Assembly: GCA_017433405.1 (NCBI GenBank)
Contig: JAFRHH010000051.1
Span: 1-43,582 of the forward strand
Reading direction: 5' to 3'
Length of the DNA: 43,582 bases
DNA from: Clostridia bacterium
Lineage (GTDB): Bacteria > Bacillota > Clostridia > Christensenellales > Aristaeellaceae
Part shown: positions 1 to 43,582 of the stretch, piece after piece
Layout: each line of letters opens with the position of its first letter
Numbering within the stretch: the first letter of the stretch is position 1
Position numbers and translations under genes: made by a program
Notes under the pieces: generated by a model
What the model was told of the DNA's origin: nothing
The model's database searches: none
What the model saw: the letters and a program-made list of their open reading frames with translations, nothing else

Positions 1-30
1 CCATATGAACTTCCCTCTTGACCCAAAGGG

Positions 31-106
31 TGGAGCTGGTGATGGGACTCGAACCCGCAACCTGCTGATTACAAATCAGCTGCTCTGCCAATTGAGCTAC
101 ACCAGC
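31..106 (-). tRNA. tRNA-Thr (anticodon TGT)
   Basis: Read on the minus strand the cloverleaf is complete: acceptor GCTGGTG pairs with CACCAGC, the D arm has AGCTC..GAGC, the anticodon stem CTGAT/ATCAG holds loop TTTGTAA with anticodon TGT, and the T arm contains GGTTCGAGTCC. CCA is encoded. It is the last gene of a five-tRNA operon. Confidence 0.95.
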
Positions 107-149
107 ATAAGCTCTTCGTGACACAGCCGGCAGTTCGCCTGGTGAAAAG

Positions 150-226
150 TGGCGACCCGGAAGGGGCTCGAACCCTCGACCTCCAGCGTGACAGGCTGGC
201 GCTCTAACCAACTGAGCTACCGGGCC
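150..226 (-). tRNA. tRNA-Asp (anticodon GTC)
   Basis: Acceptor GGCCCGG pairs with CCGGGTC through one G-T pair. The anticodon stem CCAGC/GCTGG holds loop CTGTCAC, anticodon GTC, discriminator G as expected for Asp. CCA is encoded. Fourth gene of the tRNA operon. Confidence 0.95.
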
Positions 227-235
227 AAAAGGCTG

Positions 236-309
236 TGGGCCTTCAGGGACTTGAACCCCGGACCAACCGGTTATGAGCCGGCCGCTCTGACCAACTGAGC
301 TAAAGGCCC
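236..309 (-). tRNA. tRNA with CAT anticodon, probably Ile2 (lysidine type) or elongator Met
   Basis: Acceptor GGGCCTT/AAGGCCC, anticodon stem GCCGG/CCGGT (one G-T pair) with loop CTCATAA. The acceptor and D-arm start (CCTTTAGCTCAGTTGGT) recalls Bacillus tRNA-Ile2, whose CAT is modified by TilS to read AUA, but elongator Met cannot be excluded from sequence alone. It is not an initiator tRNA, because the first acceptor pair G-C is intact. CCA is not encoded: the bases after discriminator A are CAG. Confidence 0.85.
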
Positions 310-329
310 ATGAATCGGAAAGGAGAGAG

Positions 330-402
330 TGACCCCGTCGGGATTCGAACCCGAGTTACCGCCGTGAAAGGGCGATGTCTTAGGCCTCTTGACCACGGGG
401 CC
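330..402 (-). tRNA. tRNA-Glu (anticodon TTC)
   Basis: Acceptor GGCCCCG/CGGGGTC, anticodon stem TCGCC/GGCGG with loop CTTTCAC, anticodon TTC, and T loop GGTTCGAATCC. CCA is not encoded (discriminator A followed by CTC), so the CCA-adding enzyme must complete it. Second gene of the tRNA operon. Confidence 0.95.
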
Positions 403-425
403 ACGAATGCCGGAGTGATAAGAAG

Positions 426-499
426 TCGGGGTGAAGGGATTCGAACCCCCGGCCCCATGCTCCCAAAGCACGTGCGCTACCAAACTGCGCTACACCCCG
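426..499 (-). tRNA. tRNA-Pro (anticodon TGG)
   Basis: Acceptor CGGGGTG/CACCCCG; D arm TAGCGCAGTTTGGTAGCGC typical of bacterial tRNA-Pro; anticodon stem CGTGC/GCATG with loop TTTGGGA, anticodon TGG. CCA is not encoded (A then CTT). It is the promoter-proximal gene of the cluster, starting about 41 bases after the -10 box. Confidence 0.95.
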
Positions 500-539
500 G
501 TGCAACCTTCCCGCGGTCAATCCCGCAGGCGACTTTGTC

Positions 540-568
540 AGTATAAACGAAAAGTTTCCGTTTGTCAA
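540..568 (-). promoter_or_regulatory. Promoter of the tRNA operon
   Basis: On the minus strand: TTGACA (563-568), a 17-base spacer, then TATACT (540-545). This is one base from the vegetative consensus and sits just ahead of tRNA-Pro. All five tRNAs lie downstream with short spacers and no internal terminator was seen, so they are probably one transcript. Confidence 0.85.
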
Positions 569-619
569 TCACCAATTTCTAATTTTTTTTCCCCTTTGGG
601 GCCTTTTTTTTAAAAGCGC

Positions 620-1429
620 TTACGGCTTTCCGGTCATAAACCGCAGCAGGCGCTGCTTAAAATCCGGCGCCGTATCGTAGCAGGCGTGCCCGTATTCGCT
701 GTACAGATGGATTTCAAAATCCGGCCTTCCGGCCAGGCAGGAGGCGATCTGGGATCCGGCCTCGCCGCCGAGCACCTGGTCGTCCTTCGATCCGATCACG
801 AGGAAAGGACATTTTATCTTCTCCAGGTCTTTCCGGATATCGAAGTTCTTTATCCCCCTCGCCTGGATCACAAAATGCTTCAGTTCCTCCTCCGTCACGG
901 TTTTCGCCAGTTCGGCCATAGCTTCCCTGATTGTGTTAAACACCGCCGCCGGATACAGCGCCCGGCCAAAATCCAGATAGAGCTCCTCCGTCTTTTTTCC
1001 CTCCGCCAGCTCAATCCAGCGAGCGATTCGCTGAAACCGCTCCCGGGAAACCTGGGCCGGGGCGGAAGCGACAGCCAGCCTTCGAACCATCTCCGGATGA
1101 TTGATCGCCAGATCCATGGCCATCATGCCTCCCAGGGATGCACCGAACAGGCATACCTTCTCCATTCCCAGGGCCTTCAGGGCCACGCAGGTATCCTCCG
1201 CGATCCCGTGGACGGGATAAACCGGAGGAATCTCCTTCCTGCGGTCGAAGAGATAAACCGTAAAATCCCGGGTCAGCAAATGATAGCTGCCTGCAACGGC
1301 GGCGGCAGACCGAAGGACGCTCTGGAGGCTGAGGCCCGGGAGCATCACAAGCGTATCGCCGCCTGATCCAAAGCAGGCGTACTCCATAGAAAACCCGCCT
1401 GTTTCCACCGTTTTGATCTGAATCTTCAT
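620..1429 (-). CDS. Alpha/beta hydrolase, substrate unknown
   Basis: A 269-residue single-domain alpha/beta hydrolase. The nucleophile elbow is GASLGG with Ser98; candidate acid residues are Asp216/Asp217 in GSKDDQ, and the catalytic His is His248 in SEYGHACYD. An HG-type oxyanion loop is replaced by LPGLSLQS around residue 30. No signal peptide, so it is cytoplasmic. The start ATG at 1429 follows GAAGAGCGG; an internal Met15 is an alternative start. It follows the nucleosidase gene by 139 bases. The fold includes esterases, peptidases and carbon-carbon hydrolases, and nothing here fixes the substrate. Confidence 0.85.
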   Translation of the reverse strand: MKIQIKTVETGGFSMEYACFGSGGDTLVMLPGLSLQSVLRSAAAVAGSYHLLTRDFTVYLFDRRKEIPPVYPVHGIAEDTCVALKALGMEKVCLFGASLGGMMAMDLAINHPEMVRRLAVASAPAQVSRERFQRIARWIELAEGKKTEELYLDFGRALYPAAVFNTIREAMAELAKTVTEEELKHFVIQARGIKNFDIRKDLEKIKCPFLVIGSKDDQVLGGEAGSQIASCLAGRPDFEIHLYSEYGHACYDTAPDFKQRLLRFMTGKP

Positions 1430-1568
1430 CCGCTCTTCTTCAACCCCCGCGGTTTTCCTTCCCCGCCGATCTTCCTGATCTGTTCTTCAGCTCTTCGCGA
1501 TCTGTCCCCTGGCGCCGGTCGGTCTTCCGCTCCCCGCCGTCCGGTTGTTCCGGGCACCTTCGGGCGCG

Positions 1569-2255
1569 TCACCGGAGCGGCTTCATCTGCTCCAGGATCT
1601 TCCGCAGGGCGGCAAAGGCCTTTCTTGCGCCCTTTTCCACGTTGGCGGCATAGTCCGCGCCTGTTCCGTCGAAGGTATCGCTGATGCATTTGACCGACAG
1701 GCAGGGTACGCCGTTCAGAAAGCAGGTCCGCGCGATCGCGGCGATCTCCATGTCGCAGATTCCGCAGCCCAGGGCCGCCAGCCTCCGCTTGTCCTCCGGC
1801 TCCTCGACAAAGCGGTCTCCGCTTGCGACGGCGATCTCCCGGAATTCCGGAAGAACCTCCTTCGCCAGGGTCAGCAGGCGCTCATCCACCGGTATAAACC
1901 GATCCGGCAAATCCACGTACTGATGCTTCTCCACCGGATCAATGGGAGAGATGTCAAAGTCATAATGGCAGACCTTCCGGACAAGAAAAAGATCCTCCAC
2001 CTGAAGATCCCGGGTCAGGGCTCCGGCGACGCCGAAGTTCAGCACCGTCTCGCAGCCGTACCGGGTAATCAGCAGCTGTGTTCCCGCAGCCGCGTCGATC
2101 TCGCCGTAGCCGGAGCACAGGGCAAAGAGTTCATGGCCGCCAAGCACGGTATGATACACCCTGCGGCAGCTGACCTCCTCCTCCGTGATTTCGCTTCCCT
2201 GGGAAAGGAATGCCTTCAGTTCCTGCTCTACGGCGATCAGTATGCCTACCTTCAT
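1569..2255 (-). CDS. mtnN: 5'-methylthioadenosine/S-adenosylhomocysteine nucleosidase
   Basis: 228 residues, the usual family length (about 230). It matches the purine-nucleoside phosphorylase fold: AVEQE with the proton-donor Glu10, NFGVAGAL around 73-80, ASGDRFV at 144-150, the purine/ribose-binding Met169-Glu170 in CDMEIAAIA, and the catalytic Asp193 in SDTFDG. It hydrolyses MTA and SAH to adenine plus a thiosugar, which relieves inhibition of methyltransferases and serves methionine salvage. Start ATG at 2255 is preceded by GGAAGGGG. A second methyl-cycle locus, metF-metH, lies 5 kb away on the other strand. Confidence 0.92.
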   Translation of the reverse strand: MKVGILIAVEQELKAFLSQGSEITEEEVSCRRVYHTVLGGHELFALCSGYGEIDAAAGTQLLITRYGCETVLNFGVAGALTRDLQVEDLFLVRKVCHYDFDISPIDPVEKHQYVDLPDRFIPVDERLLTLAKEVLPEFREIAVASGDRFVEEPEDKRRLAALGCGICDMEIAAIARTCFLNGVPCLSVKCISDTFDGTGADYAANVEKGARKAFAALRKILEQMKPLR

Positions 2256-2362
2256 ATCGCTTCATCCCCTTCCTGATCTGACAGCGCCCGAATCCGCTCC
2301 CGCCAGCGAATTCAGGCGCTGAAAATGCTCATGTTGATTTGGGAAGTTCCCCTCAGATCCTC

Positions 2363-4021
2363 TCAGCCGTCTCCGATTTCATCCGTCGGCTCTTCCGGGT
2401 TCTGCTGCTCCGGACCGGCGGCGTCGTCATCGCCGTCCTCCGGCTGCGGGGCGGATTCGCCTTCCGCGCCGGGCTGAGCGCCGCCCTGTCCGTAGCCCCC
2501 GCTGATCAGGCGCTCATAGGATATTTCCGCGACCCAGGCCAGGTTGGGATCACCCGTTTCCCGGATCGATTCCCGCAGGGTTTCCTCGGAGGGATTCACC
2601 ATGACCTCGAAGGTGCCCGCCCCGGTCGAAATCCGGATGGGCTGGGAAACGTCCAGCATCGCGGGATTCACCAGGATCGAGAAATCGCCGTTTACGTCGC
2701 GGGGATCCACCACCAGGCCGTTGTCTTCCTCCTGCATCGCGAAAATCAGGCCTTGGTTCACGGAAGGATCCGCCTTCAGCCAGTAGAAGCTTGTGATCTT
2801 CCGGGAGGGCGCCCGGGTGCTCAGATCCCAGTTCAGGTACGCCGGAACCGGATTCCGGGTAAACTGATTGACATACCAGACCGCGCTGGTGTTGACCTTT
2901 TTGGTTTCCAGGCCGAAATCCCGAACGACCTCCCAGCAGGCCTCATCGAGCTTTTCATTGAACCCCGCGGTATAATAGGACATCTCCATGACGCTGTCCG
3001 AGCCGGTACTCTCCTTAAAGGCCTGGACAAAGCGGTTCAGCATATCCCCCGTGATGGCGGGATCCGCGTAGGCGGTCGGGTTGGCCAGGACCTCATGCAT
3101 CACCTGCTCCTGGGCATATTCATATTCCCCCGTCAGCTGGCTGGCATCGGTATAATCGTCGTAGTTATGGGCGTCCGGCACGTGCACCAGCACCTGATGC
3201 TCATAGCCGTAATCATACAGGCCGTGAAGGTCCGCCAGCGTCTGGTCAAACTCCGCCGCCCGGACGCAGCGCATGGCCTCCTCGGTATAATAATCCCGAA
3301 TTCCGACCTGAATGCTGAAGCCGACGTTCATCAGATTGATCAGCTGAACCCCGTTCGGATGGCCGGAGGACATATTGGCCGCCGCGAACCGGTCCGCCAT
3401 TCGGGGCGTAATCTGATACACGCCGTCGCCCCCGGCAGAGAAGCCCATCAGATAGACCCGGTTCGGATCCGCGTGATACAGATAGATCATCGACTGGATC
3501 AGCCGGTCGTACAGGGGATAGGACTCCGGCTGAAAATGCAGATCCCAGGTGTTCGAAATGCCCCGAATCGCGATGTAGATCCCGTTCTGCACGTTCTCCC
3601 GGTAATAATTGTACATCGCGTACCATTCACCGTCATTGCCTTCGGGTTCATCCTCGCCGCCTCCGTGCAGCGCCAGATACAGCGGATAGCGGCCGTCTGC
3701 GTCCGGTTCCCCCCGGACCTCGATCAGGCCGCGCATGGTATGGCCGTCGTGGGTCAGCGTCAGCAGGCAGATCTGCTGCTCCGGAAAGCTCGGATGGCGC
3801 ACGGTCTCCTCGGTGATTTCGCCGCGAAGCTCCGCCTCCAGCTCCGGATCCGAGAAATAGGCCTCCGCTGCCTCCTGAACCATCCGCAGCGCCTCTTCCC
3901 GGGTTTTCGGCGCCAGCTCACCGTTGATCCGGATGATCCCCTCCGCGCCCGCGGAGCCAAGGGTCCACAGCGCCACTGTCAGCAGAACCAGCCAGCATAC
4001 GAGCCGATTTTTCATCTTCAT
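2363..4021 (-). CDS. Secreted alpha/beta-hydrolase esterase with acidic C-terminal tail
   Basis: 552 residues. An N-terminal signal peptide (Lys-Arg start, hydrophobic residues 8-20, likely cleavage after SAGA near 26) indicates export. Residues 110-290 resemble the polyhydroxybutyrate depolymerase/feruloyl-esterase fold: LALHGGG at 116-122, nucleophile Ser195 in MGFSAGG, and His285 in DAHNYDD. The last ~40 residues are rich in Gly, Pro, Asp and Glu and look disordered. The substrate is unknown; acetylated or feruloylated plant polysaccharide is a guess. ATG at 4021 sits 5 bases after AGAGGGAG; Met3 at 4015 is an alternative. The ribosome site is part of a partial copy of the interspersed 5' element. 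Confidence 0.8.
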   Translation of the reverse strand: MKMKNRLVCWLVLLTVALWTLGSAGAEGIIRINGELAPKTREEALRMVQEAAEAYFSDPELEAELRGEITEETVRHPSFPEQQICLLTLTHDGHTMRGLIEVRGEPDADGRYPLYLALHGGGEDEPEGNDGEWYAMYNYYRENVQNGIYIAIRGISNTWDLHFQPESYPLYDRLIQSMIYLYHADPNRVYLMGFSAGGDGVYQITPRMADRFAAANMSSGHPNGVQLINLMNVGFSIQVGIRDYYTEEAMRCVRAAEFDQTLADLHGLYDYGYEHQVLVHVPDAHNYDDYTDASQLTGEYEYAQEQVMHEVLANPTAYADPAITGDMLNRFVQAFKESTGSDSVMEMSYYTAGFNEKLDEACWEVVRDFGLETKKVNTSAVWYVNQFTRNPVPAYLNWDLSTRAPSRKITSFYWLKADPSVNQGLIFAMQEEDNGLVVDPRDVNGDFSILVNPAMLDVSQPIRISTGAGTFEVMVNPSEETLRESIRETGDPNLAWVAEISYERLISGGYGQGGAQPGAEGESAPQPEDGDDDAAGPEQQNPEEPTDEIGDG

Positions 4022-4060
4022 CTCTTCTCCCTCTGTGAACGTCAGTTCACGTCTGTCTTT
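4022..4060 (-). repeat. Partial copy of the interspersed 5' element (hairpin 2 plus ribosome site)
   Basis: Minus-strand sense: CAGAC, then GTGAAC-TGAC-GTTCAC (4035-4050, perfect 6-bp stem), then AGAGGGAG and the esterase ATG, with 13 bases between stem and start codon. The upstream long hairpin and most of the linker found in the full copies are missing here. It lies between the parvulin gene and the esterase gene. Confidence 0.8.
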
Positions 4061-4076
4061 CAGTTCTCCGCTCCTC

Positions 4077-5369
4077 TCAGGGGTTCAGCAGCTCCGGATG
4101 GGTTTCGATCTCATACCGCGGCCGCCATTCCGCCATGAGCTTCCGCAGCTTTTCCGTCTGTTTGGCCTGCAGCGCGGAGGCCTCCAGCAGCTTCCGCTCC
4201 TCCTCCGTCAGCGGGTGCTCCCCGCCCGGGTAGTCCCGCTCGTACCACACGATATGAATTCCCTGCTCCGTCACGAAAGGCTCGGTCAGCTCCCCGGGCT
4301 TTTTCAGCGCCGCGACCCGCTGGCGGAAGGTCTCCGCCCACCGGGTGCTGTCCGGGTGGAAAAGCAGCTCCTGGCCGGCTTCCTCCCCGGCCTCCTGACC
4401 GTATTCCGCGATCAGATCCTCAAAGGGTTCCCCCGCCGCGTACCGCTCCGCGATCCGGTCCGTGGTTTCCTTCAGAAGCGGAAGCGCGCCGTTTTCCAGC
4501 TCCAGCACCCGATCCAGCAGCTCTCCGTAAGCTTTCGATTCCGCTTCGTAGGCCGCCCTCGCCGCGGCCACATCGCCGCCGGCAATGCCCGCTTCCGCCA
4601 CCGCGTTGTAGGCGGCCTCCAGGCTGGCCGCCTTCTCTTCGAGCGCCGGCTGGAGGGCGTTGACCTGATCGATGATCTCCTGCGGATAGGGCAGCAGAAT
4701 CTGGCGGATCACCCGGTACCCCTCCGGCGTATAGAAGGATTCGTTCCCGGTTTCAAGAATCTGCTGCTCAAAGCGGGGAATATCCTTTTCGTAGGCCTCC
4801 CGGTCCGGCGTCAGGAAGGTTTCCCGGTACCAGGCATCCGTTTCCTCCGGCGTAATGGCAACATCCCCGCAGTACAGGGCCAGGATCCGCTCGCTGCGCA
4901 GGGAGATCAGCGCCTCCTGATAAACGAGGTCCAGCGTATAGCCCTGCTCCGCCAGCCATTCAGTAATCTCCTTCTCCGAGGCCTCGTAGCCCTCCTGCTC
5001 CACCCGGGCCTGAAAATTCTGCCACAGGCTTTCGAATACATTGCCGGCGTAGGAGCGGAGCCGGGCCTCCTCCGCCTCCGTCAGAACATTCTGTCCGGCC
5101 TCCTCCAGCCTGTTTTCAATCAGTCCGATCTCCACCAGGTGTTCCACCGCCTGGTCAATCAGCTGCTGCTTCTCCTCCGCCGTCGGGCTGTAGCCCTGAT
5201 AGCTCAGCAGATCCAGGTTCGACTGGTAGGCATAGCGGGCCAGGGACAGCGGGTATTCCATTTTTCCGACCCGAACGATGACCGGATCCGTCCCCTCCGC
5301 GATCCCGTTCAGCCCAGGCGCCGCCAGGCAAAGGATCAGTGCCATCCCCAGCAAAATCAGCTTCTTCAT
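4077..5369 (-). CDS. Exported parvulin-type peptidyl-prolyl isomerase (PrsA/SurA-like)
   Basis: 430 residues from ATG 5369, chosen over the upstream in-frame start at 5396 because GGGAGG lies just ahead and the signal peptide MKKLILLGMALILCLAAP then begins at residue 1. There is no clear lipobox Cys after the signal, so it may be released rather than lipid-anchored. A SurA-like helical N-terminal region (about 30-190) precedes a parvulin domain (about 205-400) marked by YRVIRQILL, FEDLIAEYG and EQGIHIVWYERD. A Glu/Ala-rich helical insert of about 75 residues interrupts the parvulin domain after its first strand. It probably folds secreted proteins, plausibly including the co-directional esterase. 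Confidence 0.82.
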   Translation of the reverse strand: MKKLILLGMALILCLAAPGLNGIAEGTDPVIVRVGKMEYPLSLARYAYQSNLDLLSYQGYSPTAEEKQQLIDQAVEHLVEIGLIENRLEEAGQNVLTEAEEARLRSYAGNVFESLWQNFQARVEQEGYEASEKEITEWLAEQGYTLDLVYQEALISLRSERILALYCGDVAITPEETDAWYRETFLTPDREAYEKDIPRFEQQILETGNESFYTPEGYRVIRQILLPYPQEIIDQVNALQPALEEKAASLEAAYNAVAEAGIAGGDVAAARAAYEAESKAYGELLDRVLELENGALPLLKETTDRIAERYAAGEPFEDLIAEYGQEAGEEAGQELLFHPDSTRWAETFRQRVAALKKPGELTEPFVTEQGIHIVWYERDYPGGEHPLTEEERKLLEASALQAKQTEKLRKLMAEWRPRYEIETHPELLNP

Positions 5370-5437
5370 CGGCCGGTTTCCTCCCTGATGCCCCATGCTG
5401 ATCGCATTGTCTCAAAGATCTGCCATCAGGCTCCTTT

Positions 5438-6313
5438 TTACGCCTTCGAAGCCGGTTCCGGATCCCCGCCCAGCCGGGAGGCCACCAGGATGCCGAGGGC
5501 CAGCGTCACGACCGCGGCGACGCCGATCCAGACGTTAAAGCCGTCATAGATTTTGGGCTCCATCAGGATGACCACCGGGGAAGCGGCTACCATACCGAGA
5601 ATGCCGCAGTAGGTCCAGCCCTTCCACTTCTTCATCAGGATTTCAATCAGCTTCGCGATCCCGAAGATGCCGACCACGATCCCGATCAGGAAGGGAATCA
5701 GGATACCGAGATTCTGGCCCACCGCGGCCCAGTCCCCGCCGGTCAGTCCCCTGACCGTCGCGGGAATCGCTTCCGTCACGACGGGCTCATAATATCCCAG
5801 GGTTTTGAGGATCATGCTCCCGCTGACCCCGGGAATCACCATCGCCGCGGAGCAGACGGCGCCGAGCACCAGCATCAGCAGGACGCTGCCGAAGCTCAGG
5901 GTCAGCTTCGCGACGTTTTCCTTCTCGATCAGCTTCAGCCCAACCACCAGGGCGAACAGCAGCACGAAGATCACCGCCCCCTGCCAGCCGATCCGCTCCC
6001 CCTTCATCTCCCGGAGAATAAAGGGAAGGCTTCCCAGGATCAGCCCGATAAACAGGGTGTTGGTCGGCAGCGGATAATTCGCGAAGGCGGCCTTCAGGGC
6101 GAAGGAACCGATCAGGATCGCCGCCGCCATGCCGACCAGGTAGGGCAGCAGGATGCTGATGCATTTTTTGAATTCCGTAAACAGGTGATTAATGCAGTAA
6201 ATCAGCTTGTCATAGATCCCCATGGAAACCATCATGGTTCCGCCGGAAACGCCGGGGATCACGTTCGCCAGCCCGATTACCGCTCCCCGCAGGACATCCA
6301 GAAACCATTTCAT
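5438..6313 (-). CDS. popT: DUF368 membrane protein, probable polyprenyl-phosphate transporter
   Basis: 291 residues, almost wholly membrane-spanning (about eight segments). The two family signatures that look like internal duplicates are present: NVIPGVSGGTM at 17-27 and MVIPGVSGSMIL at 158-169. DUF368 proteins have been identified as undecaprenyl-phosphate transporters (PopT) that return the lipid carrier across the membrane for reuse in wall synthesis. The gene starts 3 bases after the stop of the small zinc-ribbon gene, so the two are co-transcribed from the promoter at 6589-6617. Family assignment is firm; the transport role comes from knowledge of the family. Confidence 0.88.
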   Translation of the reverse strand: MKWFLDVLRGAVIGLANVIPGVSGGTMMVSMGIYDKLIYCINHLFTEFKKCISILLPYLVGMAAAILIGSFALKAAFANYPLPTNTLFIGLILGSLPFILREMKGERIGWQGAVIFVLLFALVVGLKLIEKENVAKLTLSFGSVLLMLVLGAVCSAAMVIPGVSGSMILKTLGYYEPVVTEAIPATVRGLTGGDWAAVGQNLGILIPFLIGIVVGIFGIAKLIEILMKKWKGWTYCGILGMVAASPVVILMEPKIYDGFNVWIGVAAVVTLALGILVASRLGGDPEPASKA

Positions 6314-6316
6314 CGG

Positions 6317-6556
6317 TCAAAACCCTCCGTCTTCCTCATCGTCATACCCGTCCGCCGGGCTTTCAAAGGTCTCAGCCAGGCTTTCCGGCGAAAACCGGGG
6401 ATCGGACGCCAGCTTCGCCAGCTGATCCCTGGGAACGACCGTATCGGTCCCCAGGCAGTCCCGGCAGCGGTTCCCGCATTCCGGGCAGACGCACCCGAGG
6501 CGCTCGCTTTCCGCCTGGATCATATAGGTTCCGCATTCCCTGCAGCTGCAGCGCAC
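6317..6556 (-). CDS. Small zinc-ribbon-like protein, function unknown
   Basis: 79 residues. It has cysteines spaced as two or more CxxC knuckles: CSCREC near the start and CVCPECGNRCRDC in the middle, which suggests one or two structural zinc sites. The C-terminal third is acidic (DDEEDGG). I place the start at GTG 6556, because GGGAGGAGGG ends just ahead of it; the upstream in-frame TTG at 6574 would lie inside that ribosome site. It is the first gene of a two-gene operon with the DUF368 transporter. The protein is not recognised beyond the zinc-ribbon pattern. Confidence 0.7.
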   Translation of the reverse strand: MRCSCRECGTYMIQAESERLGCVCPECGNRCRDCLGTDTVVPRDQLAKLASDPRFSPESLAETFESPADGYDDEEDGGF

Positions 6557-6588
6557 GGCCTTCCCTCCTCCCAAAATGCAACAGACGC

Positions 6589-6617
6589 ATTATACCAGAA
6601 GCCCTGTCTTTCTTCAA
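6589..6617 (-). promoter_or_regulatory. Promoter of the zinc-ribbon/DUF368 operon
   Basis: Minus strand: TTGAAG (6612-6617), 17-base spacer, perfect TATAAT (6589-6594), about 33 bases before the GTG start. It begins only 10 bases beyond the hpf terminator, so the two transcription units are back to back. Confidence 0.85.
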
Positions 6618-6627
6618 GGACCCCCAC

Positions 6628-6654
6628 AAAAAAAGGGGCCGCGTCCGCGGCCCC
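6628..6654 (-). terminator. Intrinsic terminator of hpf
   Basis: Minus strand: GGGGCCGC, loop GGAC, GCGGCCCC, then seven T. The perfect 8-bp GC stem followed by a T run is a textbook intrinsic terminator, placed about 145 bases after the hpf stop codon. The stretch 6655-6798 between them holds no recognisable gene. Confidence 0.92.
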
Positions 6655-6798
6655 GGGCTGTATGTCCACCCGATCGGCTGTTCCTCCCGCTTCCATGCGC
6701 TTTACGCTCAAGCGCGCCTCGTCTGACGCCCGGTCCTGCCGGCCTGCGTCCTCTTTCGCATGCCCCGCCTTCGGTTTCCGACCCGGGTTCAGCCGGAA

Positions 6799-7338
6799 TC
6801 AGGCTTCGGGCTCCAGCAGGCCCAGATTGCCGTCCTTTCTCAGATACAGAACGTTCGTCCGCTCCGTATCGATATTTACAAAGACGAAGAAGCTGTGGCC
6901 CAGAAGCTCCATTTCGATAATCGCGTCCTCCACGCTCATGGGGCGCACCGGGAAGGTCTTCCGCCGGACAACCTTCCGGGCCTCCTCGTCCTCCAGATCC
7001 TCCTCGATATATTCGGGAACCTCCGCGAAGGCTTCCTCCCGCAGGTTCTTGCCCAGCTTCGTCCGGTGCTTCCGGATCTGGCGCTCCATCTTGGCCAGCG
7101 CCTTGTCGATCGCCAGGAACAGGTTATCGTCCGCGGAGCTCTCGCTCCGGAGAATCACGTTTTTCCCCATCGGGACCGTAATCTCAACGATCCGGCGGTC
7201 GTCCTTCTCCTTTCTCATCTTGACCTGCATTTCCGTTTCCGGATACAGGTACTTCCCCATGGTTTCCGTTTTCTTTTCAATGCGCCTGGTAATCGCCGGC
7301 GTCACCGACATGTTTCTCGCGGTAATCAAGAGTTTCAT
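6799..7338 (-). CDS. hpf: Ribosome hibernation promoting factor, long form
   Basis: 179 residues from ATG 7338, beginning MKLLITARNM. The N-terminal S30AE domain (about 1-100) binds the small subunit near the decoding centre, and the C-terminal domain (about 120-179, FPVRPMSVEDAIIEMELLGH) mediates 100S dimerisation, which defines the long form. An in-frame TTG at 7362 was rejected because it overlaps the AAAGGAG ribosome site. Monocistronic: terminator at 6628-6654 and a structured leader upstream. Expected to act in stationary phase or stress. Confidence 0.93.
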   Translation of the reverse strand: MKLLITARNMSVTPAITRRIEKKTETMGKYLYPETEMQVKMRKEKDDRRIVEITVPMGKNVILRSESSADDNLFLAIDKALAKMERQIRKHRTKLGKNLREEAFAEVPEYIEEDLEDEEARKVVRRKTFPVRPMSVEDAIIEMELLGHSFFVFVNIDTERTNVLYLRKDGNLGLLEPEA

Positions 7339-7470
7339 AAAATGCCTCTGGCTCCTTTCCAAATTTTGGGTGCCGAAGAATCACGGAACCCGGTCATCCG
7401 GCCCGACGGCCCCGTGAAGATCCGCGTGCCATGGGCACCACGTCCTTCCTTATGCTTTCCTGATACTATA
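7339..7470 (-). other. Structured leader of hpf with competing pairings
   Basis: Between hpf and the divergent metF there are about 290 bases. Near hpf, on the minus strand, GTGCC-CAT-GGCAC (7426-7438) forms a perfect small hairpin, yet its 5' arm GGTGCC (7434-7439) can instead pair with GGCACC at 7369-7374, close to the ribosome site. TATAGT at 7465-7470 may be a -10 box, but no good -35 was found. Some Bacillota carry the raiA-motif RNA ahead of this gene; I cannot confirm it here. The rest, to 7630, is AT-rich with no gene seen. Confidence 0.35.
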
Positions 7471-7630
7471 TTTCGATCATCAAAAGCGGATTTCCTTCCT
7501 GTTTTTTGTTATTTTCATTATTTTTTTCAACCGAATTGAACAAACCGTGGAAAAGCGGTTTTCGGATCCCGGAAACCCTTGATTTCTCCCGGCTCCTGTT
7601 GCACAATAAGGCCAAAGAGGTGATCATTTC

Positions 7631-8506
7631 ATGAAGCTTCGGGATCTTTTTCAGGACGGGCGGCTCCATCTGAGCTTCGAGGTTTTTCCGCCCAAAACAT
7701 CCACCAGCTATGAGGACGTCAAGAAGGCCACGGAGGAAATCGCGGCCCTCCGGCCCTCCTATATCTCCGTGACCTACGGCGCGGGGGGCGGCACCTCCGC
7801 CTATACGCTGAAAATCGCCGAAAACCTGATGAAGGCCTATCACGTGCCGACCCTGGCCCATCTGAGCTGCGTTTCCTCGAACCGGGAGAGCGTCCGGCGG
7901 CAGATTCAGGCCATGCTGGACGCCGGGATCGAAAACGTCCTGGCCCTCCGGGGGGATCTGACGCCGGAGCTGGCGGGCGCGGACCGGAGCCGGCTGGATT
8001 ACCGCTACGCCGTCGATCTGGTCCGGGAGCTGAAGGAGAGCGGGGCGGATTTCTGCGTCGGCGGCGCCTGCTACCCGGAGATTCACCCGGAAAGCCCCGA
8101 CTCCGTGGCGGATATCCGCCATCTGAAGGAAAAGGTGGAGGCCGGCTGCGAGTTTCTGGTGACCCAGATGTTCTTTGACAACAATCTGCTCTACCGCTAT
8201 CTGTACCGGATCCGGGAGGCGGGCATCCGGGTGGCCGTGATTCCGGGCATCATGCCCATCACCAGCGCCTCTCAGGTCGAACGGGCCATGAAGCTGAGCG
8301 GCAGCTTCATGCCGACCCGCTTCCGCTCCCTGGTGGATCATTTCGGCTCCCGCCCCGAGGCCATGAAGCAGGCGGGTATTCTGTACGCGGCGGATCAGAT
8401 TATCGATCTGTACGCCAACGGCGTCCGGAACGTTCACGTCTATACGATGAACAGGCCGGACGTCGCCGCGGCCATTCTGAACCACCTTTCCGAAATCCTT
8501 CGGTAA
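7631..8506 (+). CDS. metF: Methylenetetrahydrofolate reductase
   Basis: 291 residues, normal for bacterial MetF. FEVFPPKTS near residue 17 carries the catalytic Glu, followed by YISVTYGAGGG (FAD/folate site), HLSCV, ALRGD and the TQMFFDN motif near 178. It reduces 5,10-methylene-THF to 5-methyl-THF using FAD, providing the methyl donor for the methionine synthase encoded next. ATG 7631 follows AGAGGTGA. A candidate promoter is TTGATT-17-CACAAT just upstream, which is weak. No SAM riboswitch was recognised. The stop codon abuts the interspersed 5' element that separates it from metH. Confidence 0.95.
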   Translation: MKLRDLFQDGRLHLSFEVFPPKTSTSYEDVKKATEEIAALRPSYISVTYGAGGGTSAYTLKIAENLMKAYHVPTLAHLSCVSSNRESVRRQIQAMLDAGIENVLALRGDLTPELAGADRSRLDYRYAVDLVRELKESGADFCVGGACYPEIHPESPDSVADIRHLKEKVEAGCEFLVTQMFFDNNLLYRYLYRIREAGIRVAVIPGIMPITSASQVERAMKLSGSFMPTRFRSLVDHFGSRPEAMKQAGILYAADQIIDLYANGVRNVHVYTMNRPDVAAAILNHLSEILR

Positions 8507-8604
8507 GCAGGGAGACAGATTTTGTCCGCGAGCGCTCAGGCGAAAGCGGTTACAAAATCGGCATCCGCCGCAGCATGGCAGACGTGAACTGACGTTCGCA
8601 GAGG
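8507..8604 (+). repeat. Full copy of the interspersed 5' element, between metF and metH
   Basis: Fills the metF-metH gap. Hairpin 1 spans 8518-8559: GATTTTGT pairs with ACAAAATC, CCGC with GCGG, CGC with GCG around loop TCAG. A linker leads to hairpin 2, GTGAAC-TGAC-GTTCGC (8584-8599), where one pair is U-G, compatible with RNA but not with a perfect DNA palindrome. AGAGGAGG follows, and 13 bases separate the stem from the metH ATG. Aligned by eye to the parA copy it differs at about 12 of 101 columns. Confidence 0.9.
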
Positions 8605-8612
8605 AGGCGCCC

Positions 8613-11045
8613 ATGAACGTTCTCGACTACCTGAAAGAGCATTTCCTGATCCTCGACGGAGGAACCGGAACCGTCCTGCAGGCCGCTGGCCTGAAAAGCG
8701 GCGAGCGGCCGGAAACCTGGAACCTGTCCCGGCCGGAGCAGGTCGTCGCCCTGCACCGGGGCTATTACGAAGCCGGGTCCAACATCGTGGCGACCAATAC
8801 CTTCGGGGTCAATCTCTTCCACTATTCGGAGGAAGAGGCCGGGGCGCTGATCCGCGCCGCCGTGTCCCTCGCGAAGCGGGCCGCGGACGGCATCGCCCAT
8901 CCGACCTGGGTCGCTCTCGACGTCGGGCCCTCCGGAAAGCTCCTCAGGCCCCTGGGAGACCTGGATTTTGAGGAGGCGGTCCGCTGCTATGCCTTTCTCG
9001 CCCGGACCGGGCAGGCGGCCGGGGCGGATCTGATCCTGATCGAAACCATGAACGATTCCCAGGAGACCCGGGCCGCCCTGCTGGGGGCCCGGGAAGGCTG
9101 CGGCCTGCCGGTTTTCGTTTCCAACGCCTATTCGGAAAACGGTCATCTGCTGACCGGGGCCTCCCCGGAGGTCATGACCGCGATCCTTGAGGGGATGGGC
9201 GCCGACGTCATCGGCGCGAACTGCTCCTTCGGGCCGGCGGAGCTTGCTCCGGTCGTCCGGGAATACCTGCGCCACGCCTCCGTGCCCCTGCTCCTGAAGG
9301 CCAACGCCGGCCTGCCCCGGGTGGAAAACGGCGCCACGGTTTATGATATTACCCCGGAGGAATTCGCGGAGACGGAAGCCGGTCTGGCCGCGGAGGGCGT
9401 CCGGGTGCTCGGCGGCTGCTGCGGAACCACGCCGGCGCATATCCGGGCCCTGAGCCGCCGCCTCGCCGCCATGACCCCCGCCCCCCTTCCGGTCCACGCT
9501 GAAACCACCGTCACCTCCGGCTCCCAGGCCGTCTCCTTCGGCGGTGTGCCGCTGCTGATCGGGGAGCGGATCAACCCCACCGGAAAAAAACGCCTCCGCC
9601 AGGCGCTGACGGAGGGGGACTGGGGCTACGTTCTCGAGCAGGCCACGATGCAGGAGGAGAAGGGCATTCACCTGCTGGACGTCAACGTCGGCGTGCCCGG
9701 CCTCGACGAAGCCGCGGTGCTTCCCGGGCTGATCGGGGAGCTGCAGGCGGTAACCGCGCTGCCGCTGCAGATCGACACCGCCAGCCCCGAAGCCATGGAG
9801 GCCGCCCTGCGGATCTATAACGGAAAGGCCCTGATCAATTCCGTGAACGGCAAGCGGGAGAGCATGGACGCCATCTTCCCGCTGGTTAAAAAATACGGTG
9901 GCGTCGTCGTGGCGCTGACCCTGGACGAGGGCGGCATCCCGGACACGGTGGAGGGCCGGATGGTCATCGCCCGGCGGATCCTCGAAGAAGCCCGGCGCTA
10001 CGGTCTCGGTGAAAAGGATCTGGTTTTCGATACCCTGACCATGACCATCTCCGCCGCTCCCGAGGCCGCGGAGGTCACCCTCCGATCCCTGGAGCGGATC
10101 AGGACGGAGCTGGGCTGCCATACGAGCCTCGGCGTCAGCAACGTCTCCTTCGGCTTGCCGGACCGGGAGGGCATCAATTCCGCCTTCTTCGCCCTCGCCA
10201 TCGAGCGGGGGCTCTCCGCCGCCATCATGAACCCCTTCTCCGACGCGATGATGAAAACCTGGCGGGCCTGCAACGCCCTGCGCCGGCTGGATCCGAACTG
10301 CGGCGAATGGATCCGCCGCGCGGCGGCGGAAAAGCCCGCCGGTGCTGCCTCCGCCGCTTCCACGGCCCCCGCCGCTTCCCCGGCGGCCCCGGAGGCCGTT
10401 TCCACCCTCAGCCGGGCGGTCGTCAAGGGCTTCCGCCGCCGGGCGGCCGAGCTGACCCAGGAAGGGCTCCGGGAGCGGGAGGGCATGGCCCTCATTCAGG
10501 AGGAGATCATCCCCGCCCTGAACGAGGTCGGCCGGGCCTTTGAAAAGCAAACCCTCTTCCTGCCCCAGCTGCTGATGAGCGCCGAAGCCGCCGCCGCCGC
10601 CTTCGAGGTGATCCGTGCCGCCTCCGGGAAGGCCGGTTCCGTCCGGCCCCGGGGAAAGATCGTTCTGGCGACGGTCCACGGCGACGTTCACGATATCGGA
10701 AAGAACATCGTCCGGCTGCTGCTGGAAAACTACGGCTTCGAGGTCGTCGACCTGGGCAGGGACGTGCCGGCGGAGACGGTGCTGGAAGCCGTTCTCCGGG
10801 AAAAGGCGCCCCTGGTCGGCCTCAGCGCCCTGATGACCACCACCGTCCCCGCCATGGAGGAGACCATCCGGCTGATCCACGAGCGGGCCCCGGGGGTTCG
10901 TGTGCTGGTGGGCGGCGCCGTGCTGACCCCCGAATACGCCCGGCAGATCGGCGCCGACGGCTACGGCGCAGACGCCATGGACGCCGTCCGCTACGCCCTG
11001 AGCTGTCAGGGGGAATATCCCCCGGAATCCTTTATCCGAGGATAA
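8613..11045 (+). CDS. metH: Cobalamin-dependent methionine synthase, lacking the reactivation domain
   Basis: 810 residues. An N-terminal homocysteine-binding barrel (about 1-290) keeps zinc cysteines in NCSFGP (near 203) and GGCCGTT (near 267-268). A pterin-binding barrel (about 310-570) starts at [13 protein letters not shown]. After an Ala/Pro-rich linker (codons near 570-595) come the four-helix cap and the B12 domain with [10 protein letters not shown] (near 688-697), whose His is the lower cobalt ligand. The SAM-dependent reactivation domain of E. coli MetH is absent, as in many Clostridia, so a separate reactivator is expected. ATG 8613 follows AGAGGAGG supplied by the 5' element. Its 3' end overlaps the convergent cellobiose phosphorylase gene by 14 bases. 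Confidence 0.94.
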
Positions 11046-13476
11046 CCTCCACCCTGTGGGTCTTCCCGTCGCCAAAGGCCGGAATCACGTTTCCTTCGAT
11101 TTCCTTCCCGTCCGCCACGACCTTCCGGACGCCCCGGCAGACATGGTTCGGATTTTTGATCTCGATTTCATACATGGCGCCCCGGAACCGGCGGCTCACA
11201 CAGTAGCCGTCCCAGGTATGGGGGATGCAGGGATCGATCTTCAGGCCGTCCCAGTCCGGCTTGATGCCCAGGATATAATTGCTGATGACATAGAAGTTCC
11301 ACGCCGCCGTGCCCGTCAGCCAGCTGTTCTTCGCCTGGCCGAAGTTCTTCGCGTCCTTTCCGGCGATCATCTGGCTGTAAACATAGGGCTCCATCTTGTG
11401 CAGGTCGGAGATCTCCTCCCGCCAGGCCGGCGCGATCCGGCTGTAAAGGTCGAAGGCCCGGTCGCCGTGGCCCAGAACGGTTTCCGCCGCGATGATCCAG
11501 GGGTTGTTGTGGCAGAAGATCCCGGCGTTTTCCTTATAGCCGCCCGGATAGCTGCTGACCTCGCCCAGCTCCAGGTGATACTCCTTATAGGCCGGCTGCA
11601 GCAGCACGATGCCGTGCTCGGTTTCCAGATACTGATGGACGCTCTCGAGGGCCTTTTCCGCCATGCCGTTCTCCAGGCCCACGCCGGCCATGACGCAGTA
11701 GCCCTGGGATTCGATAAAGATCTTGCCGTCCTCGCACTCGTGGCTGCCGACCTTGTGGCCCATCGCGTCATAGGCGCGGATGAACCATTCGCCGTCCCAG
11801 CCGTCCTTCTCGATGGCGGCGGTCATGGCGTCGATCTCCTTCTGATAGGCGTCCGCCTTTTCGAAGCGGCCCAGCCTTCTCTCGAGGGCCACCAGCTCCG
11901 GCCCGATGGAAACGAACATCCCGGCGATCAGGACGCTTTCCGCCACCCGGTCGTCCGGCGCGTTGGGGTTGGAGAAGGTCTGGAAGCTTTCATCCGGCGT
12001 ATCGCTGTAGCAGTTCAGGTTCAGGCAGTCGTTCCAGTCCGCCCGGCCGATCAGCGGCAGGCCGTGGGGCCCCCGGTTGTTGACCACGTGCATGAAGCTG
12101 ACTTCCAGGTGCTCCAGCAGCGTCCCGCAGTCCTCCGGATTGCAGTCATAGGGCGTCGCGGCCTCCAGGATGCCGAAATCCCCGGTCTCCTTGATATAGG
12201 CCGCAGTTCCGGCGATCAGCCAGAGGGGATCGTCGTTAAAGCCGCCGCCGATGTCGTTGTTGCCCTTCTTGGTCAGGGGCTGATACTGATGATAGCAGCC
12301 CCCGTCCCGGAACTGGGTCGCGGCGATATCCAGAATCCGCTCCCGGGCCCGCTCCGGAATCTGGTGCACGAAGCCCAGCAGGTCCTGGCTGGAATCCCGG
12401 AAGCCCATGCCCCGGCCGATGCCACTTTCGAACATGGAGGTGCTCCGGCTCATGTTGAAGGTGACCATGCACTGATAGGGGTTCCAGATATTGACCATCC
12501 GGTTCAGCTTTTCCTCGCCGGAGGTCAGGGTATAGGCGCTGAGCAGCCGGTCCCAGTGCGCCTTCAGCAGGGCGAAGGCCTCGGCGATCTGCTCGTCCGT
12601 CGACAGCTTCGCCAGCATCGCCTTTGCCGGCTTCTTGTTAATAACCCCGGGCTTTTCCCATTTTTCCCCGTTGGGCAGCTCCACATAGCCCAGGACGAAA
12701 TTGAACTTCTTCTCCTCGCCCGCCTCCAGGTGAACCTTAATCTGATGCGCCGCCATGGGCTGCCAGCCGGAGGCGATGGAGTTCCCCATCTTCCCGCTCA
12801 TGACCGCCTGGGGATTCTCGAAGCCGTTATACATGCCGAGGAAGGTTTCCATATCGGTATCGAACCCGTCCACCGGCGTGTTCACCGCGTAGAAGGCGTA
12901 ATGATTCCGGCGCTCCCGGTACTCCGTCTTATGGTAGATTACGCCGTCCTCCACCTCGACCTCGCCGGTGGAGAAGTTCCGTTGGAAGTTCAGCATATCG
13001 TCCTGGGCGTTCCAGAGGCAGAACTCGACGAAGCTGGTCAGGATCACGTCCCGGGCCTTTCCGCTTTCGTTCTTCAGGGTGATCTGATGCACCTCCGCGT
13101 CGTACCCCATGGGAACGAAGCTCAGCTGGGAGGCCGTCAGGCCGTTCTTTTTGCCGGTAATGACGGTATAGCCCATGCCGTGGCGACAGGAATACCCGTC
13201 CAGCTCCGTCTTCACGGGCTTCCAGCCAGGATTCCAGACCGTTCCGTTGTCATTGATGTAAAAATAACGGCCGCCGTTGTCCACCGGCATGTTGTTGTAG
13301 CGATACCGGGTGATGCGGCGCAGGCGGGCATCCCGATAGAAGCAGTAGCCTCCGGCCGTGTTGCTGATGATTCCAAAGAACTTTTCGCAACCCAGATAGT
13401 TGATCCACGGATAAGGCGTACGGGGAGTTTCGATGACGTACTCCCGGGCTTTATCGTCAAAATGCCCGAACTTCAT
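11032..13476 (-). CDS. cbp: Cellobiose phosphorylase, glycoside hydrolase family 94
   Basis: 814 residues without signal peptide, so cytoplasmic. The N-terminus ([33 protein letters not shown]) closely matches Clostridium thermocellum cellobiose phosphorylase as I recall it. The catalytic Asp is Asp483 in [10 protein letters not shown]; Asp480 precedes it. It splits cellobiose with phosphate to glucose 1-phosphate and glucose, saving ATP. Glucose 1-phosphate could feed glycogen synthesis, and a glycogen synthase is encoded at 41453. ATG 13476 follows AGGAGGG. No transporter or cellulase gene is adjacent; it looks monocistronic from the promoter at 13516-13544. Other GH94 specificities are less likely given this N-terminus. 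Confidence 0.93.
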
Positions 13477-13515
13477 AGAGTGTTCCCTCCTGATTCATAT
13501 ATTGTGGTTTTGCTC

Positions 13516-13544
13516 AGTATATCACACTTGCCGCCCCTGCGCAA
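13516..13544 (-). promoter_or_regulatory. Promoter of cellobiose phosphorylase (extended -10)
   Basis: Minus strand: weak TTGCGC (13539-13544), 17-base spacer, TATACT (13516-13521) with an upstream TG one base before it, an extended -10 arrangement that compensates for the poor -35. It lies about 40 bases before the start codon. No carbon-catabolite (cre) site was recognised. Confidence 0.6.
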
Positions 13545-13654
13545 ACCTTTCCTTTATCCCCGCGGGGGGGCTTCCCGGCCCCGCGCGGACCTTCCCTTTG
13601 TCATCGCGAGGTCTGCCAGCGGTTTCTTACCTGCCCTGCGCGGACTTTTCCCTG
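13536..13654. repeat. Three dispersed copies of a 20-base GC-rich motif
   Basis: Related 20-mers start at 13536 (CCTGCGCAAACCTTTCCTTT), 13580 and 13635, in the same orientation, with 15-16 of 20 identical bases between pairs. The first touches the -35 region of the phosphorylase promoter, the second is intergenic and the third lies in the last codons of the ABC-F gene. Meaning unknown; possibly decayed duplication. Confidence 0.4.
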
Positions 13655-15234
13655 GTCTTCTCCAGGTATTCCTCATAGCTGCACAGATAGTCCGTAATCG
13701 TCCCGTCATCGTGAATCTCGATAATCCGGTCCGCCACGGTGGAGATGAACTGGTGGTCCTGGCTGGTAAAGATCACGTTGCCGGGGAAGCTGATCAGGGC
13801 GTTGTTGACCGCCTGGATGGATTCCAGATCCAGATGGTTCGTCGGCTGATCCAGCATGAGGAAATTCGCCCCGGAGAGCATCATCCGGCTCAGCATGCAG
13901 CGAACCTTCTCGCCGCCGGAGAGGACGCTGACGGGCTTGTAGACGTCGTCACCGGAGAACAGCATCCGCCCCAGGAAGCCCCGCATATAGGTTTCCAGCT
14001 GCTCCGGCGAATACTGGGCGAACCACTGCATCATGTTCAGACTGCAGCCGTCGAAGAAGGCGCTGTTGTCCTTGGGGAAATAGTTGGTCGTAATGGTCAC
14101 GCCCCACTTCACCGTTCCGCTGTCGGGCTGAATCTCCTCCGCCAGGATCCGGAACAGCGCCGTCTGAGCCTGCTCGTTTCCGACCAGGGCGATCTTCTGC
14201 CCCTTGGTGACCAGGAAGCTGACGTCCTTCAGCAGCCGGACCCCGTCCTGGGTATAATTGAGATCCGTCACCTGCAGGATGTCCTTCCCCGCCTCCCGGT
14301 CCGGGGTAAAGTTGACCCAGGGATACCGCCGGCTGGAGGCCGGCATCTCCTCCACCTTCAGCTGGTCCAGCAGCTTCCGGCGGCTGGTGGCCTGCCGCGC
14401 CTTGCTCTTGTTGCTGGAGAAGCGCTGGATAAAGGCCTGCAGCTCCCGGATCTTGTCCTCCCGCCGCTTCTTCTGGTCGTTCATCAGGGACTGCATCATC
14501 TTGCTGGACTCGTACCAGAAGTCGTAGTTGCCGACATACATCTTCACCTGGTTGTAGTCGATATCCACGATGTGGGTACAGATATTGTTCAGGAACCAGC
14601 GGTCATGGCTGACCACGATCAGGGTTCCCGGGAAGTCCATCAGGAAGTTTTCCAGCCAGTCCACGGACCGGTTGTCCAGGTTGTTGGTCGGCTCGTCCAG
14701 CAGCAGAATATCCGGGTTCCCGAAAAGGGCCTGGGCCAGCAGGACCTTGAACTTGTCCCCGGCCTGGAGCTCCTTCATCAGCTGGGTATGCGCCTCGGTG
14801 GGAATCCCCAGCCCCGTCAGGAGCGTCGCCGCGTCGCTTTCCGCGTTCCACCCGTCCAGTTCCGCGAACTCGCCCTCCAGCTCCGCGGCCTTCTCGCCGT
14901 CGGCCTCGCTGAAGTCCGGCTTGGCGTAGAGCGCATCCTTCTCCTTCATGATATCATAAAGCCGCTGGTTCCCCATGATGACCGTGTCCATCACGGGATA
15001 TTCGTCGTACATGAACTGATCCTGCTTCAGGGTGCTCATCCGCTCGTTCGGCGGAATGGTCACCGTGCCGGTGGTGGGCTCCAGCTCGCCGCTGAGGATC
15101 TTCAGAAAGGTGGATTTTCCCGCGCCGTTGGCGCCGATAATGCCGTAACAGTTGCCCGGCAGAAATTTCAAATCCACCCCGGAAAAGAGCTTCTGTCCGC
15201 CGAAGGTCAGGGATACGTTGCTGACTGTAATCAT
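13627..15234 (-). CDS. ABC-F ATPase (YbiT/YkpA-like) with degenerate second ATP site
   Basis: 535 residues, two ATPase domains, no membrane segment. Domain 1 has intact Walker A GANGAGKS (34-41), Walker B LLLDEPTN (177-184) and switch VSHDR. An Arg/Lys-rich linker (about 241-300) is the P-site tRNA-interaction motif. Domain 2 keeps signature LSGGE (438-442), but Walker A reads GNEQAQTAL (352-360) without the Lys-Ser/Thr, the catalytic Glu is Gln463 in LDQPTN, and the switch reads SQDHQ (491-495). ABC-F proteins act on the ribosome; antibiotic resistance is not implied. ATG 15234 overlaps the pepV stop (ATGA), and its ribosome site lies in an element copy. Confidence 0.9.
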   Translation of the reverse strand: MITVSNVSLTFGGQKLFSGVDLKFLPGNCYGIIGANGAGKSTFLKILSGELEPTTGTVTIPPNERMSTLKQDQFMYDEYPVMDTVIMGNQRLYDIMKEKDALYAKPDFSEADGEKAAELEGEFAELDGWNAESDAATLLTGLGIPTEAHTQLMKELQAGDKFKVLLAQALFGNPDILLLDEPTNNLDNRSVDWLENFLMDFPGTLIVVSHDRWFLNNICTHIVDIDYNQVKMYVGNYDFWYESSKMMQSLMNDQKKRREDKIRELQAFIQRFSSNKSKARQATSRRKLLDQLKVEEMPASSRRYPWVNFTPDREAGKDILQVTDLNYTQDGVRLLKDVSFLVTKGQKIALVGNEQAQTALFRILAEEIQPDSGTVKWGVTITTNYFPKDNSAFFDGCSLNMMQWFAQYSPEQLETYMRGFLGRMLFSGDDVYKPVSVLSGGEKVRCMLSRMMLSGANFLMLDQPTNHLDLESIQAVNNALISFPGNVIFTSQDHQFISTVADRIIEIHDDGTITDYLCSYEEYLEKTREKSAQGR

Positions 15235-16643
15235 CTGTTTTCCTCCTCTGTGAACGTTAGTTCACGTCCGCCGTCCTCCTGTCCGCAGAGCCGGATCAGC
15301 GCCTCGGCGTAGATTTTCGCCGCCAGGATCAGCCGGTCCAGATCCTGGAACTCGTTGGGCTGATGGGCCAGCTCCTCCTCGTCCGGGAACATGGCGCCAA
15401 AGGCAACGCCCTGCTTCATGATCTTCGCGTAGGTTCCCCCGCCGGTCGCCATGGGCTCGCCCGCCAGCCCGGTCGCCTCCCGGTAAGCCCCCAGCAGGTC
15501 GGAAACCAGCTCCCCCTCCGCCGGAACGTGGTGGCCCGGCTTTTCCGCCGCCGTCGCCGCCTCCCATCCGGAAAGCCGCGCCCGGGCAGCCGCCTGGATC
15601 GCCTTCAGATCCGCCGTCACCGGGCAGCGGAAGTCCAGGGTAGCGAACCAGGAGCCGTCCTCCTCCAGTCGCAGGATCCCCAGGTTGCAGGTCAGCGGCC
15701 CGGAAACCCCGTCCCGGCAGGCGCAGCCCAGGCTGGCCCCGTCGCTCTCCGTCCCGACGGCCTCCGCCAGCTGCTTAAGGCCCCCCGTGGCCCCCAGGGC
15801 CCGGAACATCACCAGCATCATCCCGATCGCGTTCCGCTTTCCCTCGGGATAGGCGCTGTGGCCGCCGATTCCCCGGGCGGTAATCTCGACGCCCTCTTCC
15901 GTGACCCGGGCCTCGTAGGGCAGCTGCCACTCCCGCGAAAGGCGCCGGACCTTTTCCGCCGTCTCCGGCCCGCCGGCCACAACCGCCCGGCATTCCGCGG
16001 GAATCACGTTAACCCGGGTTCCCCCGTTCATCCGGATCACCCGCAGGCCCTCCGGCTCCGCCTTTCCCCGGAGCTCCAACACCACCATGGCCTTTTCCGT
16101 ATTGATCAGGGGAAAGGCCGCGTCGGGGCTGAAGCCCATCTCCGGCATGTCCGTATGGGCCATGTAGTATGCCATATCCTCCCATTCGGATTCCTCGTCG
16201 CAGCCGAGGATCAGCCGGATCCCCCGCCGAAGGGGAATCCCCGCCTCGCGGATAGCGTTCATTGCAAAGATCGCGGCCACGACGGGCCCCTTGTCGTCGT
16301 TGGTTCCCCGGCCGTACAGCCGGCTGCCCCGGAGAACCGGCTCAAAAGGCGGCGTCTCCCATCCGTCCCCCGCCGGCACCACGTCCAGATGGCCCAGCAC
16401 GGCGATCTGCTCCCCCTCCGGGCCCATGGCCGCGTCGCAGGCATAGCCGTCGAAATCCCGCACCGGATACCCCATTCCCCGAAGATCCGCTATCGCCCGG
16501 TCCAGCATCCGCCGGTTTTCCCGTCCGAAGGGCGCCCCCGGCTCCGGATCGCTCCGGAGGGAGGGAATCCGCACCCAGCTTTTCAACAGCTCCGTCATTT
16601 CTTCCCGATGGTCGTCCAGCCACCGGTTCACCCGCTCGTTCAT
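15231..16643 (-). CDS. pepV: Dipeptidase PepV, M20 zinc metallopeptidase
   Basis: 470 residues from ATG 16643, chosen over an upstream in-frame start because AAGGAG lies 6 bases ahead and the family begins near MNERVNRWLDDH. Catalytic landmarks are LGHLDVVPAGDGW (zinc His and Asp), GRGTNDDKGP (bridging Asp), GCDEESEWED (general base Glu) and GIGGHSAYPEGK of the lid domain. It cleaves dipeptides in the cytoplasm. The last ~13 residues (GRELTFTEEENR) are encoded by the partial 5' element, so the C-terminus seems to have been extended when the element landed; the stop overlaps the ABC-F start. Transcribed with the 97-aa gene upstream. Confidence 0.93.
   Translation of the reverse strand: MNERVNRWLDDHREEMTELLKSWVRIPSLRSDPEPGAPFGRENRRMLDRAIADLRGMGYPVRDFDGYACDAAMGPEGEQIAVLGHLDVVPAGDGWETPPFEPVLRGSRLYGRGTNDDKGPVVAAIFAMNAIREAGIPLRRGIRLILGCDEESEWEDMAYYMAHTDMPEMGFSPDAAFPLINTEKAMVVLELRGKAEPEGLRVIRMNGGTRVNVIPAECRAVVAGGPETAEKVRRLSREWQLPYEARVTEEGVEITARGIGGHSAYPEGKRNAIGMMLVMFRALGATGGLKQLAEAVGTESDGASLGCACRDGVSGPLTCNLGILRLEEDGSWFATLDFRCPVTADLKAIQAAARARLSGWEAATAAEKPGHHVPAEGELVSDLLGAYREATGLAGEPMATGGGTYAKIMKQGVAFGAMFPDEEELAHQPNEFQDLDRLILAAKIYAEALIRLCGQEDGGRELTFTEEENR
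15243..15290 (-). repeat. Partial copy of the interspersed 5' element inside the 3' end of pepV
   Basis: Minus-strand sense: a linker-like GCGGACAG...GGCGGAC, then GTGAAC-TAAC-GTTCAC (15250-15265, perfect 6-bp stem), then AGAGGAGG and 15 bases from stem to the ABC-F ATG. Hairpin 1 is missing. Unlike the other copies it is read through as the closing codons of pepV. Confidence 0.8.
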
Positions 16644-16657
16644 GGCTCGCTCCTTTT

Positions 16658-16951
16658 TTAAAACGCGTTTCTCGGATCCCGGCTCTTTTTCTTCGGCGCG
16701 TCCGGGTCGATGTATTCGATTTCCAGCCGTTCGAAGGGAACCGCCTCGAAGAAGGCCTCCGGCAGGAATCGGGTCATCCCGAACTCCTGCCATTCCCGTT
16801 CGTTCTTTTCCAGCCAGAGGGGCTCCGGCAGATCCAGCCCATGGCAGGCCTCGCGCAGGGCCTCATGGGGATCGTCCCGCCGGCAGGGCACCGTCGCCTG
16901 CCGATCCGTCCGGTGATTCCGAATGGTTTTCACCCAAAGCGCTTCCGCCAT
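16658..16951 (-). CDS. Conserved hypothetical protein, 97 aa
   Basis: 97 residues, soluble, with a basic start (VKTIRNHRTDRQ), central CHGLDLPEPLWLEKNEREWQ and a charged C-terminus ending near KKKSRDPRN. It resembles short uncharacterised proteins found in Clostridia, but I know no function. It has no signal peptide or membrane segment. ATG 16951 follows GGAAGGA. It is the first gene of the operon 97-aa protein, pepV, ABC-F, and its stop lies 14 bases before the pepV start. Confidence 0.75.
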   Translation of the reverse strand: MAEALWVKTIRNHRTDRQATVPCRRDDPHEALREACHGLDLPEPLWLEKNEREWQEFGMTRFLPEAFFEAVPFERLEIEYIDPDAPKKKSRDPRNAF

Positions 16952-16989
16952 CCCGCTGTCCTTCCTTTCCGCCAGTCGCCTGCTTTTGT

Positions 16990-17018
16990 ATTATGGCACG
17001 GATCCCGCCGGCTGACAA
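16990..17018 (-). promoter_or_regulatory. Promoter of the 97-aa/pepV/ABC-F operon
   Basis: Minus strand: TTGTCA (17013-17018), 17-base spacer, CATAAT (16990-16995); each box is one base from consensus. It lies about 38 bases before the 97-aa gene and just after the uvrC stop. Confidence 0.8.
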
Positions 17019-17031
17019 GGCTGTTTTCCCG

Positions 17032-18897
17032 CTATTTCCCTTCCCGCTTCCCGGCGCTCCAGGCCAGAACCGCCTCCGCCGCTTTCTCTGTCATTCCCGG
17101 GACCCGCTTCAGCTCCTCTTTTCCCGCGGCCCTGATCGCCTTCAGGCTGCCGAAGGCCTTCAGCAGCTCCTTCCGGCGCCTGGGCCCGATGCCGGGAATC
17201 TCCTCCAGCTGGGAATGGGTAAATGCCCGGGCCCGCAGCACCCGGTGGTGAATGATGCCGAAGCGGTGGGCCTCATCCCGGACCCGCTGAACCAGCTGCA
17301 GCTCCGGCGTATGATGATCCAGCACGATGGGCTCCTCCGCCCCCGGCAGCCAGATCTCCTCCAGCTTTTCCGCCAGCCCGAACATGGTCGGCGGCGTCAC
17401 CCCCAGGTCCAGCAGCGCCTGGCGGGCGAACCGCAGCTGTTGGGGCCCGCCGTCGATCAGGATCAGGTCCGGCAGCTCGGTAAACCTGCCGTTCTCCGTC
17501 CCCTCCTCCCTTTCCCGGATCGCGTGGGCGTACCGCCGGTAGAGCGTTTCGTAATGAGAGGCGAAGTCGTTTGCGCCTTCGACGGTCTTGATCCGGAAAT
17601 GGCGGTATTCCTTCTTGGCCGGCTCGCCGTCGATAAAGACCACCATGGAGGACACGCTCTGCTCTCCCTGGGTGTTGGAAATGTCGTAGCCCTCGATTCG
17701 GCGGGGATACCGGTCCATCCCCAGGATCTTCCCCAGGTTCTCCGCCGCGCCGACCGTCCGCTCCTCCCGGATGGTTCTGCGGGCGTTGCGCTTGTCCAGG
17801 GCGTCCTTCGCGTTCTTGACGGCCAGCAGCACCAGCTCGTGCTTCTCTCCCCGGCGGGGGGTGGCCACCGTAACGGCGGAGCCCTTCCTGTTCCGCAGCC
17901 AGGCCTCAAGCTCCTCCGCGCTTCCCTCGGGAAGGGTCTGGCACAGGACGTTCCGGGGAATCAGGGCCGCGTTTTCATAGTACTGGGTCATGAAGCCGGC
18001 GATGATCTCCCCCGGATCCTCCCCACCCTCCCGGGGCAGGGCGAAATGGTCCCCGCCGATCATCCTTCCGCCCCGGACGTAAAGGATCTGAACCATCGCG
18101 TCCAGGCCGTCTGTGCTGACGGCGATCAGATCCTGCTCGCTGTTGTCGGTCCGCAGGGCGATCTGGCGCTCCATCAGCCCCTCCACGTCCCGGATCCGGT
18201 CCCGCAGCTGGGCCGCCCGCTCGTAGCGCATGGCGGCGGCCGCCCCGTTCATCTCCTCCTTCAGGCTGCGGATCACCTCCGCGTAATCCCCCTCGAGAAA
18301 ATGGATGACCCCCTGCATCATCTCCCGGTAGGCCGCCTCGGTGCATTTCCCGGCGCAGGGCGCCAGGCACCGGCCGATATCATAGTTGACGCAGGGCCGC
18401 TTCGGGTTCTTCAGCGGCAGGCTCTGGCGGCAGGTTCGCAGGGGAAACACACCCCGCACCGTCTCCATCACCTGGCGCACGGCGCTGGCCCCGATGTATG
18501 GCCCGAAATACTTCGCCCCGTCCTTCTCCATCCGCCGGCAGAGCTCCAGCCGGGGAAAGGGCTCCTTCATTTTTACCTTCAGATAGGGATAATGCTTGTC
18601 GTCCTTCAGCAGGATGTTATAGTAGGGCTGGTGCCGCTTGATCAGATTGCATTCCAGGATCAGCGCCTCCAGGTTTGTTTCGCACAGCAGGATCTCGAAA
18701 TCGTCGATATGGGAGATCATGGCCTCCACCTTCGGCGTATGGGCCGTATCCCGAAAATAGCTCCGGACCCGGTTTTTGAGGTTGACCGCCTTTCCGACAT
18801 AGATAATGGTTCCCTCCCGGTCCTTCATCAGGTAGCAGCCGGGGGAATCCGGCAGCATGGCGATTTTTTCCTCCAACTTTTCTCCCCAGTCGATCAA
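17032..18897 (-). CDS. uvrC: Excinuclease ABC subunit C
   Basis: 621 residues, full length. A GIY-YIG nuclease domain (about 16-95: PGCYLM, IIYVGKAVNLKNR) makes the 3' incision; a Cys-rich segment (CVNYDIGRCLAPCAGKC) follows; the UVR motif lies near 208-240; the RNase H-like C-terminal nuclease contains LPDLILIDGGP; tandem helix-hairpin-helix motifs (EIPGIGPRRR, KRVPGMTEKA) close it. It works with UvrA and UvrB in nucleotide excision repair. The start is TTG 18897, with AAGGGGG upstream; no ATG fits before the conserved N-terminus. It lies 79 bases after the 158-aa membrane protein, with a possible weak attenuator in that gap. Confidence 0.95.
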   Translation of the reverse strand: MIDWGEKLEEKIAMLPDSPGCYLMKDREGTIIYVGKAVNLKNRVRSYFRDTAHTPKVEAMISHIDDFEILLCETNLEALILECNLIKRHQPYYNILLKDDKHYPYLKVKMKEPFPRLELCRRMEKDGAKYFGPYIGASAVRQVMETVRGVFPLRTCRQSLPLKNPKRPCVNYDIGRCLAPCAGKCTEAAYREMMQGVIHFLEGDYAEVIRSLKEEMNGAAAAMRYERAAQLRDRIRDVEGLMERQIALRTDNSEQDLIAVSTDGLDAMVQILYVRGGRMIGGDHFALPREGGEDPGEIIAGFMTQYYENAALIPRNVLCQTLPEGSAEELEAWLRNRKGSAVTVATPRRGEKHELVLLAVKNAKDALDKRNARRTIREERTVGAAENLGKILGMDRYPRRIEGYDISNTQGEQSVSSMVVFIDGEPAKKEYRHFRIKTVEGANDFASHYETLYRRYAHAIREREEGTENGRFTELPDLILIDGGPQQLRFARQALLDLGVTPPTMFGLAEKLEEIWLPGAEEPIVLDHHTPELQLVQRVRDEAHRFGIIHHRVLRARAFTHSQLEEIPGIGPRRRKELLKAFGSLKAIRAAGKEELKRVPGMTEKAAEAVLAWSAGKREGK

Positions 18898-18976
18898 TCC
18901 CCATTCCCCCTTTGCAGCATCAAAAAAGGCGACCGCCCGCCCCGCGAACGCTTCGCCCCCTTCTGGACCGGTTTCG

Positions 18977-19453
18977 CTACTGCAGGCTGTTGACCAGGGT
19001 CTGCAGCTCCGCCAGCCCGTTTTGCAGATTCGTCTGATATTCCCCGGTATCCATCCCGGTGGTCAGAAACGCCAGATAGCGATCCACCGTATTCTGCAGC
19101 GACAGCAGCGTATCGTCCGCCATCAGCGTGCCGCCGCCGGCCCCCGCCAGGGAGTTGATCGTCCGCATGGCGTAGATGCAGCTGCGGACCCGGGAGAGGA
19201 TCGCCGCCGAATCCGCCCCGGCGTTCCGGCTCAGGGTCGTCGTCTGCCGGATGGCCTCGTCGCACTCCGACTGCATCCGCTGCAGGTACAGCGTCCGCTC
19301 CCCCTGCTGATTCCGCAGGCTCGGGAGCGCGATCAGGACCAGCGCCGCCACCGCCGCGATCAAAAGAAGGATCAGGATATTCTTGATCCGGTTCATGGTC
19401 CGCTGGGATCGCGGAAGAAGGTTGTTATCCCCCTGGGAATAACGCCTGTACAT
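18977..19453 (-). CDS. Hypothetical single-pass membrane protein, 158 aa
   Basis: A basic cytoplasmic N-terminus (about 1-22) precedes one hydrophobic segment (ILILLLIAAVAALVLIAL, about 26-43) and an extracytoplasmic, mostly helical domain with many Gln, Ser and Thr. It is not recognised. Topology resembles small envelope or secretion-associated proteins. ATG 19453 has GGGAGGG upstream; Met20 is an alternative start directly before the membrane segment. A full copy of the 5' element lies between promoter and start codon. Probably co-transcribed with uvrC. Confidence 0.7.
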   Translation of the reverse strand: MYRRYSQGDNNLLPRSQRTMNRIKNILILLLIAAVAALVLIALPSLRNQQGERTLYLQRMQSECDEAIRQTTTLSRNAGADSAAILSRVRSCIYAMRTINSLAGAGGGTLMADDTLLSLQNTVDRYLAFLTTGMDTGEYQTNLQNGLAELQTLVNSLQ

Positions 19454-19465
19454 GGTTTCGCCCTC

Positions 19466-19560
19466 CCTTCTCCACTATGAACAATAGTCCACGTCTGCCA
19501 TTCGATCCAGATGACGATTTTGCAGCCGCTTCGCTTATGCGTTCGCGGACAAAATCTGTC
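19466..19560 (-). repeat. Full, partly decayed copy of the interspersed 5' element
   Basis: Hairpin 1 (19516-19556) keeps GATTTTGT against GCAAAATC, with a T-G pair where other copies have T-A, plus CCGC/GCGG and CGC/GCG with the loop changed to ATAA. The linker ATGGCAGAC is unchanged. Hairpin 2 (19477-19492) is weakened (GTGGAC..GTTCAT in sense), and the distance to the start codon has grown to 23 bases. It lies between the promoter at 19575-19603 and the start codon, so it should be transcribed as 5' UTR. Confidence 0.88.
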
Positions 19561-19574
19561 CCGGTACTTTGTTC

Positions 19575-19603
19575 AGTATATCATATTCGGATTTTTTTGG
19601 CAA
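19575..19603 (-). promoter_or_regulatory. Promoter of the 158-aa protein/uvrC unit
   Basis: Minus strand: TTGCCA (19598-19603), 17-base spacer, TATACT (19575-19580) with TG one base before it. Initiation near 19568 would place the whole 5' element in the leader. Confidence 0.8.
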
Positions 19604-19690
19604 ACTGTGGGAAAATACGGCTGATTATCCGGCCGTTTTTCGCCGCGGGTGGGCGGACCCGTGAACCGGAACCCCGGCAAGCCCCGGAAC

Positions 19691-19715
19691 AAAAAAACCG
19701 CGGATTGCTCCGCGG
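19691..19715 (-). terminator. Intrinsic terminator closing the S10-spc operon
   Basis: Minus strand: CCGCGGA, loop GCAA, TCCGCGG, then seven T. Perfect 7-bp stem just 8 bases after the rpmJ stop. It ends the long ribosomal operon after rpmJ instead of continuing into rpsM. Confidence 0.93.
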
Positions 19716-19722
19716 GTTTGTC

Positions 19723-19839
<117 letters not shown>

Positions 19840-19861
19840 TCAGTGTCCTCCCTTCCCGAGA

Positions 19862-20083
19862 TTAGTTCTTGCTGCGCCAGGTGATCCGGCCTCTGGTCAG
19901 ATCATAGGGCGATAGTTCAATGGTTACCTTGTCCCCGGGATAAATCCGGATGAAGTTCATCCTCATCTTTCCGGAGATGTGAGCCAGAATCTGGTGGCCG
20001 TTCTGCAGCTCCACCTGAAACATGGCGTTGGGCAAAGCCTCAACGACTTTCCCTTCCATTTCGATCACGTCGCTCTTGGACAA
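19862..20083 (-). CDS. infA: Translation initiation factor IF-1
   Basis: 73 residues of the S1-like OB fold: [20 protein letters not shown], then [19 protein letters not shown], ending ITWRSKN. It binds the 30S A site during initiation. The start is TTG 20083, since AAGGAGG lies 9 bases upstream and the family begins at this residue; no ATG is available. Use of TTG for IF-1 is uncommon and may lower its expression relative to neighbours. It lies 4 bases after the KOW gene. Confidence 0.95.
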
Positions 20084-20087
20084 AAGA

Positions 20088-20390
20088 TCAGCCCTCCTTG
20101 CACAGCGAGCGTTTCTCCTCGAAACCGGCGGAGGCGAGCGCTTTCCGCACATCGCTGTCCTGCAGCCTTCCGCCCTCCGGCCGGAGGGTTTCCAGATCCA
20201 TCAGGACCGGTTTCGCACGCAGATGTTTCGTCTTCTTCTTTTTCGGATGATCCAGCCTCCGGTGCAGCCCGTCAGCCACCAGGACGAAGCCGTCCCCCCG
20301 ATTCTCCAGAACCAGATAGCAGGTTCCGCGATCCCGGCCCTGAAGGCTTTCCACCACGCGGCCGGCGCTCAGGGAAAATGGTTCCTTCAT
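20088..20390 (-). CDS. KOW-domain RNA-binding protein (L14e-like)
   Basis: 100 residues from ATG 20390, which overlaps the map stop codon (ATGA). The N-terminal half ([20 protein letters not shown]) is a KOW motif, followed by [18 protein letters not shown], a basic patch fit for RNA. This gene is regularly found between map and infA in Clostridia and is annotated as an L14e-like RNA-binding protein; its exact role is not known to me. Confidence 0.85.
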
Positions 20391-21163
20391 TCCATGTCCT
20401 CCCAGCGGAAACCGGGCAGCGTCAGGATTTCCGGATACCCGTCCTCCCGGATGGCGATGGTGTGCTCGTAGTGGGAACACAGGCCATGATCCGCGGTCCT
20501 CGCGCACCAGCCATCCTCGTCGATGGTCACCCGCCAGCCCTTCTGGCAGATCATGGGCTCCACCGCCAGGGTCATGCCCGCCCGAAGGCGGATCCCCCGG
20601 TGGGGCTCCCCGTAATTGTTCACCGCCGGGTCCTCGTGCATTTCCCGGCCGATGCCGTGGCCGGTAAACTCCCGGACGGCGGAAAAGCCATGTTGGACGG
20701 CATGCGCCTCAATGGCGTGGCCCACATCCCCGAGCCGGTTGCCGACGACGCACTGGCGGACGCCCTTCCAGAAGCATTCCTCCGTCACATCGATCAGCTT
20801 CTGCGCCTCCGGGCTGATCTTCCCGACGCCGACGGTGAAGGCGGAATCCGCCTGCCATCCGTTCAGAAGCAGGGTGCAGTCGATGGAAACGATGTCCCCC
20901 TCCCGCAGCACCCGCCCGTCGCTGGGAATGCCGTGAACCACCTCGTCGTTGACGCTGGCGCAGATGGAGCAGGGATAGCCTTCGTAATGAAGGGAAGAGG
21001 GAATCGCCTGATGCTTTCGGATCAGCCGCTCCGCCAGCACATCCAGCTCCCCGGTCGTAACCCCTGGCCTGATGGCCAGCCGGACCTCGTCCTCAACCTC
21101 CCGCAGCACCTTGCCCGCGTCCCGCATCTTCGCGATCTGCGAAGCGCTTTTCAGACTGATCAT
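20387..21163 (-). CDS. map: Methionine aminopeptidase, type I
   Basis: 258 residues. The dinuclear metal site is visible: Asp in VSIDCTLLLNGWQAD (two Asp), His in FTGHGIG, Glu in AVEPMI and Glu in SHYEHT, with the substrate-gating His in SSLHYEGYP. It removes N-terminal Met from new proteins. The start ATG 21163 overlaps the adk stop and its own stop overlaps the KOW start, so three genes are translationally coupled. Confidence 0.96.
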   Translation of the reverse strand: MISLKSASQIAKMRDAGKVLREVEDEVRLAIRPGVTTGELDVLAERLIRKHQAIPSSLHYEGYPCSICASVNDEVVHGIPSDGRVLREGDIVSIDCTLLLNGWQADSAFTVGVGKISPEAQKLIDVTEECFWKGVRQCVVGNRLGDVGHAIEAHAVQHGFSAVREFTGHGIGREMHEDPAVNNYGEPHRGIRLRAGMTLAVEPMICQKGWRVTIDEDGWCARTADHGLCSHYEHTIAIREDGYPEILTLPGFRWEDME

Positions 21164-21789
21164 GCCCGTACTCCGAGGGTTTTCAGGATCGCGCCGCAGA
21201 TGGCATCCACTTCCTGGTCGCCGTCGACCTTCCGCAGAAGGCCCTTCCGTTCGTAATATCCGATCAGGGGCGCGGTCTGGGTATGGTAGACCTTCAGCCG
21301 GTTCAGCACCGTCTCCGCCTTATCGTCCTCCCGCTGGATCAGCTCCTCCCCGCAGACGTCGCAGGTGGTTTTCTCCCCCAGCATGCTGACATGATAGGTG
21401 GCGCCGCACTTCAGGCAGACCCGGCGTCCGCTCAGGCGGTTGACCAGCACCTGGTCGTCCACCGACAGCTCGATCACGCAGTCGATCTTCGCGAAGGTGT
21501 CCAGCGCTTCCGCCTGAGGGACCGTCCGTGGAAAACCGTCCAGAATATAGCCCTTTCCGCAGTCGTCCTGGGCGAGGCGCTCCTTCACGATGTCGATAAT
21601 GACTTCATCGGGAACCAGCTGGCCGGCGTCGATAAACTTCTTTGCCTTCAGGCCGGTTTCCGTCCCTTCCTTCATCGCCCGGCGAAGAATATCGCCGGTG
21701 GAAATCTGAGGAATGCTCAGCGCGGAGCAGATCCGCTGCGCCTGCGTTCCCTTTCCCGCGCCGGGAGGTCCGAGAAAGATAATATTCAT
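21160..21789 (-). CDS. adk: Adenylate kinase, zinc-lid type
   Basis: 209 residues. P-loop GPPGAGKGT at 7-15, NMP-binding region with TGDILRRA, DGFPRT, and a lid carrying four Cys (CLKCG and CDVCG) that bind structural zinc, as in Gram-positive forms. It interconverts ATP, AMP and ADP. It lies 18 bases after secY, the usual spc-operon position. Confidence 0.97.
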   Translation of the reverse strand: MNIIFLGPPGAGKGTQAQRICSALSIPQISTGDILRRAMKEGTETGLKAKKFIDAGQLVPDEVIIDIVKERLAQDDCGKGYILDGFPRTVPQAEALDTFAKIDCVIELSVDDQVLVNRLSGRRVCLKCGATYHVSMLGEKTTCDVCGEELIQREDDKAETVLNRLKVYHTQTAPLIGYYERKGLLRKVDGDQEVDAICGAILKTLGVRA

Positions 21790-21807
21790 GGCGGTCTCCT
21801 TTCACCC

Positions 21808-23091
21808 TTACATAAAACCAACGTTTTCCATGTTCATTTCAATACCGCGGATGCTCATCTCGCCCTGGATCGTCCGGATCGTTTCAAGGGAAACGCTGAC
21901 GGCGATCAGGATGGAGCTGGCGGCAAAGGGTACCTGTACGCCCGCCAGCCGGAGGAGCAGGGTCGGAACCGCGGCCAGGATCGCCAGGAACAGCGCCGCG
22001 AACAGGTTCAGCCTGTTCATGATGTTCTGGAGATACTGGCGGATATTCTTTCCGCGCTGTCCGGGAATCACCGCGCCCTGCTGCTGCAGCTGCTCAGCCT
22101 GCTGTTTGGGATCGAAGCTGATGCTGGAGTAGAAGAAGGTGAAGGCGATGATCAGCAGGGCGGAGATAATCATGTACCAGACGCTGCCGGTATACATGTT
22201 CTGCATCCACCACCGGGTGAACCAGCCGTTCATCTGGGGATCGATCAGCTGAGCGATCGTTCCCGGGAAGGCCAGGAAGGAATAGGCGAAGATCAGGGGC
22301 AGCACGCCGACGGAAACCACTTTCAGGCTCATGTGGGTGCTCTGGCCGCCGTAAACCCGCCGGCCCTTCACCTGCTTGGCGATCTGCAGGGGAATCCGCC
22401 GCTCGCCCAGCTCGACGAAGGTGACCACGATGGTCATCAGAATCGTGGTGGCGATGATCACCAGCAGGTTGACCCAGCCGCTCGTCGTCGCGGTCGTCGA
22501 CGCGGTATTGAAGCCGGCGACGATGCCGTTAAACAGGTTGGAGATAATACCGACGAAGATCAGCAGGCTGACGCCGTTGCCGATGCCCTTCTCGGTGATC
22601 CGCTCGCCGATCCACATGGCCAGGGCGGTACCGCCCGCCATGCTGACGCCGACCAGCACGTAGTTCAGCCATCCGGCCTTGATATAGCCCAGGCCCCGAA
22701 CCAGTCCGATGGCCTGCAGCGCCGCGAGGCCGACGGTCACGTACCGGGTGATCTTGTTGATCTTCTCCCGGCCGCCTTCCTCCTCCTTGCTCATGCGTTC
22801 AAGGGCGGGGATGGCGATGGTCAGCAGCTGCATAATGATGCTGGCGTTGATGTAGGGGGTAATGCCCATCGCCATGATGGTCATCTGGCTGAAGGCGTTA
22901 CCGGTCATCATGTTGACCAGCTCGAGCAGCGGCAGCGTAGAGGTGTTGTTGGCGCTCATGACCCGCGCCACGTCGACGCCGGGCGCCGGAATAACGCCCA
23001 CCAGCCGGAAGATCAGCAGCATAAAGAACGTGTACAGGATCTTCTTCTGAAGCTCCGCGATTTTCCACATCTTGCGGATGCTTTCAAACAT
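21808..23091 (-). CDS. secY: Preprotein translocase subunit SecY
   Basis: 427 residues with about ten membrane helices, the normal SecY size. Familiar segments are the amphipathic N-terminus (MFESIRKMWKIAELQKKIL), the plug region after IPAPGVD, ITPYINASIIMQLL, and the cytoplasmic loop with KQVKGRRVYGGQSTHM. It is the channel of the Sec translocon. The ATG lies one base after the rplO stop. Confidence 0.97.
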   Translation of the reverse strand: MFESIRKMWKIAELQKKILYTFFMLLIFRLVGVIPAPGVDVARVMSANNTSTLPLLELVNMMTGNAFSQMTIMAMGITPYINASIIMQLLTIAIPALERMSKEEEGGREKINKITRYVTVGLAALQAIGLVRGLGYIKAGWLNYVLVGVSMAGGTALAMWIGERITEKGIGNGVSLLIFVGIISNLFNGIVAGFNTASTTATTSGWVNLLVIIATTILMTIVVTFVELGERRIPLQIAKQVKGRRVYGGQSTHMSLKVVSVGVLPLIFAYSFLAFPGTIAQLIDPQMNGWFTRWWMQNMYTGSVWYMIISALLIIAFTFFYSSISFDPKQQAEQLQQQGAVIPGQRGKNIRQYLQNIMNRLNLFAALFLAILAAVPTLLLRLAGVQVPFAASSILIAVSVSLETIRTIQGEMSIRGIEMNMENVGFM

Positions 23092-23092
23092 T

Positions 23093-23533
23093 TCAGATCA
23101 CCTCGGCCTTCCCGCCGGCTTTTTCAATCTTTTCCCTGGCGCCTGCTGTAAACTTATTGGCCTTCACGGTCAGCTTCTTGGTCAGATCCCCGTTGCCGAG
23201 AATCTTAACGCCGTCAAGCGTCTTCCTGATAATGCCCTCTTCCAGCAGCATGTCCACCGTTACGGTGGCGCCGTCCTCAAAGACATCCAGCCGTTCCACA
23301 TTTACTTCAGCGTATTCCGTACCGAAAATGTTGTTGAAGCCGCGCTTCGGAACACGACGGTACAGGGGCATCTGGCCGCCCTCGAAACCGGGCCGCTTGC
23401 CGCCGCCGCTGCGGGCCTTGGCGCCCTTGTGGCCCTTGCCGGAGGTCTTGCCCAGACCGGAACCGCTTCCGCGGCCCAGCCGCTTCGGCGCGGTGGTGGA
23501 CCCTTCGGCGGGATGCAATTCATGCAGTTTCAT
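23093..23533 (-). CDS. rplO: Ribosomal protein L15 (uL15)
   Basis: 146 residues: starts [12 protein letters not shown] and contains [20 protein letters not shown], the Gly/Lys-rich N-terminal extension that threads into 23S rRNA, and [18 protein letters not shown] late assembly protein of the large subunit. Position between rpmD and secY is canonical. Confidence 0.97.
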
Positions 23534-23547
23534 GGGGTATTCCTCCT

Positions 23548-23730
23548 TTATTCGTCAACTTCCTCGACCTTTACCATGTGCTTGACGGCAAAGATCTGGC
23601 CGCGGATCGCGGGATTGTCGGGCTGAATCTTGGTCTGTCCGACCTTCCTCAGGCCCAGGGCCGCCACGGTGGCCTTATGCTTGGGCAGGCTGGCGATCGG
23701 AGACTTAATCAGCGTAATCTTCAGCTTCAT
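23548..23730 (-). CDS. rpmD: Ribosomal protein L30 (uL30)
   Basis: 60 residues: [20 protein letters not shown] and [20 protein letters not shown] are diagnostic. Short bacterial form without extension. It lies 14 bases from each ribosomal neighbour and follows AGGAGG-type spacing. Confidence 0.96.
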
Positions 23731-23744
23731 CTCTCTTCTCCTCC

Positions 23745-24242
23745 TTAACCCAGCACTTCTTCGACGGTCTTGCCGCGCATCGCGGCGACCTGCTCGGCGC
23801 TCCGCACCTGCTTCAGGGCTTCCAGCGTGGCCTTCACCATGTTGATGGGATTGTTGGTCCCGAAGCTCTTGGTCCGGATGTCCCGGACACCGGCCAGCTC
23901 CAGCACGGCACGGGCCGCGCCGCCGGCGATGACGCCGGTTCCTTCGGGAGCCGGAATCAGCACGGACTTGGCGGTGGAATAATACCCCGTCATTTCATGG
24001 GGGATGGTGGTGCCCTTCAGGGGTACGTTCACCAGATGCTTTTTCGCGTCTTCATTGGCCTTGCGGATCGCTTCCGGAATTTCGGCAGCCTTCCCCATGC
24101 CGGCGCCAACGCGGCCGTTCTCGTCGCCGACGACAACCAGCGCGCTGAACCGCATGTTCCGGCCGCCCTTGACGGTCTTGGATACGCGGTTCACGGCAAC
24201 CAGGCGCTCTTTGAATTCGCTGACCTGTTCAAAGCGTTGCAT
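23745..24242 (-). CDS. rpsE: Ribosomal protein S5 (uS5)
   Basis: 165 residues: an N-terminal double-stranded-RNA-binding domain with [20 protein letters not shown] and [14 protein letters not shown], and a C-terminal domain with [16 protein letters not shown]. Participates in decoding accuracy and the mRNA entry helicase. Spectinomycin-contact residues in the VSKTVKGG loop look ordinary. Confidence 0.97.
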
Positions 24243-24260
24243 TTGCGTTGTCCTCCTTCA

Positions 24261-24629
24261 TCAGAATTCAAGTCCGGCTTCACGGGCACCGTCAGCTACG
24301 CTCGCCACGCGGCCGGTATACATATACCCTCCGCGGTCGAAAACGACGGTCTTGATGCCGGCCTGGACAGCGCGCTCAGCGATGAGCTTGCCAACCAGCT
24401 TGGCAGCGCCCTTCTTGTCCACTTCCTCCAGCTGGCCCTTCAGCGCGGGATCCATGGTGCTGGCGCTGACCAGCGTCACACCCTTCGTGTCGTCGATGAT
24501 CTGCGCCTGGATGTGCTTGTTGCTGCGATATACGCTCAGACGCGGCGCCTCGGAAGTGCCGCTGATCTTTTTACGTACCCGCTCGTGACGAATCACGCGA
24601 ATTTCGTTCCGGTCACGTTTTTTGAACAT
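24261..24629 (-). CDS. rplR: Ribosomal protein L18 (uL18)
   Basis: 122 residues, begins [19 protein letters not shown] and contains [20 protein letters not shown] and ends AREAGLEF. Binds 5S rRNA in the central protuberance with L5. Confidence 0.97.
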
Positions 24630-24647
24630 TTGCAGTCACTCCCTCTC

Positions 24648-25187
24648 TTACTTACCGGTCTTGCCTTCCTTGCGGCGGATGTGCTCATTCTGATACTTGA
24701 TGCCCTTGCCCAGATAGGGTTCCGGCGGCCGAATGGCGCGAATGTCCGCGGCAAGGTTGCCGACCTGCTGTTTGTTGCTGCCCTTGACCACGATCGTGGT
24801 CTGGTTGGGCGTTTCATAGGTGATGCCTTCCGGCGCTTCGAGGATCACGGGATGGCTGAAGCCGATGTTGATCGTCAGCTTTTTGCCTTCCGCGCTGGCC
24901 CGGTAACCGGTGCCGACCATCTCCAGCGTCTTGGCGAAGCCGTCATGAACCCCGACGACCATGTTGTGCACCAGGCTGCGGTACAGCCCGTGCATCGCCT
25001 TGTGGGGCTTGGAATCCGAGGGGCGCTGGAGGGTCAGGATATTGCCCTCCTGCTTCAGGGTGATCGCGGGATTGACCTGCTGGCAGAGGGTGCCCTTGGG
25101 GCCCTTTACCGTCACCACGTTGTCCGCGTCCACCGTCACCGTCACGCCCGCGGGGACCGTAATCGGGAGTTTTCCGATTCGAGACAT
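24648..25187 (-). CDS. rplF: Ribosomal protein L6 (uL6)
   Basis: 179 residues: starts MSRIGKLPITVPAGVTV, contains GTGYRASAEGKKL and the C-terminal IRPPEPYLGKGIKYQNEHIR, the rRNA-binding signature. Two-domain protein near the factor-binding site of the large subunit. Confidence 0.97.
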   Translation of the reverse strand: MSRIGKLPITVPAGVTVTVDADNVVTVKGPKGTLCQQVNPAITLKQEGNILTLQRPSDSKPHKAMHGLYRSLVHNMVVGVHDGFAKTLEMVGTGYRASAEGKKLTINIGFSHPVILEAPEGITYETPNQTTIVVKGSNKQQVGNLAADIRAIRPPEPYLGKGIKYQNEHIRRKEGKTGK

Positions 25188-25216
25188 TTTCTCATTCCTC
25201 CTTCCGAGCGTTTCGG

Positions 25217-25618
25217 TTACCAGATATAGGCAAGCACTTCGCCGCCGATCGCGTTCTTCCGCGCTTCCTTATCCGTCATCAGGCCCTTGCTGGTGCTGAT
25301 GATGGCGATGCCCAGGCCGCCGAGGACCTTCGGCAGCTCCTCGCTGCGGGCATAAACCCGGAGACCGGGCTTGGAGATGCGCTTGAGACCCGCGATCACG
25401 GGGGTCTGTTTGCCGTTCATGTACTTAAGGGTAATCTTGATTTCGCCCTGCAGGCCGTCATCAATGAAGTCTACCGCCTTCACATATCCTTCGTTCAGCA
25501 GGATTTTGGCGATGGCTTTCTTCGTATTGCTGGCGGGCATGGTTACGGCGTCGTGCCGCGCTACCTGTCCATTGCGGATGCGGGTGAGCATATCGGCGAT
25601 GGGATCGTTCACTACCAT
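25217..25618 (-). CDS. rpsH: Ribosomal protein S8 (uS8)
   Basis: 133 residues: [20 protein letters not shown] at the start and [20 protein letters not shown] near the C-terminus. Binds helix 21 of 16S rRNA and in many bacteria represses its own operon; no repressor site was identified here. Confidence 0.97.
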
Positions 25619-25648
25619 GTTGTAAACCTCCTTCCGTTTCTTCCCCGC

Positions 25649-25834
25649 TTACCAGCTGGCCTTGCGGACACCGGGGATTTGGCCCTTATAGGCCAGCTCT
25701 CTGAAGCAGATGCGGCATACGCCATACTTGCGCAGGACGCTGTGAGGCCGGCCGCAGATACGGCAGCGCGTATAACCGCGCGTGGAGAACCGGGGTTCCC
25801 GCTGCTGCTTGAGTTTCATGCTCAGCTTAGCCAC
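25649..25834 (-). CDS. rpsN: Ribosomal protein S14, zinc-binding short form (uS14)
   Basis: 61 residues with two CxxC pairs, CRICGRP and CRICFRE, the C+ form that needs zinc. It ends with [11 protein letters not shown], the family's closing motif. Placement between rplE and rpsH is standard for the type Z paralogue. Confidence 0.97.
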
Positions 25835-25853
25835 TTTTTTCTTCCTCCTTCAA

Positions 25854-26399
25854 TTACGCCTGTGCAAAGGGCATACCCAGCTGCGACAGCAATTCCTTGC
25901 ATTCCTCGTCAGACTTGGCGGTGGTCACGAAAATGATTTCCATTCCGCGGATCTTTTCCACCTTGTCGTATTCGATTTCGGGGAACAGCAGCTGTTCACG
26001 GATGCCCAGCGCGTAGTTGCCGCGGCCGTCGAAGGCCTTGGTGCTGACGCCGCGGAAGTCGCGGACCCGGGGCAGGGCCACGGAGACCAGCTTATCCATG
26101 AACTCTTCCATACGCTCGCCGCGAAGCGTTACCTTCGCGCCGACATTCATACCTTCCCGGACCTTGAAGTTCGCGATGCTCTTCTTGGCCTTGGTCACCA
26201 GCGGCTTCTGGCCGGCGATCTGGGTCAGCTCGCTGACGGCCATCTCCATCGCCTTGGCGTTATCCTTGCAGTCGCCCAGGCCCATGTTGATGACGATCTT
26301 CGCCAGCTTCGGAACTTCCATGATATTCTTGTAGCCGAACTTCTGTTTCAAAGCAGGAACAGCCTCGGCCAGATATTTTTCCTTGATTCTGGTTGCCAT
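25854..26399 (-). CDS. rplE: Ribosomal protein L5 (uL5)
   Basis: 181 residues: the segments [37 protein letters not shown] and the closing [14 protein letters not shown] identify it. Binds 5S rRNA and contacts P-site tRNA. Confidence 0.97.
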
Positions 26400-26413
26400 T
26401 TGGCTCTCCTCCT

Positions 26414-26749
26414 TTAATCAATTTCGGCGCCGCACTTCTTGCAGACGCGGATCATCTTGCGCTTCATCTTTCCCTGGTCGTTCTTTTCCTGCTGCACCTT
26501 GTGGGCTACGCGGGTTGCCTTGCCGCACTTGGGGCAGACCAGCATCACGTTGCTGGCGTCGATGGGCATTTCCTTATGGATGATCCCACCGGGCTGCGCG
26601 GCGTTGCGGGCCTTCTGATGCTTGGTGACCACGTTCACGCCTTCAACGGTAACCCGTCCGAGCTTCGGAAAGGCAGCGGAAATCTTTCCCTTCTTGCCCT
26701 TGTCCTTCCCGCTGATCACGATGACGGTATCCTTGGATTTTACGTGCAT
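26414..26749 (-). CDS. rplX: Ribosomal protein L24 (uL24) with zinc knuckles
   Basis: 111 residues: KOW motif near the N-terminus ([15 protein letters not shown]) and [10 protein letters not shown]. It carries CPKCG and CKKCG in its C-terminal half, a probable zinc site found in many Firmicutes L24 proteins. An early assembly protein of the large subunit. Confidence 0.96.
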
Positions 26750-26764
26750 ATCCCTTCCGCCTCC

Positions 26765-27133
26765 TTACAGTACTTCGGGAGCCAGGGAGACGATCTTCAT
26801 GAAGTCCTTCTCACGCAGCTCGCGAGCCACAGGCCCGAAGATACGGGTCCCGCGGGGCATTTTCTGATCATTGATGATGACGGCAGCGTTATCGTCGAAT
26901 TTGATGTAGCTTCCGTCGGGGCGGCGCTTGTTCTTGCGCATCCGGACGATGACGGCCTTGACGACCTCGCCCTTCTTGACCGTGCCGCCGGGGGTCGCGG
27001 ACTTGACGCTGGCCACGATGATATCACCGATGCTGCCGTCGCGCCGGAAAGAACCGCCCAGAACACGGATGCACATGATTTCCTTGGCGCCGGAGTTGTC
27101 GGCAACCTTAAGCCGGGTTTGCGGCTGAATCAT
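26765..27133 (-). CDS. rplN: Ribosomal protein L14 (uL14)
   Basis: 122 residues, starts [18 protein letters not shown], followed by [15 protein letters not shown] and [20 protein letters not shown]. Forms part of the subunit interface. The neighbouring spacers are short and the order is canonical. Confidence 0.98.
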
Positions 27134-27152
27134 ATTCAGGTTCCTCCTTTAA

Positions 27153-27410
27153 TTACTTGGCCTTCTCGATGATTTCCACCAGACGCCAGCGCTTATCCTT
27201 GCTCAGCGGCCGGGTCTCCATCACGCGGATGGTGTCTCCGATGCCGCATTCATTCTTTTCGTCATGAACCTTCAGTTTGCTCGTCTGGTTCATAATTTTG
27301 CCGTACAGCGGATGCCGGACGCGGGTCTTGATCTGGATCACACAGGTCTTGTCCATCTTGTCGCTGACCACAACGCCGATCCGGGTTTTACGCAGTCCTC
27401 TTTCTTCCAT
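27153..27410 (-). CDS. rpsQ: Ribosomal protein S17 (uS17)
   Basis: 85 residues: [20 protein letters not shown] and [22 protein letters not shown]-fold protein that organises the 5' domain of 16S rRNA. Confidence 0.97.
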
Positions 27411-27436
27411 GTTTCCAGCTGCCTCCTTTCCCTTTC

Positions 27437-27628
27437 TCAGGCCTCATCCTTCTGGCGAAGGACGGTCTTGCACCGTGCGATGTCGCGTTTCAGTTCACTG
27501 ATCTGCATGGTGTTCTGCAGCTGGCCCGTGGCAAGCTGGAAGCGAAGTCCGAACAGCTCGGCCTTCAGTTCCTTGACCTTCTCCTGCAGCTGTTCCTTGC
27601 TCATGGCAGTCAATTCGTTCGCTTTCAT
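27437..27628 (-). CDS. rpmC: Ribosomal protein L29 (uL29)
   Basis: 63 residues, two helices: [20 protein letters not shown] and the closing [13 protein letters not shown]. It sits at the exit tunnel near the trigger-factor site. Its ATG overlaps the rplP stop by 4 bases (ATGA), so the pair is translationally coupled. Confidence 0.97.
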
Positions 27629-28068
27629 GCTTCTTCACCACCCGCTTCTGTCTTGGGCTCATCGTCTTTCCTGATGAGCTTGGTCTTCAGGGGGAGCTTG
27701 TGGCTGGCCAGACGGAGGGCTTCGCGGGCGATATCTTCGGAAACGCCGGCGATTTCGAACAGCACCCGTCCGGGCTTAACCACGGCTACCCAGTACTCCG
27801 GCGCGCCCTTACCGGAACCCATTCGGGTTTCAGCGGGCTTGGCCGTTACCGGCTTGTCCGGGAAAATCTTGATCCATACCTGGCCGCCGCGCTTGGTGTA
27901 GCGGGTCAGCGCGATACGGGCCGCCTCAATCTGCTGGCTGGTCACCCAGTGGGGTTCCATGGCCTGCAGCCCGAACTCGCCGTAGGCCAGGGTGTTGCCC
28001 CGCTGGGCTTTTCCCTTCATGCGGCCGCGGAACTGCTTGCGGTGTTTGACTCTCTTGGGCATCAACAT
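27625..28068 (-). CDS. rplP: Ribosomal protein L16 (uL16)
   Basis: 147 residues. [19 protein letters not shown] begins it; [20 protein letters not shown] and [20 protein letters not shown] are diagnostic. It helps accommodate tRNA at the A site. I keep ATG 28068 (AGGAGG upstream, 11-base gap); the internal ATG two codons later is possible. Confidence 0.97.
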
Positions 28069-28071
28069 GGT

Positions 28072-28740
28072 TTATTTCCCCTCCTTCCCGGCAGGGTTCT
28101 TCTTGGCCCGGGGCAGGATCTGACCCTTGTAGATCCAGACCTTGACGCCCAGCCGGCCGTAGGTGGTCTTCGCTTCGGCGAAGCCATAATCGATGTTCGC
28201 GCGCAGGGTCTGCAGCGGGATGCTGCCGTCGTGATAGTGCTCGGTCCGGGCGATATCCGCGCCGCCGAGACGGCCGCTGACGGCGGTCTTGATTCCCTTG
28301 ACGCCGGGGATCTTCATGCTCCGCTGCTGGGCCTGCTTGAGGGCCCGGCGGAAGCTGATCCGCTTCTCCAGCTGCTGGGCGATGTTTTCAGCCACCAGCT
28401 GGGCGTCGGCATCAGGCTGCTTGATTTCCATCACATTGATATGGCAGGGACGGCCCAGGAACTCCGTGATATTCTTCTTGAGCTCCTCGATGCCGGCGCC
28501 GCCGCGGCCGATGATCATACCGGGCTTCGCGGTAAACACGTTCACCGTCATGGTCTGAGCGGTCCGCTCAATGTCAATATGACTGATTCCGGTGGCATAG
28601 TACTTTTCCTTCAGCATCCTGCGAAGCTTGTAGTCTTCCACCAGATTGTTGGCAAAATCCTTTTTTCCGGCGTACCAGCGCGTGCTCCAGTCATAGATCA
28701 CGCCTACGCGTGCGCCGTGCGGATGAACTTTCTGACCCAT
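28072..28740 (-). CDS. rpsC: Ribosomal protein S3 (uS3)
   Basis: 222 residues: starts [22 protein letters not shown] domain with [20 protein letters not shown]-terminal domain with [20 protein letters not shown]. Forms the mRNA entry channel with S4 and S5; the S4 gene rpsD is not in this window. Confidence 0.98.
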
Positions 28741-28758
28741 GTCTTCTCCTCCTTCGCC

Positions 28759-29142
28759 TTACTTCTGGTCCAGCACCACGCTGATGTGACTGGTGCGCTT
28801 AAGCATCGGGGACGCGCTCCCGCGGCTGCGGGCCACGTACCGCTTCAGGGTGGGGCCGGGGTTGGCGTAGACTTCGGCAACGTAGAGGTTCTGACGGTTC
28901 AGTTCCTGATTGTTCACCGCGTTGGCGATGGCGCTGCTGAGTACCTTCGCCACCAGCGGGCTGGCCGCCTTGGGGGTATACTGCAGAATCGCCAGCGCTT
29001 CGTCCACATTCTTTCCGCGGATCAGATCGACCACGATCTTGACCTTGCGAGGAGAGATGCGGACATACTTGGCGTGAGCCTGGGGCCGCTTGTCGGCGTT
29101 GGCCTTGCGGGCGGCCGCTTTTTCCTTGGTACGGGTAGCCAT
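28759..29142 (-). CDS. rplV: Ribosomal protein L22 (uL22)
   Basis: 127 residues: [35 protein letters not shown] and the tunnel beta-hairpin [16 protein letters not shown]. Its hairpin lines the exit tunnel where macrolides bind; the loop looks full length. A basic 15-residue N-terminal extension rich in Lys and Ala precedes the conserved part. Confidence 0.97.
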
Positions 29143-29163
29143 GGTTGTCTCAACTCCTCTCGC

Positions 29164-29442
29164 TTATTTGCGGTTGCTGTTCTTGTCTCCCGCGTGGCCG
29201 CGGAAGGTACGGGTCGGGGCGAATTCGCCCAGCTTGTGTCCCACCATATCCTCCGTCACGTAGACCGGAACGTGCTTCCGGCCGTCATGGACGGCGACGG
29301 TATGTCCTACGAACTCCGGGAAGATGGTGCTGGATCGGCTCCAGGTCTTGACGACCGCCTTCTTGCCGGAAGCGTTCATCTCTGTAATGCGCTTCATCAG
29401 CGCGCCCTCCACATAGGGGCCCTTCTTAATGGAACGACTCAT
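29164..29442 (-). CDS. rpsS: Ribosomal protein S19 (uS19)
   Basis: 92 residues: [39 protein letters not shown] and [16 protein letters not shown] are diagnostic. Located in the head of the small subunit with S13, whose gene rpsM is not in this window. Confidence 0.98.
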
Positions 29443-29492
29443 GTATTGTCGCTGCCTCCTTCCTGCTTATTACAGGTTCTTTTCAAAAGCGC

Positions 29493-30326
29493 TTACTTGT
29501 TTCCGGCGCGCTTGACGATCATCTTGTTGCTGTACTTCTTGTGCTTCCGGGTCTTCAGGCCCAGCGCGGGCTTGCCCCAGGGAGTCACGGGAGCAGGCAT
29601 ACCGACGGGGCTCTTGCCCTCGCCGCCGCCGTGCGGATGGTCGCAGGGGTTCATGACAACGCCGCGGACCGTCGGTCTCACGCCCATGTGGCGAACCCGG
29701 CCGGCCTTGCCGATCCGGACGTTCTCATGGTCCGTATTTCCCACGGTTCCGATGGTGGCCTTGGCGTTCAGCGGGAGCTTTCTCATCTCGCCGCTGGGCA
29801 GCCTCACCTGGGCAAAGCCGTTTTCCTTGGCCATCAGCTGGGCGCTCATGCCGGCGCTGCGAACCAGCTGGCCGCCCCGGCCGGGCTTGAGCTCCAGGTT
29901 GTGGATCAGCGTACCGACGGGGATGTTGCTGATGGGCAGCGCGTTGCCGGGCTTGATGTCGGCGGAGTCGCTGGAAACCACGGTGTCCCCGACCTTCAGC
30001 CCCAGCGGCGCCAGGATGTAGCGCTTCTCGCCGTCGGCGTAGAACAGCAGGGCGATAAAGGCGCTGCGGTTGGGGTCATACTCGATGGCGCTGACTCTGG
30101 CGGGAATGTCCACCTTGTCGCGCTTGAAGTCGATGATACGATACTTAACCTTATTGCCGCCGCCCTGATGACGGACGGTGATCTTGCCCTGATTGTTCCG
30201 GCCGGAATTCTTCTTGAGAACCTCCGTCAGGCTCTTCTCCGGGGCCTTCTTGGTGACCTCTTCATAGGTCAGAACCGACATAAACCGCCGGGCGGGCGAA
30301 GTCGGCTTGTAAACACGAATAGCCAT
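29493..30326 (-). CDS. rplB: Ribosomal protein L2 (uL2)
   Basis: 277 residues: [20 protein letters not shown] near residue 45, and the peptidyl-transferase region [19 protein letters not shown] with the essential His. Ends [15 protein letters not shown]. Needed for subunit joining and peptidyl transfer. Confidence 0.98.
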
Positions 30327-30347
30327 TGTTTCGTCTCCTCCCTGCTG

Positions 30348-30653
30348 TTACTGAGCCATGCCTTCGAAGAACTTGATCGGCTTGGAGTCCTTCTTCAGGA
30401 TCACATAGGCTTTCTTGGTTTCGGGGGTCATGCCCTGGGTCCGTCCCTGCCGCTTCATCTTGCCGATGGTCCGCAGGGTGTTCACCTTGGCCACCTTCAC
30501 ACCGTCGTCCGCGAAAACCGACTCCACAGCGCTCTTGATCTCCGCCTTGTTGGCCTTGATGTCTACTTCGAACACGTAGCGCTTCTCGCCGAAGCCTTCG
30601 TACGCCTTTTCCGTCAGGATGGGGCGCTTGATGATATCATGAGGATCCTTCAT
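30348..30653 (-). CDS. rplW: Ribosomal protein L23 (uL23)
   Basis: 101 residues: HDIIKRPILTEKAYEGF, YVFEVDIKANKAEIKSAVE and KVNTLRTIGKMKRQGRTQG. It docks trigger factor and SRP at the tunnel exit. ATG overlaps the rplD stop by one base (TAATG). Confidence 0.97.
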   Translation of the reverse strand: MKDPHDIIKRPILTEKAYEGFGEKRYVFEVDIKANKAEIKSAVESVFADDGVKVAKVNTLRTIGKMKRQGRTQGMTPETKKAYVILKKDSKPIKFFEGMAQ

Positions 30654-31276
30654 TATGCGTACACCTCCTCGACGGATTCCTTCGCCGCCTTGGTCAGAAC
30701 CAGCTTGCCGGCGTTGAGGATGTCATAGACGTTCAGGGTGTTGACATAGCTGAGCCTGGCGTTTTCGAGGTTCGCCGTCGCCCGGGCGACCGTCTCGTCC
30801 GGCTCGGGGAGAACCACCAGGGCCTTCCGGTCCGCCTGCAGGTTCTTCAGGGCCTGGGCCATCAGCTTCGTCTTGGCTTCCTTCAGGTTCAGCTCGTCCA
30901 CCACGATGATCTCGCCGGCGTTGAGCTTGGAGGTCATCGCGCTGCGGAATGCCAGGCGCCGGACCTTCTTGTTGACGCTCAGGGTGTAATCCCGGGGCTT
31001 GGGGGCGAAGACCACGCCGCCGTGCTTGAACTGGGGAGCGCGGTTGCCATGGTGCCGGGCGTTGCCGGTGCCCTTCTGGCGATAGATCTTCCGTCCGCCT
31101 CCGCGAACCTCACCGCGGGTCAGGGCGCTCTGGGTGCCCTGGCGCTGCGCCGCCAGATAGGAACGGACCATCAGGTGCATCGCCGCTTCGTTGATGGGCG
31201 CCGCGAAGATTTCCTCGCTCAGCTCCACCTCGCCGATGGCCTTTCCTTCCATATTATAGAGTGCAGTCTTAGGCAT
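30653..31276 (-). CDS. rplD: Ribosomal protein L4 (uL4)
   Basis: 207 residues: the tunnel loop carries TRGEVRGGGRKIYRQKGTGN and ARHHGNRAPQFKHGGVVF. L4 is the autogenous regulator of the S10 operon in gamma-proteobacteria; whether it acts on the structured leader upstream of rpsJ here is unknown. Confidence 0.97.
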   Translation of the reverse strand: MPKTALYNMEGKAIGEVELSEEIFAAPINEAAMHLMVRSYLAAQRQGTQSALTRGEVRGGGRKIYRQKGTGNARHHGNRAPQFKHGGVVFAPKPRDYTLSVNKKVRRLAFRSAMTSKLNAGEIIVVDELNLKEAKTKLMAQALKNLQADRKALVVLPEPDETVARATANLENARLSYVNTLNVYDILNAGKLVLTKAAKESVEEVYA

Positions 31277-31295
31277 CTTTCACTTTCCTCCTTGC

Positions 31296-31937
31296 TCAGG
31301 CCTTGCAGGTGTCGCGGATGATCAGCAGGCCTTCATTGGGGCCGGGCACCGCGCCCTTGACGAGCAGCAGATTGCGTTCCGCGTCCACCTGGACAACTTC
31401 CAGATTCTGCACCGTGACGCGATCCACGCCGTAGTGGCCCGCCATGTGCTTGTTCTTGAACACCCGGCTGGGGTCGGAGTTCGCGCTCAGGGAGCCGACG
31501 CCCCGATGATACTTGGAGCCGTGCGCCATCGGGCCGGTATGCTGGTTCCAGCGCTGAATGGCGCCGGTGTATCCGTGGCCCTTGCTGGTTCCGGTAATGT
31601 CGATCCGGTCGCCCTGGGCGAACTGGTCGCACTTGAGCACGTCGCCGACCTTGTATCCGGCGCAGTCGTCAAACCGGAATTCCCGCAGCGTCCGCTTCGC
31701 TTCGACGCCGGCCTTCTTAAAGTGGCCGAGCTCCGGCTTGTTCAGAAGCTTCTTGGCCCGGTTCTCCGTCAGCTCGCCGAAGCCGACCTGAACGGCTTCG
31801 TAGCCGTCGCTTTCCTTGGTCTTGGTCTGCACCACCGTGCAGGGGCCCGCTTCAATCACGGTGACCGGCACGAGACGTCCGTCTTCCGCGAAGACCTGCG
31901 TCATCCCGATCTTTTTGCCCACGATCGCTTTCTTCAT
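31296..31937 (-). CDS. rplC: Ribosomal protein L3 (uL3)
   Basis: 213 residues: [40 protein letters not shown] with the conserved Gln that is methylated in E. coli, and [20 protein letters not shown]. Initiates large-subunit assembly. Confidence 0.98.
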
Positions 31938-31956
31938 GTTTATCGCTCCTCCTGCC

Positions 31957-32265
31957 TCACAGTTTCATTTCGATTTCGACACCAGCAGGAAGATCAAGCT
32001 TCATCATGGCGTCCACCGTCTTGGGATTGGGGTTCAGGATGTCGATCAGCCGCTTATGGGTGCGGCGCTCGAACTGCTCGCGGCTGTCCTTGTACTTGTG
32101 TACAGCGCGAAGGATGGTGACGATCTCCCTTTCCGTGGGGAGCGGGATCGGGCCGGAGACACGAGCGCCGGTACGCTTTGCGGTTTCCACGATCCGCTCC
32201 GCGCTCTGGTCGATCAGCTTGTGCTCATAGCTCTTCAGCTTGATACGGATTTTCTGGTTGGCCAT
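31957..32265 (-). CDS. rpsJ: Ribosomal protein S10 (uS10/NusE)
   Basis: 102 residues from ATG 32265, chosen because AAGGAGG lies 8 bases upstream and the family begins [18 protein letters not shown]; the longer reading frame above it is non-homologous. S10 serves in the small-subunit head and, as NusE, in transcription antitermination. First gene of the operon, 165 bases after the promoter. Confidence 0.97.
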
Positions 32266-32432
32266 TCCTGTTAACCTCCTTGATTTTCGTTCTCTTGTGC
32301 GCCTCCGGCGACCCACTGCAGGTGCAGGTCCTCCGGGCGCCTTCGAGTCCGTCGCCCGATTCGCGGGCTGGTCCGCGATAATTACCCGTCTGGCCGGACG
32401 GCAACTTACCGCTTCATCCCTAAACAGACAAC
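32266..32432 (-). promoter_or_regulatory. Structured leader of the S10 operon
   Basis: The roughly 165-base untranslated leader can form, in order on the minus strand, CCGTC-CGGCCA-GACGG, CGCGG-ACCAGC-CCGCG and a longer stem CGGGCG..CGCCCG, before the AAGGAGG of rpsJ. Three consecutive GC-rich stems suggest a regulatory leader, perhaps for a ribosomal-protein feedback repressor. It does not obviously match a leader class I know. Confidence 0.5.
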
Positions 32433-32438
32433 AGTGGA

Positions 32439-32467
32439 ATTATACATGAACCCGGAAGGCATTTCAA
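32439..32467 (-). promoter_or_regulatory. Promoter of the S10-spc ribosomal operon
   Basis: Minus strand: TTGAAA (32462-32467), 17-base spacer ending in TG, perfect TATAAT (32439-32444). An AT-rich block with A and T runs (about 32478-32510) lies directly upstream and could act as an UP element. Between here and 32655 no gene is seen. Confidence 0.9.
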
Positions 32468-32654
32468 GAGGCTTTCCACCCTTTTTTGAAATTTTTTTGA
32501 GAAAAAATGCCCTCCCGGCCAACCGGTTTTTGAGGTTTTTCAGGCCTTCCGGCCCCGTCAATATGTACACTGCGCCGGGTGTATCCATTTTTCGCCTCCC
32601 GAGGCGGTTTTTCCGGTCCGCCTCCCCCCATCCGACTCCCGTCTTCCCGGAATC

Positions 32655-32714
32655 CCCTTAAAATTCATTGTTTGAAGCAATGAAATATGGACACGCTTTT
32701 CGGCGTGTCCATAT
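32655..32714 (-). terminator. Tandem hairpins ending the parA-to-ABC-F operon
   Basis: Directly after the ABC-F stop, a perfect 12-bp stem (ATATGGACACGC, 6-base loop, GCGTGTCCATAT; 32685-32714) is followed without gap by a 7-bp stem (TTCATTG/CAATGAA; 32664-32684) and then TTTTAAGG. The first stem lacks a good T run and the second has four T, so together they are a likely but imperfect terminator or mRNA 3' stabiliser. Confidence 0.6.
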
Positions 32715-32716
32715 CC

Positions 32717-34615
32717 TTATTCCGCCAGCTCCTCCCACCGGGCATAGAGCCGGTCGATCTCTTCCTTCAGCGCGTTATACCGCCGGGTCAGCTCCTCCGC
32801 CTTCCCGGGGTTCCGGTAGGTTTCCGGATCCGCCAGCCGCTCCTCCAGGGCGGCCCGGGCCTCCTCCGCCTCCCCGATCTCCTTTTCCGTCCGCTTCAGC
32901 TTTTCCGCCTCCGCCTTCCGGCGCTGCTTCTCCTCCCGGTCCCGCTTCCGCTCCTTGTCCAGGGCGGTCCGGGTCATGCCGGCGGTCTCCCCGTCGGGGG
33001 CCTGGTCCCGGCTCACCTTCTCGGCGTAGGCGTCGTAGTTCCCCAGGTATTCCTTCAGCCTTCCTCCTTCGAGGACGCAGACCTTTTCGGCAAACCGGTT
33101 GATAAAATACCGGTCGTGGCTGACGGCGATGATGGTGCCCTCAAAGTCCGCCAGGGCCGCCTCCAGCACCTCCCGGCTGTCCATGTCCAGGTGGTTGGTG
33201 GGCTCGTCCAGCAGGAGAACGTTGTCCTTCCGGAGCATCAGCTCCGTCAGGCAGACCCGGCCCTTCTCGCCGCCGCTCAGGGTGTGAACCGGCTCCAGCA
33301 CCTCGTCCCCGGTAAAGAGGAACAGCCCCAGAGCGCCCCGGACCTCGTGCTGCTCAAGCCGGGGAAAGCGGTCCCAGACCTCCCGGAGCACCGTCTTGTC
33401 CCCGTCCAGCCCCGCCTGGTGCTGGTCGTAGTAGCCCAGATCCACGCCGGTTCCCCAGCGGATGCTGCCCGCGTCCGGCTTTTCCTCCCCGACGATGCAC
33501 TTCAGGAGGGTTGATTTCCCGGTGCCGTTGTCCCCGATCAGGGCGATCCGATCCCCGGCCTTGACGTGAAGCCGCAGATGGCTGAAGAGCTCCCGGTCTC
33601 CGAAGCTCTTCCCCAGCTCCTCCAGGATCAGCACATCCTCCCCCGTCCGCCGCCGGGTTTCGAAGCGGAACCGGACGCTTCCCTCCTCCTGGGGCCGCTC
33701 CAGCCGCTCCATCTTCTCCAGCCGCTTCTCCCGGCTCTCCGCCGCCCGGATGCTCTTTTCCCGGTTAAAGCGCCGGTAGGTGGCGATAATTGCCTCCTCC
33801 CGGGCGATCTCCTTCTGCTGATTCTGCCAGGCCTTCATCCGGGTTTCCCAGACCGCCGTGCGCTTTTCCAGATATTCGGTATAGTTCCCCGTATAGGTTT
33901 CCAGCGTCCCCACGACCAGCTCCGCCATCCGGCCGCAGACATGGTCCAGGAAATACCGGTCATGGCTGACCACCAGCACGGCGCCCCGGTAGGCCGCCAG
34001 ATACCGCTCCAGCCATTCCGTGCTCCGAAGATCCAGGTGGTTCGTCGGCTCATCCAGCAGGAGGATGTCCGGCCCCGTCAGCAGCAGCCGTCCCAGGCTC
34101 AGCCGGGTTCGTTCCCCGCCGGAGAGGGTTCCCGTCCGCCGGTCCCGGAAGTCCCGCAGATTCAACCCCGCCAACACCCCCTCGACAGTGCTGCGCCAGC
34201 CGTAGCCGTTTTCCCGCTCGTAGGCCCGGGTCAGGGCGTCGTACCGGCTTCCCAGCCGCCGCAGCGCCTCCGGATCGTTTCCGCTCCGGGCCATCTCCTC
34301 CTCCAGGGCGCGCATCTCCGCCTCCATGGCCCGCAGCGGCTCAAAGACGGCCTCCAGCGCCTCCTGGACGGTTTCCTCCCCGGACAGATCCCCCGACTGG
34401 GCCAGATAGCCCAGCCGCAGGCCCTTCTGCAGGCTGACCTGGCCCCCGTCGGCGCTCTCCTGCCCCGCGATGATCTTCATCAGCGTGCTCTTCCCGCTGC
34501 CGTTGACCCCCACCAGGCCCATGCGCTCCCCGTTCTGCAGGGTAAAGGAAACCTTCTTCAGCACCTCATGGGCGCCGAAGCTCTTCCTCACCTCCTGGAC
34601 AGAAAGCAGGATCAT
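32717..34615 (-). CDS. ABC-F ATPase with C-terminal coiled coil (YdiF/Uup-like)
   Basis: 632 residues. Both ATP sites look intact: Walker A GVNGSGKST (36-44) and GDNGTGKST (361-369), signatures LSGGE in each half, LLLDEPTNHLD in each half, and switches VSHDRYFL and VSHDRYFI. A charged linker (about 245-310) joins the domains, and a Lys/Glu/Arg-rich coiled coil (about 555-632) closes it. Such proteins act on ribosomes or, for Uup, in DNA and ribosome quality control. It is the last gene of the long parA operon, 16 bases after the metallohydrolase gene. It contrasts with the window's other ABC-F, whose second site is degenerate. Confidence 0.92.
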   Translation of the reverse strand: MILLSVQEVRKSFGAHEVLKKVSFTLQNGERMGLVGVNGSGKSTLMKIIAGQESADGGQVSLQKGLRLGYLAQSGDLSGEETVQEALEAVFEPLRAMEAEMRALEEEMARSGNDPEALRRLGSRYDALTRAYERENGYGWRSTVEGVLAGLNLRDFRDRRTGTLSGGERTRLSLGRLLLTGPDILLLDEPTNHLDLRSTEWLERYLAAYRGAVLVVSHDRYFLDHVCGRMAELVVGTLETYTGNYTEYLEKRTAVWETRMKAWQNQQKEIAREEAIIATYRRFNREKSIRAAESREKRLEKMERLERPQEEGSVRFRFETRRRTGEDVLILEELGKSFGDRELFSHLRLHVKAGDRIALIGDNGTGKSTLLKCIVGEEKPDAGSIRWGTGVDLGYYDQHQAGLDGDKTVLREVWDRFPRLEQHEVRGALGLFLFTGDEVLEPVHTLSGGEKGRVCLTELMLRKDNVLLLDEPTNHLDMDSREVLEAALADFEGTIIAVSHDRYFINRFAEKVCVLEGGRLKEYLGNYDAYAEKVSRDQAPDGETAGMTRTALDKERKRDREEKQRRKAEAEKLKRTEKEIGEAEEARAALEERLADPETYRNPGKAEELTRRYNALKEEIDRLYARWEELAE

Positions 34616-34631
34616 TTGAATGAATCCCTCC

Positions 34632-35438
34632 TTACGGTTTCCGGACCGTATAGACCGGCCCGGTCTCGTCCCGCAGCGCCACCTCCAGCATCACGTCCGC
34701 CCCCGGCCGGATGCCCTCCGCCGCCAGCATCTCCCCGGAAACCCGCCGGGCCAGGACGGGGGTGTTGTTCTCCCCGCTGAGATGCCCCAGAATCACGTGC
34801 CGCGTGCCGCCGGCGATCAGGCTCAGCAGCGCCTTCCCGCAGGCCTCGTTGCTCAGATGGCCCCTTTCCCCGAGAATCCGGCTTTTCAGCGCCGGGCTGT
34901 AATGGGGATTGGCCCGAAGCAGCTCCGGGTCGTGATTGCTCTCCAGCAGCACCAGATCGCTGCCCCGGATCCGTTCGTAAACATCCCGGGAAAAATGTCC
35001 CAGATCCGTCGCCACGGCGGCGCTGATTTCTCCCCCCCAGACCCGGTAGCCCACCGGGTCCGCCGCGTCGTGGGGAATCGAAAAGGGGGAGACGCCCATG
35101 TCCCCGAGCATAAAATCCTGACCGGCAAAAAATTCGTGCCGCAGCTCCGGCGGCACCTTTCCGATTTTCTCCCCCATGGCCTTCCAGGTTTCCGCCGTCG
35201 CGTAAACCGGCAGATGAAAGCGCCGGGCCAGCACACCGGCGCCCAGGATATGATCGGAATGCTCATGGGTAATCAGCAGGGCGCTGAGGGTTTCCGGCGC
35301 CGCCCCGATCCCCCGCAGGGCCTCCTCGATCGCCCGCCCCGGCTTCCCCGCGTCGATCAGAATCCGGGTTCCTTCATATTGAAAAAACAGCGCGTTCCCG
35401 CTGGAGCCGGAAAACAGCGGGCAAAAATAAAGCTCCAT
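34632..35438 (-). CDS. Metallo-beta-lactamase-fold hydrolase, YycJ/WalJ-like
   Basis: 268 residues from ATG 35438; the in-frame TTG at 35465 lies inside licD. The metal motif is THEHSDH (His58, His60, Asp62, His63), with further ligands in SNHDPELL and LGHLSGENN. The N-terminus LFSGSSGNALFF is characteristic of the YycJ/WalJ group, putative 5' nucleases linked to wall stress and replication-division coordination in Bacillus and Streptococcus. There it usually follows the walRK genes; here it sits after licD in the parA operon. Confidence 0.85.
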   Translation of the reverse strand: MELYFCPLFSGSSGNALFFQYEGTRILIDAGKPGRAIEEALRGIGAAPETLSALLITHEHSDHILGAGVLARRFHLPVYATAETWKAMGEKIGKVPPELRHEFFAGQDFMLGDMGVSPFSIPHDAADPVGYRVWGGEISAAVATDLGHFSRDVYERIRGSDLVLLESNHDPELLRANPHYSPALKSRILGERGHLSNEACGKALLSLIAGGTRHVILGHLSGENNTPVLARRVSGEMLAAEGIRPGADVMLEVALRDETGPVYTVRKP

Positions 35439-35454
35439 TCTCTTCGGCGTCCCC

Positions 35455-36198
35455 TTACAGATCAAGATGCTTGGCGACCCGCTCGCTCTCCGGCGGCGGC
35501 GTCATGTAATCCGGCCCGAACAGCACCGTCAGCACCTCGTCGTACCGCTTCGGAATCAGGCATTCCAGCCCCTCGAAGGGGCCGGTGATCTTCTCCCGGA
35601 ACTGCTCCGGATGCCAGACGTGGGTCATCAGCTCGAAGGCGCCGTTGGACATATGCAGATCGTTTCCGGTTTTGACCCGGGTGGACACCTTTTCGTACCG
35701 CCGGGCCTTCCAGGCGTAGCTGAAGGGCAGGCCCAGAAGATGCGTCGCCCGCAGCAGGATCCGGTTTTTCAGCCCGAAGCGGCTGTAGTCAACGTTCTTT
35801 TTCATCATGCCCTGCAGAAGGTGCAGATGCAGCAGGTGCAGCTTCCGCCGCCATCCCTCCGGCGGCAGCGGATCGAGGATAAACAGGTCCGTAAAGGCCG
35901 CCGCCTTCTCCGGATCCCGGTTCATGACCCGCGGGGTCCAGGTGTCCAGATAGGTCAGCTCAAACCGCGGGTCCCCCTCGGCGGGATAGACCTTCCGGAA
36001 CCGGTTGAATTCCTCCCGGGTCATCAGCAGATCCACATCGTCGTCCCAGGGGATGAACCCCCGGTGCCGCACGCTGCCCAGCAGCGTTCCGCACATCAGG
36101 TTGTACTCGATCCCATTCCGGCGGCAGACCGCCGTAATATCCGCAAGCTGCTCCAGCAGCTCCTCATGAATTTCCCTAAGGGTCAGTTCCTTTTTCAT
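35455..36198 (-). CDS. LicD-family phosphotransferase
   Basis: 247 residues from ATG 36198, whose ATGA overlaps the stop of the transketolase gene; the longer upstream frame is spurious. The LicD core is clear: NLMCGTLLGSVRHRGFIPWD followed by DDVDLLM, the nucleotidyltransferase-fold metal site. LicD proteins transfer phosphocholine or similar phospho-groups (also ribitol/glycerol phosphate relatives) onto surface glycans. Context suggests modification of a glycan whose first sugar is added by the upstream phosphoglycosyl transferase. Donor and acceptor are unknown. Confidence 0.9.
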   Translation of the reverse strand: MKKELTLREIHEELLEQLADITAVCRRNGIEYNLMCGTLLGSVRHRGFIPWDDDVDLLMTREEFNRFRKVYPAEGDPRFELTYLDTWTPRVMNRDPEKAAAFTDLFILDPLPPEGWRRKLHLLHLHLLQGMMKKNVDYSRFGLKNRILLRATHLLGLPFSYAWKARRYEKVSTRVKTGNDLHMSNGAFELMTHVWHPEQFREKITGPFEGLECLIPKRYDEVLTVLFGPDYMTPPPESERVAKHLDL

Positions 36199-37115
36199 TT
36201 CAGCAGTTCTTCCGCCTTTCCGGCGATCGCTTCCGCGTCCATTCCGTATACTTTTCGCAGATATGCCTGGCTGCCGACCACCGTCGAATAGGTGTCCTTC
36301 AGCCCGATCCGCGTGATCCGGCATCCGCTTCCCTCCTCCGCCGCGATCTCGCAGACCGCGCCGCCGAAGCCGCCGAGAATATTGTTCTCCTCCACCGTCA
36401 GGATATGCCGGAACCGCCCCAGCAGCTCCCGGACCCGGCCTGAGTCCAGGGGCTTGAGACAGGGAAAGCTGACGACCTCCGCCCGGATCCCCCGGCGGTC
36501 CAGCAGCTCCGCCGCCTCCGCAGCCTGGGTCAGGATGCCTCCGCAGCTGAGGATCGCGATATCCTCCCCCCGCCGGAGGGTGATCGCCTCGGGAATCCGC
36601 CAGCCCGGAATCGGTTCCCCGTGGACCTTCGGCTCGTTTCCCCGGCCCAGCCGGAGATAGCAGGTTCCCTTCATCCGCAGGGCCTCCCGGGTGGTCCACT
36701 CCGCCTCCACCGGATCCCCCGGCGCCAGACAGGTCACCCCGGGCAGCGCCCGGAGAATCGACAGATCTTCGGTCGCGTGGTGGCTCATGCCCAGGCTGCC
36801 ATAGACGAATCCGCCCCCGACGCAGACGATCTTCACGTTCGCCCCGTGGTAGGCGCAGTCGTTCCGGATCTGCTCGAGGGGGCGCAGGCTCGGAAAGTTC
36901 CCGATGGAATAGACCACCACCGTCCGGTCCGTTTTCGCCAGCCCCGCCGCCATGCTGACCATGCCCTGCTCGGCGATGCCCGCGTTCAGGATCTGGTCCG
37001 GAAACCGCTCCCAGACCGGCCGCAGCACGCCGAAGCCCAGATCCCCGGTAATCAGCACCAGCCGGCGGTTATGCTCCATTTCCTGAAGAAGCACCTTCAC
37101 AAATGCGTCTCTCAC
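36195..37115 (-). CDS. Transketolase-like protein, C-terminal (pyrimidine) subunit
   Basis: 306 residues covering the pyrimidine-binding and C-terminal domains of transketolase. The catalytic Glu is in NAGIAEQGMVSMAAG near residue 49, and the C-terminal domain has EENNILGGFGGAV. It should pair with the N-terminal subunit encoded next to it; their genes overlap by 4 bases. Split transketolases occur in pentose metabolism and in polysaccharide clusters. Because it lies between a phosphoglycosyl transferase and licD, a role in making an unusual sugar is plausible. Confidence 0.9.
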   Translation of the reverse strand: MRDAFVKVLLQEMEHNRRLVLITGDLGFGVLRPVWERFPDQILNAGIAEQGMVSMAAGLAKTDRTVVVYSIGNFPSLRPLEQIRNDCAYHGANVKIVCVGGGFVYGSLGMSHHATEDLSILRALPGVTCLAPGDPVEAEWTTREALRMKGTCYLRLGRGNEPKVHGEPIPGWRIPEAITLRRGEDIAILSCGGILTQAAEAAELLDRRGIRAEVVSFPCLKPLDSGRVRELLGRFRHILTVEENNILGGFGGAVCEIAAEEGSGCRITRIGLKDTYSTVVGSQAYLRKVYGMDAEAIAGKAEELLK

Positions 37116-37993
37116 GGCCGTTGTGCCTCCAGTTCCTTCAGCGCCGCCTCATATTCCTCCCCCTGGGGAGTCCGGTAATGCCACAGAATGTTGTTTTCCA
37201 TGAAGGAAACGCCCTTTCCCTTGACGATATGCGCCAGGATAACGCAGGGCTTTCCGCTCCCTTCCGCCTGCCGGCAGGCCAGAAAGGCCTTCTCCAGCGC
37301 CTCCGGATCGTGGCCGTCCGTCTCCTGAACGTTCCATCCGAAGTCCTCCCATTTCCGGGCGAAGGGCTCCAGCCGCAGGGTCTTCTCCACCGTCGTCAGG
37401 CTCTGCATATGGTTGTAATCCACCACCGCCGTCAGCCGGTCCAGCCCGTACTGGGCCGCCTGCAGCGCCGCCTCCCAGACAGCGCCCTCGTCGCATTCCC
37501 CATCCCCCAGAACCACATAGGTCCGCCAGGGGGCGCCGTCCATCCGGGCGCCCAGGGCCATGCCGACCCCGATGCCCAGCCCGTGCCCCAGGCTCCCGGT
37601 GGACACCTCGACTCCGGGCACTCCCTTGTGGCTGACGTGGCCGCTCAGAATGGAGCCGTCGGCGTAATGGGTCTTCAGCTGCTCCACCGGAAAGAAGCCC
37701 CGCTCCGCCAGGGCGGCGTAAACAGCGCTGCCGGCATGGCCCTTGCTGAGAATCAGCCGGTCCCTCTCCGGCCAGGAGGGGTTCGCCGGATCCACCCGCA
37801 GGATCCGGGCATACAGCACCGCGATGATCTCCGCCACGCTCAGGACGCTCCCGATATGGCTTCCGCGGCTCAGATGGGTCATCTCCAGGCCGTTGCGGCG
37901 AATCAGCCAGGCCAGCACCCGGGGATCCCCGACGTCCGGCTTTTCGTCCCCGAAGGCCCTGTGAACCCGCGCCTCGTAGTTTTCCATGCTCAC
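37112..37993 (-). CDS. Transketolase-like protein, N-terminal (TPP-binding) subunit
   Basis: 293 residues, the thiamine-diphosphate half of transketolase: SRGSHIGSVLS with conserved His, GHAGSAVYAAL, STGSLGHGLGIGVGMA, and the metal/TPP motif GDGECDEGAVWEA followed by DYN. Its start ATG overlaps the sugar-transferase stop and its stop overlaps the C-terminal subunit start, both by 4 bases. Substrate specificity cannot be read from the sequence. Confidence 0.92.
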   Translation of the reverse strand: MSMENYEARVHRAFGDEKPDVGDPRVLAWLIRRNGLEMTHLSRGSHIGSVLSVAEIIAVLYARILRVDPANPSWPERDRLILSKGHAGSAVYAALAERGFFPVEQLKTHYADGSILSGHVSHKGVPGVEVSTGSLGHGLGIGVGMALGARMDGAPWRTYVVLGDGECDEGAVWEAALQAAQYGLDRLTAVVDYNHMQSLTTVEKTLRLEPFARKWEDFGWNVQETDGHDPEALEKAFLACRQAEGSGKPCVILAHIVKGKGVSFMENNILWHYRTPQGEEYEAALKELEAQRP

Positions 37994-38679
37994 GTCCTCT
38001 TCTTCTCCCTGGCCAGATCTTCCGCCTTGCCGAATACGCCCCGGATGGTTTCCCAGAAAAGCCGCGCGTCCAGCCCGAAGCTCTGGCTCCGGGCGTACTC
38101 CACCCGCAGCCGGTTCTTCTCCGGCAGGATCAGCTTCTCAAAATTCGCGACCGGATCCTCCTCGCCGACGATCTCGTCCTGGGCGATATAGACGATGCTG
38201 CTCCGGTCGGTAATGCCCGGCCGGACCCAGAGGATGCACTCCTGCTCCTTCGTATATTGTGTCGTATAGAGCAGCAGCTCCGGCCGGGGGCCGACGAAGC
38301 TCATCTCGCCCCGGATGATGTTGAACAGCTGGGGCAGCTCGTCCAGCTTCAGCCGCCGCATGATTTTCCCCGCCCCCGTGACCCGGCTGTCGTTCTTCGC
38401 CGTGCAGCCGCCGGTCTTGTCCGCGTCGACCACCATGCTCCGGAATTTAAAGATCCGGAAGGGCTGGTTATGATACCCGCCCCGGACCGCCCTGTACAGC
38501 ACCGGCCCCGGGGAGTCCAGCTTCACCCAGACCGCCAGGGGAATCATCAGGATCAGCCCGGGAATCAGCAGGATCAGCGCCAGAAGCAGATCCAGCGCCC
38601 GCTTGACGACCTTGCTGTAGAAGGGATGGCTCAGCGGCCCGTCCCAGTAGGGCAGCTCGGGAAGTTCGTTCCTGTTCAT
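37990..38679 (-). CDS. Polyprenyl-phosphate sugar phosphotransferase (small PGT type)
   Basis: 229 residues. One membrane-dipping hydrophobic segment (about 29-49, LLLALILLIPGLILMIPL) precedes the catalytic domain, with FRIFKFRSM, LRKLD-type RLKLDELPQLFNIIRG and GEMSFVGPRPELLLY. It corresponds to the bacterial sugar transferase family (PglC/WcaJ catalytic core), which moves a phospho-sugar from a UDP-sugar to undecaprenyl phosphate at the inner membrane face, starting a surface glycan. It begins 13 bases after parB. Confidence 0.92.
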   Translation of the reverse strand: MNRNELPELPYWDGPLSHPFYSKVVKRALDLLLALILLIPGLILMIPLAVWVKLDSPGPVLYRAVRGGYHNQPFRIFKFRSMVVDADKTGGCTAKNDSRVTGAGKIMRRLKLDELPQLFNIIRGEMSFVGPRPELLLYTTQYTKEQECILWVRPGITDRSSIVYIAQDEIVGEEDPVANFEKLILPEKNRLRVEYARSQSFGLDARLFWETIRGVFGKAEDLAREKKRT

Positions 38680-38692
38680 GTTCCTTCCCCCG

Positions 38693-39559
38693 TTACTCGC
38701 TGATCTGGTTCAGCCGCTCCAGGAGCAGCTCCAGCTCGCCCCTGGTCCCGTAGCTCAGCGTGATCGTGCCCTTTTCGTCGCTGCCCGCCATCTCGCAGCG
38801 CAGCCCGGTTTTCAGCCGGATCGTCTCCCGAATGTCCGCCAGCTCGGCCTGCAGCCGCGGCGCTTCCTTCCGGGGCTTCTTCGATCCCGCCTTTTTCCGG
38901 GAGGTCAGATCCTCCGCCTTCCGGACGTTCATCTTTTCCTCGCTGATCCGCCGGGCCATCTCGATCTGGGCCTCTTCCCCCTGATCCCTGATGCTCAGAA
39001 CCGCCCGGGCATGGCCCGCCGTCAGCCGCCCGTCCCGAAGCATGTTCATGACTTCCTCCGGCAGGGTCAGAAGCCGCTGGGAGTTCGCGATGGTGGACCG
39101 GTTCTTTCCGATCCGCTGGGCCGCCTTTTCCTGGGTATAGCCGTACTGATCCATGAGCATCTTGATGCCCAGGGCCTCGTCCAGCGGGTTCAGATCCTCC
39201 CGCTGGAGGTTCTCGATCAGGGCCACCTCCATCTCCCGGGCCTCGTCCAGATCCCGGACGATGCAGGGCACCGTGCTCAGCCCCGCCTTCCGGGCCGCCC
39301 GGAAGCGGCGCTCTCCCGCGACGATCCGGTACCGGCCATTCCCGGTGGCCACCACCAGCAGCGGCTGGAGAATTCCCTGCTCCCGAACGCTGTCCGCCAG
39401 CTCTTCCAGGCCGGTTTCGTTAAACTGCTTCCGGGGCTGCCCGGGATTGGGGTCCAGCTCCCCGATATCGATTTCCCTGACCAGCAGGGTCTCGTCCTCC
39501 TCCGTCATCTGGAACAGGGAATCCAGCCCCCTGCCCAGTCCGTGCGTCTTCTTTGCCAT
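38693..39559 (-). CDS. parB: Chromosome partitioning protein ParB (Spo0J)
   Basis: 288 residues. The N-terminal CTPase domain has IDPNPGQPRK-like motifs (DPNPGQPRKQF), GERRFRAARKAG and ENLQREDLNP; the central DNA-binding helix-turn-helix has YTQEKAAQRIGKNRSTIANS; a C-terminal dimerisation region ends the protein. It loads on parS sites and slides as a CTP clamp. No parS sequence was seen in the window. It follows parA by 60 bases. Confidence 0.95.
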   Translation of the reverse strand: MAKKTHGLGRGLDSLFQMTEEDETLLVREIDIGELDPNPGQPRKQFNETGLEELADSVREQGILQPLLVVATGNGRYRIVAGERRFRAARKAGLSTVPCIVRDLDEAREMEVALIENLQREDLNPLDEALGIKMLMDQYGYTQEKAAQRIGKNRSTIANSQRLLTLPEEVMNMLRDGRLTAGHARAVLSIRDQGEEAQIEMARRISEEKMNVRKAEDLTSRKKAGSKKPRKEAPRLQAELADIRETIRLKTGLRCEMAGSDEKGTITLSYGTRGELELLLERLNQISE

Positions 39560-39619
39560 GCTTTTGCGTCTACCCTTTCCAGGCCGCCTGCCTTTTCGCG
39601 GCTTCTCTGCTTATTTTGC

Positions 39620-40387
39620 TTATTTTTTCCGGTTCCGTTTGAGCACCTCCGCCGCCAGCGCCTGATAGGCCGCCGCCCCGGTACTCTTCGGATCGTATAC
39701 CGTAATAGGCTCCCCGTGGCTCGGCGCCTCCCCCAGCCGTACATTCCGGGGAATCACCGTCGCGAACACTTCCTTTTTGAAGTGCTTCTTGACCTGATCC
39801 ACCACCTGCAGCCCCAGATTCGTCCGCCCGTCCAGCATCGTCAGCAGGATTCCCTCGATCTCCAGATGGGGATGAATCGTCTTCCGGACCCGGCTGATGG
39901 TGCTCATCAGGCTCGTCACCCCCTCCAGCGCGTAATACTCGCACTGGATCGGAATCAGCACGGAATCCGCCGCCGCCATGGCGTTCAGCGTCAGAAGGCT
40001 CAGGCTCGGCGGGCAGTCGATAAAGATGAAGTCGTATTCCTCCCGCTCCGGCCCCAGCACCTTTTTCAGGTAGAATTCGCGTTCCGCCACGCCCACCAGC
40101 TCCACCTCAGCCCCGGCCAGGCGGATGTCCGCCCCCACCAGCTTCAGCTTCTTCACGCCGGTCTTCTGAACGCAGTCCCGGAGCCTCGTCCGCCCCATCA
40201 TCGCGTCATAGATGGAATCACGCTCCCCGACGGCGCAGCCCAGCCCGCTGGTCGTGTTTCCCTGGGGATCCAGATCCACCATCAGAACCTTCTTCCCCGT
40301 CTCCGCCAGGGCGGCGGACAGATTCACGGCGGTGGTCGTCTTTCCGACCCCGCCCTTCTGATTCGCAATTGCAATGATCCTCGCCAT
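39620..40387 (-). CDS. parA: Chromosome partitioning ATPase ParA (Soj)
   Basis: 255 residues, chromosomal Soj type without the N-terminal DNA-binding domain of plasmid ParA. Deviant Walker A is KGGVGKTTT at 11-19, DLDPQGN at 38-44, and Walker B FIDCPPSLSLL. It drives origin segregation with ParB. ATG 40387 is preceded by AGAGGAG, supplied by the 5' element that fills most of its leader. Neighbouring gidA/rsmG or oriC genes often seen with parAB are absent. Confidence 0.96.
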   Translation of the reverse strand: MARIIAIANQKGGVGKTTTAVNLSAALAETGKKVLMVDLDPQGNTTSGLGCAVGERDSIYDAMMGRTRLRDCVQKTGVKKLKLVGADIRLAGAEVELVGVAEREFYLKKVLGPEREEYDFIFIDCPPSLSLLTLNAMAAADSVLIPIQCEYYALEGVTSLMSTISRVRKTIHPHLEIEGILLTMLDGRTNLGLQVVDQVKKHFKKEVFATVIPRNVRLGEAPSHGEPITVYDPKSTGAAAYQALAAEVLKRNRKK

Positions 40388-40391
40388 ACTG

Positions 40392-40490
40392 ACTCCTCTG
40401 TGAACGGCAGTTCACGTCTGCCATTCTGTCCGGATGACGATTTTGTAACCGCTTCGCCTGAGCGTTCGCGGACAAAATCCGTCTCCTTGC
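40392..40490 (-). repeat. Full copy of the interspersed 5' element, leader of parA
   Basis: Sense is the minus strand. Hairpin 1 spans 40439-40479: GATTTTGT/ACAAAATC (8 bp), CCGC/GCGG (4 bp, two-base bulge TT), internal loop, CGC/GCG around TCAG. The linker ends ATGGCAGAC. Hairpin 2 spans 40400-40415, GTGAAC-TGCC-GTTCAC, followed by AGAGGAG and the parA ATG 12 bases beyond the stem. The promoter at 40525-40553 lies upstream, so the element should be RNA. Confidence 0.92.
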
Positions 40491-40524
40491 CGCCATACCC
40501 GAATGGGCATAAAAATACTTGTAT

Positions 40525-40553
40525 ATTATACGGGTTTCCCCCGGCCTTGTAAA
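40525..40553 (-). promoter_or_regulatory. Promoter of the parA operon
   Basis: Minus strand: TTTACA (40548-40553), 17-base spacer, perfect TATAAT (40525-40530). It lies about 137 bases before the parA start, and its -35 faces that of the divergent promoter 23 bases away. Confidence 0.85.
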
Positions 40554-40576
40554 GCGCACCCCTTCCTTCTTTTTCC

Positions 40577-40605
40577 TTGACTTCTCCCTGCATACCTGTT
40601 AAGAT
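40577..40605 (+). promoter_or_regulatory. Promoter of the glycerophosphodiesterase-glgA unit
   Basis: Plus strand: TTGACT (40577-40582), 17-base spacer, TAAGAT (40600-40605), about 72 bases before the GTG start. Strong -35, moderate -10. Divergent to the parA promoter. Confidence 0.75.
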
Positions 40606-40677
40606 TTTCCTATCAGACAAAGGCTTCCGGGACGCGAAAGGCGCCGGTGTCCGGCATTCTCCCGGAGGAAAAAAGAG

Positions 40678-41433
40678 GTGCTTCCAGGTTTGACAGGTCA
40701 GGAAATTTTTGCCCACCGGGGAGCTTCCGGTTACGCCCCGGAAAATACGCTTGAGGCCTTCCGCCTCGCCGTGGAGCAGGGCGCTCACGGTGTGGAGCTG
40801 GACGTGCATCTCTGCCGGAGCGGGGAACTGGTCGTCGCCCACGACGAAACGGTGGATCGGGTGTCCGACGGCCACGGCCGGATTCAGGATCTTTCCCTCA
40901 GGGATCTGAAGGCCCTGCGCTTTAACCGGACCCATCCGGAGTTTGCCGACGCGCGGATTCCGACCCTGGAGGAGGTCTTTGAGCTGCTGGCCCCTACGCC
41001 CCTCCGGATCAATATCGAGCTGAAGAACAGCGTGATTGATTATCCGGATCTGGAGCGGCGGGTGATCGAGCTGGCCTCGGCCCGTTTCCCCCTGGACCGG
41101 CTGATTTTTTCCTCCTTTAATCATTACAGCATGCTCCGGGTCAAGGCGCTGGATTCCTCCCTGACCTGCGGCCTGCTCTATGACGCCACCCTGGTCCGCC
41201 CCTGGGCCTATGCCGTCGCCCTGGGGATGGACGCCCTCCATCCGATGTATACTGAAGTGCTGGTGCCGGGCGGAACCTGTCCCCTGGCCCACCGCGCCGG
41301 TGTCCGGGTGCATACCTGGACCGTGAACGCGGAGGAGGACATCCGCCGCGTTCTGACGGAAGGCGCGGATATCGTGATTACCAACTATCCGGACCGGGCG
41401 CTGCGGTGCCTGTCCTCCCTGCCGGAAGGCTGA
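40678..41433 (+). CDS. Glycerophosphodiester phosphodiesterase
   Basis: 251 residues, TIM-barrel GDPD family, no signal peptide, so cytoplasmic. Active-site residues: His13-Arg14 in FAHRGASGYAPENT (Glu22, Asn23), Glu40 and Asp42 in GVELDVHL, and His55 in VVAHDE. Later motifs are INIELKN and VHTWTVN. It hydrolyses glycerophosphodiesters to glycerol 3-phosphate and an alcohol, recycling phospholipid or teichoic-acid fragments. Start is GTG 40678 with GGAGG 9 bases upstream; no suitable ATG exists before the conserved His-Arg. It lies 19 bases before glgA. Confidence 0.9.
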   Translation: MLPGLTGQEIFAHRGASGYAPENTLEAFRLAVEQGAHGVELDVHLCRSGELVVAHDETVDRVSDGHGRIQDLSLRDLKALRFNRTHPEFADARIPTLEEVFELLAPTPLRINIELKNSVIDYPDLERRVIELASARFPLDRLIFSSFNHYSMLRVKALDSSLTCGLLYDATLVRPWAYAVALGMDALHPMYTEVLVPGGTCPLAHRAGVRVHTWTVNAEEDIRRVLTEGADIVITNYPDRALRCLSSLPEG

Positions 41434-41452
41434 AGAAAGGAGTCGATCCCCT

Positions 41453-43276
41453 GTGAAAATTCTCTTTGCGACCAGTGAATGCGCCCCCTTCAGCAAGTCC
41501 GGCGGGCTTGCGGACGTCGCCTATTCCCTTCCGCCCATGCTTCAGGCCGTGGGGAATGAGGTGGAGATCATCACCCCGCTGTATCAGTGCGTCTGGGATC
41601 GCTTCCGCTCCGAGCTGATCTTTGTCGGCAGTTACCCCGTTCTCCTGAGGGACATGACGCTGGAAGCCCGGGTGTACCGGGGCGACCGCGGCGGCGTTCC
41701 CGTCTGGTTCATCGGCCAGGATCCGCTCTTTATGCGTTCACGCCTCTATGGCTATAACGACGACGCCTGGCGCTTCGCCTTCTTCAGCAAGGCGGTCGTG
41801 ACCCTGATGGGGGTTCTTTCCCCGCTTCCGGATATCCTGCACTGCAACGACTGGGAAACGGCCCCCGCCGTTCTCTATCTGAAGGACCGCCAGCAGGCTG
41901 AGCCTTCCCTGGGCGGCATCCGCTCCGTCTTTACAATTCACAACATCGCCTATCAGGGCCAGTATGGCCGGGAAAAGCTCTATTCCGACTTCGGCCTGGA
42001 CGATTCCTGGTACGAGCGGGCCCTGGTCTTCCATTACGAGGGCCGGGAGGATATCAACCTGATGAAGGGCGCCATGATGATGGCGGACGCAGTCAGCACG
42101 GTATCCCCCACCTATGCCCGGGAGCTCCATCATCCCCAGTTCGGCGAAGGGCTGCAGGGCGTCATCGATTATGTGGACGGAAAGCTCTTCGGTATCCTGA
42201 ACGGCATCGATACCAATCTGTATGACCCCCTGCAGGATCCCCATCTTCCCTCCCCCTTCTCCGCGGAGGATCTGACAGGAAAGGCGGTCTGCAAGGAGGC
42301 CATCCAGCGCCGCTTCGGGCTGACGCTGGAGCCGGAGTGGCCCCTGGTCGCCGTCGTGGCCCGCCTTGTGGAGCAGAAGGGCTTCGATCTGATCCGGGAC
42401 GCCCTGCCGGGGCTGATGAATCTGGGTGTACAGCTGGTCGTCTTCGGCCAGGGGGATCCCCAGTACGCGGATTATTTCCGCTGGGCCGCCGGGCGCTGGC
42501 CAGGCCAGATGGGCTTCTCGGACCGGTATACGGAGGAGGTCGCCGGGCAGATCTTTGCCGGGGCGGATTTCTATCTCATGCCCTCCCGCTTCGAGCCCTG
42601 CGGCCTGTCTCAGATGATGGCCATGCGTTACGGAACGGTTCCCATCGTCCGCGAAACCGGCGGCCTGCGGGACTCCGTCCGTCCCTACTCCACCTTTGAC
42701 GGCATCGGGGAAGGCTTCTCCTTCTCGGAATATGCCTCCAAAGATCTGTATCTGGCGGTTCTCCAGGCGATCAAGCTCTATCTGTCCGATCCCGAAACCT
42801 TCCATGAACTGCGCGTCCGCTGCATGAAAAAGGACTTCTCCTGGGAGCGCAGCGCCCAGCAGTATCAGCGAATGTATAAGGAAATTCACGTCACGCAGCA
42901 CTTCGCCCACCTGACCTTCCAGGAAGCCTTTGAGAACATCCGGGATACCTACGGCCGGGTGGATGCGGTCAACCGCCGGAATCACCCCGAATGGTATCCC
43001 GAAAACTTCAACCGCGTCATCGAGATCGAACTGATCGGCGAGGGGGCCGGCTGGCTGTATATCGATATCGGCAGCGAGGACTTTGTCGTCGAGCCCTGGT
43101 CCTATCACGACGCCGACGCCCACATCAAATGCAGTTATTATCATTTCATGCGCATGATGCACGGCGAAACCACCACACCCCGCCTGTTCATGCAGGGCCG
43201 CCTGCGCATCACCGGCAACCTGGCCAAGGGCTTCGAAATCAAGAACCTCCTCTCCCCCAGCGGGCCGATTGACTAA
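41453..43276 (+). CDS. glgA: Glycogen synthase with C-terminal SCP2-like domain
   Basis: 607 residues against about 480 for typical bacterial GlgA. Residues 1-480 form the GT5 synthase: KSGGLADV at 15-22 for ADP-glucose, HCNDWETA near 130, and the catalytic region SRFEPCGLSQ (378-387) with ETGGLRD (401-407). Residues about 487-601 resemble a sterol-carrier-protein-2 (SCP2) domain: WLYIDIGSEDFVVEPW, YHFMRMMHGE and LFMQGRLRITGNLAKGFEI. SCP2 domains bind lipids or act as dimer modules; a role in glycogen synthesis is unknown to me. Start GTG 41453 follows AAAGGAG. It extends glycogen from ADP-glucose and could use carbon from cellobiose phosphorolysis. Confidence 0.92.
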   Translation: MKILFATSECAPFSKSGGLADVAYSLPPMLQAVGNEVEIITPLYQCVWDRFRSELIFVGSYPVLLRDMTLEARVYRGDRGGVPVWFIGQDPLFMRSRLYGYNDDAWRFAFFSKAVVTLMGVLSPLPDILHCNDWETAPAVLYLKDRQQAEPSLGGIRSVFTIHNIAYQGQYGREKLYSDFGLDDSWYERALVFHYEGREDINLMKGAMMMADAVSTVSPTYARELHHPQFGEGLQGVIDYVDGKLFGILNGIDTNLYDPLQDPHLPSPFSAEDLTGKAVCKEAIQRRFGLTLEPEWPLVAVVARLVEQKGFDLIRDALPGLMNLGVQLVVFGQGDPQYADYFRWAAGRWPGQMGFSDRYTEEVAGQIFAGADFYLMPSRFEPCGLSQMMAMRYGTVPIVRETGGLRDSVRPYSTFDGIGEGFSFSEYASKDLYLAVLQAIKLYLSDPETFHELRVRCMKKDFSWERSAQQYQRMYKEIHVTQHFAHLTFQEAFENIRDTYGRVDAVNRRNHPEWYPENFNRVIEIELIGEGAGWLYIDIGSEDFVVEPWSYHDADAHIKCSYYHFMRMMHGETTTPRLFMQGRLRITGNLAKGFEIKNLLSPSGPID

Positions 43277-43298
43277 ACGCCCATCCTATCGGTCGCCG

Positions 43299-43344
43299 AA
43301 AGAATTCAGGCTGAAGCACAACACCTTCAGCCTGAATTCTTTTT
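43299..43344 (+). terminator. Intrinsic terminator of glgA
   Basis: Plus strand: AGAATTCAGGCTGAAG (43301-43316), 8-base loop, CTTCAGCCTGAATTCT (43325-43340), then a short T run. The stem is 16 bp perfect, and A-T pairs extend it to 18 bp. It starts 22 bases after the glgA stop. Confidence 0.95.
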
Positions 43345-43582
43345 CCCTTTCTGGAAAGATTATCAGGAAGATCGTCCGAAAAGATCGCCAAAGAAATACT
43401 TCCTTCGCTAAAATACGGCAAAAATTCGGCAAAAATTCTTCTGCTGAAGTGAAAAGGTTGCTTCCAGAGTGGAAGACAGATGAAATGGACTGGAAGTAAG
43501 TCGTACAATATCAAAAATAAACAAATAAAAACAGTGACGAGATTGGACATTGCTGTTACAATAATATTGCAGCAGGCAAGCA
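43345..43582. other. AT-rich intergenic end of the window
   Basis: No convincing gene is seen in these 238 bases; base composition is clearly more AT-rich than the rest. Two tandem copies of CGGCAAAAATT lie at 43416-43437. GTGACG-17-TACAAT near 43535-43563 could be a plus-strand promoter for a gene beyond the window, but it is weak. Confidence 0.4.

Follow-up and report, generated by a model that had tools for sequence, protein, structure and literature searches.

The window considered here, by which we mean the whole 43,582-nucleotide stretch (contig 26 in a draft genome of 2.53 Mb, at 89% completeness), raises the question of why the same short structured element should stand before the start codons of five open reading frames (ORFs), among them parA. 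Two answers were offered in the preliminary description of this DNA, namely a MITE- or BOX-like repeat equipped with a Shine–Dalgarno (SD) sequence of its own, or a genome-wide translational control RNA. The analyses presented below favor the former, and we consider it likely, with good confidence, that we are dealing with a MITE/REP-like, non-autonomous mobile element, about 90 bp in length, which enters GGAG and regenerates the SD. By the tests run here, it is neither a GTAG/CGTC REP, nor a MITE bearing terminal inverted repeats, nor a conserved riboswitch-type leader.

The element has a strong hairpin 1 near its left end and a small hairpin 2 adjoining its right end, which reads AGAGGAG. 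The five loci at which it had been reported, always in sense to the downstream ORF, all carry the sequences as described, and the reported stem-to-start distances of 12, 13, 13, 15 and 23 bases hold when read from these loci (Table 1). The pattern for hairpin 2 and the SD, allowing up to 3 mismatches, matches 5 sites in the window compared to 0.03 expected, a number reached by none of 100 shuffles. Among the window genes, the assignments as ParA-type ATPase, MetH-type protein and ABC-F type are supported by Pfam, while neither the proposed "esterase" nor the 158-aa protein has a Pfam match. At the gathering score, an Rfam search of the window returned five tRNAs only, and the parA copy had no match up to E=1. 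The extent of the element needed revision, as the left boundary is the GGAG preceding ACAGATTTTG.

Table 1. Coordinates of the element copies, their parts and associated genes (window positions, except for the last row).
Feature	Position	Strand	Details
Full element before parA	40393..40486	-	Left GGAG = native SD (40483-40486), hairpin 1, linker, hairpin 2, new AGAGGAG
Hairpin 1 core, parA copy: GATTTTGT-CCGC ... GCGG-TT-ACAAAATC	40439..40479	-	Sequence reading, covariance, fold
Hairpin 2 as drawn, parA copy: GTGAAC-TGCC-GTTCAC	40400..40415	-	Sequence and right-end pattern
Replacement SD AGAGGAG, 3' end of parA copy	40393..40399	-	parA ATG next, at 40387-40385
ParA-type ATPase gene, native SD = insertion point	39620..40387	-	Pfam, relatives' loci
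Full element before MetH-type gene (8613-11045)	8511..8606	+	Left GGAG 8511-8514, new SD 8600-8606; empty site in G005
Full, more diverged element before 158-aa gene (18977-19453)	19470..19563	-	SD-like AAGGGAGG between copy and start
Right-end-only copy (hairpin 2 and SD) before ABC-F gene (13627-15234)	15243..15273	-	Upstream ORF 15231-16793 reads through the copy
Right-end-only copy before 552-aa ORF (2363-4021), the "esterase" of the preliminary description	4030..4064	-	ORF without Pfam match
Shared 1.9-kb stretch with one element copy	L058:604-2494 (this genome), L148:1-1894 (G009)

A scan of the genome for further copies, as had been proposed, found well over a hundred more. Using a covariance model built from 37 copies, we obtained at least 149 matches to the full-length model genome-wide (150 of 2020 candidates scored), while BLAST with the parA copy gave at least 50 matches, the full-length ones besides the query being 88–94% identical to it (40 of 317 candidates scored). 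The right-end pattern (hairpin 2 and SD) occurs at 290 genome sites, 130 on the plus and 160 on the minus strand, with 0 for a reversed control, and the left-end pattern at 122 sites (control 0), the two patterns being unequally strict, with 19 vs 22 fixed letters and 3 mismatches allowed in both. Well over a hundred sites have thus come to carry the element in this bacterium. Outside it, the exact right-end pattern is found at one locus of a genome collection that may exclude the window's own genome, and has no match among viral contigs. This locus, on a Streptomyces contig (L308:5-30), is a single exact match with the sense end AGAGGAGGAGA and no other element part in 120 bases, and is probably due to chance.

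The excess of right over left ends, together with the fact that 76 of 207 right-end units in the stretches we fetched lack hairpin 1, is what would be expected if the element were retro-copied through an RNA intermediate, leaving 5'-truncated copies. However, both contrasts are inflated, because the patterns are unequally strict and the lone right ends were partly picked by their right-end match. In addition, selection for the SD explains why right ends would outlast left ends, and several truncated copies start within the element at GACAGA, a motif also present at its left end, a pattern compatible with deletion between direct repeats. Retro-copying is thus the reading to which we give the least credence.

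Comparison with relatives provides insight into what these sites looked like before the element arrived. At parA, 42 relatives gave a match and the loci of 29 of them were retrieved; the element, sought within 250 bp, is absent in 29/29. In seven of these 29, GGAG lies exactly 5 nt before the parA ATG, which is the spacing found here after the copy; these seven include the five best-scoring parA relatives (G009, G037, G020, G005 and G011), and a promoter-like parA leader is common to G020, G005, G011 and this genome. As the native GGAG is found at identical spacing in seven of the empty parA sites, the repeat sits at the native SD and ends in a replacement AGAGGAG. At metH, the element is likewise absent in all 18 loci examined out of 29 fetched (L233-L243, 11 loci of ~50% identity, were left out), and one of the 18, G005, shows GGAG at the same 6-nt distance as here. 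Upstream of ABC-F, GGGAG is uninterrupted in G009 and G037 and lies 7 nt from the same ATG, compared to 8 nt here, while for the "esterase" ORF no usable orthologue was found for such a comparison. That insertion takes place at the native SD itself had been missed in the preliminary description. In the case of the 158-aa gene, the SD-like AAGGGAGG is retained downstream of the copy and is also present in G009 and G037, and the entry point of this copy was therefore probably immediately 5' of the native SD. Its 23-base distance, which had been attributed to decay, is correct as a distance, but the copy looks to be such an upstream insertion, with AAGGGAGG still in place.

The boundaries of the element point in the same direction. 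The alignment of copies gives the consensus GGAG-ACAGATTTTGTCCGCGAACGC-N4-GCGAAGCGGTTACAAAATC-GTCATCCGGACAGAATGGCAGAC-GTGAAC-N4-GTTCAC-AGAGGAG, in which a GGAG-like tetranucleotide flanks the element and GGAG is present on both sides. Among 83 copies whose GGAG-to-GGAG unit was measured, its length is 90 bp in 39 (range 67 to 93 bp overall) and divisible by 3 in 47. Among 88 non-abutting full copies, the left flank reads GGAG in 61, AGAG in 9, TGAG in 8 and CGAG in 4, with 6 other or unreadable, that is, NGAG in 82/88, a count biased toward GAG, since copies entered it only where the model extended to their left edge (30 of 131 full copies were thereby excluded). The base composition 5' of the left GGAG shows a mild A excess only. 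Finally, head-to-tail contact with another copy is seen for 13 of the 101 whose left edge is visible, and at such junctions a single GGAG serves as the right end of one copy and the left end of the following one.

A MITE mobilized by a DDE transposase, with GGAG as a 4-bp target-site duplication, would likewise leave clean empty sites and a GGAG on either side. This is nevertheless unlikely, considering that the ends of the consensus read from the alignment, ACAGATTTTG on the left and TTCACAGAGGAG on the right, are not inverted repeats, that the tetranucleotide is common to nearly all copies, and that the orientation to the target is fixed. Missing inverted repeats, a fixed tetranucleotide and a fixed orientation are none of them typical of DDE elements.

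We next consider the mobile element from the side of its targets, using 384 kb of fetched stretches with 207 right-end units (hairpin 1 is present in 131 and missing from 76, these last being partly selected deliberately by right-end match), and counting as a gene start any ATG-started ORF of at least 60 codons (40 if running off the stretch) that begins 3–25 nt downstream. Such an ORF lies near the intact right end in sense in 106 of 190 units and in antisense in 15, and in 106/172 and 14, respectively, when 20 units with another unit after them are left out. By the same criterion, the background is 13.0% for random positions (2596/20000) and 17.1% for other GGAG sites (867/5069). The commonest GGAG-to-ATG spacing is 9 nt (20/106). 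Of the 66 free right ends (out of 172) that have no ATG-started ORF within 3–25 nt, 18 have a GTG or TTG, and the remaining 48 are inside genes, decayed, or unexplained. A cruder count over 149 model matches, taking any start codon within 45 nt, gives 114 sense vs 49 antisense. Placement is hence not random, with the excess on the sense strand that the preliminary description had anticipated for a genome-wide scan. Taken together with the empty sites, the element often appears to insert exactly at the ribosome-binding site (RBS) before a gene, providing a new RBS at its own end and leaving the gene still translatable.

A minority of copies is found inside coding genes. One sense frame of the consensus is open for 30 codons, and a second is also open. 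An FtsK/SpoIIIE-type protein (L019:63-3095) contains two in-frame copies before its FtsK alpha domain, and an HI0933-like flavoprotein (L025:1025-2413) contains one, which splits the Rossmann-domain match; here, 56 residues separate the aligned blocks compared to 5 in the solved relative 2i0z, with the element making up about 31 of them. These three copies, in two genes, are the domain-verified cases, while a 527-aa ORF holding two copies has no Pfam match. We rejected coding read-through by itself as statistical evidence, because among 131 full copies antisense read-through is equally frequent (26 antisense vs 29 sense at a loose cut, and 9 vs 10 at a strict cut).

The position at start codons is also what one would expect of a cis-acting translational control RNA spread by selection, that is, of a regulon with a shared leader, and the pairing of the hairpins therefore deserves scrutiny. 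When copies are selected by hairpin 1 alone (n = 127), the arms of hairpin 2 show identities of 0.90 and 0.89, compared to 0.91 for the SD, 0.86 for the linker and 0.71 for the loop, such that the stem is kept better than the loop. Cells changed on both sides that still pair number 10 vs a shuffle mean of 3.7 (10 being reached in 1/500 shuffles), and those that no longer pair number 5 vs 2.7. This points to a constraint on hairpin-2 pairing, which may stem from mobility or translation alike, so that the needs of mobility could equally account for it.

Predicted folds are less favorable to hairpin 2 as drawn in the preliminary description (GUGAAC/GUUCAC). While its sequence is present, it is the minimum-energy stem in only one of the five folded window leaders (that of the esterase); the parA, metH and ABC-F leaders fold this stretch in another register, which in parA takes in the linker, and the predicted fold of the 158-aa leader does not form hairpin 2. 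For hairpin 1, the parA leader has the most pronounced fold (z = -3.5), in which the left GGA is predicted to pair with an internal UCC at the foot of hairpin 1, extending its base by GGAGAC/GTC-A-TCC, with the new AGAGGAG unpaired. Values are milder for the metH and 158-aa leaders (z of -1.4 and -1.6, respectively), and the minimum-energy fold of metH lacks the left GGA/UCC pairing. The models would thus have the old SD buried and the new SD free in the parA leader, and less clearly so in the other two full window copies.

Changes that conserve pairing, which had been put forward from the window copies, are borne out across species but not within this genome, where covariation is nearly nil (1/25 predicted pairs changed on both sides, term 0.03). 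Across species, 8/24 pairs changed on both sides, six of the eight in hairpin 1, with 30 both-side cells vs 8.9 (sd 3.2) in shuffled alignments and 12 in the best slid version, although this is one alignment of 27 with the structure drawn on those same sequences; hairpin 2 pairs in 73.5% of its cells.

The distribution of the element also bears on this question. Our first model detected it in 5/81 genomes, its own included, under stricter filters, and a second model that included relatives' sequences gave matches in 6/40 other genomes, with 22 rows in G026, including two that are echoes on the opposite strand, 13 in G043, and one each in G042, G009, G018 and G007, the last being marginal. At least 13 matches are found in only 3/41 genomes (its own by the first model and 40 others by the second), and the expansion of the element is restricted to few species. 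The versions in G026, G043 and G042 differ in sequence but keep the layout. Out of 28 relatives' element loci tried, 12 were unplaceable (one a duplicate), and among the 16 copies with a placeable right end, 11 stand before an ORF opening with ATG and 15 before a start of some kind. The G009 copy lies within at least 1.9 kb that is 97% identical to this genome, whereas the parA proteins of the two are 88% identical. Since this stretch is more alike than the parA proteins, the G009 copy was probably transferred, and the shared stretch appears to reflect a recent horizontal transfer.

Taking all this into account, we regard a control RNA as very unlikely. A leader with a regulatory role would have to be missing from every relative's parA and metH locus examined and yet be abundant in few species; it would have to tolerate head-to-tail abutting copies and copies within coding genes; the three Pfam-matched window genes have no evident common function; and hairpin 2 as drawn is the optimal predicted stem in only one of the five window leaders. 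A riboswitch or regulon leader of the conserved type was rejected because the relatives' leaders examined lack the element and Rfam gave no match. Of the two answers originally proposed, it is thus the repeat with its own SD that high copy number, empty sites, head-to-tail copies and species-restricted expansion uphold, and the genome-wide control RNA that its absence from relatives (0/29 at parA and 0/18 at metH), its presence in few species and the copies in coding sequence argue against.

As to how such a mobile element would move, the hairpins near both ends, the lack of inverted repeats, and the target tetranucleotide at the left and right ends lead us to infer that insertion proceeds on one strand, through an HUH (IS200/IS605-type) reaction making use of the hairpins. 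The element would enter single-stranded DNA at a GGAG of the sense strand, and entry of this kind would account for the fixed orientation and for ends that carry GGAG but no terminal inverted repeats, as well as for the head-to-tail arrays, which would arise when a new copy enters the GGAG of an older one. As the copy would restore the SD at the right spacing, an otherwise lethal insertion would be nearly harmless to translation. Such a mechanism fits the sequence data, but no autonomous parent was found in this 89% complete genome: among 100 listed left ends (122 in all), 11 lie outside model matches, and all 11 look like truncated or internally shortened copies.

A fuller reading, which we advance tentatively and as possible rather than probable, is that of a mobile family that prefers ribosome-binding sites. 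Its members would enter as single strands at the GGAG of an SD, hide the old SD in the left hairpin (GGA pairing with the internal TCC), and present a fresh SD after the right hairpin at native spacing, making a lethal site safe and taking over the leaders of on the order of at least 100 genes as their translation-initiation regions, while the 30-codon open frame would allow in-frame entry at a coding GGAG.

The identity of the enzyme is a separate matter, and one candidate is encoded in the genome, which holds exactly one Y1_Tnp match. The best NCBIfam match of this gene (C5:805-1548) is the REP-associated tyrosine transposase NF047646 (58.5 bits, below the 80-bit cut-off), the HVH motif is present, and a full element copy lies 150 bp upstream, with none within 200 bp downstream. 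Between this copy and the Y1 gene start, we also note 18-nt-spaced repeats of the GTTCGTTAAGGAA type, in five overlapping copies (L057:1553-1659). The element could then be the REP of this genome's RAYT/TIRYT and be mobilized by that enzyme, in line with this being the sole Y1 gene, of the REP-associated type, and with the hairpins, high copy number and strand-specific placement.

We consider this doubtful, as one copy beside one gene is weak evidence when many genes have copies, and as the Y1 genes of relatives (L073-L101) are flanked by a different repeat. In a scan of 330 bp upstream and 200 bp downstream, a GGGGACGG/GGGACAG-type hairpin core is found on both sides of 22/29 of these genes (25 upstream and 23 downstream), and degenerate GGGGACGG-type cores also occur near this genome's Y1 gene. 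Furthermore, the presence of Y1, found in 28/45 genus genomes, has no visible link with that of the element, and G043, with its 13 element matches, has no detected Y1 at 77% completeness. A RAYT as the cognate enzyme is therefore weakened by both the flanking repeat and the lack of co-occurrence. The arms of the Y1-flanking hairpins vary from gene to gene, which makes them a possible set for studying hairpin–transposase co-evolution. In G021, three loci (C71:6274-6381, C6:4377-4484 and C86:43485-43592) match the C-terminal 36 Y1 residues only, at 58% identity and with one TGA each, and suggest internally deleted copies of such a Y1 element.

Among known systems, the element we favor as mobile resembles IS200/IS605-derived elements in its hairpins near both ends, its lack of terminal inverted repeats, its fixed short left target and its strand-specific orientation. 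These undergo single-strand cleavage at sites set by a guide 5' of each palindrome (PMC8266576). The present element differs in that its target is GGAG, its right end restores GGAG, hairpin 1 lies almost at the target, there is no evident classical 5' guide, and no transposase with these ends was found. With GTAG/CGTC REPs and the BIME/REPIN arrangements associated with RAYT/TIRYT enzymes it shares high copy number, hairpins, species-specific families, clustered units and a RAYT-like gene in the genome. In contrast to them, it has no unpaired GTAG or CGTC tag (the left end before the hairpin reads GGAGACA), is ~90 bp long and contains two unlike hairpins. Furthermore, REPs are described as predominantly downstream of coding regions (PMC3733652), whereas our element is mostly found just before start codons. 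TIRYT genes have terminal inverted repeats with a GGGGWSAS motif (PMC3733652), and these resemble the repeat flanking the relatives' Y1 genes and not the element.

BOX of Streptococcus pneumoniae is likewise an interspersed, modular repeat, transcribed with its neighbors and with open frames in some copies (PMC3049150), as in some copies here. However, the excerpted source places such repeats in excess between convergent genes, and the excerpt does not describe insertion into an SD (PMC3049150). Rickettsia palindromic elements, which are mobile and can be in frame within protein genes (PMC10969869), recall the in-frame copies seen here. These copies are a minority in our case (three domain-supported), and the main niche is the SD.

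A literature search, conducted mostly without subscription papers, found no report of a repeat that both enters and rebuilds an SD. Short bacterial repeats are usually thought to persist where they are harmless, for example, downstream of genes, and this element instead appears to persist in the highly sensitive RBS by rebuilding what its insertion breaks. If this is true, a selfish repeat has replaced the translation-initiation regions of many genes in one species, creating a natural experiment in which one standard SD-plus-hairpin cassette is placed before many different genes, and GGAG provides a testable target rule for the mobilizing enzyme.

Finally, the window also contains two 30-nt stretches that are 83% identical to one another (604-633 and 29477-29506), with the core AAAAGCGCTTAC, which overlap the 3' ends of minus-strand ORFs.
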